From contig PXCF01000052.1 in NCBI GenBank assembly GCA_003566715.1, positions 1-34,807 on the forward strand: 34,807 nt of DNA, in the 5' to 3' direction. Under the pieces are notes generated by a model. It searched no databases, had not been told where the DNA came from, and was given only the letters and a program-made list of their open reading frames with translations. The DNA comes from Cryomorphaceae bacterium. Its GTDB lineage: Bacteria; Bacteroidota; Bacteroidia; Flavobacteriales; Schleiferiaceae. Of the stretch, positions 1 through 34,807 are shown piece after piece. A program made the translations under genes and the position numbers. The first letter of the stretch is position 1, and every line of letters starts with the position of its first letter.

Positions 1-799
1 ACGCCAGCAACCAAAAGAGTTGAACGGGTGTTCCCCACTGCCACCGCGGTGCGCGAACCGGCAGGTCTAAAAGCATGCGCTCTTGTGCCACCAACGGACG
101 GGTATTGCCTTGCTCATCCAGCAAGACGGCTCTGTCAAAGGCCAACTTCATTTCCTCGGGTAAAAACATGCGGTGAAACGGCGTCACCTTTTTATCGGTG
201 GGAAGTCCTAAAGCCAGGTCGATACCGAAATCACCCCAAGGCACGTTGAAGGTGTATGCCTCGATGTAGTCGCGGAAACTCATGTCGTTTTCCGGCGCCA
301 GTTCTAAGCGGTAGTCCAGCGACTCCCCCAATACCTTTTTGAGCATATCGCGAATACGGGTACTGCAATTGTCGTAGAAAAAATCGTATAAATACGCCCT
401 GTTTTCGGGAAGTCGGTTTTCTATTAGGGCGTCAAAAAGCGCTTGTTTTTGCGCCATCGTCAAGTCCAAACCCTGCTCCAACACATAGCGCTCTTCGTAC
501 ACGTAGCCCCGCATAAAGCTGTTGATGCCGGATACACTGAGGATGTAGTTCAACTTACCCCGGGCAAAATTGAGATAAAAATTGGGCGCGTCGAAGTCGA
601 AGGTGCCGTAATTAAACACGATGTCTATCCCCTCTTGTTCGTCGATTATCCGCAGCGCGCTGTGACCAAACACGCTGTACAAATCATCGCCGGCGCCACA
701 GGTGAGCAGTGATATCTTCGACTGTTCACTCAGCGTCGATGCCACTAAGAATGGGGTCGATAATATCAGGAAAAACAAAAACAGGCTTATTCTATTCAT
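1..799 (-). CDS. DUF4105 / Lnb N-terminal periplasmic domain protein (partial, C-terminus outside window)
   Basis: Reading the minus strand from the ATG at 799 gives 266 codons with no stop before the left edge, so the gene continues outside. The protein opens with a hydrophobic signal peptide (MNRISLFLFFLILSTPF), so it is exported. It then shows the hallmark DUF4105 block: LLTCGAGDDLYSVFGHSALR, FNYGTFDF and NFYLNFARGKLNY, followed by DNCSTRIRDML. The last contains the Asn-Cys-Ser of the presumed papain-like/NlpC-like fold. The family is widespread in Bacteroidota and other Gram-negatives as periplasmic or outer-membrane proteins of uncertain role. The first 8 bases overlap the end of the ABC permease (ATGAATAG holds both start and stop), so the two are probably translationally coupled. 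Family assignment is firm; function is not. Confidence 0.85.
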   Translation of the reverse strand, partial: MNRISLFLFFLILSTPFLVASTLSEQSKISLLTCGAGDDLYSVFGHSALRIIDEQEGIDIVFNYGTFDFDAPNFYLNFARGKLNYILSVSGINSFMRGYVYEERYVLEQGLDLTMAQKQALFDALIENRLPENRAYLYDFFYDNCSTRIRDMLKKVLGESLDYRLELAPENDMSFRDYIEAYTFNVPWGDFGIDLALGLPTDKKVTPFHRMFLPEEMKLAFDRAVLLDEQGNTRPLVAQERMLLDLPVRAPRWQWGTPVQLFWLLA

Positions 800-2039
800 A
801 ACGCAGTGCTTCTACAGGGTCTAATTTTGATGCTCTGGCCGCCGGATAATACCCAGAAATCAGTGCGGTAATAAAACAAAGCGACAGTCCCAAAAGCACC
901 CAAGCCCAAGGCATGATGAAGGCATTGCCGATTTGAAACGAAACAATATTTCCGATGCCAATACCGAGTATAACGCCAATAATTCCTCCGGTGAGTCCGA
1001 GCACAATGGCTTCGGTGAGAAATTGCATCCGGATGACGAAGGGAGACGCGCCCAGTGCTTTGCGGGTACCTATTTCGCGGGTGCGCTCGGTTACGCTCAC
1101 CAGCATGATGTTCATCAAGGCCACAGCGGCGCCAAGTAGCGTAATCAACCCGATGCCGGTGGCGGCAATACTCACATAGCTCAACTGTTCAATCAGTGAG
1201 GTCGAGAGGTTATCGCTGCGTGTTACGGAGAAGTTGTTGTCTTCACTGGGACGAAGTTTACGAACCGCACGCATTACGCCCGTTGCCTCCATGACGGAAA
1301 GCTCCATGGCTTCCGGCGTAGCGGCGCGCACATTAATGGCGTGTGTTCTGGCTGTTTGCTTAGGAAACACCACTGGTCCGGCGCGCAGAGGAATCATCAA
1401 GGAACGATCGCCGCTAAAGCCAAAACTACTGCCCCGGCTCTCCAAAACGCCGATGACCTGAAACGTCTTTTGGCGCAGAACCACGTAATTGCCCAGAGCG
1501 TTTCCGTCCGGGAAAAGTTTTTCAGCCACATCGCTGCCAATGATACACACGGCCGAGCCGCGCTTGCGTTCCGTCTCCGTGATGTTTCGTCCCTCGACCA
1601 ATTCGTATCCGTTGCTAAACAGATAATCTTCGTCGATGGCCATGACAGAAGTATTGGGATTCGTTTTTCTATTTCTAAAGCCCACCTCTGCGGTAGACGA
1701 AGCTTGAAACGACAGCGACACCGTCACATCGGGGTGGGCATACTGTTCCTTGAATCGCACGCCTTGATCGTAGGTGATTTGCGGATACGTGGTAAGCCTC
1801 CGCCCCCCTCTTCCAATGCGCACTTCCGACGAATAATTTTGGATGGAATAAGTGGTGGCTCCCAGTTGGGAAAACTGTCCGGTAATGGTAGACTCAATCG
1901 CCGACGTCGCGGTAAGAATCCCCACCAGCGCTGTTATACCAAAAGCAATGATCAGCAGGGTAAGTACGGCACGTAAGGGCTGACTCCGCAAAGAGGAGAA
2001 AGCCAAGCGTATGTTTTCCGAAAGCAGGCCTGTATTCAT
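792..2039 (-). CDS. MacB/FtsX-type ABC transporter permease
   Basis: This 415-residue protein has the MacB-like permease layout. One N-terminal membrane helix (about residues 22-45) is followed by a large periplasmic MacB_PCD domain (about 50-270) and three C-terminal helices forming the FtsX domain (about 288-405). The region ERTREIGTRKALGAS between the second and third helices is the typical FtsX signature, and the C-terminus (YYPAARASKLDPVEALRYE) is also classic. Such permeases couple cytoplasmic ATP hydrolysis to periplasmic mechanical work or export of lipoproteins, peptides or drugs. The cognate ATPase and adaptor usually lie directly upstream, but here upstream DNA is mobile-element debris, so the ATPase must be elsewhere or lost. 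The downstream DUF4105 gene overlaps by 8 bp. Substrate unknown. Confidence 0.9.
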   Translation of the reverse strand: MNTGLLSENIRLAFSSLRSQPLRAVLTLLIIAFGITALVGILTATSAIESTITGQFSQLGATTYSIQNYSSEVRIGRGGRRLTTYPQITYDQGVRFKEQYAHPDVTVSLSFQASSTAEVGFRNRKTNPNTSVMAIDEDYLFSNGYELVEGRNITETERKRGSAVCIIGSDVAEKLFPDGNALGNYVVLRQKTFQVIGVLESRGSSFGFSGDRSLMIPLRAGPVVFPKQTARTHAINVRAATPEAMELSVMEATGVMRAVRKLRPSEDNNFSVTRSDNLSTSLIEQLSYVSIAATGIGLITLLGAAVALMNIMLVSVTERTREIGTRKALGASPFVIRMQFLTEAIVLGLTGGIIGVILGIGIGNIVSFQIGNAFIMPWAWVLLGLSLCFITALISGYYPAARASKLDPVEALRYE

Positions 2040-2053
2040 GTCGGTGTCTGTGT

Positions 2054-2125
2054 ATAAAGTTCGATAGCTGCGTTAGGGTTAGCACAAAGCTAACCCCTAC
2101 GGCAAGCCTTGCTCTCGAACTTTAT
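2054..2125. repeat. Nested inverted repeat (REP-like palindrome)
   Basis: Outer arms at 2054-2068 (ATAAAGTTCGATAGC) and 2111-2125 match as inverted repeats at 14 of 15 positions. Inside lies a second palindrome at 2073-2100, with arms GGGTTAGC and GCTAACCC around a 5-base loop. Its right end, read on the minus strand, begins GTAGGGG, the same head seen in the repeats at 4136-4190. It sits between the permease start and the transposase remnant. This may be a small non-autonomous repeat element or a structured leader of the permease gene. Confidence 0.6.
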
Positions 2126-2143
2126 AGCCAAGCCACTAATACA

Positions 2144-2365
2144 TTAAGGAAAGTAGTTATCGCTGTAAGATCGAATGGCTTTAGCTATAATATTATCAGC
2201 GGTCGAAATTACAACCAAGCAAGCAAAAGCAAAAACATCATTTACAGCTAAGGTAATGTAATGATCAATGATGTTTAATGTCCGGATCTTTTTGCCGTTA
2301 ATCAAAGCATCAGACATAAAATCCATTGCCCATTCAACATTGAGTTTTAGCGGTATTTCTATGGG
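2144..2365 (-). pseudogene. IS3-family transposase (OrfB) remnant
   Basis: On the minus strand an open frame reads LNVEWAMDFMSDALINGKK, then IRTLNIIDHY. This closely matches the segment around the first catalytic Asp of the DDE integrase core in IS3-family OrfB, usually WSMDFMSDAL-GRKFRTLNVIDD. The match starts before the ATG at 2326, in the same open frame. After about 30 residues the similarity fades, and the frame stops at 2144 without the second Asp or the Glu. No terminal inverted repeats or second open frame were found. It is a dead fragment lying directly against the truncated end of the neighbouring ATPase gene. The assignment rests on a short but distinctive motif. Confidence 0.6.
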
Positions 2366-2385
2366 ATTTTTTGTTGAGGTTAAAG

Positions 2386-2925
2386 TTAAACTATACTTTT
2401 AACCTGTTCAAAAAAACCGACCCTGTACCGATACCACAAGTTTGGTTTTCGATTGCGTTGGTATATCTCAGGATATCCCCCTTTAATAATAAGCTCATTC
2501 AAGTTAATTGATGCTTCAACATCCGAGATTTCCCTATAACTCAAGGGCAGCAAATCAAGTACCCCCACTCTACCGGCCAGCGATTGCGTCACACCTTCTT
2601 GAAGTAAAATATTATTGCTTCCAGTCAAGATAAACAGTCCGTTTTCGGTGGTTTCATCAAGTATGGCCTGAAGGTAGTTTAATAAGCCTGACACGCGTTG
2701 AACTTCATCCAGTATAGCGCCATTGGGAAACCGTGCTAAAAAAGCCTTCGGATCATTAGTCGCCAACTCTTTTTCATCTAAGTTTTCTAACGAAACGTAT
2801 GGCTTAGATGGAAATACGTATTTTGCAATGGTTGTTTTACCCGATTGCCTCGGACCCACAATCAATACGCAACGGAAGGAATCGGCGTACGCTCGTAAAG
2901 TATCTGTTATTTCTCTTGTTATCAT
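2386..2925 (-). pseudogene. AAA_14-family ATPase, C-terminally truncated
   Basis: The protein keeps the N-terminal half of the AAA_14/DUF4143 ATPase family. It has Walker A GPRQSGKTT, Walker B-like AILDEVQRV, sensor LTGSNNILL, then GRVGVLDLLPLSYREI and GGYPEIYQRNRKPNLWYR. Family members are normally about 370-400 residues, with a C-terminal DUF4143 domain. This one ends about 180 residues in, just where the family usually continues Y-x-x-YL-x-RD. I start it at the ATG at 2925 (MITREI, matching the family start) rather than 15 bases upstream. The truncated end abuts the IS3 remnant, which suggests an insertion or deletion removed the second half. A residual nucleotide-binding protein could still be made, but I treat it as a broken gene. 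Confidence 0.75.
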
Positions 2926-2926
2926 T

Positions 2927-2966
2927 TTTATACAAATCACACATATGACTGCTTGATTTGTATAAA
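2927..2966. repeat. Perfect 13-bp inverted repeat beside the ATPase start
   Basis: TTTATACAAATCA at 2927-2939 is repeated in perfect inverted orientation at 2954-2966, with a 14-base spacer. It lies immediately upstream of the ATPase start codon (minus strand, 2925). It could be an operator or a leader hairpin over the translation start. It could also be a remnant end of a mobile element. Confidence 0.6.
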
Positions 2967-3125
2967 TACGTAGCTTTCTACAAATTCCTATGATTTTCTT
3001 GCTTTTTAGTAATCAGATTCCTAAATTTGAATGTAATAAAATACTGATTATTATAAATATTTAACTGAAAAACAGATAATAGATTTATAACAATAGGATT
3101 AGTGTTCTACAATTCAGATTTTCGC

Positions 3126-3668
3126 ATGAAAAAAAACAAGGTTCCCTTTTTAGTATTCATAATGTTGATAGTGACTACTTCAAGTTGCTCTATAGACAGT
3201 GAAGTTTACAGTCCGGGAGATTTTTTAGACTGCAACCATGAAGAAAATTTTTTCAGCGCAAAGTTTAATGGCAAGATTGTTTTTAATTCATTTGATTAGC
3301 CCGAACTTCACATGTCTCCCTACTCAAAAAATGGATTTGTTGCAATAGGGAAAGAAATGGCACAGACTACCAAGTAAATGCTTCTTTTGATACGCTGTTC
3401 CACGGTTCATTTCATTTTCATGTGACGATAGTGTTTTCCCTCAGTTTCAATTTACAGACGCTCCGTTTCGCAAAGAAATAAACACTTTCGCCCAAGTTGC
3501 GAACACGATTTTTTATTTGTGATTGAAGAAATAGATTTTGAAAAAAAGGTGCTATGCCTCCGTTTCTCTTTTACTGCTAAAGAATTCTACCCGGTTTACC
3601 ACCACCTTATAGAAGATGAAGAAGTCATTGTCGTTAAAGAAGACCTCATCTCATTTATTGAAAAATAA
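3126..3668 (+). pseudogene. Lipoprotein pseudogene with one stop and several frameshifts
   Basis: From the ATG at 3126 a lipoprotein signal is clear: MKKNKVPFLVFIMLIVTTSSC, with a TSSC lipobox. The frame meets TAG at 3297-3299 but continues coding-like in the same frame (PELHMSPYSKNGFVAIGKE). Coding sense then moves to another frame at about 3355 (NGTDYQVNASFDTLFHGSF), shifts again at about 3420 (CDDSVFPQFQFTDAPFRKE) and again at about 3500 (EHDFLFVIEEIDFEKK). It ends at TAA 3666-3668 (KEDLISFIEK). The intact ancestor would be roughly 180 residues. No family is recognised. Several independent lesions in one gene, with clean genes on either side, indicate real decay more than read errors. Confidence 0.75.
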
Positions 3669-3739
3669 ATCCCTGTTCAAATATCTTCTCACTTCCTCAC
3701 TTCCCCCAAAATATATTTTGCAGACAACCCTCTAAGTAA

Positions 3740-3747
3740 TATTTTTG
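3740..3747 (+). promoter_or_regulatory. Bacteroidota -7 element for the DUF3276 gene
   Basis: TATTTTTG matches the TAnnTTTG -7 consensus of the Bacteroidota housekeeping sigma factor. It lies 35 bases upstream of the start at 3783. No convincing TTG -33 box was fixed. Confidence 0.45.
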
Positions 3748-3782
3748 CCTTACCAATTGAACCAAACCAATGATTTTGACGT

Positions 3783-4133
3783 ATGAGCGATTTTGACAAC
3801 AACCATGAGCAGGAAGACATTTATGCCAATGTACTTCGTGCAGGAAGACGCACCTATTTCTTTGATGTGCGCTCCACCAGAGCCGACGACTATTACTTGA
3901 CCATCACCGAGAGTAAAAAGTTCTTTAATGACAACGGCGACCCATATTTCAAAAAGCACAAAATCTATCTATATAAAGAAGATTTCCAAGGCTTTATCGA
4001 CATGCTCAAAGATGCCACCGACTTTATCATCAACGAAAAAGGCGAAGAAGTCATCTCCGAGCGCCACGACCCCAATTTCCAAAAAGTAGAACCGTCAACG
4101 GATTTTTCCGGACCGGAATTTGAAGAATTATAA
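3783..4133 (+). CDS. DUF3276 / PUR-family DNA- and RNA-binding protein
   Basis: This 116-residue acidic protein has the compact PUR-repeat fold signature of the Bacteroidota DUF3276 family: IYANVLRAGRRTYFFDVRST, then DDYYLTITESKK and HKIYLYKEDFQGFIDML. Relatives are structurally similar to eukaryotic Pur-alpha and spirochaete BpuR and bind single-stranded nucleic acid. The cellular role in Bacteroidota is not settled but is probably post-transcriptional or transcriptional regulation. The C-terminus is a disordered acidic tail. It is a single-gene transcription unit with its own -7 element and a strong hairpin terminator about 100 bases downstream. Length and motif order are normal for the family. 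Confidence 0.9.
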   Translation: MSDFDNNHEQEDIYANVLRAGRRTYFFDVRSTRADDYYLTITESKKFFNDNGDPYFKKHKIYLYKEDFQGFIDMLKDATDFIINEKGEEVISERHDPNFQKVEPSTDFSGPEFEEL

Positions 4134-4135
4134 TC

Positions 4136-4190
4136 GTAGGGGTAATCCTGGCGCTTACCCCACGCACAAAACGCCTTGTGCTGCCCCTAT
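4136..4190. repeat. GTAGGGG-headed palindromic repeat pair
   Basis: GTAGGGGTAA at 4136-4145 pairs with TTACCCC at 4155-4161. Next to it GCACAA (4164-4169) pairs with TTGTGC (4176-4181), and the element closes with CCCCTAT, the inverted GTAGGGG-like head, at 4184-4190. Two hairpins bounded by inward-facing heads is a layout typical of REP/BIME-type intergenic repeats. A related palindrome is at 2073-2100. Confidence 0.6.
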
Positions 4191-4205
4191 GTATTATTTG
4201 TTGCA

Positions 4206-4229
4206 GTAGAGCCCATACCCTGTCTCTAC
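4206..4229. repeat. GTAGAG...CTCTAC inverted-repeat element
   Basis: GTAGAG at 4206-4211 pairs with CTCTAC at 4224-4229 around an imperfect core. It resembles a degenerate copy of the GTAGAGAC-type palindromes common between genes in Bacteroidota. A second degenerate copy lies at 4265-4292. Confidence 0.5.
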
Positions 4230-4231
4230 AT

Positions 4232-4258
4232 AATCACAGCCATTCGCTGTGATTTTTT
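4232..4258 (+). terminator. Rho-independent terminator after the DUF3276 gene
   Basis: A perfect 9-bp stem, AATCACAGC / GCTGTGATT, with a 5-base loop (4232-4254) runs directly into a T tract at 4253-4258. It is well placed to end the DUF3276 transcript and insulate parA. Confidence 0.75.
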
Positions 4259-4264
4259 ATTGCC

Positions 4265-4292
4265 GTAAAGACAAGACATGCCTCGCATCTAC
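4265..4292. repeat. Degenerate GTAGAGAC-type palindrome
   Basis: The 28-base stretch starts GTAAAGACAAG and ends GCATCTAC, with a central ACATG/CATGC core. It is an imperfect inverted repeat related to the element at 4206-4229. It has no coding content. Confidence 0.45.
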
Positions 4293-4356
4293 AACACGCT
4301 ACAAAACCTGTTGAGAATTTTTTTCTCTTTTTCCAAAAGTGATGGTCCAAAGACCT

Positions 4357-4364
4357 TATTTTTG
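4357..4364 (+). promoter_or_regulatory. -7 element upstream of parA
   Basis: TATTTTTG matches TAnnTTTG and lies 26 bases before the parA start. It would drive the parA-parB-DUF5683-dapB-lepB unit. Confidence 0.45.
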
Positions 4365-4390
4365 TCAATCATTGATACCTTGGATTAATT

Positions 4391-5173
4391 ATGGGAAAAA
4401 TTATTGCAATTGCCAACCAAAAAGGTGGCGTAGGAAAAACAACAACCTCCGTTAACCTGGCAGCAAGCCTTGGGGTTCTGGAAAAAAAGGTACTCATCAT
4501 CGATGCCGATCCACAAGCCAATGCCACATCGAACTTGGGCATCGATCCCGACAATGTTACTTTGGGAACCTACCAAGTCATCGAGCACGAAAACAAACCT
4601 CAAGACGTCATTCTCAAAAGCTCTGCCCCCAATGTGGACGTCATTGCAGCACACGTAGATTTGGTGGCGGTGGAAATCGAGCTGGTAGACAAACCACGTC
4701 GTGAGTACATGTTGCGTAAAGCGATCAAGCCGCTGAAAGACGAATACGATTTTATTCTCATCGACTGTGCACCCTCTTTGGGACTCATCACCGTCAACGC
4801 CCTAACAGCGGCAGATTCCGTGTTGGTTCCCATTCAGTGCGAGTACTTTGCACTGGAAGGTCTCGGTAAATTGCTCAACACCATCCGCAGCATACAAAAC
4901 CTTCACAACCCGGATTTGGACATCGAAGGCTTGCTATTGACCATGTACGATCAACGATTGAGACTGTCTAACCAAGTGGTGGAAGAAGTGCGCAATCACT
5001 TTGGCGACATGGTATTCAACACCATGATCTACCGCAATGTAAGACTGAGCGAAGCCCCCAGTTTTGGCGAAAGCATCGTCATGTACGACGCGGCGTCTAA
5101 GGGGGCGGTGAACTACCTCAAGCTCGCCAAAGAACTGTTGAAAAAGAATCCTGAAACCCAACCACAAGTGTAA
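4391..5173 (+). CDS. parA: ParA/Soj chromosome-partitioning ATPase
   Basis: This 260-residue deviant Walker-type ATPase drives segregation of the replication origin together with ParB. The deviant Walker A is KGGVGKTT at residues 11-18, the switch I-like segment is DADPQAN at 38-44, and the Walker B-type LIDCAPSLG is near residue 125. Full length matches chromosomal Soj proteins. It lacks the N-terminal helix-turn-helix of plasmid ParA types, so it is the chromosomal kind. parB follows after 3 bases, and the order parA-parB-DUF5683-dapB-lepB is a familiar flavobacterial arrangement. A TAnnTTTG element lies just upstream. Nothing unusual. Confidence 0.97.
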   Translation: MGKIIAIANQKGGVGKTTTSVNLAASLGVLEKKVLIIDADPQANATSNLGIDPDNVTLGTYQVIEHENKPQDVILKSSAPNVDVIAAHVDLVAVEIELVDKPRREYMLRKAIKPLKDEYDFILIDCAPSLGLITVNALTAADSVLVPIQCEYFALEGLGKLLNTIRSIQNLHNPDLDIEGLLLTMYDQRLRLSNQVVEEVRNHFGDMVFNTMIYRNVRLSEAPSFGESIVMYDAASKGAVNYLKLAKELLKKNPETQPQV

Positions 5174-5176
5174 ATT

Positions 5177-6067
5177 ATGGCCGCAAAAAAATCCGGATTA
5201 GGCAAAGGCCTCTCGGCATTACTCAAAGACCCGGCCACGCAATCGGCCAACGACCCGGGAGCAAAGGAAGTCATCTCCCGCACCATGATGGTTGATGTCA
5301 ACGACATCGAACCCAACCCCTATCAGCCGCGCATTCACTTCGCCAGAGAACAACTCGAAGAACTGGCTAATTCCATTTCCCAGTTGGGCATCATTCAACC
5401 GATTACCGTGCGTAAAAGCGAAGACGGCAATTTCCAGCTGATTTCCGGTGAACGCAGATGGCGCGCCGCTAAAATGGCCGGACTGGAAGAAATACCGGCT
5501 TACGTAAGACTGGCCGACGACCAAGGGATGTTGGAAATGGCCTTGGTGGAAAACATCCAACGTCAAGATCTGGACGCCATTGAAGTCGCCATCAGCTACA
5601 AGCGCCTGATCGACGAATGCGACATCACCCAAGAAGAAATGAGCGACCGCGTGGGTAAAAAGCGCAGTACCGTTACCAATTACCTGCGATTGCTCAAACT
5701 CCCCCCCATCATTCAAGCCGGTATCCGCGACCAAATGATTGGCATGGGGCACGCCAGAGCTTTGGTCAACATCGAAAACGAAGACGAGCAGCTCAACATT
5801 TACAAAGACATTGTTTCCAATGATTTGTCGGTAAGACAAGTGGAAGAGCTCGTTCGCCAGGCTAAAAACAACACCGCTTCCAATAAAAAAACGTCGAGCA
5901 AATCGCCGTCTTTGCCGGAAGAGCACAAACAGCTTAAGCAGCAGTTGGAAAACTTTTTGGGCAGTAAAGTCAATATTTCACGCAGCAAAAATGGCCGTGG
6001 TAAATTGACCATTAATTTTAGCAGCGACGACGACCTGAGCAGAATTGTAGAAATTCTCAATAAGTAA
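5177..6067 (+). CDS. parB: ParB/Spo0J CTP-dependent centromere-binding protein
   Basis: This 296-residue protein loads onto parS sites near the replication origin and works with ParA. It begins with the usual basic ParB leader (KSGLGKGLSALL). The N-terminal CTPase domain has NPYQPR at 47-52 and the arginine patch GERRWRAAK at 91-99. The central helix-turn-helix (DITQEEMSDRVGKKRSTVTNYLRL, roughly 148-172) binds parS. A lysine/serine-rich linker (about 235-250) leads to a C-terminal dimerisation domain. Family members are CTP switches that slide as clamps. It is 3 bases from parA and 5 bases from the next gene. No convincing parS site was found in the window. Confidence 0.97.
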   Translation: MAAKKSGLGKGLSALLKDPATQSANDPGAKEVISRTMMVDVNDIEPNPYQPRIHFAREQLEELANSISQLGIIQPITVRKSEDGNFQLISGERRWRAAKMAGLEEIPAYVRLADDQGMLEMALVENIQRQDLDAIEVAISYKRLIDECDITQEEMSDRVGKKRSTVTNYLRLLKLPPIIQAGIRDQMIGMGHARALVNIENEDEQLNIYKDIVSNDLSVRQVEELVRQAKNNTASNKKTSSKSPSLPEEHKQLKQQLENFLGSKVNISRSKNGRGKLTINFSSDDDLSRIVEILNK

Positions 6068-6072
6068 AAACC

Positions 6073-6744
6073 ATGCGTATCCTTGTGCTGTCCATAATGC
6101 TGCTGGTGGGCCACTGTGCTTTGGGGCAATTTGAACCGGGACAGAGCGATACCATTCCCCAAACCGAATCCAAAAAGAAAGCGCCAAAAGACACAGTCAA
6201 AAAGCGCCACTCTCCGCAACGGGCCGTTTACTTGTCTATGGCTCTCCCCGGTGCCGGACAGATTTACAACAGAAAATACTGGAAAGCACCCATTGCTTGG
6301 GCTATGCTAAGTTCAACCATTTACTTTGCCATTGATTTTCATCAAGAATACCGCGAACATTACAACGGATTCATGACGCTGCGAGAAATTGATCTCATCC
6401 AGCGTTATGGACTGGAGGACTTTGTCGAAAGCGTCCCCGAAGATCCATACAACGGTCAGTTCACCCCGCAGCAGCTCATTACCTTGCAAAATCAGACCCT
6501 GCAAAACCGCGACTTGATGATCATTTTGGCCGTGGTGAGTTACGGGTTAATTCTGGTTGATGCCTACGTCGATGGACATTTATTTGAATACGACATTTCC
6601 GACGACCTCACGCTCCGCTGGGAGCCACAGGTAAACCCCGCACTCATTGGCTTTGGAAGTCCAACGGCCGGTTTGCGGTTATCCCTTACTTTTGACCGAA
6701 AGAAAAAACAACCACATGAACATCGCCATCATCGGATATGGTAA
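6073..6744 (+). CDS. DUF5683 membrane protein
   Basis: This 223-residue protein has an N-terminal signal (MRILVLSIMLLVGHCALGQ) and a short charged linker. The DUF5683 core follows: PQRAVYLSMALPGAGQIYNRKYWKAP, a membrane helix (about residues 76-92), and a second helix (DLMIILAVVSYGLILVDAYVDGHLFEY) before a beta-rich tail. The family is encoded between parB and dapB in many Bacteroidota, and its function is unknown. The final 29 bases overlap dapB in another frame. The histidine-rich C-terminal end (HEHRHHRIW) is simply the dapB start region read in this frame. Confidence 0.85.
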   Translation: MRILVLSIMLLVGHCALGQFEPGQSDTIPQTESKKKAPKDTVKKRHSPQRAVYLSMALPGAGQIYNRKYWKAPIAWAMLSSTIYFAIDFHQEYREHYNGFMTLREIDLIQRYGLEDFVESVPEDPYNGQFTPQQLITLQNQTLQNRDLMIILAVVSYGLILVDAYVDGHLFEYDISDDLTLRWEPQVNPALIGFGSPTAGLRLSLTFDRKKKQPHEHRHHRIW

Positions 6745-7423
6745 AATGGGTAAAACCATTGAACGCATGGCCACCTCGCGCAATCACCGAATTGTATACG
6801 CCTCCAACGACCCCTTGATGTCTGCAAGCGCCATTGCCAATGCAGACGTGGCCATAGAGTTTACTCAGCCCGATGCGGCTGTAGACAACATTTTGGTTTG
6901 CGCCGAAGCTGGTGTCCCCGTGGTCTGCGGCACCACTGGTTGGCTGGATCGCTGGGATGTGGTGACCAAGGAAGTCAAAAAAATGCACGGCACGCTCTTC
7001 TACGCCTCCAACTTCAGTTTGGGCGTCAACCTCTTTTTTGCCTTGAATAAATCACTGGCCAAAATGATGGCCAAGCACGAGCAGTACACCGCCGAGATGA
7101 CCGAAATTCATCACATTCACAAAAAAGATGCGCCCAGTGGCACCGCCATTACCTTGGCAGATGGCATCATTGGCGAACACCCAAGATACGACCACTGGAA
7201 ACTCAAGGGCAGTGAGGAAGAAGGCGATTTGCCCATCAAAGACATCCGCGAAGGAGAAGTGCCCGGCACCCACAGCGTTCGCTACACCTCCGAACAAGAC
7301 GCCATCGAAATTACCCACGAAGCCTTTGGCAGAGAGGGATTTGCTTTAGGCGCGGTAATTGCCGCAGAGTGGCTACCCGGCAAAACAGGCATTCTCGGTA
7401 TGGACGATTTATTAGACATTTAA
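6716..7423 (+). CDS. dapB: 4-hydroxy-tetrahydrodipicolinate reductase
   Basis: DapB reduces the dihydrodipicolinate intermediate with NAD(P)H in the diaminopimelate/lysine pathway, which feeds peptidoglycan. I chose the ATG at 6716, giving 235 residues, because the protein then starts directly with the Rossmann strand MNIAIIGYGKMGK (nucleotide-binding GxGKMG at residues 7-12). The longer upstream frame is the end of the previous gene. Other signatures are VCGTTGW, the catalytic segment E-x-HHIHKKDAPSGTA and HSVRYTSEQDAIEITHEA. It overlaps the DUF5683 gene by 29 bp and is followed 3 bases later by lepB, consistent with one transcript. Length is typical of Bacteroidota DapB, which is shorter than the E. 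coli enzyme. Confidence 0.95.
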   Translation: MNIAIIGYGKMGKTIERMATSRNHRIVYASNDPLMSASAIANADVAIEFTQPDAAVDNILVCAEAGVPVVCGTTGWLDRWDVVTKEVKKMHGTLFYASNFSLGVNLFFALNKSLAKMMAKHEQYTAEMTEIHHIHKKDAPSGTAITLADGIIGEHPRYDHWKLKGSEEEGDLPIKDIREGEVPGTHSVRYTSEQDAIEITHEAFGREGFALGAVIAAEWLPGKTGILGMDDLLDI

Positions 7424-7426
7424 ACC

Positions 7427-9061
7427 ATGACACAACTACAAGGATTTCTAGGCTATGTACTCGCCATTCAGTTGGTGAGTTTCCTCTTTACGTTCCGCTT
7501 CTATATGGCCGCCGGACGAGCGTGGTGGGAGGCCGCCATCCCGGTTTACAAGACTTATGTGTTGCTCAAGCTCATCGACCGCCCCGTGTGGTGGTTGCCT
7601 CTGTTTTTAATCCCCGTGATCAACAACGTCATGGCCATTATTGCAGTCTATGAGTTACTGCACAAGTTTGGTTTCAAAAAAACATACCATACTGTGGTCA
7701 CCATATTGACCTTCGGTTTGTACATGGGCTATTTGAGTTTTACCCAAAAACTAACCTTTGGAGAAAAAGACGGAAAAGAAATCCGCAAGCGATTGGGCGA
7801 AACCATTCCAGCCTTGATTTTTGCCGTAGTCGTGGCCAGTTTCATCCGCTTCTTCACCTTCGAAGCCTATACCATCCCCACTCCATCTATGGAAAAGTCG
7901 ATGATGGTCGGCGATTTTCTCTTTGTGAGTAAAATGCACTACGGCACCAGAATGCCCACCACGCCATTGGCACTACCGTTGATGCACGACCGCATTCCCT
8001 TTACCCAACTACCGAGTTATCTGCGTTGGTTTGAGCTGCCTTATGGCCGGTTGCCCGGTTTGCAAAGTGTGAAGCGCGACGAGCCATTTGTGTTCAATTA
8101 CCCGATGGACACCCATCTTCCGTTGGATAAGCGGATGAATTACGTCAAGCGGTGCGTGGGTATTCCCGGTGACACCTTGGAGATCATCGACCAACTTTTG
8201 ATGATCAACGGCGAACCATCGAGCTATGACCAAGCTACCCGTTTGCAGTATACTTACTACGTTAAAACCAACGGCGTTAACTTCAATAAGAACATACTCA
8301 AAAAACGCTTTGACATCTACTTTGGCTCTGTCAACGAAATGCAAACAGGCTACAGTTTTGGCGACGTCATTCAGATTGGACAGACCGAATACCTTGTCAC
8401 CATCGCGGAAGATTTGGTGGAAGATTTCCGTCGCTTAAACAATGTGGAGCAAGTCATCCCCCTCAATGCTTTGGGAGACCCGCTGGCTTACGCCGACAGT
8501 TTACCCAACACCATGAAGCGCTACCTTGCCCAGTACGCATCTCCCAGTGCGGCCATTTTCCCCAACCCACAAGACCACAAAAGCATTCCTTTTAAGTGGA
8601 CCCGCGACAATTACGGTCCCATTTGGATTCCTGAAAAAGGCAAAACCGTCACCCTAACCGACGAAAACAAGCATTTCTACCATCGCATCATTCGTGTTTA
8701 CGAAGGCAACGAATACGAGGATAAGGGCAACAATACCTTTATCATCAACGGCGAAACCACCAACACGTACACCTTCAAGCAGAACTATTATTGGGCCATG
8801 GGCGACAATAGGCACAACAGTGAAGACAGTCGTTTTTGGGGCTTTGTCCCCGAAGACCACATTCTTGGAAAGCCCGTTTTTGTGTGGATGAGCTACGACA
8901 AATTTGCCAGCAACATTTCCGACAAAATCCGCACCGACCGCGTCTTCACCTTAGTCAACCCCAGCGGCGAACGCAAGTCGTATTTCTGGTATGCCTTTGT
9001 TGTGGGGTTGTTGGCTTATGTTGGGAATAAGATATATAAGAAGCGTAAGAAAGATTTCTGA
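7427..9061 (+). CDS. lepB: Signal peptidase I with N-terminal membrane extension
   Basis: This 544-residue signal peptidase I cleaves signal peptides of exported proteins at the outer face of the inner membrane. The first ~105 residues carry several membrane segments resembling DUF5684 (AAGRAWWEAAIPVYKTYVLL). A further membrane helix (about 126-145) then leads to the catalytic domain. The nucleophile is Ser154 in IPTPSMEKSMM, and the general base is Lys241 in YVKRCVGIPGDTLEI. The closing box GDNRHNSEDSRFWGFVP is intact. A long insert between boxes makes it larger than the E. coli enzyme, as is usual in Bacteroidota. A C-terminal membrane helix precedes a basic tail. The stop codon lies inside a tandemly repeated 14-bp unit (9053-9080). 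Confidence 0.95.
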   Translation: MTQLQGFLGYVLAIQLVSFLFTFRFYMAAGRAWWEAAIPVYKTYVLLKLIDRPVWWLPLFLIPVINNVMAIIAVYELLHKFGFKKTYHTVVTILTFGLYMGYLSFTQKLTFGEKDGKEIRKRLGETIPALIFAVVVASFIRFFTFEAYTIPTPSMEKSMMVGDFLFVSKMHYGTRMPTTPLALPLMHDRIPFTQLPSYLRWFELPYGRLPGLQSVKRDEPFVFNYPMDTHLPLDKRMNYVKRCVGIPGDTLEIIDQLLMINGEPSSYDQATRLQYTYYVKTNGVNFNKNILKKRFDIYFGSVNEMQTGYSFGDVIQIGQTEYLVTIAEDLVEDFRRLNNVEQVIPLNALGDPLAYADSLPNTMKRYLAQYASPSAAIFPNPQDHKSIPFKWTRDNYGPIWIPEKGKTVTLTDENKHFYHRIIRVYEGNEYEDKGNNTFIINGETTNTYTFKQNYYWAMGDNRHNSEDSRFWGFVPEDHILGKPVFVWMSYDKFASNISDKIRTDRVFTLVNPSGERKSYFWYAFVVGLLAYVGNKIYKKRKKDF

Positions 9062-9080
9062 TTTAGGATTTCTGATTTAG
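9053..9080. repeat. Tandem 14-bp repeat (four GATTTNN heptamers)
   Basis: GATTTCTGATTTAG occurs twice in perfect tandem (9053-9066 and 9067-9080), equivalent to four GATTTNN heptamers. The array contains the lepB stop codon and the true end of the four-helix-bundle pseudogene. A matching inverted array of four heptamers lies at 9543-9570. Confidence 0.85.
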
Positions 9081-9457
9081 TCGAGACTTGATGGTCTTGG
9101 CGGAGGCCACGAAGATGGAAACAAGTTCATTAGCCTCCTTTTTTAGATTGATTATTTTTGATTGAATAGTACTTTTTGATCTCTATTTAAATCACCTAAA
9201 ACCTCAGAATCGTCAATCATTTCTAGCCAAAAAAGTGTTTCATCTGCTTCTTCAATTACGATACCCAGCTTACTAATAAAATCCTTATCACTTTTTCCTC
9301 TACATACTGCTCGGTAATTTTCATCTACATAACTTGAAGACCGCGCAATTTGATCTGTAAATGTCCAACCAATCCGGTTGTTTGGCAAATACTCTGAAAG
9401 TTTTATAATATTTAAAGCGAACTTCTTTATTCTATTTTGTAAAATAATTTTATTCAT
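9063..9457 (-). pseudogene. Four-helix-bundle (IVS/S23 family) protein gene with a single frameshift
   Basis: The open frame from 9457 gives 101 residues and stops at 9152 (LFNQK-stop). It includes the family core FTDQIARSSSYVDENYRAVCRGKSDKDFISKLGIVIEEADETLFWLEM. The missing C-terminal helix is present just downstream in another frame: INLKKEANELVSIFVASAKT, ending at 9063. Restoring one A in the A5 run next to the stop (CAAAAATAATC) joins the two into a 131-residue protein. These proteins were first seen in intervening sequences of 23S rRNA genes but also occur as isolated genes of unknown function. This copy is not near rRNA. It converges with lepB, one base between the ends. A base-calling error in the homopolymer is the alternative explanation. 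Confidence 0.85.
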
Positions 9458-9542
9458 AAATCAAAGACAATAAATTAATAACAGCAATTATAAAAAACTA
9501 AATATAAATAACAAATAAAACAACATGTACTTAATTTCACTC

Positions 9543-9570
9543 CAAAATCCAAAATCACAAATCTGAAATC
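9543..9570. repeat. Inverted counterpart array (four NNAAATC heptamers)
   Basis: Four consecutive NNAAATC heptamers (CA, CA, AC and TG as the variable pairs) form a 28-base array. It is the reverse complement of the GATTTNN design at 9053-9080. Together the two arrays bracket the four-helix-bundle gene like terminal inverted repeats. Confidence 0.75.
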
Positions 9571-9593
9571 ATGAATCTAAAAATAATAAACCA

Positions 9594-9601
9594 TAACTTT
9601 G
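9594..9601 (+). promoter_or_regulatory. -7 element for the CotH/LTD gene
   Basis: TAACTTTG matches TAnnTTTG and lies 25 bases upstream of the ATG at 9627. Confidence 0.5.
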
Positions 9602-9626
9602 TAGCATAATTATTCTAAATAAGCTA

Positions 9627-12600
9627 ATGCTGCGCATTTTTAAGTATATAATTGGATTTTGTTTGACATGGCTAATCTCGGCCCAACTGAGTGCCCAACA
9701 GCTCGTCATCAACGAGTTTTCTTCCTCTAACTACGAGTGGATATCCGATGAAGACTCTGATTATCCGAATTGGATTGAGATTTACAACCCAACGAGCAAT
9801 CCTGTCAATCTAAACGGTTACGGTCTTTCCGACAATGCCCAACAGCCTTTTCGTTGGGTTTTCCCGGACACCATACTGGCGCCTCAAAGCTACATTTTGG
9901 TTTGGGCATCTAACAAAAACCGCCGAATCGTTGGTCAACCTCTTCACACCAACTTTTCCATAAATCAAGACGGGGAAGAACTGCTTTTATCTGCTCCCGG
10001 AGGTATTCGACTAGACTCTGTTCCCCCTACTGCTCTACAGAGAAATGTGTCCTATGGTCGTTACCCTAACGGCAGCAATCATTGGCATTACTTTTACCAA
10101 CCAACGCCGGATGCGCCCAATACCAATAATGGAAGAAGCACAATATTTTCACCTCCACAACTTTCACATCCTGCAGGTCTATACGTTTCAGACTTTCACC
10201 TAACACTTTCTCACCCGGATACTGGTGTAACGATTGTTTACACGCTTGACGGCTCGGAGCCCGACATCAGCAATACGAATGGCACCACATTCATGTATAA
10301 AAATGACTATCCTTTCAACGTGGGGAACCCGTTTGGGGACTCATTGTATTCGACTTTTTACTCGCATATTTACGACAGTGCTATTCACATTTACGACCGC
10401 TCACCAGATCCGGATTACTTTACGCATTTCAATCCACGCCAACACCCCATGTACTTTCCTCCTAACCCGGTGCCAAAGGGAACGGTAATCAGAGCAAAAG
10501 CATTTAGTAGCGGACTGGAATCTAAGGAAGTATCCGCCAGTTATTTTGTTTGGCCGCAAGGCAATCCCTTTGATGTTCCCATCATTTCGCTAAAAATTCA
10601 ACACAACTATCTATTCGACTACTATAATGGCATATACACCGCCGGCGTAACCTTCGATACCTGGCGAACAAACAACCCAACTGCCGGTCGTTCCGAACGC
10701 CCTATGTACGGCAACTACTGGCGTCGTGGACCTGCGTGGGAGTATCCCTTACACGTAGAATTTTTTGATCCGGACAACTTTGACCAGGTCGTCAATCAAA
10801 ACGCCGGGCTTCGGATCCACGGTAACTTTTCTAGAAATCGAATCATAAAAAACCTCAGACTTTACGCAAGAAACGCTTATGATGAAAAAAATGAGTTTGA
10901 ACACGACCTATTCGACGAAAGAGTAACGGACTCGAGAAATCCCGACAACACCAAATACAAGCGTATCATGCTGAGAGGCGATGGCGCCGGAGGTCCCATT
11001 TACAATGATGTAGTCTTTAATCGCTTGATGCGTCCGCTTTTCAAAGGCACTACGAGAATTAAACCCGCAGTACACTTTATCAACGGAGAATATTGGGGCA
11101 TTACCGCCATCCGCGATCGCTTTGATCAATTTCACTGGTCCACCAACTACAATGTTTCTGAAGATAACATTGTCGAAGTAGAGTGTAGACGATCAACGTG
11201 TCATTTGGAAATTGGCAAGCCGGGAGACTTAAGCGAGTACAATACCTTTAGAAACCACATCATCAATACCAATTTATCGGTGGATGCCAATTTTGAATAC
11301 GTGGCGGATAGGTTGTGTATGGCATCGTTTATCGACCATATGATTCTGCAAGTATACTCAGGTGACACCCATTACGAAAGGAGTTTTTGGAAAGCGCGCG
11401 ATTACGAAAACCCTGAGTATGGGGACGGAAAGTGGCGAATGTATACCCAAGATTTTGAACAGTCTCTTCGCGATGATCGCAACTGGTTGTCACATTGGGC
11501 CAACCAGCTTACTGCCAACGATGCAATATTTGGCAACCTTTTAGAAAATAATAATTTTAAAAACGACTTTATCAATCGCTTTGCCGACTTACTCAACAGT
11601 GCTTACCTTCCATCACGTTTTGCAGCCATTACCGACTCTGTTCTTGCTGAAGTACAGCCTTATTTAGGACTAGACAGTAACCGGGCACCAAGAGGAGGGT
11701 TTTACTTGGAGTCGGAAAGACAAGAGCTTCTCAACTGGGGCAACGTACACCACAACAGACAAAGAGACGAAATTCGTAGCCACTTCAATCTCAATGGCAC
11801 ATTTGACGTCACACTCAATGTATCCGACACTGCTCATGGTTCTATTCAAATCAACACCATAGAGATTCTACCCAGCACCATTGGCGTACCTCATGAAGCT
11901 TACCCTTGGAATGGCGTTTATTTCAACAACATCCCCATCAAGCTCATTGCAAAAGCCAAACCCGGTTACGAATTTTCACATTGGTCTGGAGACGTTACCG
12001 GAAACGACGACACCCTTACGCTTACAAGAACCAGCAATCTAAATATTCAAGCCAATTTTACCGCAGACAACAACTCCAGAGAGGTCATTTACTTTTGGCT
12101 ATTCGACAGCAGAATTGACAACAACACGCCTCTCGACAGTGTGGTTTCCACCTTTGAACGCACGGGTCAAGACGGCGTCATGCACTTTAACTCTTGTTTT
12201 GGTGCGTACCCGTATAACATCAATCATCCAAACTGGCGCAAAGGCTCTATGGAACGTAGGAACCAAAGGACCCCCATCAATTATCGTCCTACGGCAAACT
12301 TCGGGTTCAGCTATGACATCATTGACATGCGTGGTATACAAATCAGACAGCCCTTTGCCTACAACAATTATGAAAGTAGTATTGTGATGGATATACCCAC
12401 GGTGGGCAAGCGGGATATTGTGGTGAACTTTGCGGCCAACACCGAACTTGAAAGCGGGTGTCATATTCACGTTGAATACTGGGCCAATGGTCAGTGGCGC
12501 TCTTCAGGCACACCACAAGATTCGTTTTATATAGACAATGGTTATCGCCTTTGCGAAGTAGACCTTTCATCGGTACAAGAAGCCTCAAACAATCCGTTCT

Positions 12601-12953
12601 TTAAAATAAGATTGCGTTTTAGTGGGGACAACATGGAAAACGACAACGGTCACCGCATACATCTCAACAACATAGCGGTGGAAGGAAGCAGTTTGTTAAA
12701 TACCTCCGACAGCAACACCGATCCATTGGTACACATTTACCCCAATCCCACGCAGGGACGATTCATACTTGAATCCATGGACCCCATCAAAGAAGTTGGC
12801 ATCTACAATATGCAAGGCCAGCTTTTGCAAACGCCTACAGGATTTGGTAGCAAGTGGGAAATAGAAACCGGTGATATCCCGGCGGCCATTTATTTGCTTC
12901 GCGTTGTATGGAAAGGCGGAAGAGAAAAGACAGTAAGGTTGGTGAAGTATTAA
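9627..12953 (+). CDS. Secreted lamin-tail / CotH-like protein with T9SS sorting domain
   Basis: This 1108-residue exported protein begins with a signal peptide (about residues 1-23, ending SAQ). Domains in order: lamin-tail domain (about 25-130: LVINEFSSSN, DYPNWIEIYNPT, GYGLSDN); chitobiase/hexosaminidase C-terminal type domain (about 175-300, VYTLDGSEPD); CotH-kinase-like domain (about 315-615, LRLYARNAYDEKNEFEHDLF to MYTQDFEQSL); InlB/BACON-like B-repeat (about 725-812, PGYEFSHWSGDVTG); an uncharacterised beta domain (about 820-1020); and a C-terminal T9SS type A sorting domain (about 1034-1108, VHIYPNPTQGRF). CotH domains are atypical secreted kinases in spore formers; in Bacteroidota such LTD-CotH proteins are presumed cell-surface proteins of unknown substrate. 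It converges on gldD, 3 bases between stops. Confidence 0.88.
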   Translation: MLRIFKYIIGFCLTWLISAQLSAQQLVINEFSSSNYEWISDEDSDYPNWIEIYNPTSNPVNLNGYGLSDNAQQPFRWVFPDTILAPQSYILVWASNKNRRIVGQPLHTNFSINQDGEELLLSAPGGIRLDSVPPTALQRNVSYGRYPNGSNHWHYFYQPTPDAPNTNNGRSTIFSPPQLSHPAGLYVSDFHLTLSHPDTGVTIVYTLDGSEPDISNTNGTTFMYKNDYPFNVGNPFGDSLYSTFYSHIYDSAIHIYDRSPDPDYFTHFNPRQHPMYFPPNPVPKGTVIRAKAFSSGLESKEVSASYFVWPQGNPFDVPIISLKIQHNYLFDYYNGIYTAGVTFDTWRTNNPTAGRSERPMYGNYWRRGPAWEYPLHVEFFDPDNFDQVVNQNAGLRIHGNFSRNRIIKNLRLYARNAYDEKNEFEHDLFDERVTDSRNPDNTKYKRIMLRGDGAGGPIYNDVVFNRLMRPLFKGTTRIKPAVHFINGEYWGITAIRDRFDQFHWSTNYNVSEDNIVEVECRRSTCHLEIGKPGDLSEYNTFRNHIINTNLSVDANFEYVADRLCMASFIDHMILQVYSGDTHYERSFWKARDYENPEYGDGKWRMYTQDFEQSLRDDRNWLSHWANQLTANDAIFGNLLENNNFKNDFINRFADLLNSAYLPSRFAAITDSVLAEVQPYLGLDSNRAPRGGFYLESERQELLNWGNVHHNRQRDEIRSHFNLNGTFDVTLNVSDTAHGSIQINTIEILPSTIGVPHEAYPWNGVYFNNIPIKLIAKAKPGYEFSHWSGDVTGNDDTLTLTRTSNLNIQANFTADNNSREVIYFWLFDSRIDNNTPLDSVVSTFERTGQDGVMHFNSCFGAYPYNINHPNWRKGSMERRNQRTPINYRPTANFGFSYDIIDMRGIQIRQPFAYNNYESSIVMDIPTVGKRDIVVNFAANTELESGCHIHVEYWANGQWRSSGTPQDSFYIDNGYRLCEVDLSSVQEASNNPFFKIRLRFSGDNMENDNGHRIHLNNIAVEGSSLLNTSDSNTDPLVHIYPNPTQGRFILESMDPIKEVGIYNMQGQLLQTPTGFGSKWEIETGDIPAAIYLLRVVWKGGREKTVRLVKY

Positions 12954-12956
12954 TTC

Positions 12957-13544
12957 TTATTGCCACGCCAACGACTCCATCAACCGTGCTACTTGTTGAT
13001 ACATATACTCATTAACGGGTCTCAACGAGTCTTCATTGGGCACAGCGTTGAAATACACCACGCCACGCAGAAAGTGGTGCACACTATCGGTTATAAAGAA
13101 TTGCGTATGGGTCGCCGATGCCCCGTGAAGTTTATATAGCGTTCCGTATGCGTTGGCTTGATCGTTAAAAAACTGCTTCTCTGAGATACCGTCTGCCTTA
13201 ACGGTATGTCTAAAAACCAAGTTGTGCATATCGTTCAGCAAGGTATCGATGTTGTTGTCAACCGGCTTGTAGGTAAGCTGGATCATGGCTTTTAAATGCG
13301 GATAATGTATATCTATCCAGCACTGCTCACGCTTTTCTTTGGCGATTGAATACGCGTGCACATCAAACGTATATGCACAGTTACCGTCCCACACTTTAAA
13401 AGTATCTGGTGGCAAAGCAATCCGATAATAGCCAATAGGCTTTGGCACCGTGTCTTGTCCGCACGAAATCAACCCCATCAACAATATGAGCAATGACAAT
13501 CTAGAGAAATAGAGTGTGGATAAATTCAAGGTGATTCTTCGCAT
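12957..13544 (-). CDS. gldD: Gliding-motility lipoprotein GldD
   Basis: GldD is an essential accessory lipoprotein of the Bacteroidota gliding/T9SS machinery. I start at the ATG at 13544 (MRRITLNLS), which yields a lipoprotein signal with lipobox LISC. The longer frame upstream reads into gldE. The mature protein begins with the family motif PKPIGYYRIALPPDTF. It continues with the conserved CAYTFDVHAYS, CWIDIHYPHLKAMIQLTYKPV and YGTLYKLHGASATHTQFFITDSVHHFLRGVVYF blocks. The end, LMESLAWQ, is as expected. At 195 residues it is complete. It is the last gene of mutY-ssb-gldE-gldD, 16 bases after gldE. Confidence 0.95.
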   Translation of the reverse strand: MRRITLNLSTLYFSRLSLLILLMGLISCGQDTVPKPIGYYRIALPPDTFKVWDGNCAYTFDVHAYSIAKEKREQCWIDIHYPHLKAMIQLTYKPVDNNIDTLLNDMHNLVFRHTVKADGISEKQFFNDQANAYGTLYKLHGASATHTQFFITDSVHHFLRGVVYFNAVPNEDSLRPVNEYMYQQVARLMESLAWQ

Positions 13545-13560
13545 GATATTTTTGAGCTTA

Positions 13561-14859
13561 CTAGGCAGGTTCTTTAGAGGGCAGAGTGACCTTAATTCTT
13601 TGGATCCTTCTGTTTTCAATGGTTTCTACCGAAAAGTTTATATTTTCAAAATCAAAGGACTGATTGATTTGCGGCAACTCACCCGTTTGTTCAATAATAA
13701 AGCCTGCCAATGTATCGCTGTCGCCCTTTACTTGGTCGAACACCTCGGTATTATCGACGTGTAAAATTCGCAAAAATTCGTGCAAGGGCGTTTTACCTTC
13801 AAAGATATACGTATAATCGTCAACCTTATTGTAAATAGCCGTTTCTAAGTCAAATTCATCGTTGATTTCCCCCACCACTTCTTCGATGATATCTTCCAAT
13901 GTAACCAATCCGGAAGTACCTCCAAACTCGTCAACAACAATGGCCAAGTGGATTTTCTTAGCTCTAAACTCTTGAAGCAAATCATCAATTTTCTTACTCT
14001 CCGGAACAAAAAAAGCCGGTCGCATAAGTTCTTTCCACCTAAAATCTTTTTCTCTTTCAGTGTGTGCCAACAAATCTTTGATATACAGCAAACCAGAAAT
14101 TTGATCGATGCTTTCCGAGTAAACTGGAAGTCGGGAATAACCCGACTCCGAAATCAATACCAAAACAGATTTAAAATCAGCACCGTCATCAATGGCAATC
14201 ATATCCGGTCTGGGCGTCATGATTTGCTTAACCGTGGTATGACCAAATTTCACTATATCGATGAGCATTTTATCGTCGCCTTCCTTTTCAGCATTGGCCA
14301 ATTCGAGGGCCTGAGATAAGTCATTAACGGAAATGGAAGGTGAAGAACCACTTCTTTCTTTAAAAAAGTCGAGGCTCTTGGCTAATAGTCGACTTACGGG
14401 AAGCAAGAGCTGATAAGTAACATAAACAGCTGGCAGCACAAGCAAGGCGAAGCGCTGAGGCTTCCTACTTGCATAAATTTTGGGCAGCACTTCACCAAAC
14501 AACAACAAGACAAAGGTTATACCCACCAACTGAATAGCGATACCCGCATAGGGATTTTCCGAAAAGTCAAATATGCTATCGATGATAAATGCTGATAGAA
14601 TAACGATACCAACATTGATAAAATTATTGCTAACCAATATGGTGGCCAGCAATTTCTTGGGGTTTTCTAGTAATTCATCCATCCGTGGATTGTCATCGAT
14701 ATCCTCCTCCTTATGCTTCGAAAAAAAGGCCACTTCAGCACCAGAAATGAGCGCTGAAGTGACCAATAAAAAAATAAGAGCGAGCAAGGCAAGCAGATGG
14801 CCACCTTGAATGGACTCAACATTTGCGAAAAGTAATATAGGTTCGGGTTCGGGGTCCAC
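13561..14859 (-). CDS. gldE: Gliding-motility protein GldE (CNNM-CBS-CorC type)
   Basis: This 432-residue inner-membrane protein partners GldD in gliding and type IX secretion. It is built like a HlyC/CorC hemolysin-type protein. An N-terminal CNNM transmembrane domain (about 15-190, SALISGAEVAFFS) is followed by a CBS pair (about 210-330, VKQIMTPRPDMIAID to LAIVVDEFGGTSGLVTLEDIIEEVVGEI) and a CorC_HlyC domain (about 345-428). The start is GTG at 14859. It is supported by the MDPEP N-terminus typical of GldE, and no ATG is available. The gene begins 18 bases after ssb. Complete and unremarkable. Confidence 0.95.
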   Translation of the reverse strand: MDPEPEPILLFANVESIQGGHLLALLALIFLLVTSALISGAEVAFFSKHKEEDIDDNPRMDELLENPKKLLATILVSNNFINVGIVILSAFIIDSIFDFSENPYAGIAIQLVGITFVLLLFGEVLPKIYASRKPQRFALLVLPAVYVTYQLLLPVSRLLAKSLDFFKERSGSSPSISVNDLSQALELANAEKEGDDKMLIDIVKFGHTTVKQIMTPRPDMIAIDDGADFKSVLVLISESGYSRLPVYSESIDQISGLLYIKDLLAHTEREKDFRWKELMRPAFFVPESKKIDDLLQEFRAKKIHLAIVVDEFGGTSGLVTLEDIIEEVVGEINDEFDLETAIYNKVDDYTYIFEGKTPLHEFLRILHVDNTEVFDQVKGDSDTLAGFIIEQTGELPQINQSFDFENINFSVETIENRRIQRIKVTLPSKEPA

Positions 14860-14877
14860 TAACGCGTCGTTTGGTTA

Positions 14878-15336
14878 TTAAAAAGGAAGATCGTCTTTAT
14901 CGACTTCTTCCGGGGCTGGCGCCGGCTCATTGGCAAAGGTATCGCTTTTATCCTTTGCAGGCGTGCTTTGGGTATAGTTTTCCGCCTGTCGCTCTTCAGA
15001 GGCGCCCTTAGGCGTTAGCATGGTCATATTGTCGGCGTACACCTCTGTGGTGTATCTGGGCTGACCATTTTCCTCCCACTTGCGCGTTTTTATTTTACCC
15101 TCGACATACAACTTATCTCCTTTTTTAACGTAACGCTCAACAATGTCGGCCAGTCCCCGACGAAACACCACCACGTGCCATTCGGTTTGCGTTACTTTTT
15201 GCCCCTCGCGATTGGTATAAGTCTCTGAAGTAGCCAAAGAAATTCTGGCCAATGCGTTGCCATCCTCAAATCTCCTCACTTCGGGATCTGCTCCGAGGTT
15301 GCCAATAAGCATAACTTTGTTTAATGTAGCTGCCAT
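14878..15336 (-). CDS. ssb: Single-stranded DNA-binding protein
   Basis: Ssb coats single-stranded DNA in replication, repair and recombination. Starting at the ATG at 15336 gives 152 residues beginning MAATLNKVMLIGNLGADPE, the standard OB-fold start. A longer frame would run back into mutY. The OB fold covers about residues 1-108 (EWHVVVFRRGLADIVERYVKKGDKLYVEGKI). A flexible tail follows, ending in the acidic DKDDLPF tip that recruits repair and replication proteins. A TACATTTG promoter element lies 23 bases upstream, partly behind the end of mutY, so ssb can be transcribed apart from mutY. gldE and gldD follow on the same strand. Confidence 0.96.
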   Translation of the reverse strand: MAATLNKVMLIGNLGADPEVRRFEDGNALARISLATSETYTNREGQKVTQTEWHVVVFRRGLADIVERYVKKGDKLYVEGKIKTRKWEENGQPRYTTEVYADNMTMLTPKGASEERQAENYTQSTPAKDKSDTFANEPAPAPEEVDKDDLPF

Positions 15337-15359
15337 AATAATATATTTTTTGTTTGCTG

Positions 15360-15390
15360 CAAATGTAATACTATTTTTACATTTATACAA
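15360..15390 (-). promoter_or_regulatory. ssb promoter reaching into the mutY 3' end
   Basis: On the minus strand a TTG -33 box (15388-15390) is separated by 20 bases from the -7 element TACATTTG (15360-15367). This is good spacing for the Bacteroidota TTG-N19-21-TAnnTTTG consensus. The -33 box lies inside the last codons of mutY (stop at 15383), so ssb-gldE-gldD has an internal promoter. Confidence 0.6.
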
Positions 15391-16396
15391 ATTGTTCTTC
15401 TAAAAATTGTTTAAGCGGTCTTGGTAGAGCCGGCAATTGATCTTCTTTAATAAAACGAGAAAAATTGTCCAAAGCCACCGGAGAATCGCTCCAACTAACC
15501 ACATCCCAAATGTAGTAATGAATTTTTTGATGGGTCAATAAATGCGTGTTTTTTTTAATGAGCTTATAGCCGCGATTATTATCAGGCCATTCTTTGTCAG
15601 TCGACTCCATCAGAGGCAAGACATAAAGTCCGCCCCAAATATCATCTTCCTTTCTTTTGTGCAAAAACACATCCTTTGATTGAGAGGCATAAAAAAAGTG
15701 CAAGTGACGTTCTTTTCGTTTTTGGGGTTTACTTTTGAAAGGCACGGAACCCGGCAATGCATCACTGTGATAAAAAGTGCATTGATTTTGGAGGGGACAG
15801 CGATTGCATTGAGGAGATTTAGGCTTACAAATGGTTGCCCCCAACTCCATCAATCCCTGATTGAAATTACCGGGATCATCGGCGTGCGTTACCAACTCAT
15901 TGACCAGCGACTGTATTTGCTTTACCACGGATGACTTACGTATATCATCACTAATGAAGTGCGTTCTAGCAATCACGCGCATCACATTTCCGTCGACACA
16001 GGCAATGCATTCACCATAGCAAACCGAGGCAATGGCCGCGGCCGTATATGGCCCCACACCGGGTAACTTAAGCCACTCAGCGGCAGAGATAGGGAAATGC
16101 CCAGCCTCATTCAAGATCTGTGCAGCGCGATGAAGGTTTCTAGCCCTACTGTAGTAGCCAAGCCCCTCCCAAAGCTTCAACACTTCATCCTGCTCTGCAT
16201 TTGCGAGTGATTGTAATGTGGGAAATGCATTCAGTAAACGCTGGTAGTAAGTCAATCCCTGTGCGATTTGGGTTTGCTGGAAGACAATCTCGGCAAGCCA
16301 CACGCGATAGGGTTGTGGATTTTGCCGCCAAGGCAAATCGCGCTTATTCGTAAGATACCAATTTTCAATATTTTGGGAAAAAACCCGTGCATTCAT
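15383..16396 (-). CDS. mutY: A/G-specific adenine DNA glycosylase
   Basis: MutY removes adenine mispaired with 8-oxoguanine. The 337-residue protein has the catalytic Glu in WLAEIVFQQTQI and the helix-hairpin-helix LPGVGPYTAAAIASV. The catalytic Asp region is CVDGNVMRVIAR, and the [4Fe-4S] loop is C-x6-C-x2-C-x5-C in CKPKSPQCNRCPLQNQC. A C-terminal NUDIX-like 8-oxoG recognition domain occupies about residues 225-337. The start is ATG 16396. It is divergent from the HU gene, 100 bases between start codons. Full length and intact. Confidence 0.96.
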   Translation of the reverse strand: MNARVFSQNIENWYLTNKRDLPWRQNPQPYRVWLAEIVFQQTQIAQGLTYYQRLLNAFPTLQSLANAEQDEVLKLWEGLGYYSRARNLHRAAQILNEAGHFPISAAEWLKLPGVGPYTAAAIASVCYGECIACVDGNVMRVIARTHFISDDIRKSSVVKQIQSLVNELVTHADDPGNFNQGLMELGATICKPKSPQCNRCPLQNQCTFYHSDALPGSVPFKSKPQKRKERHLHFFYASQSKDVFLHKRKEDDIWGGLYVLPLMESTDKEWPDNNRGYKLIKKNTHLLTHQKIHYYIWDVVSWSDSPVALDNFSRFIKEDQLPALPRPLKQFLEEQFV

Positions 16397-16421
16397 AAAA
16401 AACTTAATTAAAATATTTCAG

Positions 16422-16456
16422 TTTTGTGGTGGTGCAAAAATTCATATGTATATTTG
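16422..16456 (+). promoter_or_regulatory. Promoter of the HU gene
   Basis: TTTTG (16422-16426) and TATATTTG (16449-16456) are separated by 22 bases, fitting the Bacteroidota -33/-7 pattern. The HU start codon lies 40 bases downstream. Confidence 0.55.
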
Positions 16457-16496
16457 CACCCCTCAAAATTAGAAGTTTAACAGTAATTTTAATACA

Positions 16497-16790
16497 ATGA
16501 CTAAAGCAGAAATCGTAAACAACATCACCGACTCTACAGGAATGGAACGCGTAGATGTTCAACAAGTTGTAGAACTTTTCATGAAAGAAGTAAAAACTTC
16601 CCTTGAAAGTGGTGAAAATGTTTACCTCCGTGGCTTCGGTAGCTTCTTTATCAAAACGCGCGCAGAGAAAACTGGTCGCAACATCAGTAAAAACACCACC
16701 ATCATTATTCCTGCTCACAACATTCCCGCTTTTAAGCCCGCTAAGGTATTCCTTGAGAATGTTAAAGGCAACGTTAAAGTAGAGAAATAA
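16497..16790 (+). CDS. HU/IHF-family DNA-bending protein
   Basis: This 97-residue nucleoid protein has the HU/IHF fold. Helices MTKAEIVNNITDSTGMERVDVQQVVELFM are followed by the beta-arm NVYLRGFGSFFIKTRAEKTGRN. The arm region INPx usually carries the intercalating proline; here it reads IIIPAHNIPAFKPAKVF, consistent with the Bacteroidota HU group. It dimerises and bends DNA. It opens a plus-strand run of HU, TPR protein, small ribosomal protein and rng. The spacing to the TPR gene is 11 bases. Confidence 0.93.
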   Translation: MTKAEIVNNITDSTGMERVDVQQVVELFMKEVKTSLESGENVYLRGFGSFFIKTRAEKTGRNISKNTTIIIPAHNIPAFKPAKVFLENVKGNVKVEK

Positions 16791-16801
16791 TTCATCACTC
16801 A

Positions 16802-17302
16802 ATGTCTTCTTCGCGAATAATTATCATTTCTCTGGTTGTTGTATTGGGACTAGGCGCGTATTTATTGCGAGCCGATAGATATCCTGAAGCAAAAACTGTA
16901 AAAGAAAGTCATCAAAGTGAAGAAGACAGGAGCCCATTAGATAAAAAAGTTGAGGAAGCACTGCGTCTGCTACAATCAGGCGAAGCACCTCCTATGACGG
17001 CCATCAGCATGATCACAGAGGTATTGGATGAAGATCCGGACCACTATGCTGCTCTCTTATCTCTTGGGCTCATGTCTTTGCAAACCAATCAATACGAAAA
17101 AGCGGTTCAACGCTTTGAGCGCTTGTTGTTGCAAGACGATGAAAACCCGCGTATACTCGATGCAGCAGGCGCCGCATACCTCGGTGTTGAGGACACTGCC
17201 ATGGCGCTCGAGATGTACAACAAAATGCTGACCCTAGATATCGAACAGGAGGTACGTATCGGGGTAGAAAAAACCATCTCCTCCCTAGAAAAAACACATT
17301 AA
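16802..17302 (+). CDS. Membrane-anchored TPR protein
   Basis: This 166-residue protein has an N-terminal membrane helix (about residues 5-22, IIIISLVVVLGLGAYLL) and a charged linker. About three TPR-like helical repeats follow, clearest at YAALLSLGLMSLQTNQYEKA and PRILDAAGAAYLGVEDTAMALEMYNKML. Most of it would face the periplasm as a protein-interaction module. The function is not known. A TPR gene between the HU gene and rng is familiar in Flavobacteriia. It lies 11 bases from the 29-residue ribosomal-type gene downstream. Confidence 0.8.
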   Translation: MSSSRIIIISLVVVLGLGAYLLRADRYPEAKTVKESHQSEEDRSPLDKKVEEALRLLQSGEAPPMTAISMITEVLDEDPDHYAALLSLGLMSLQTNQYEKAVQRFERLLLQDDENPRILDAAGAAYLGVEDTAMALEMYNKMLTLDIEQEVRIGVEKTISSLEKTH

Positions 17303-17313
17303 AACATTGCATT

Positions 17314-17403
17314 ATGCCAAGTGGAAAAAAACGCAAACGCCATAAAATGGCCACGCACAAGAGAAAAAAACGTCTTCGCAAGAACCGTCACAAGAAAAAG
17401 TAA
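17314..17403 (+). CDS. 29-residue AURKAIP1/Cox24-like small ribosomal protein
   Basis: A short open frame from ATG 17314 to TAA 17401-17403 encodes 29 residues, MPSGKKRKRHKMATHKRKKR followed by LRKNRHKKK. Nearly two thirds of the residues are Lys, Arg or His. It matches the AURKAIP1/Cox24 (mitochondrial mS38) motif found as a tiny standalone gene in Bacteroidota. Proteins of this type sit in the small ribosomal subunit, so a structural role on the ribosome is likely. It begins 11 bases after the TPR gene and is followed by two hairpins that end the transcript. It is easily missed by gene callers because of its length. Confidence 0.82.
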   Translation: MPSGKKRKRHKMATHKRKKRLRKNRHKKK

Positions 17404-17410
17404 CACACGT

Positions 17411-17435
17411 CTCATTCAGCTACTAAGCTGATGAG
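17411..17435 (+). terminator. Hairpin after the small ribosomal gene
   Basis: CTCATTCAGCT pairs with AGCTGATGAG (one bulged T) around a 4-base loop, followed by an A/T-rich stretch. It is a probable weak terminator or 3'-end stabiliser. Confidence 0.5.
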
Positions 17436-17446
17436 AAAACAATTTT

Positions 17447-17472
17447 AGAGCAATGGGTGCGCCCATTGCTCT
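17447..17472. terminator. Strong palindrome between the small ribosomal gene and rng
   Basis: AGAGCAATGGG and CCCATTGCTCT form a perfect 11-bp stem around TGCG, followed by ATTCGTGTTTT. It is a probable terminator of the HU-TPR-ribosomal run. It also covers the GTG at 17457, which argues against translation of rng starting there. Confidence 0.6.
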
Positions 17473-17552
17473 ATTCGTGTTTTAAGTTATTTACATTATT
17501 AACGCAGGGATGCGATGGTATTACCGTCCAACCCGGCACAAATCAAATTAAG

Positions 17553-19097
17553 GTGAGCGCTGAACTATATATTCATTCGCGTAATACCGATGGTTTGGCC
17601 ATTGCCCTGTTGAAAGAAGGCAAGCTCATTGAGCTGCATACCGAAGAAGACAATCGTCAATTTCTTGTTGGGGATATCTATCTAGGAAAAGTGAAGCGCA
17701 TAGCTTCCGGATTAAATGCAGCATTTGTTGATGTTGGCTATAGCAAAGATGCATTTTTGCATTACCATGATTTAGGTCCACACATACGTTCACTTGATAA
17801 GTTTTATCGCAAAACAACCAAGGGCAAACAAGTATGGAACCTTGCAGACTTGGAGCTCGAGCCAGAAATCGACAAAAATGGCACCATTGATCAGGTTTTA
17901 AAGGCCAATCAAAATGTCATTGTACAAATTGCCAAAGAGCCTATTTCAACCAAAGGCCCCCGTATTACCTCAGAAATATCACTGGCTGGACGCTATGTGG
18001 TACTTGTTCCTTTTAGCGATAAAATCTCCATTTCTCAAAAAATTAGAGAAAGAAAAGAGAGAGATCGCTTAAGAAAACTACTCAGTGACATTAAGCCTCC
18101 GGGCTTTGGTGTCATCATCAGAACTGTTGCACAAGAAGTTGAACGAGAACTGATTGAAAGCGACTTGAGAAACCTTGTGCAACGATGGAAATCCATGCAC
18201 AAACACTTGCCTAGAGCTAAAACGCCAGCACGCATTCTGCGAGAACTCGGCGCTGCTTCTGCGCTACTCAGAGATGTACTCAACGATTCTTTTAGCTCTA
18301 TCGTAGTTGATGAGCAAGAAAAGTTTGATACCATTAAAGTCTATTTAGAAGAAAACGCCCCCGATAAAGTGGACATCCTTAAAATGCACACGGGGCGACT
18401 TCCTATGTTTGAAAAATTCGGCATTGAAAGACAAATCAAAACGTCTTTCGGACGTTCTGTATCGGCCGGGAAAGGTACCTATCTCATCATTGAGCATACC
18501 GAAGCGATGCACGTCATTGATGTTAACAGTGGCAACCGCGCTAGTAAATCTGACACCCAAGAAGAAAACGCTCTAGCCGTTAACTTACTCGCTGCCGAGG
18601 AAATAGCACGCCAACTCAGACTTAGAGATATGGGAGGCATCATCGTCGTGGACTTCATCGACATGCATAAACCTGAAAACCGTCGTGTACTTCAGGATAA
18701 ATTGCGCGATGTGATGAAAACAGATCGTGCTAAGCATAAAATCCTTCCCGTTAGTAAGTTTGGTCTGGTAGAAATAACCCGTCAACGGGTACGTCCGGAA
18801 ATGAACATTGATACCCGAGAAGAAGACCCCGACGGGAACGGCAAAACGGAGGCACCGGTGGCCATCTTGGAAAACATTGAGCAAACGTTTGAGTCGCTTT
18901 GCTTAACTAACCCCAAGGAAAAATTTGAGTTACACGTGCACCCTTTTATCGCTGCATTTCTTACCAAAGGACTATTTAAAAGCTTGAGGAGGAAATGGAT
19001 AAAAAAATATGGCTGCAAACTAAAAGTTGTCTCTCGTGATGGTTTTAAATACCTCGAGTATCGCTTTTTCAAAGATGGCGAGTCCATTACCACGTAA
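17553..19097 (+). CDS. rng: Ribonuclease E/G family endoribonuclease
   Basis: RNase G (CafA) cleaves single-stranded A/U-rich RNA in mRNA decay and rRNA maturation. I start at GTG 17553, giving 514 residues beginning VSAELYIHSRNTDGLAIALL, the expected family start. The longer frame begins inside a strong hairpin. Domains: an S1 RNA-binding domain split by an insert (about 35-130, VGDIYLGKVKRIASGLNAAFVDVGYSKDAFLHYHDLG); an RNase H-like part; and the DNase I-like catalytic domain with HVIDVNSGNRAS and IIVVDFIDMHKPENRR, which supply the metal-binding Asp residues. No CPxCxG Zn-link is seen, which appears usual for the Bacteroidota type. A strong terminator follows. Confidence 0.93.
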   Translation: MSAELYIHSRNTDGLAIALLKEGKLIELHTEEDNRQFLVGDIYLGKVKRIASGLNAAFVDVGYSKDAFLHYHDLGPHIRSLDKFYRKTTKGKQVWNLADLELEPEIDKNGTIDQVLKANQNVIVQIAKEPISTKGPRITSEISLAGRYVVLVPFSDKISISQKIRERKERDRLRKLLSDIKPPGFGVIIRTVAQEVERELIESDLRNLVQRWKSMHKHLPRAKTPARILRELGAASALLRDVLNDSFSSIVVDEQEKFDTIKVYLEENAPDKVDILKMHTGRLPMFEKFGIERQIKTSFGRSVSAGKGTYLIIEHTEAMHVIDVNSGNRASKSDTQEENALAVNLLAAEEIARQLRLRDMGGIIVVDFIDMHKPENRRVLQDKLRDVMKTDRAKHKILPVSKFGLVEITRQRVRPEMNIDTREEDPDGNGKTEAPVAILENIEQTFESLCLTNPKEKFELHVHPFIAAFLTKGLFKSLRRKWIKKYGCKLKVVSRDGFKYLEYRFFKDGESITT

Positions 19098-19127
19098 TCA
19101 AATTGGCCATAGCCAATGTTAAACCAC

Positions 19128-19168
19128 AAAGCTTCAGCAGTGACAAAATCACCGCTGAAGCTTTTTTT
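19128..19168 (+). terminator. Rho-independent terminator after rng
   Basis: AAAGCTTCAGC pairs with GCTGAAGCTTT and continues inward through GTGA/TCAC around a CAAAA loop. A run of seven Ts follows directly. This is the strongest terminator in the window. Confidence 0.9.
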
Positions 19169-19182
19169 AATCTTACCAATGC

Positions 19183-19545
19183 ATGAGCGAGAACATACAT
19201 TTAAAAGAACAGTGGCGCTTACTTTGCAAGTTTATTGAAGACACCTTTCAGCCGGAAGGCGAGGTGGATGTTGATGGTATTCTCTTTTTAATTGGTGTAC
19301 AAGAATTGGGTAAAGGGCACCAACGTTTTAAAAAAGACGAGAAGATTAATCTGCTGCATATTGCCATCTGCCGCGTATTAGAACCCTACGGTTACTATGA
19401 ATTTGAAGGAACCGACAACGATGGCTGGCCGCACTATAAATTGGTAGAACCTCTTCCTAATTTGCGCGCCGGTGAGCAGAGTTTAATGATGAAAGAAGCC
19501 ATCATTAGGTATTTTGACGAAACAACCGACGGTGTGTATAAATAA
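19183..19545 (+). CDS. Conserved hypothetical protein
   Basis: This 120-residue soluble, acidic protein has no signal peptide. It resembles a conserved Bacteroidota hypothetical family with motifs LKEQWRLLCKFIEDTF, ILFLIGVQELGKGHQRFKKDEK, LLHIAICRVLEPYGYYEFEG and DGWPHYKLVEPLP. I do not know a function. The compact mixed alpha/beta pattern and high conservation suggest a cytoplasmic housekeeping role. It sits alone between the rng terminator and its own bidirectional hairpin terminator. Confidence 0.75.
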   Translation: MSENIHLKEQWRLLCKFIEDTFQPEGEVDVDGILFLIGVQELGKGHQRFKKDEKINLLHIAICRVLEPYGYYEFEGTDNDGWPHYKLVEPLPNLRAGEQSLMMKEAIIRYFDETTDGVYK

Positions 19546-19547
19546 AA

Positions 19548-19570
19548 AACAGCCTCTTTTAGAGGCTGTT
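19548..19570. terminator. Bidirectional hairpin terminator
   Basis: AACAGCCTC and GAGGCTGTT form a perfect 9-bp stem with a TTTTA loop. It lies between the convergent gene ends at 19545 (plus) and 19578 (minus), so it can serve both. Confidence 0.75.
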
Positions 19571-19577
19571 AACAATA

Positions 19578-20075
19578 CTAAAAACACAATCCCTCACTGG
19601 GGTCCCAAGGCTCAAGAATAACCTCTAAGTACACCTCTTCATTTTCTTCCAACTTAATAAAACTACAAGCGCGAGACATTTCCGTGCTTATGGTGTCAAA
19701 CTGCTGAACAAAACGCGGGGGAACGGCCGGAAACCCGGTTGAATCAATAAAAGAAATGGTATCTATCACATACGTAGCACCGATGGCTTCCACCAAAAAT
19801 AAAGCCTCAAGGTCATAAGAAAATGTTACTTCGCCATTAACATCGGTCAACCCTTCAAATAATACATTGGATCTGGGATTGTCGGGCGCTACCCTTACAT
19901 CAGCTAAAAAGACGGGAATAAAACGCGGATCATCGCCCTCATATTCCAAATCTTCCGTTAAAACCCTAATCCTAAAAGGATACTCCGGGTCATCAGATGT
20001 ACACGATGTGGCTGTGAAAAGCATCGATAGTGTAAGTATAACGACCGATAGCGAAGAAGGCAACAATTTTTTCAT
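19578..20075 (-). CDS. Two-cysteine lipoprotein, paralogue of the upstream gene
   Basis: This 165-residue protein has an N-terminal lipoprotein signal ending in the lipobox ATSC. The mature part looks like an immunoglobulin-like/carboxypeptidase-regulatory beta-sandwich with the loop LTDVNGEVTFSYDLEALFLVEA. Near the end it has SRACSFIKLEENEEVYLEVIL and a terminal GLCF. The same pattern occurs in the gene just upstream (20117-20479): NANGIASFSFDHKAFLEIHA, KKCDAIELE and RRTCLGE. Two cysteines in equivalent places suggest a conserved disulfide or a metal site. The function is unknown. The two genes are 41 bases apart, probably cotranscribed from the promoter at 20542-20570. Confidence 0.75.
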   Translation of the reverse strand: MKKLLPSSLSVVILTLSMLFTATSCTSDDPEYPFRIRVLTEDLEYEGDDPRFIPVFLADVRVAPDNPRSNVLFEGLTDVNGEVTFSYDLEALFLVEAIGATYVIDTISFIDSTGFPAVPPRFVQQFDTISTEMSRACSFIKLEENEEVYLEVILEPWDPSEGLCF

Positions 20076-20116
20076 ATGACAAGTGGCGTAGTTGTTTGAA
20101 TCAATGGTTTAATGAA

Positions 20117-20479
20117 TTACTCTCCCAGACATGTTCTGCGAGGATCACCAAAAGGATACATATTAATGGTAAACTCCTTCATTCCTCTTTCCAACTCAAT
20201 GGCATCACACTTCTTCCAAGAGCCTTTTACGGCGTGGATTTCCAAAAAAGCTTTATGATCAAAGCTGAAACTGGCAATACCATTGGCATTGGTGGTTCGC
20301 TGTGTATTGACAATACTACCTTCTACCGGAGCAAAGATTTCTACCGTGGCATTCCTAACAGGAACAGTATCGTGAACAGTGACAAAAACCGTTACCTCGT
20401 AATCACGGTCGTCTTGACTACAAGAAGACAGTCCTATAATTAATGCGGCTACGACTGATAAAGTGAAAATGCGGCGCAT
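20117..20479 (-). CDS. Two-cysteine lipoprotein (first of a tandem pair)
   Basis: This 120-residue protein has the signal MRRIFTLSVVAALIIGLSSC, with lipobox LSSC. The mature domain is a short beta-sandwich of the carboxypeptidase-regulatory-like kind (VPVRNATVEIFAP, then TNANGIASFSFD). Two cysteines fall late in the protein, in WKKCDAIELE and RRTCLGE. It shares the spacing and both Cys positions with the following paralogue at 19578-20075, which is longer by extra loops. No function is recognised. It is probably surface-exposed or periplasmic, depending on lipoprotein sorting. Confidence 0.75.
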   Translation of the reverse strand: MRRIFTLSVVAALIIGLSSCSQDDRDYEVTVFVTVHDTVPVRNATVEIFAPVEGSIVNTQRTTNANGIASFSFDHKAFLEIHAVKGSWKKCDAIELERGMKEFTINMYPFGDPRRTCLGE

Positions 20480-20541
20480 AACAATCTTATATGTTAAAGT
20501 TTAATGCAACGGATGATATTTTAATTACCCGATACAATTGC

Positions 20542-20570
20542 CAAAAATACAACAAAAAATTTCCCAACAA
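20542..20570 (-). promoter_or_regulatory. Promoter of the twin lipoprotein genes
   Basis: On the minus strand TTG (20568-20570) is followed after 18 bases by TATTTTTG (20542-20549). This fits the Bacteroidota promoter pattern, about 60 bases upstream of the start codon at 20479. Confidence 0.45.
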
Positions 20571-20635
20571 TATACAAAACGAGACAACGAGACAATTTAT
20601 TTCGTTTTCGCTATTATTTTAAGTGTATTCGCCAA

Positions 20636-20666
20636 TTGCTTGAGCGCTTAATTCAACGTACATTTG
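20636..20666 (+). promoter_or_regulatory. Promoter of pheS
   Basis: TTG at 20636-20638, a 20-base spacer and TACATTTG at 20659-20666 match the Bacteroidota consensus well. The pheS start lies 20 bases downstream. Confidence 0.65.
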
Positions 20667-20686
20667 CTGCGTTTTAATACGATGTC

Positions 20687-21685
20687 ATGAACGAACAGAT
20701 AGCGAACATAGAAAAAGCGATTAGCGCATTTCACATTGGTTCATCAGAAGATGCCGAACAATTTCGACTCACTTTTTTGAGTAGAAAAGGGCAAATTCCT
20801 GCACTCTTTGAAGCGTTCAAACTGCTACCGGGCGACGAAAAACGTCTGTACGGTAAAACCATCAATGCGTTAAAACAGAAAGCGGAAAACATCTATAAAG
20901 AAGGGGTCAAATCTGCCAATCAAAAACAACAGCAGTCGGTGGATTACACCAGAGCAGTGAAAGATTTGCCGTTTGGTAGCAGACACCCCCTATCCGTTAT
21001 TCGCGACGAAATCATCGACATATTTGCCCGCATTGGGTTTGACGTAAGCTACGGGCCGGAAATAGAAGATGACTGGCACAATTTCTCTGCGCTCAATTTC
21101 CCTGAAGAACACCCGGCGCGCGATATGCAAGACACCTTTTTTGTAGAAAAAGATCCTGACTTTGCCCTTCGTACCCACACATCTTCCGTACAAGTGCGCG
21201 TCATGGAAAACACAGCCCCCCCCATCCGCACCATTTCTCCCGGTCGCGTATACCGAAACGAGGCCATATCGGCCCGCTCACATTGCTTCTTCCACCAAAT
21301 CGAAGGCCTTTACATCGACAAGGACGTGAGCTTTGCCGATCTCAAACAAACCATTCTCTACTTTGCCGAGCAATTCTTTGGCAAGAGCAAAATCCGCATG
21401 CGTCCATCATACTTCCCCTTTACCGAGCCCAGTGCCGAGGTAGATGTGTATTGGGGACTCAACAATGAAGTGGATTACCGTCTGACCAAAGGAACCGGGT
21501 GGCTGGAAATCATGGGTTGCGGTATGGTTGATCCCGCTGTACTTCAAGCGTCCAACATCGACCCGGAAGTGTACAGCGGCTTTGCCTTTGGAATGGGCGT
21601 AGAACGCATCGCCCTAAACCGCTACCAAATTCCGGATATCAGAATGCTGAGTGAAAACGATATGCGGTTTTTGAAGCAATTTTAG
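20687..21685 (+). CDS. pheS: Phenylalanyl-tRNA synthetase alpha subunit
   Basis: PheS is the catalytic alpha subunit of the alpha2-beta2 class II synthetase that charges tRNA-Phe. The 332-residue protein has an N-terminal coiled-coil (about 1-90, LTFLSRKGQI). The catalytic class II domain follows: class II motif 1 region HPLSVIRDEIIDIFARIGF, then DTFFVEK and LRTHTSSVQVR, motif 2 GRVYRNEAISARSHCFFHQIEGL, PFTEPSAEVDV, and motif 3 GFAFGMGVERIAL. It is complete and normal in length. The beta subunit gene (pheT) is not in the window, as is usual where the genes are unlinked in Bacteroidota. Confidence 0.96.
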   Translation: MNEQIANIEKAISAFHIGSSEDAEQFRLTFLSRKGQIPALFEAFKLLPGDEKRLYGKTINALKQKAENIYKEGVKSANQKQQQSVDYTRAVKDLPFGSRHPLSVIRDEIIDIFARIGFDVSYGPEIEDDWHNFSALNFPEEHPARDMQDTFFVEKDPDFALRTHTSSVQVRVMENTAPPIRTISPGRVYRNEAISARSHCFFHQIEGLYIDKDVSFADLKQTILYFAEQFFGKSKIRMRPSYFPFTEPSAEVDVYWGLNNEVDYRLTKGTGWLEIMGCGMVDPAVLQASNIDPEVYSGFAFGMGVERIALNRYQIPDIRMLSENDMRFLKQF

Positions 21686-21819
21686 TCAGAATTCTGAAGA
21701 CGAACATTAAACATGGTGGTTAATGACCTTCTGTGATTTTAGATTTATGAGTGGCGATTAGCATACTAATCAGACTGCATCGTTAACTAGTTACTTTCCA
21801 TTACTCGCGTAAATTTTTG

Positions 21820-21827
21820 TATATTTG
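21820..21827 (+). promoter_or_regulatory. -7 element for the T9SS repeat protein
   Basis: TATATTTG matches TAnnTTTG, 29 bases upstream of the ATG at 21857. The -33 box is not clear. Confidence 0.45.
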
Positions 21828-21856
21828 AGTCACTCTCAAACCAAATACCTACAGTT

Positions 21857-22837
21857 ATGCGACCAATCATTTTTATTTTCTGCCTTTTCATGGGTGGACT
21901 CAACGCGCAACCCATAGGCATTACAAGCCTCACCCCCATTCCAGCAAATCCTTCACCTACCGACTCCGTTTTTATTGCCATCACGGTTACCACTGGTAGT
22001 CAAGGCCACACCATCAATGTGTCTCATACACTTTCCGGGTTTACAGTTGACTTAGAAGGATGCTATTACAGTGGTATGCTGCCCGCTGTTGACACGCACC
22101 ACGACACCATTTCATTAGGTGTTTTACCCATCGGCGTCTATACGGTTAATATGAATGCTCGAGTAAGCTTAGACGCCAACGTTTGTGACCCGACTGACTC
22201 AGCACAGCTCACCACAACATTCACTGTGGGTACGCCCACCCCAGCTCCCCCGTGTTGCATCGATATTTTAGGGGTAAACATAATACCCACCATGCCCGTT
22301 GACACCACAGACATCTACGCCGAAGTTGGTGTTGAATTACCGGCACTGGGATTCTTACTCAGTGATGCCGTCAACATTAGTGGCAGTAACGTGAGCATCA
22401 ACCTGTGTTACTACGCCGACAGCATCCCCAATACCAATAGCACACTCGATACCTTTGCTCTCGGCTCGCTCGCAGCCGGACAGTACAATCTGACCGTTCA
22501 CGCCGTTCAAAGCGATGACCCCACAGCGTGTAATGGCATTGATACGGCCACCTTTACAACTTCGTTTACCGTTGATTCAGCCGATAATGGAATGCACGTC
22601 AATCAGGTGGAGCAAGCAAAATGGCGCGTATACCCCAATCCGTCCAGCGATCAATTAACAATTGTGGACGCTCCCTTTCTTTCAGATATTCAATTGATTG
22701 ACTTAAACGGGAAGGTCATTTGGCAAAGAAAATCGGATGGGAATCCGATAAACATCAACGTACAAAATTTGCCATCCGGCATCTATATTCTCAATGTGAG
22801 TGGAGTTACAAAGCGCATTCAAGTAATATCAAATTAG
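21857..22837 (+). CDS. Secreted T9SS cargo protein with two tandem beta domains
   Basis: This 326-residue protein starts with a signal peptide (about 1-17, ending LNAQ). Two tandem domains of about 110 residues follow (about 20-125 and 130-240). They share the pattern CYY-S-x-P-x-x-x-x-x-x-DT-x-x-LG-x-L-x-x-G-x-Y-x-x-x-x-A, a second Cys pair partner (NVCDPTDSAQ and TACNGIDTAT) and the ending TTSFTV/TTTFTV. The C-terminus (about 250-326) is a T9SS type A sorting domain: WRVYPNPSSDQLTI, then IDLNGKVIWQ and LPSGIYILNV. It is exported through T9SS to the surface; ligand unknown. It precedes the copper-type gene unit, but a separate promoter element lies between them. Confidence 0.8.
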   Translation: MRPIIFIFCLFMGGLNAQPIGITSLTPIPANPSPTDSVFIAITVTTGSQGHTINVSHTLSGFTVDLEGCYYSGMLPAVDTHHDTISLGVLPIGVYTVNMNARVSLDANVCDPTDSAQLTTTFTVGTPTPAPPCCIDILGVNIIPTMPVDTTDIYAEVGVELPALGFLLSDAVNISGSNVSINLCYYADSIPNTNSTLDTFALGSLAAGQYNLTVHAVQSDDPTACNGIDTATFTTSFTVDSADNGMHVNQVEQAKWRVYPNPSSDQLTIVDAPFLSDIQLIDLNGKVIWQRKSDGNPININVQNLPSGIYILNVSGVTKRIQVISN

Positions 22838-22848
22838 CCCGGCTATTG

Positions 22849-22856
22849 TATCTTTG
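22849..22856 (+). promoter_or_regulatory. -7 element immediately before the copper-type gene unit
   Basis: TATCTTTG matches TAnnTTTG and ends only 4 bases before the ATG at 22861. If used, transcription would start at or within a few bases of the start codon, giving a leaderless or near-leaderless mRNA. TTG -33 candidates exist upstream but are not well spaced. Confidence 0.4.
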
Positions 22857-22860
22857 TACT

Positions 22861-23232
22861 ATGCGCGTTTCAGCATACATATTACTCCTTTCTCTTGCGC
22901 TGCCGTTTTTGAGCAAGACTGCTGGCATTGCCAAATATCTGATTTCCTACGATGCTTACTTAGCGGCTTGTGAAAATATCGATCGACCAGAAGTGCAGTG
23001 TAACGGTACGTGTCAATGGGCAAAAGAACACGCTGAAAAGAATCATACGCCCACCCCTCCTATCATCCCTGAATCACTCAAGGTTGAAATTGCCGTTTTT
23101 CAAGAAAAACCCTTTTCTTTTTCCTTTAAATCTATTCTAAAAACCATCGACGTGCACCCCTATGCAAAGCTGGTTCTTGTTGAAGGTAACATTCTTGATG
23201 TCCCCACACCTCCCCCCAATGTTTTGATTTAA
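22861..23232 (+). CDS. Small exported protein with C-x9-C-x3-C motif (metal-associated family)
   Basis: I use the ATG at 22861 (MRVSAYILLLSLALPFL), giving 123 residues; the longer frame upstream belongs to the previous gene. The N-terminus is a signal peptide or anchor. A conserved-looking segment then places Cys37, Cys47 and Cys51 in ACENIDRPEVQCNGTCQWAKEH. Small Bacteroidota proteins with this CxNGxC-type motif occur next to metal-related genes, but I know no proven function. The rest is a basic/proline-rich tail. Immediately downstream are the MbnP-type and diheme proteins. That suggests a periplasmic copper ligand or chaperone, but this is inference from context. Confidence 0.7.
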   Translation: MRVSAYILLLSLALPFLSKTAGIAKYLISYDAYLAACENIDRPEVQCNGTCQWAKEHAEKNHTPTPPIIPESLKVEIAVFQEKPFSFSFKSILKTIDVHPYAKLVLVEGNILDVPTPPPNVLI

Positions 23233-23243
23233 AAACCGGTTTT
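23232..23243. repeat. 12-bp palindrome in the gap before the MbnP gene
   Basis: AAAACCGGTTTT is a perfect palindrome starting at the stop codon of the small Cys protein and lying 49 bases before the MbnP start. It may be a weak hairpin or an operator half-site. Confidence 0.35.
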
Positions 23244-23292
23244 GAAGATCTCTACCCACTCACATTTTAAATCAAAATAAAAAACATTTGAC

Positions 23293-24078
23293 ATGAAACG
23301 TTTAATTTCAAACTTCAAAGGGTCGTTGTTGATACTGCCCGCTATATTCATCTTTTCACTAACTGCGTGTTCTTCCGATGACGATGACAACGGCAACGGC
23401 GATACCAAAGCCTCAGTTACCATCAAATTCGATCACGGCTGGGGACCTAATCACCTTCCATTTAATTTAAATACCGCGTTAATACACCCCGCAACACAAG
23501 AGGAAATCACGTTTACGTTACTTCGTTATTATGTAACCAATATTGAGTTGCATCATGAGGATGGAACCGTATGGAAAGAAGAGGATAGTTATCGAATTGT
23601 GACTGTAGAGGGAAATAGCTCTACGCAAGAAATAACCATCCCCAACGTTCCTAACGGGGAATACAGTGCCGTGAAATTCATGATTGGCGTAGAAGAAGAG
23701 CGCAACACAAGTGGTGCGCAAGAAGGTGCATTAAGTCCTGCAGAAAATATGTTCTGGGATTGGTCTACAGGTTACATTTTCTTCAAGGCTGAAGGTATGA
23801 GTCCGGCTGCACCAAATGGTCAGTTTATGTATCATATCGGTGGATTTGAAGATCCATTTAACGCCATACGCTCCACAACCATCGCCTTTGGTACACAAAG
23901 ATTGAATGTCACCTCTGGATCAAATACATCAATTAACCTAAAGGTAAACACCGCACGCTTCTGGCACGGCGGGATAAGCCTAGCCGATGTGTTCTCTATT
24001 CACATGCCCAATGCAAACGCTGTTACCATAGCTGACAATTGGATTGGCGCTTATCGTTTCGATGAATTAAAGAATTAG
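23293..24078 (+). CDS. MbnP-family copper-binding lipoprotein
   Basis: This 261-residue lipoprotein (lipobox LTAC, Cys26) has an Asp/Asn-rich linker and then a beta-rich MbnP domain. Diagnostic blocks are VTIKFDHGWG, FTLLRYYVTNIELHHEDG, IPNVPNGEYSAVKFMIGV, ERNTSGAQEGALSPAENMFWDWSTGYIFFKAEG and FMYHIGGF. MbnP proteins are copper-binding partners of MauG-like MbnH enzymes, which in characterised members oxidise a tryptophan to kynurenine as part of the copper site. Tryptophans here are at 50, 94, 155, 157, 224 and 250; W155/W157 lie in the most conserved block. The gene for a diheme enzyme follows 8 bases later, the classical pairing. The family assignment is strong; which Trp is modified is not known. 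Confidence 0.9.
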   Translation: MKRLISNFKGSLLILPAIFIFSLTACSSDDDDNGNGDTKASVTIKFDHGWGPNHLPFNLNTALIHPATQEEITFTLLRYYVTNIELHHEDGTVWKEEDSYRIVTVEGNSSTQEITIPNVPNGEYSAVKFMIGVEEERNTSGAQEGALSPAENMFWDWSTGYIFFKAEGMSPAAPNGQFMYHIGGFEDPFNAIRSTTIAFGTQRLNVTSGSNTSINLKVNTARFWHGGISLADVFSIHMPNANAVTIADNWIGAYRFDELKN

Positions 24079-24086
24079 GATAAATA

Positions 24087-25118
24087 ATGATTCTGTATAG
24101 ACAGCTATCTCCGATAATCATTTTATCGGGGATGGCTTTCTTTTTGCTCAGTGGGTGTACAAAAGATGTCAAGGAGGAAAACACAAACATTCCACTACGC
24201 ATACGCCAACCCGCACACTTCCCCAAGCCGGTTTACACCTTTGATAACAACCCACCCAGACGAACGGTCTATGAGTTGGGTAAGCGGATGTTTTTCGATC
24301 CGATTTTATCCTTGGACCAGCAGGTGAGTTGTGGCACGTGTCATGCAGCCTCTGCGGCATTCGCCGACCCCAGAGGGTCTGCTGTTTCAACAGGCATCTT
24401 TGGCAGAAAGGGACTGCGCAATACACCGGCTCTAGCCAACCTCATTTGGTACCCGCACTTCAATCAAGATGGCGGCATCAACCATATAGAGGTTCAACCA
24501 GTAGCACCCATTAACGACTCACTGGAAATGGGGGTAGGCATTGCCAATGCGGTCAGCATATTACAAAACCACCCGGAATACCCCGAGTTGTTTGCACGGG
24601 CCTTTGACTCCGACAGTGTTACCGCTGCGCGTATTCTTTGGGCCTTTGCGCAGTTTATGGGCTCTTTGGTTTCCGACAATGCACCGATTGACGCCTATTA
24701 CCGCGAAAACAAGCCGCTTCCGGATAAGGCCATACGGGGCAAATCCATCTTCGACGAATACTGTGCCGGCTGCCATACCGGGGTGTTACAATCCGATTTT
24801 TCGTTTAAAAACAATGGACTAAACATGGGTTCACACGACATTGGCCGTGCAGAGATAACGGGTGAGAGTCAAGACGAAGGACGGTTTCGCGTTCCCTCAC
24901 TAAGGAATGTGGCGTACACCGCGCCTTACATGCATCACGGACAACTCAACACGTTGAAAGATGTGATCGAGGCCTATAGCTCGTCCATTGCAGACCATCC
25001 TAATCTCGACCCCGGTTTACCCGTCGGTGGCTTTGGCTTTTCTTCTCAGCAAAAAGAAGACCTCTATCAATTCTTGCTTCAGTTGTCTGATCATTCGTTT
25101 GTCAATCAGTCATTTTAG
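24087..25118 (+). CDS. MauG/MbnH-like diheme cytochrome c peroxidase-type lipoprotein
   Basis: This 343-residue protein is a predicted lipoprotein (lipobox LSGC, Cys24) with two heme-c sites, CGTCH (82-86) and CAGCH (226-230). These sit in the two-domain di-heme cytochrome c peroxidase fold: LGKRMFFDPILS near heme 1; RNTPALANLIW, IEVQPVAPINDSLEMG; GRFRVPSLRNVAYTAPYMHHGQLNTL near heme 2. In true peroxidases it would reduce H2O2. In MauG/MbnH relatives it oxidises a protein tryptophan through a high-valent heme state. Pairing with an MbnP gene 8 bases upstream favours the latter, as an MbnP-modifying enzyme. The second-heme axial ligand, which separates the two classes, needs an alignment. The barrel gene follows 16 bases later. 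Confidence 0.9.
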   Translation: MILYRQLSPIIILSGMAFFLLSGCTKDVKEENTNIPLRIRQPAHFPKPVYTFDNNPPRRTVYELGKRMFFDPILSLDQQVSCGTCHAASAAFADPRGSAVSTGIFGRKGLRNTPALANLIWYPHFNQDGGINHIEVQPVAPINDSLEMGVGIANAVSILQNHPEYPELFARAFDSDSVTAARILWAFAQFMGSLVSDNAPIDAYYRENKPLPDKAIRGKSIFDEYCAGCHTGVLQSDFSFKNNGLNMGSHDIGRAEITGESQDEGRFRVPSLRNVAYTAPYMHHGQLNTLKDVIEAYSSSIADHPNLDPGLPVGGFGFSSQQKEDLYQFLLQLSDHSFVNQSF

Positions 25119-25134
25119 AACACAAAACTTAGCA

Positions 25135-26064
25135 ATGAAAAAAATATTCATACCAACAATATTGTTGGTCATTATGCATATCAACACATTCGCATGCGAT
25201 ATGTGTGGGTGCGGCGTAGGTGGTTTTTACTTAGGAATTATGCCCAACTTCAGCGAGAACATCGTGGGCATCCGCAGTCAGCACCAACGCTTTGAGCACC
25301 CCGACACCTACCTCAATTACAACGGCAGCAGTCGGGTAAAACAAGACCTTATGTTTCGCTCCGACTTGTGGTTGCGCTATTACGCGTCCAGTCGGTTGCA
25401 AATCTTGACCTTTGTTCCCTACCAAACCCATATTCGCCAAGAAACCGAACACAGCGCACAAATTTCCGGTATTGGCGATATACGTTTTCGTGTATTGTAC
25501 ACCATCGTCAATACAGGAGACAGCATTGCTGGTAAATTCAAGCATACATTACTGGCGGGTGGTGAGGTGAAATTACCCACCGGGCCTTATCAACAACGCG
25601 ACCCTGTTCGTTTACAGATCATGCCTGAACTGTTCCAAATTGGCACCGGTGGCTACGGTTTTGCGGGAAATCTCATGTACACCATTCGCTATAAGTCGGT
25701 AGGATTCACCACCGACTTCATGTACACCACCAATACAACGAACGAACGATTGTACCGTTGGGGCGATCAAGTGCTAAGCTCAAGTCGATTGTTTTATTGG
25801 AAAAACTTTGGCCGTCAAACCCTCATGCCCTCCGTAGGCATTAGTTACGAGCATTTCAATCCGGATACGTACCAGTTTCGACCGGAGGGAGCCGTCTACG
25901 AGAAAAATGGAGGAACAACCACATGGTTGCAATTTGGACTTGACGTTTACGCCGGCAGATGGATGTTCCAATTGTTTTCCGACTTACCGGTACAGCTCAA
26001 CCTTCCCGAAGGCATGCCAGCCGGGACCTGGCGCACAGGATTTAATGTGGGACTGTTCTTTTGA
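25135..26064 (+). CDS. Outer-membrane beta-barrel with N-terminal CxxCxC motif
   Basis: I start at ATG 25135 (MKKIFIPTILLVIMHINTFA), giving 309 residues; the frame upstream is the end of the diheme gene. After predicted signal cleavage the mature N-terminus is CDMCGCGVGGFYLG, with Cys21, Cys24 and Cys26 forming a possible soft-metal site. The remaining ~280 residues alternate as in an outer-membrane barrel (TDFMYTTNTTNERLYRWGD and similar amphipathic strands) and end with a terminal Phe in WRTGFNVGLFF, a typical barrel C-terminus. It resembles the Bacteroidota transporter-type OMP family. Being last in the MbnP/diheme unit, it may carry metal or the complex across the outer membrane. TAFAC could also be read as a lipobox. 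Confidence 0.72.
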   Translation: MKKIFIPTILLVIMHINTFACDMCGCGVGGFYLGIMPNFSENIVGIRSQHQRFEHPDTYLNYNGSSRVKQDLMFRSDLWLRYYASSRLQILTFVPYQTHIRQETEHSAQISGIGDIRFRVLYTIVNTGDSIAGKFKHTLLAGGEVKLPTGPYQQRDPVRLQIMPELFQIGTGGYGFAGNLMYTIRYKSVGFTTDFMYTTNTTNERLYRWGDQVLSSSRLFYWKNFGRQTLMPSVGISYEHFNPDTYQFRPEGAVYEKNGGTTTWLQFGLDVYAGRWMFQLFSDLPVQLNLPEGMPAGTWRTGFNVGLFF

Positions 26065-26071
26065 TGCGCGT

Positions 26072-26079
26072 TAACTTTG
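26072..26079 (+). promoter_or_regulatory. -7 element for the unknown secreted protein
   Basis: TAACTTTG matches TAnnTTTG, 23 bases upstream of the ATG at 26103. It suggests the next gene is transcribed separately from the copper-type unit. Confidence 0.45.
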
Positions 26080-26102
26080 CACAGACATAAATAAAGCTCT
26101 AG

Positions 26103-28004
26103 ATGCCCTTTTCGCTTTTTAGAAAAAAATCATTCTTTCTTTTTCTGTTTTTTGCTTCCACTACTCTTTTGCGTGGACAGTCGGAAGCGCTTCTCGACAT
26201 CGACGTCAATGAAGGGGTCATTCGTGTGCAGCTGACCAAAGAAGTAAAGACCTTTTCACAAATTGAATTTGAGTTAATAGGCGTCAGTGAGATCACTACC
26301 CATCGGCGTCAACTTAGAAAACGAGAAAATGTGACTCTTAGCAAATCGGGTGATAAATGGAAGTTTGATACCGGTCAGTGGAAAAACCAGCCGCATCAGG
26401 CATTGGACTTACAATACGAAATAAGGCTCCAAGCCTTAGGCGGTTTAGCGCGAAGAAACGGAGATTTGGTGCTAAATCCCGTAAAGTGTAAAACTTGCTC
26501 GTCACTCAATCCGTTTGAAGTGAGACAGTTCACATGGGCTAAGGTGTTGCCCTCATCTGTTAGCCGTCTCAACCTAAGTATAAGAATCCCTCAAAATTTC
26601 ACGTGGTCCAGCAGTAACGAAGCTGTTTTTATCGTTGAAGATGACGCGCTACGCACCATCAATTTTGGTGAAGTCAATTTACGTGACTTTTACTTTGTCA
26701 TGGAGAGCGACGTGCTTTTAGCCGTTGGGGATCAAAAAATCGAGGAACAAGAATCCGTTACCCAAGAGCAAAAAAAAGAGTCACTTGACGAAAGAGATTT
26801 GATTAGCACGACGGAAAAGCCGCAAAACAAGGAGGATGATAAAGACATAATCGATTCAACCGAGAAAGAAGAGCAAGCGAAACGACCCTTAAGACGACTC
26901 GTAGAAGTCAACCTCCGCCCCCTTCCGATGATGACTAGACCGCTAGACAAACGCCTCAACCCTTTGCTATCGCTGCCATTTGACGTTGAACCGGTAAAAT
27001 TGCCTACCATTAGCGAAAGTACACCAATGGAACTGGTGTTTCAACAACGCTTTGAACCGGCCTACTTAGGACTGTTCCACGTGGTTGACAAAGAACTTTT
27101 CAGTCGCATCGAAATGCTAAAAGATGCCGGGGATGAAGGAAAACTTTGGGAGCTTGCACTTCAGCAGTTTCGCATGGAATACGGCGATGATGAAGCGTTG
27201 GTTCGTACACTTTACAACTACGAAAGGGGGGGGTATCAGCAACCGGAACCCGGTAAAATTGTCTTTACAAATGAATTCTCCGCTGCTCCTACAACCATTC
27301 ATGTCAGGAGAAACCGAACCAAGGACTGCTTAGAAATATCCCATACCGGCAACACGAAAACAGAAATCATTCTGAGTTATCCAAATGGCGACACCACAGT
27401 AACCGTTGATAAAAATGAAACACGTTGTTTGTCAAAACCCACGCCGGAATTCTATTTTCCCGCCAAAATAAATGGCCCTATAGCGTTTACTTTGAGCGAC
27501 GGACAAGCTTGGCAACTATACCGAGAGCGCGAGGATGCCTTATCGCGTTATTGGGCGTTTCGATCGCTGCTCAATTCGGCATCACCACACACCAGAGCCA
27601 CAGCGGCATCTTTTGGCTTAGACGATCCGCTTCAGACCATCAGAGAAATGGCACTTAAGGCAGCGGAAACCATCCCGGCCTTTGCCGCATCGCGATTGGA
27701 AAACGGTTTGCTTCAATTAATGCAAGAAGGGAGCTATTTTGAAGCAAGCAAGGCAGCAAAAGTGCTGCGGGAGAAACTGGGCAAAGAGAACATTGAGTTA
27801 CCTGTTTACCCTTGTGATACGACTACCAACTGGAATCAGTCTGCAGAAAACGTCATCTGCCAATGGATTCTTCGTTTTCCCACAGAAAAAGTTACCGTTA
27901 TCGAAGAAATCAATGCCAAAATTAAAGTTCTTAAATCAGAAAACGAAAGCGAAGATATTGAGGCGCTGCAAACATTGGCATTAATTTTTGCCGGACTGAT
28001 GTAA
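26103..28004 (+). CDS. Large secreted protein of unknown function
   Basis: This 633-residue protein has a signal peptide (about 1-25, FFLFLFFASTTLLRGQ). An N-terminal beta-sandwich-like region (about 27-200) includes a CKTC pair (Cys129, Cys132) and is followed by a highly charged low-complexity linker (about 212-262, Lys/Glu/Asp/Gln-rich). A middle region (about 300-470) shows WELALQQFRMEYGDDEALVRTLYNYERGG, and a helical C-terminal region (about 490-633) looks like HEAT-type repeats (ASFGLDDPLQTIREMALKAAETIP). The layout recalls the N-domain and helical C-domain of M1-type aminopeptidases, but no HExxH zinc motif is seen, so I do not call it a peptidase. No family recognised. Confidence 0.55.
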   Translation: MPFSLFRKKSFFLFLFFASTTLLRGQSEALLDIDVNEGVIRVQLTKEVKTFSQIEFELIGVSEITTHRRQLRKRENVTLSKSGDKWKFDTGQWKNQPHQALDLQYEIRLQALGGLARRNGDLVLNPVKCKTCSSLNPFEVRQFTWAKVLPSSVSRLNLSIRIPQNFTWSSSNEAVFIVEDDALRTINFGEVNLRDFYFVMESDVLLAVGDQKIEEQESVTQEQKKESLDERDLISTTEKPQNKEDDKDIIDSTEKEEQAKRPLRRLVEVNLRPLPMMTRPLDKRLNPLLSLPFDVEPVKLPTISESTPMELVFQQRFEPAYLGLFHVVDKELFSRIEMLKDAGDEGKLWELALQQFRMEYGDDEALVRTLYNYERGGYQQPEPGKIVFTNEFSAAPTTIHVRRNRTKDCLEISHTGNTKTEIILSYPNGDTTVTVDKNETRCLSKPTPEFYFPAKINGPIAFTLSDGQAWQLYREREDALSRYWAFRSLLNSASPHTRATAASFGLDDPLQTIREMALKAAETIPAFAASRLENGLLQLMQEGSYFEASKAAKVLREKLGKENIELPVYPCDTTTNWNQSAENVICQWILRFPTEKVTVIEEINAKIKVLKSENESEDIEALQTLALIFAGLM

Positions 28005-28026
28005 ATCCTACAACGGCAGAATGACT

Positions 28027-28034
28027 TACATTTG
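28027..28034 (+). promoter_or_regulatory. -7 element for the glycosyltransferase pair
   Basis: TACATTTG matches TAnnTTTG, 17 bases before the GT2 start at 28052. Confidence 0.5.
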
Positions 28035-28051
28035 CCAAAAAGAAACCACCA

Positions 28052-28837
28052 ATGCCCATAACGGCCATCATCCCAACCTTTAACGAAGAAGAGAACATCG
28101 AGCGCGCACTGACCTCGGTTCAGTTTTGCGACGAAGTACTGGTGGTGGATAGTTTTTCTACCGACGGAACGGTTGAGATGGCTAAGCGCATGGGTGCAAA
28201 GGTTATTCAGAGAGCATACGGATACTCGGCTTCTCAAAAAAACTGGGCCATTCCGCAAGCCACACATCCCTGGATTGTGCTGTTGGATGCCGACGAATGG
28301 TTGGACGACAAAACACAAAAGATCATCGCAGAGACCATGGCGGCCAAACCATCAGAAGCCGCATTTTGGTTGCCGCGCTACAACCTTTTTATGGGGAAGC
28401 GCATGCGGTATGGCGGTTGGAAAAACGACAAAGTCATTCGCTTGTTTCAGCGCGACAAGTGTCGGTACGAAGACAAACGCGTGCACGCTGAAATCATTTG
28501 CGACGGTGCAGTGGGTTCGCTCAACGGCACCATTGGTCACAACACCTACCGTGGCTTTTCCGAAATGATCAGAAAAACCGATCGTTACACCAGTTGGGCC
28601 GCCGTAGATCGCGCAAATAAGCGACGCGTTGGTTGGATAGATTTTACGCTTAAACCCTGGTTTGCCTTTTTTCGTGACTATATTTTGAAATTGGGTTTTT
28701 TGGACGGAAAAAGAGGATTCATCTCTGCCACTCACACGGGTTGGAGCAAGTTCATTCGCGCCGTAAAGATCTGGCGTATTCAAATGGGAGAGACGCTCAC
28801 CGACCCAGAAACCAAGCAACCCATTGATAAATCATGA
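28052..28837 (+). CDS. Family 2 glycosyltransferase (LPS core type)
   Basis: This 261-residue inverting GT-A glycosyltransferase resembles the WaaE/KdtX group that adds sugars to the lipopolysaccharide inner core. The N-terminus ITAIIPTFNEEENIERAL and VVDSFSTDGTVEMA form the nucleotide-sugar binding part. LLDADEWLDD carries the DxD metal motif. WKNDKVIRLFQRDK and VHAEIICDG are typical of the family. No membrane helices are predicted except perhaps a peripheral amphipathic patch. It overlaps the next gene by 4 bp (ATGA), so the pair is translationally coupled. The donor and acceptor sugars are not known. Confidence 0.9.
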   Translation: MPITAIIPTFNEEENIERALTSVQFCDEVLVVDSFSTDGTVEMAKRMGAKVIQRAYGYSASQKNWAIPQATHPWIVLLDADEWLDDKTQKIIAETMAAKPSEAAFWLPRYNLFMGKRMRYGGWKNDKVIRLFQRDKCRYEDKRVHAEIICDGAVGSLNGTIGHNTYRGFSEMIRKTDRYTSWAAVDRANKRRVGWIDFTLKPWFAFFRDYILKLGFLDGKRGFISATHTGWSKFIRAVKIWRIQMGETLTDPETKQPIDKS

Positions 28838-29910
28838 AAGTGCTGCATGTGTCGTCGGCCAAAACCTGGCGCGGTGGAGAACAGCAAGTGGCCTACCTCG
28901 TCAAAGCGCTTGACCAAATGGGCGTAGATCAGCAATTGGCCTGCATTGAAAACGGAGAACTCCACCAAAGAATGCATGGGTTTGTAAAATGCATACCTTA
29001 CAAAAAAAGTAGTGCGCTCAATCTCGGCTTTGCCTGGCAATTGAAATGCCGATCTAAGGACGTAGATCTGATCCACGTTCACGATTCCCATGCGCATACG
29101 GCAGCCTACATTGCTGCACTTCTTGGCAATAACACACCCATCATCGTGCATCGTCGAGTCGATTTTCCCATTGGAAAAAACACTTCTTCCAAGCGAAAAT
29201 ATAACCACCCCAAGATTGCCAAGATCATTTGCGTTTCGCACCTTATTGAATCTATTGTTAAACAAGGCATTACCGATTGCGAAAAAGCCGTTACCGTACA
29301 CTCGGGCGTGGATATCCTCCGCTTTGAAAGGCGCAGCGAGGTGCTACACCAATTGCTAAACCTCCCACAAGAAACACAACTGGTGGGCAACAGTTCCGCC
29401 TTGGCCGATCACAAGGATTACCCCACCTTCTTGAAAACTGCGGCAGACGTACTAGTTTCCCGACCAGATACCCACTTTGTAATATTTGGAGAAGGAGAAG
29501 AACGCGCAAATATTGAAGCGGAAATAAAATCTTTAAATATTGAAAAACAAGTTCATCTGACCGGATTTCGCAATGATTTGACGACGTTGCTGCCCTGCTT
29601 GAATGTATTTTTCATGCCCTCTAAAACGGAGGGACTGGGGACATCTATCTTAGATGCTTTTGCGGCAAATGTGCCCGTTGTAGCTACTCGTGCCGGTGGA
29701 ATACCGGAAATTGTCATTCACCAAAAAACCGGCTTAACCTCAGAAATAGGTGACCACAAAAGCTTGTCACAACAAATCACAAGCATTCTCTCTAATGACA
29801 AACTGAGAGAACAACTCGTCAAAAATGCGAACGCTCATTTACAGTCCTTTACCACTGATAAAATGGGAGAAAAAGTGCTCGGAGTCTACCGTGAAGTTCT
29901 GAACCGCTAA
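28834..29910 (+). CDS. Family 4 glycosyltransferase
   Basis: This 358-residue GT-B glycosyltransferase has the N-terminal domain start MKVLHVSSAKTWRGGEQQVAYLVKAL, the glycine-rich loop accepting a sugar acceptor. The C-terminal donor domain contains FGEGEERANIEAEI and PSKTEGLGTSILDAFAANVPVVATRAGGIPEIV. The EX7E position is E-x7-D here, a mild departure from consensus. It probably acts on lipopolysaccharide or a surface glycan with the overlapping GT2. A short AATTGC/GCAATT hairpin at 29931-29945 followed by ATTTTG may end the transcript. Confidence 0.9.
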   Translation: MKVLHVSSAKTWRGGEQQVAYLVKALDQMGVDQQLACIENGELHQRMHGFVKCIPYKKSSALNLGFAWQLKCRSKDVDLIHVHDSHAHTAAYIAALLGNNTPIIVHRRVDFPIGKNTSSKRKYNHPKIAKIICVSHLIESIVKQGITDCEKAVTVHSGVDILRFERRSEVLHQLLNLPQETQLVGNSSALADHKDYPTFLKTAADVLVSRPDTHFVIFGEGEERANIEAEIKSLNIEKQVHLTGFRNDLTTLLPCLNVFFMPSKTEGLGTSILDAFAANVPVVATRAGGIPEIVIHQKTGLTSEIGDHKSLSQQITSILSNDKLREQLVKNANAHLQSFTTDKMGEKVLGVYREVLNR

Positions 29911-29930
29911 AACCACGTTTAATTGCTTCG

Positions 29931-29950
29931 CAATTATTTTGTTTAGCCGC
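29931..29950 (+). terminator. Hairpin after the glycosyltransferase pair
   Basis: AATTGC and GCAATT flank a TTC loop, followed by ATTTT. It is a short and weak terminator candidate. Confidence 0.45.
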
Positions 29951-29954
29951 GAAT

Positions 29955-30048
29955 GATACAAATTTCATCACTCAATTTTACTTTTTACACTCTACATTGT
30001 AAATTATTCTCCCTTTTACAGAGCAAAAACATTCGTGAATTCGCGGCT
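29955..30048. repeat. Long-range inverted repeat AGCCGCGAAT / ATTCGCGGCT
   Basis: AGCCGCGAAT at 29955-29964 is perfectly inverted at 30039-30048, where it is extended by CATTCGTGA. The ~75 bases between are A/T-rich with no coding sense. It fills the gap between the convergent GT4 and ElaA genes. It resembles intergenic repeat elements of the GTGAATTCGCGGCTA type. Confidence 0.6.
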
Positions 30049-30054
30049 ATTTTT

Positions 30055-30513
30055 TCACCTCAGCATTTCTAAATGCGGAATATCATCTTCCAGATACCGT
30101 TTACCCGTAGGCTTAAAACCGTGACGCGCATAGAAGTTTTCCAGGTAAGCTTGCGCAGAAATTCGGATAGGCACATCGCCGTAAATCTGATACGTCGCCT
30201 CAATCGCTTGTTTCATGAGCACATCCCCCTCACCCGAACCCCGATAATCCTTGGCCAATACAACGCGCCCAATAGAAACATCCGCAAACCGCAAACCCGG
30301 CGAAACAATTCTCGCCGTAGCCGCCACCTCGCCATCTTTTGTATAACCGACAACATGGTGACTTTCCACATCTCTGAAATCAACGTCTTGATAAGGACAA
30401 TTCTGCTCAACGACAAACACCTCCACCCTAAGCGCTAAAAGCTTATGGTAAGTCAAAAGCGGCAAGTCATCAAAAAACACGGTGCTATATTCAAGCCCTT
30501 CGATATTTTTCAT
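30055..30513 (-). CDS. elaA: ElaA-like GNAT N-acetyltransferase
   Basis: This 152-residue protein belongs to the GNAT superfamily (ElaA type), which moves an acetyl group from acetyl-CoA to a small amine; the substrate is unknown. The start at ATG 30513 (MKNIEGLEY) is preferred over the longer frame, which runs into an inverted repeat. Motifs are YHKLLALRVEVFVVEQNCPYQDVDFRD, the CoA-binding segment IGRVVLAKDYRGSGEGDVLMKQAI (the pyrophosphate loop reads R-G-S-G-E-G) and RISAQAYLENFYARHGFKPTGKRY. Length and order are normal for ElaA. It lies downstream of glnA on the same strand but across a hairpin, so it is probably a separate transcript. Confidence 0.88.
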   Translation of the reverse strand: MKNIEGLEYSTVFFDDLPLLTYHKLLALRVEVFVVEQNCPYQDVDFRDVESHHVVGYTKDGEVAATARIVSPGLRFADVSIGRVVLAKDYRGSGEGDVLMKQAIEATYQIYGDVPIRISAQAYLENFYARHGFKPTGKRYLEDDIPHLEMLR

Positions 30514-30546
30514 AAAGCAAAGATGCCTCACACCATGTTCATACAC

Positions 30547-30572
30547 AAGCCCACGGCTAAAGCCGTGGGCTT
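30547..30572. terminator. Strong hairpin downstream of glutamine synthetase
   Basis: AAGCCCACGGC and GCCGTGGGCTT form a perfect 11-bp stem with a TAAA loop, between glnA and elaA. It has no clear T tract on the minus side, so it may stabilise the 3' end or be a dispersed repeat rather than a simple terminator. Confidence 0.55.
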
Positions 30573-30589
30573 ATTTATATATTGATTAG

Positions 30590-32776
30590 TTATTTTGAAA
30601 ACAACATCTCGCGATACTTAGGCAACGGCCAACGCTCATCGTCTATGATCAACTCCAGCTTATCAGACTCATAACGGATTTTATCGAAGTATGGCTGAAC
30701 CTCTTCGCAATAAGCAATCGCTCTATCTCTCGCACTTTCGATTTTGTTGGCCTTTTTACGCGCCTCCGTCATGTCTTCTCTAAGCGCCAATATTCTTGAA
30801 ATACGATCGCTGATTTCGGTAATCATTTCCAACTGCTCCTTGGCAACTTTCTTAAACACCGGTTCGTCTAGTACAGACTTCAATCCGCGCACATTCTCAA
30901 TCAATGTATTTTGATACGCAATGGCTGTTGGCACCACGTGGTTTCCTGCCATATCGCCCAACACACGAGATTCTATTTGAATTTTCTTGAAGTATTCTTC
31001 GAGGAGAATTTCGTGACGAGCCTCTGCTTCTACTTTACTCATGACGCCGTTACGCTCAAATAGAGACACAGTTGCTTCAGACACGTAAGCATCAAGGGCT
31101 TTTGGTGTTTTGGGGATATTGCTCAAGCCTCTTTTCTCTGCTTCGTCTCTCCACTCATCGCTGTATCCATCGCCTTCGAAAAGGATATTCTTCGATGCCT
31201 TAATGTATTTACGCAACACATTAAACAAGGCATCGTCCTTTTTCAATCCGCCTTTGATCAACGCATCTGTTTCAGCTTTGAATTCTTTCAGTTGATCGGC
31301 CATAATGGTATTGAGAACCGTCATGGCTTGAGCACAGTTGGCGGTAGAACCAACGGCGCGGAACTCAAACTTATTACCCGTAAAGGCAAAAGGAGAAGTT
31401 CTGTTTCTATCGGTATTGTCTAGGAGAATTTCCGGAATCTTACCAACCACGTTGAGCTTTAACTCACTCTTAAACTCCGGACTCAACTTGCCTTCTACCT
31501 TCTCGAGTTCATTGAGCACTCTGGTAAGCTGACTTCCAATAAACACCGAGATAATGGCCGGCGGCGCTTCATTGGCGCCCAAACGGTGGTCGTTGCTGGC
31601 AGACGCAATGGCTGCGCGGAGTAAGTCGGCATTGTCGTGAACCGCTTTAATGGTGTTGATAAAGAAAGTCAAAAACATCAAGTTGTTCTTGGGTGTTTTA
31701 CCCGGACTCAACAAGTTCTTGCCGGTATTGGTACTCAACGACCAGTTGTTGTGCTTCCCACTACCATTCACTCCGGCAAACGGCTTTTCGTGGAACAACA
31801 CTTTAAAGTCATGGCGACGGGCAATTTTGTCCATCAAATCCATGATCAATGAGTTGTGGTCAACGGCGATGTTCGCTTCAGAAAAAATGGGGGCCAATTC
31901 GTACTGAGAAGGCGCCACCTCGTTGTGACGGGTTTTTACCGGAATACCCAGGCGGTAGCATTCGTGCTCCAACTCACGCATAAATGTGATGACGCGCTCA
32001 GGGATAGATCCAAAGTAATGGTCTTCCAACTGCTGTCCTTTTGCAGGCGCGTGCCCCAAAAGCGAACGACCGGTCAAAACCAAGTCGGGTCGCGCATTAA
32101 AAAGCGCTTTATCTATGAGAAAATACTCTTGCTCCCATCCCAAAGTAGCCGTAACGCGATTGACGTTTTTGTCGAAATAACGGCACACATCGGTGGCTGC
32201 TTTGTCGATGGACTGCAAAGCGCGCAACAAAGGTGTTTTGTAATCCAGTGCCTCACCGGTATAGGCCACAAAAACCGTAGGAATACAAAGCGTTGTTCCC
32301 ATAACAAATGCGGGCGACGTAGGATCCCAAGCGGTATAACCGCGGGCTTCGAATGTATTTCTTATACCTCCACTGGGGAAAGAAGAGGCGTCCGGTTCTT
32401 GTTGAACCAATAAACTACCGTCAAATCGTTCAATGGCCTGTCCATTTTCCGTAGGCTCAAAAAAGGCATCGTGCTTTTCAGCCGTGGCACCTGTTAAAGG
32501 TTGAAACCAGTGCGTATAATGCGTAGCTCCGTGCTTGGTCGCCCAGGTTTTCATGGCTGACGCCACCTGATCGGCAACATCACGGGTAATTTTACTGCCC
32601 TTCTCCATGGCCTCCTTCACAGAAGAATAAGCTTCGGGGGTGAGGCTTTCACGCATGGTGTGCTCGTTAAAAACATGGCTTCCAAAAAACTGAGAAACAC
32701 GTTCATCGGAAAAGTTCAGTGTAACAGGTTTTCTGTTGAAACTTTCCTGTAAGGCGGCAAAACGAATTTTAGGCAT
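30590..32776 (-). CDS. glnN: Glutamine synthetase, type III
   Basis: This 728-residue enzyme makes glutamine from glutamate, ammonia and ATP. The length and motifs are those of GSIII, much longer than the ~470-residue GSI. Diagnostic stretches are THYTHWFQPLTGATAEKHDAF, LGWEQEYFLID, KTRHNEVAPSQYELAPIFSEANIAVDHN, FHEKPFAGVNGSGKHNNWSLST (ATP/glutamate binding), RNRTSPFAFTGNKFEFRAVGSTAN and the helical C-terminal domain. GSIII forms a dodecamer with two opposed hexameric rings, unlike GSI. The gene has its own TTG-N18-TACTTTTG promoter and a hairpin after the stop. Sole assimilation enzyme in the window; no nitrogen regulator is nearby. Confidence 0.97.
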   Translation of the reverse strand: MPKIRFAALQESFNRKPVTLNFSDERVSQFFGSHVFNEHTMRESLTPEAYSSVKEAMEKGSKITRDVADQVASAMKTWATKHGATHYTHWFQPLTGATAEKHDAFFEPTENGQAIERFDGSLLVQQEPDASSFPSGGIRNTFEARGYTAWDPTSPAFVMGTTLCIPTVFVAYTGEALDYKTPLLRALQSIDKAATDVCRYFDKNVNRVTATLGWEQEYFLIDKALFNARPDLVLTGRSLLGHAPAKGQQLEDHYFGSIPERVITFMRELEHECYRLGIPVKTRHNEVAPSQYELAPIFSEANIAVDHNSLIMDLMDKIARRHDFKVLFHEKPFAGVNGSGKHNNWSLSTNTGKNLLSPGKTPKNNLMFLTFFINTIKAVHDNADLLRAAIASASNDHRLGANEAPPAIISVFIGSQLTRVLNELEKVEGKLSPEFKSELKLNVVGKIPEILLDNTDRNRTSPFAFTGNKFEFRAVGSTANCAQAMTVLNTIMADQLKEFKAETDALIKGGLKKDDALFNVLRKYIKASKNILFEGDGYSDEWRDEAEKRGLSNIPKTPKALDAYVSEATVSLFERNGVMSKVEAEARHEILLEEYFKKIQIESRVLGDMAGNHVVPTAIAYQNTLIENVRGLKSVLDEPVFKKVAKEQLEMITEISDRISRILALREDMTEARKKANKIESARDRAIAYCEEVQPYFDKIRYESDKLELIIDDERWPLPKYREMLFSK

Positions 32777-32793
32777 GGCGTTATTTTTTTTTG

Positions 32794-32822
32794 CAAAAGT
32801 AAATACGCAAACAGTAAAGCAA
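32794..32822 (-). promoter_or_regulatory. Promoter of glutamine synthetase III
   Basis: On the minus strand TTG (32820-32822), an 18-base spacer and TACTTTTG (32794-32801) fit the Bacteroidota consensus, with the ATG at 32776 just 17 bases downstream. Confidence 0.55.
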
Positions 32823-32998
32823 TTAAAAAAAATGAATATTTTTCAACAATACCCCCTGTTTTTTGTGATAACCGCCAAATAAAATAAACTTTAAAACAAC
32901 GGAACCCCTATATATTTACAATTTATCCGATAAAAAACACATTTTTTAGCACCCCCCTCTACTAATCATGTTTATCGAACCATGTTGACGAACTAAAG

Positions 32999-34477
32999 CT
33001 ATTTTACAATAACTTTCTTTGTTGTTGAAAAACCATTTTCCCCACGAATATAGACCAAATACACACCACTTGGCCAACCTTCTACATCTACAGTGTGATT
33101 GTACTTTGACGATTGCGCATTGAACAATATTTTACCATTCATATCAGCAACGCTCATAAAAACAGGAAAATCGTCTGACTCAATGGTTAATTGAGACGTA
33201 ACCGGGTTTGGATACAGTCGCAAAGTAGGATCTTTCAATTGGATTTCATTTCTGCTTAGCACTTCACCGTTAGGGCCTAACTTGATAATGTAGACAACAC
33301 TTCCGTCCATTGAATAAGCCGCACTCTGAAAAACCACAACACTTCCTCCATCTGCCGTGGCGCGGATGCTTACTAAACCAGCATTTCGCGCATTCGTTCC
33401 CGTTGCATTTATAATCTCGATGCTTTTCTTCCAAATAATTGACCTATCAACAGGATTAACCTTGTGAACGTACAAATCCACAATAAGTGTATCGCTCATA
33501 GATGAAGGACCAATTCCGTCAATGAAATAATGATGCAAATTGGCTATATATATAGCATCACTGACCGTATCATAATCCATAGCATTTGTAAAAGGCCTGG
33601 CTATTTGGGATCTATTCTTAAGCGTAAACGTAGTATCAATAACAAACGACTCGACCAAATTGCCGTCATCGTCAAACGCAACGTAGCTGGTTAATTCATT
33701 TTGTCTGTGATCAACACCATAGTGCATACCGTCAAATAGCGTAAAAATTTGGAAAATGTTATAGGGTGAAACAACGATTGAATCAAAGCGGAAATTTTCC
33801 GTATCGTAATAAACCAAAGAATTAGGATTCGTATTTATTAAAACCTGATTGGTATTGGGGACATTCCAAATAGATCGAATTAAAGGCCTCATAACAAATG
33901 GCAATGCTGTGTCAGACAAGATTCCACCACTTAAATCCACATGCTTAAAAACAAAAACACTATCCAAGGGCATGTTATCCCTCTCTCTCCCAACAAAAAG
34001 GAAGGAAGAATCCGCATACAAAGTTGCGGTTGTATAAATAATTGAACTATCGGTATTCAGATCATACCGATTCCCGCGGTTTAAGTCAATATCAAATGAA
34101 TGTATACTCCAGTGTTGTAAAGACAGAGGACTCGCATCTACTTCCGTTTGAGACGTTAAAACATACACACTATCACCTACTAGGTTTATACTGTAAACAA
34201 AAGGATTGTGATCCGGGATTGCGCTAAAATTAACACTATCAACGATTGAAAGACTTTTATCAAATTTAACCAATGACGCAATTCTGTAAAACGTCAAAAC
34301 GCCATCCACAACATCTTGAGTTCCGTATGAAATACCCGCTATATATCCATTTTCCACCTCTATGATATCTGTGGCGCCTGTACTGCCCCAAGATACCATC
34401 TGCCACGAAGTGGTTGTTTGAGCGCACAAAGAAGTCATCGAAATGAAAGCCAAAAAGACAGTAATAGATTTTCTCAT
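32999..34477 (-). CDS. Secreted T9SS cargo protein, beta-propeller-like
   Basis: This 492-residue protein has a signal peptide (about 1-19, FLAFISMTSLCAQ). The central ~390 residues contain repeated short beta motifs, such as VYSINLVGDSVYVLT, IYTTATLYADSSFLFVGRE and GLVSIRATADGGSVVVFQSAAY, typical of a WD40/kelch-like propeller of secreted Bacteroidota proteins. The C-terminus (about 415-492) is a T9SS type A sorting domain: LRLYPNPVTSQLTIES, then VADMNGKILFNA and WPSGVYLVYIRG. It is exported and attached or released at the surface; the ligand is unknown. The gene ends about 220 bases from the start of glutamine synthetase. Confidence 0.8.
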   Translation of the reverse strand: MRKSITVFLAFISMTSLCAQTTTSWQMVSWGSTGATDIIEVENGYIAGISYGTQDVVDGVLTFYRIASLVKFDKSLSIVDSVNFSAIPDHNPFVYSINLVGDSVYVLTSQTEVDASPLSLQHWSIHSFDIDLNRGNRYDLNTDSSIIYTTATLYADSSFLFVGRERDNMPLDSVFVFKHVDLSGGILSDTALPFVMRPLIRSIWNVPNTNQVLINTNPNSLVYYDTENFRFDSIVVSPYNIFQIFTLFDGMHYGVDHRQNELTSYVAFDDDGNLVESFVIDTTFTLKNRSQIARPFTNAMDYDTVSDAIYIANLHHYFIDGIGPSSMSDTLIVDLYVHKVNPVDRSIIWKKSIEIINATGTNARNAGLVSIRATADGGSVVVFQSAAYSMDGSVVYIIKLGPNGEVLSRNEIQLKDPTLRLYPNPVTSQLTIESDDFPVFMSVADMNGKILFNAQSSKYNHTVDVEGWPSGVYLVYIRGENGFSTTKKVIVK

Positions 34478-34752
34478 AATTCACTTTTTTGCATTACAAT
34501 ACCGAATTTTTTTTGAGCATTATCTTTAAAAAATAAGAACCAAATTTCAAATATAAAAACATTTTAAACACACCCCTCATAAAACACAACAAAAAAATTA
34601 ATGCGCGTGCCAAACCGCAGTTTATAAACTACTAAATAGGTACTAAACACTGTCGAGGCAAGCCCCAATATACATCCACAATTTAATTGCACACAAAAAC
34701 ATTGTAAAGTTCAATATTTCGCACTAATTTTACTAATCATAATTTGATAAGA
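34478..34752. other. A/T-rich intergenic region
   Basis: About 275 bases upstream of two divergent genes. It is strongly A/T-rich and has no open frame with coding sense. The only structure seen is a perfect 12-bp palindrome AGTTTATAAACT at 34619-34630. It probably holds promoters for both flanking genes, but I could not fix a TAnnTTTG box with confidence. Confidence 0.5.
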
Positions 34753-34807
34753 ATGAACAATAAGAAATGCGTCATTGTCGCTGATGACCACAGTATCGTT
34801 AGGCGAG
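34753..34807 (+). CDS. Response regulator, NarL/FixJ type (partial, start only)
   Basis: The last 18 full codons read MNNKKCVIVADDHSIVRR, the characteristic beginning of a receiver domain. The two adjacent acidic residues (Asp11, Asp12) followed by His match the metal site of NarL/FixJ-type regulators with a LuxR-type output. Only the first strand and the start of the first helix are present, so the output domain is inferred from the VADDHxIVR form and not seen. The gene runs off the right edge. Confidence 0.7.
   Translation, partial: MNNKKCVIVADDHSIVRR

Follow-up and report, generated by a model that had tools for sequence, protein, structure and literature searches.

A four-gene MbnP/MbnH unit of a Cryomorphaceae bacterium as a probable copper-acquisition operon with a regulatory leader peptide

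CruR, a small protein with a CXXC motif and a RAPP motif, heads operons for TBDT, PepSY_TM and MbnPH-like products (PMC9426467, PMC12914433), and its arrest has been seen in vitro (PMC12992588). CutF combines a Cys motif and a Pro-rich end with a stem-loop over the next start codon (PMC9973294, PMC8456105). The rule set published for CutF-like proteins comprises a length below 150 aa, a PP within the last 15 residues, a same-strand downstream gene at less than 1000 nt and an N-terminal signal peptide (PMC9973294). According to a 2025 survey, copper-gene leaders of the RAPP/RGPP type are found in many lineages, not in Bacteroidota (PMC12992588). MbnPH pairs outside methanobactin operons were also known before (PMC3621798), so the MbnP/MbnH pair itself is not the new element of the locus described here. 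This locus is a four-gene unit in a 34,807-nucleotide stretch of DNA (the window), which we consider to be probably a copper-acquisition operon, in which a regulatory leader peptide (gene 1) precedes the working parts (genes 2-4).

Gene order and conservation of the unit

All four genes are on the forward strand: a small leader ORF (gene 1, 22861..23232, 123 aa), an MbnP-family lipoprotein (gene 2, 23293..24078, 261 aa), an MbnH/MauG-type diheme lipoprotein (gene 3, 24087..25118, 343 aa) and a predicted outer-membrane beta-barrel (gene 4, 25135..26064, 309 aa). The intergenic gaps are 60, 8 and 16 nt, in gene order, and in this arrangement, as well as in its copper context, the unit agreed with the original prediction. 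The prediction that the unit is free of methanobactin genes held too: the MbnB models TIGR04159 and PF05114 had no match in the whole genome, and on these MbnB searches a methanobactin operon was rejected.

Genome contigs were scanned by profile search with the MbnP alignment, and the 80 best MbnP relatives, in named genomes, were taken as the set of nearest loci. The order of the four families, which had been expected to be conserved in Bacteroidota, was the same in 30 of these 80 loci; the gene 1 family was present in 53 of them, and mbnP and the diheme gene were coupled in nearly all. Among the 37 strongest barrel matches in the phylum, 34 had the small gene on the same strand within 4 kb upstream. 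The four-family arrangement is far beyond chance, and both the gene families and the operon conservation are supported by sequence and statistics. The median gap between the leader and the next gene was 89 nt, as against 4.5 nt for mbnP-mbnH and 2 nt for mbnH-barrel; in three MbnPH units (L043, L047, L050) the next gene follows the leader with hardly any spacing or none.

The gene 1 family is found at the head of TonB-receptor, PepSY_TM, SCO1, NosZ, barrel-only and MbnPH operons. With MbnP and the barrel excluded, TonB receptors made up 29 of the 39 first genes after the leader, and PepSY_TM accounted for seven of the 24 second genes. SCO1/SenC followed the leader four times, and further operons headed by it had the layouts YtkA-TBDT-cytochrome c-NosZ, barrel-only and MbnPH-barrel. 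Since gene 1 precedes many unrelated products, this is the pattern of a leader.

The putative leader ORF and its stop/start region

The gene 1 product has a hydrophobic N-terminal segment, a Cys motif (C37-x9-C47-x-G-x-C51, the C-x9-C-x3-C of the original prediction) and three prolines (117-119) four residues before the stop, in the end motif TPPPN. Of the CutF-like features, it has the length (123 aa), the PP within the last 15 residues and a same-strand gene 60 nt downstream. No Pfam family matched it at E<=1. DUF2946 (PF11162) was ruled out as its family, as the profile matched neither gene 1 nor anything else in this genome; DUF2946 was found in only five of 198 Bacteroidota genomes.

The family was found in 148 of the 392 Bacteroidota genomes sampled (about 38%). 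Conservation is mainly in C-x9-C-x-G-x-C, with its three Cys invariant, and in a Pro-Pro shortly before the stop, little else being conserved, and the N-terminus is hydrophobic in all members as judged by hydropathy only. A PP within the last 15 residues was present in all 105 distinct members, compared with 15 of 1245 other ORFs from the same loci. As a circularity test, a profile of the N-terminal part only, built without the C-terminus, was used, and the PP count was unaltered. In an enlarged set, all 133 non-redundant members had PP close to the C-terminus, about 67 residues from the Cys motif (median from last Cys to PP 68, 5-95% range 65-73). The family ends in xHPP, xRPP or xPPP, and the list of its 40 commonest end motifs has no RAPP. 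In the window the three prolines are encoded by CCT CCC CCC (23209..23217, forward strand), which we propose as the pause site given the family-wide PP.

Directly in front of the leader, 4 nt ahead of its start codon, lies TATCTTTG (22849..22856, forward strand), a match to the Bacteroidota -7 promoter element TAnnTTTG. This element occurred within 120 nt upstream in 69% of 104 leader family members (8.5% in shuffles) and in 1% of the gaps that follow these members. At the other end of the ORF, an inverted repeat can form a 15-bp RNA stem, the 5' arm of which (23220..23234, forward strand) spans the leader stop codon (23230-23232), and the 3' arm (23265..23279, forward strand) stops 13 nt short of the mbnP start codon. 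The arms contain a perfect 13-nt inverted repeat, and in the window both the helix (against shuffles) and the duplex had p=0.01. The 3' arm is followed by an A-rich segment with no T-run and the terminator scan lists nothing in this gap, so an intrinsic terminator was rejected. The original prediction was silent on the C-terminal Pro-Pro, the stem over the stop and the TATCTTTG box.

Complementarity of the stop region and the start region reached p<=0.05 in 35% of 91 non-redundant leader loci and in 5.6% of 374 control junctions (Fisher 2e-12); with the start calls used, two thirds of the leader loci had no significant pairing. It was weaker in an independent replication set (23% of 30, mean z -0.6). 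Folded as a whole, the leader-mbnP gap of the window was unremarkable as RNA (z -0.55), and the pairing support is therefore for specific stop/start pairing and not for overall fold stability. The two leader motifs with their spacing, the promoter placement and the stop/start pairing are observations from sequence and statistics.

Proposed mechanism and alternative readings

We read gene 1 as a leader of the CutF/CruR type because it heads varied copper operons, carries Cys and PP at a fixed spacing and is followed by stop/start pairing. Translational control of copper acquisition is the likely mechanism, by analogy with related systems, from which pausing, copper binding by the leader and repression by copper are also drawn. 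Transcription would start directly before the leader ORF, and the leader product would be exported during its synthesis. On reaching the Pro-Pro near the stop, the ribosome would pause and cover part of the 5' arm of the stem, which would otherwise block the mbnP start; with the stem kept open, mbnP and the genes behind it could be translated. At this pause some 67 residues would separate the C-x9-C-x-G-x-C motif from the catalytic centre, a distance close to what the exit tunnel and the SecY channel span together, and the motif could sample copper there. Copper binding would then pull the chain, end the pause and let the stem re-form, and the operon would be turned down. EF-P may relieve pausing at a bare Pro-Pro, which counts against a pause at this site. 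For the proline-rich end of CutF, no strong stalling was seen in a LepB fusion (PMC9973294).

The leader could also work as CutF does and with the opposite sign, so that copper strengthens the pause and switches on a unit of copper defence or storage. In CutF, copper enhances a stalling-like process (PMC9973294), and the stem-over-start layout is closer to cutF-cutO than to the long cruR gap. However, the neighbours of the family are of the acquisition type (TonB receptors, PepSY_TM, SCO1), and both the surface copper protein CorA with its partner CorB (PMC3912023) and the cruR operon (PMC9426467) are copper-repressed, and we consider this reversed sign unlikely.

Two extra Cys-containing exported partners had been predicted for the pair. 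The CxxC barrel stood as a regular partner, and gene 1 was probably misassigned as an exported partner that binds copper: the operons it heads, the fixed spacing of Cys and stop-proximal PP and the stop/start RNA pairing speak against that role. As a true periplasmic partner or chaperone, gene 1 would hand copper to MbnP and its Pro-Pro tail would be a docking motif. The export-type hydrophobic segment and the three invariant Cys would suit this role, and CutF was likewise taken so at first read (PMC8456105); yet little is conserved outside the Cys motif and PP, the family precedes many unrelated products as leaders do, and a chaperone leaves the RNA pairing and promoter placement unexplained. 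We find this reading rather improbable and keep to gene 1 as a regulatory leader.

As to the working parts, gene 2 matched Pfam PF20243 (MbnP; E=8e-52, 176 bits against a 27-bit cut-off) and was below the equivalog cut-off of NCBIfam TIGR04052 (48.5 against 140 bits); by these profiles it is a distant MbnP member, not an equivalog. Compared with the PDB by sequence, MbnP gave nothing credible either singly or as a profile, and the fold search with its model matched Methylosinus trichosporium MbnP 7L6G (Z 16.6, 2.9 A over 208 residues, 15% identity). Met153 and Trp155 (each in 112 of 114 sequences) and His181 (110 of 114) are the predicted copper/kynurenine site, with Trp155 and Trp157 forming WxW; the Met and His ligands are suggested by conservation and fold.

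Gene 3 has CxxCH at 82-86 and 226-230, with the haem Cys and His kept in 132-133 of 133 sequences. It matched CCP_MauG (E=2.5e-42) and the MbnH-family model TIGR04039 (E=1e-55), in the latter case below the equivalog cut-off (189 against 363 bits). Its Tyr297, Tyr in 128 of 133 sequences, aligned with the Tyr of 6E1C, the di-heme enzyme which we take to be MbnH, where peroxidases have a Met ligand. With these profile matches, the MbnP fold and the diheme Tyr, genes 2 and 3 are an MbnP/MbnH pair, as had been proposed, and a distant one. An ordinary peroxidase beside an MbnP-like protein that lacks a kynurenine copper site, in a unit for peroxide defence, is highly improbable: the best single-sequence PDB matches of gene 3 were cytochrome c peroxidases and both proteins are below their equivalog cut-offs, but the best PDB match of the family profile was 6E1C, Tyr297 replaces the peroxidase Met, MbnP hardly varies at its Met, WxW and His, and nearly every locus couples the two genes. 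By analogy with related systems, the diheme enzyme of the pair would oxidise the first Trp of WxW to kynurenine, and the Cu(I) site would be completed with Met153 and His181.

The barrel starts, as predicted, with CDMCGCG after a signal-like segment, which gives a mature N-terminus CDMCGC of the CDxC type. By sequence, nothing credible was found for it in PDB, Pfam or NCBIfam; the fold search gave 5O67 (E=1.7e-11) and 4RL8 (TM 0.78 by target length), and gene 4 is therefore predicted to be FapF/COG4313-like as a fold match only, not a member. Through its N-terminal CxxC the barrel may pass or dock copper at the outer membrane, again by analogy.

Meaning and comparison with known systems

The gene 1 family, which heads many operons of outer-membrane copper type in the phylum, could be the missing Bacteroidota counterpart of the RAPP/RGPP-type leaders. 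It would offer a testable handle for finding copper-acquisition operons in Bacteroidota, those of nitrous-oxide reductase included, and the kynurenine-copper protein MbnP would have its place in a defined machine of three parts, one of them an outer-membrane barrel. The chances seem to us even that Bacteroidota possess a large family of copper sensors of their own that act as nascent chains and are invisible to the DUF2946 profile; these would work on a non-RAPP Pro-Pro, sample copper beyond the membrane by means of a fixed tether of about 67 residues, and open a stop/start stem to control uptake receptors, SCO1, NosZ and MbnPH, including the CxxC-barrel unit.

The predicted barrel fold is shared with the FapF and COG4313 channels (5O67, 4RL8), for which we know of no N-terminal CDxCGC or copper-operon context. 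HYC_CC_PP (NF047658), like gene 1, comprises small Bacteroidota Cys proteins with Pro-Pro near the C-terminus and sits upstream of paralogous MbnP-MauG units; its Cys pattern is another one, its PP is further from the end, and it is not the family of gene 1. Methylosinus trichosporium MbnP/MbnH (7L6G, 6E1C) have in common with our pair the MbnP fold, the WxW with conserved Met/His and the MauG-type partner with its Tyr, whereas the present unit has no methanobactin genes and has the barrel and the leader in addition. In methanotrophs, CorA/CorB and MopE/SACCP provide a similar Cu(I) protein at the surface, with a kynurenine formed from Trp and an adjoining gene for a diheme partner. The CorA site is made of two His, and the CorA sequence is not markedly similar to MbnP (PMC3621798).

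With CutF (Rhodobacter capsulatus cutFOG) the leader shares a Cys motif, a Pro-rich end, a short gap and a stem-loop that would shield the next start, and about 40% of the CutF-like proteins listed are from Bacteroidota when normalised by proteome number. It differs in the Cys motif, in the downstream genes (MbnPH-barrel or TBDT, as opposed to the multicopper oxidase of CutF) and in the sign of regulation, which is predicted to be opposite. Like CruR (Bordetella pertussis cruR-crtA-PepSY_TM), it is a small exported-type ORF heading TBDT, PepSY_TM, SCO and MbnPH copper operons, and its Cys motif precedes a Pro-Pro that lies three residues short of the C-terminus. Unlike CruR, gene 1 is undetected by the DUF2946 profile, has C-x9-C-x-G-x-C in place of CXXC and PP without RA, and spaces the two motifs by about 67 residues rather than about 48; it also has a stem over stop and start, where CruR has a long gap with Rho termination.

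Layout and conservation of the four-gene unit

The unit consists of four adjacent genes on the + strand: a small ORF of 123 aa (gene 1, 22861-23232), an MbnP protein (23293-24078; PF20243, E=8e-52), a diheme protein (24087-25118; CCP_MauG, 2.5e-42; TIGR04039, the MbnH family, 1e-55) and a barrel (gene 4, 25135-26064). The gaps of 60, 8 and 16 nt given in the original prediction were reproduced. No profile match was obtained for gene 1 or gene 4 in family-profile searches (Pfam/NCBIfam). The source genome is a 2.46-Mb assembly of 153 contigs, 99.6% complete, whose nearest named relatives are Cryomorphaceae/Schleiferiaceae, e.g. Schleiferia and Thermaurantimonas, and a genome-wide search found no methanobactin MbnB-type gene. 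It has three MbnP-domain genes; the two paralogues (loci L053 and L054; G000:C76:18240-18797 and G000:C1:18229-18759, G000 being this genome) are not preceded by members of the gene 1 family.

Within the family, the order small gene-MbnP-diheme-barrel was repeated in numerous genera whose flanking DNA is unrelated. Named genomes supplied the 80 MbnP loci closest to the window's: all four genes were present in order at 30 and the small gene at 53, and no barrel without the small gene was found at those loci whose upstream DNA was covered. This recurrence across genera, together with the counts, decides the co-occurrence of the four families in favour of the unit. A T9SS-sorted protein precedes the unit (21857-22837) and a 633-aa protein of unknown family follows (26103-28004); both were conserved beside it only within the same genus. 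A record titled Glaciecola amylolytica (Gammaproteobacteria; L211, CP034120.1) contained a leader-MbnP-MbnH arrangement closely resembling the Bacteroidota unit, possibly through horizontal transfer.

The model of gene 4 (pLDDT 81) matched FapF (5O67) and the COG4313 channel (4RL8). CDxC, mainly as CDxCGC, was located near the mature N-terminus in 69 of 74 barrel relatives, and one of the remaining five had CEICGC. In a phylum-wide search (two result sets joined by hand), the small gene lay on the same strand within 4 kb upstream in 34 of the best 37 barrel hits.

The probable leader family and its proposed role

Gene 1 belongs to a family of small ORFs with a C-x9-C-x-G-x-C motif, which we propose to be leaders, occurring in 148 of 392 genomes of Bacteroidota and spread over 71 of 179 genera. 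Pro-Pro was present within the last 15 residues of all 105 distinct leaders, versus 15 of 1245 other ORFs at the same loci, and this result was unaltered when the search profile excluded the leader C-terminus. The first two Cys were spaced by exactly nine residues in 104 of the 105, and the last Cys preceded the Pro-Pro by 63-76 residues (median 67). With named genomes added and the set reduced to <60% identity, all 133 leaders kept Pro-Pro (within the last 18 residues), at a spacing of 65-73 (5-95%).

The family stands at the head of many copper operons. Directly downstream of some leaders was MbnP-diheme(-barrel), or the barrel alone. Where the first gene was neither MbnP nor barrel, it was a TonB receptor in 29 of 39 cases; PepSY_TM came second in 7 of 24, and SCO1/SenC was found behind four leaders. 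Other leaders were followed by YtkA and then a TonB receptor, an operon that continues in L111, L112 and L113 with cytochrome c and then NosZ, a copper enzyme (Sec-dependent N2O reductase), assigned by profile in L111 and by gene layout only in L112 and L113. In some genomes (L135, L136, L138, L162) two leader genes lay near each other, either in tandem before a TonB receptor or with one heading MbnP-MbnH-barrel and the other a small cluster, probably including SCO1 and superoxide dismutase genes to judge from Pfam counts. A second leader family may be represented by HYC_CC_PP (NF047658), a further small Cys protein of Bacteroidota in which Pro-Pro lies close to the end; this protein, or others patterned likewise, stood upstream of paralogous MbnP-MauG(-MauG) units (L058, L059, L064, L065; G000:C75:19320-19535).

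For 69% of leaders, the Bacteroidota -7 box TAnnTTTG occurred in the 120 nt upstream, mostly within 25 nt, versus 8.5% in shuffles; in the window, a box of this type (TATCTTTG, 22849-22856) ends 4 nt before the gene 1 start codon. Since the box was found in only 1% of the gaps following leaders, the downstream genes probably rely on transcripts that run through the leader. The median gap from leader to next gene was 89 nt, versus 4.5 and 2 nt for subsequent gaps. In the window this gap holds part of a 15-bp stem, whose 5' arm (23220-23234) begins 2 nt past the Pro codons and covers the gene 1 stop codon, and whose 3' arm (23265-23279) ends 13 nt before the mbnP start. Stems of differing sequence were found at the equivalent place in relatives. 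The stop region was complementary to the next start region at p<=0.05 in 35% of the leader loci (91 after removal of redundancy), compared with 5.6% of 374 junctions between other genes (Fisher 2e-12), a test limited by start-codon errors and non-independence within genera; the signal was weaker, at 23%, in an independent subset of 30 loci.

We propose that a ribosome paused at the leader Pro codons would hold the 5' arm open and allow translation of mbnP, until copper binding at the Cys motif ended the pause. The spacing of ~67 residues would place this motif past the exit tunnel and close to the far side of SecY. Copper would turn the unit off, as suggested by the acquisition-type neighbours and by the copper-repressed CorA/CorB (PMC3912023); given these, the opposite sign of regulation seems unlikely. 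A true chaperone function of gene 1 appears slightly less likely still. The original prediction took it for an extra Cys-containing exported partner, yet the reading as an ordinary partner was not borne out, as invariance in a 19-member alignment was limited to three Cys, one Asn, one Gly and the terminal Pro-Pro.

MbnP and the diheme enzyme

The AlphaFold2 model of MbnP, built from 17 sequences of its own family (mean pLDDT 79), had a single outstanding structural match: 7L6G, the MbnP of M. trichosporium (Z 16.6; 15% identity and rmsd 2.9 across 208 residues). The second-best reached Z 6.2. Met153, Trp155, Trp157 and His181 were near-invariant among 114 relatives. In MtMbnP, the first Trp of the WxW is converted to kynurenine, and copper ligation also involves one His and one Met.

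The diheme protein retains both CxxCH sites, and its Tyr297, kept in 128 of 133 relatives, occupies the position of Met in bacterial peroxidases and aligns with the Tyr of 6E1C, the structure of MbnH. Judged from these sequence features it is a MauG/MbnH-type enzyme, and a plain peroxidase unit is very improbable. As both proteins fall below the NCBIfam equivalog cut-offs, they are, by sequence comparison, distant members of their families.

Relation to known systems

MbnPH pairs outside methanobactin operons were already known (PMC3621798), and Bacteroidota CutF-like proteins had been counted in bulk, by rule (PMC9973294). In a 2025 survey of RAPP/RGPP leaders, Bacteroidota were named as an exception, without them for copper genes (PMC12992588). 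We found no earlier description of the leader family, its stop/start stem or the MbnPH-barrel unit in the searchable literature.

The neighbours reported for CruR, the DUF2946 copper leader of Bordetella pertussis, namely TBDT, PepSY_TM, SCO and MbnPH-like genes (PMC9426467, PMC12914433), are of the same types as those of the Bacteroidota leaders. Without copper, CruR translation pauses at RAPP; once copper occupies its CXXC, the pause is released and transcription is terminated by Rho (PMC9426467). CruR-type arrest was demonstrated in vitro (PMC12992588). CutF, the leader of cutFOG in Rhodobacter capsulatus, uses its Cys motif and Pro-rich C-terminus to control a stem-loop that covers the following start (PMC9973294). 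The window leader combines parts of both CruR and CutF: a Cys motif, a Pro-Pro close to its end and a stem over both the stop and the next start.
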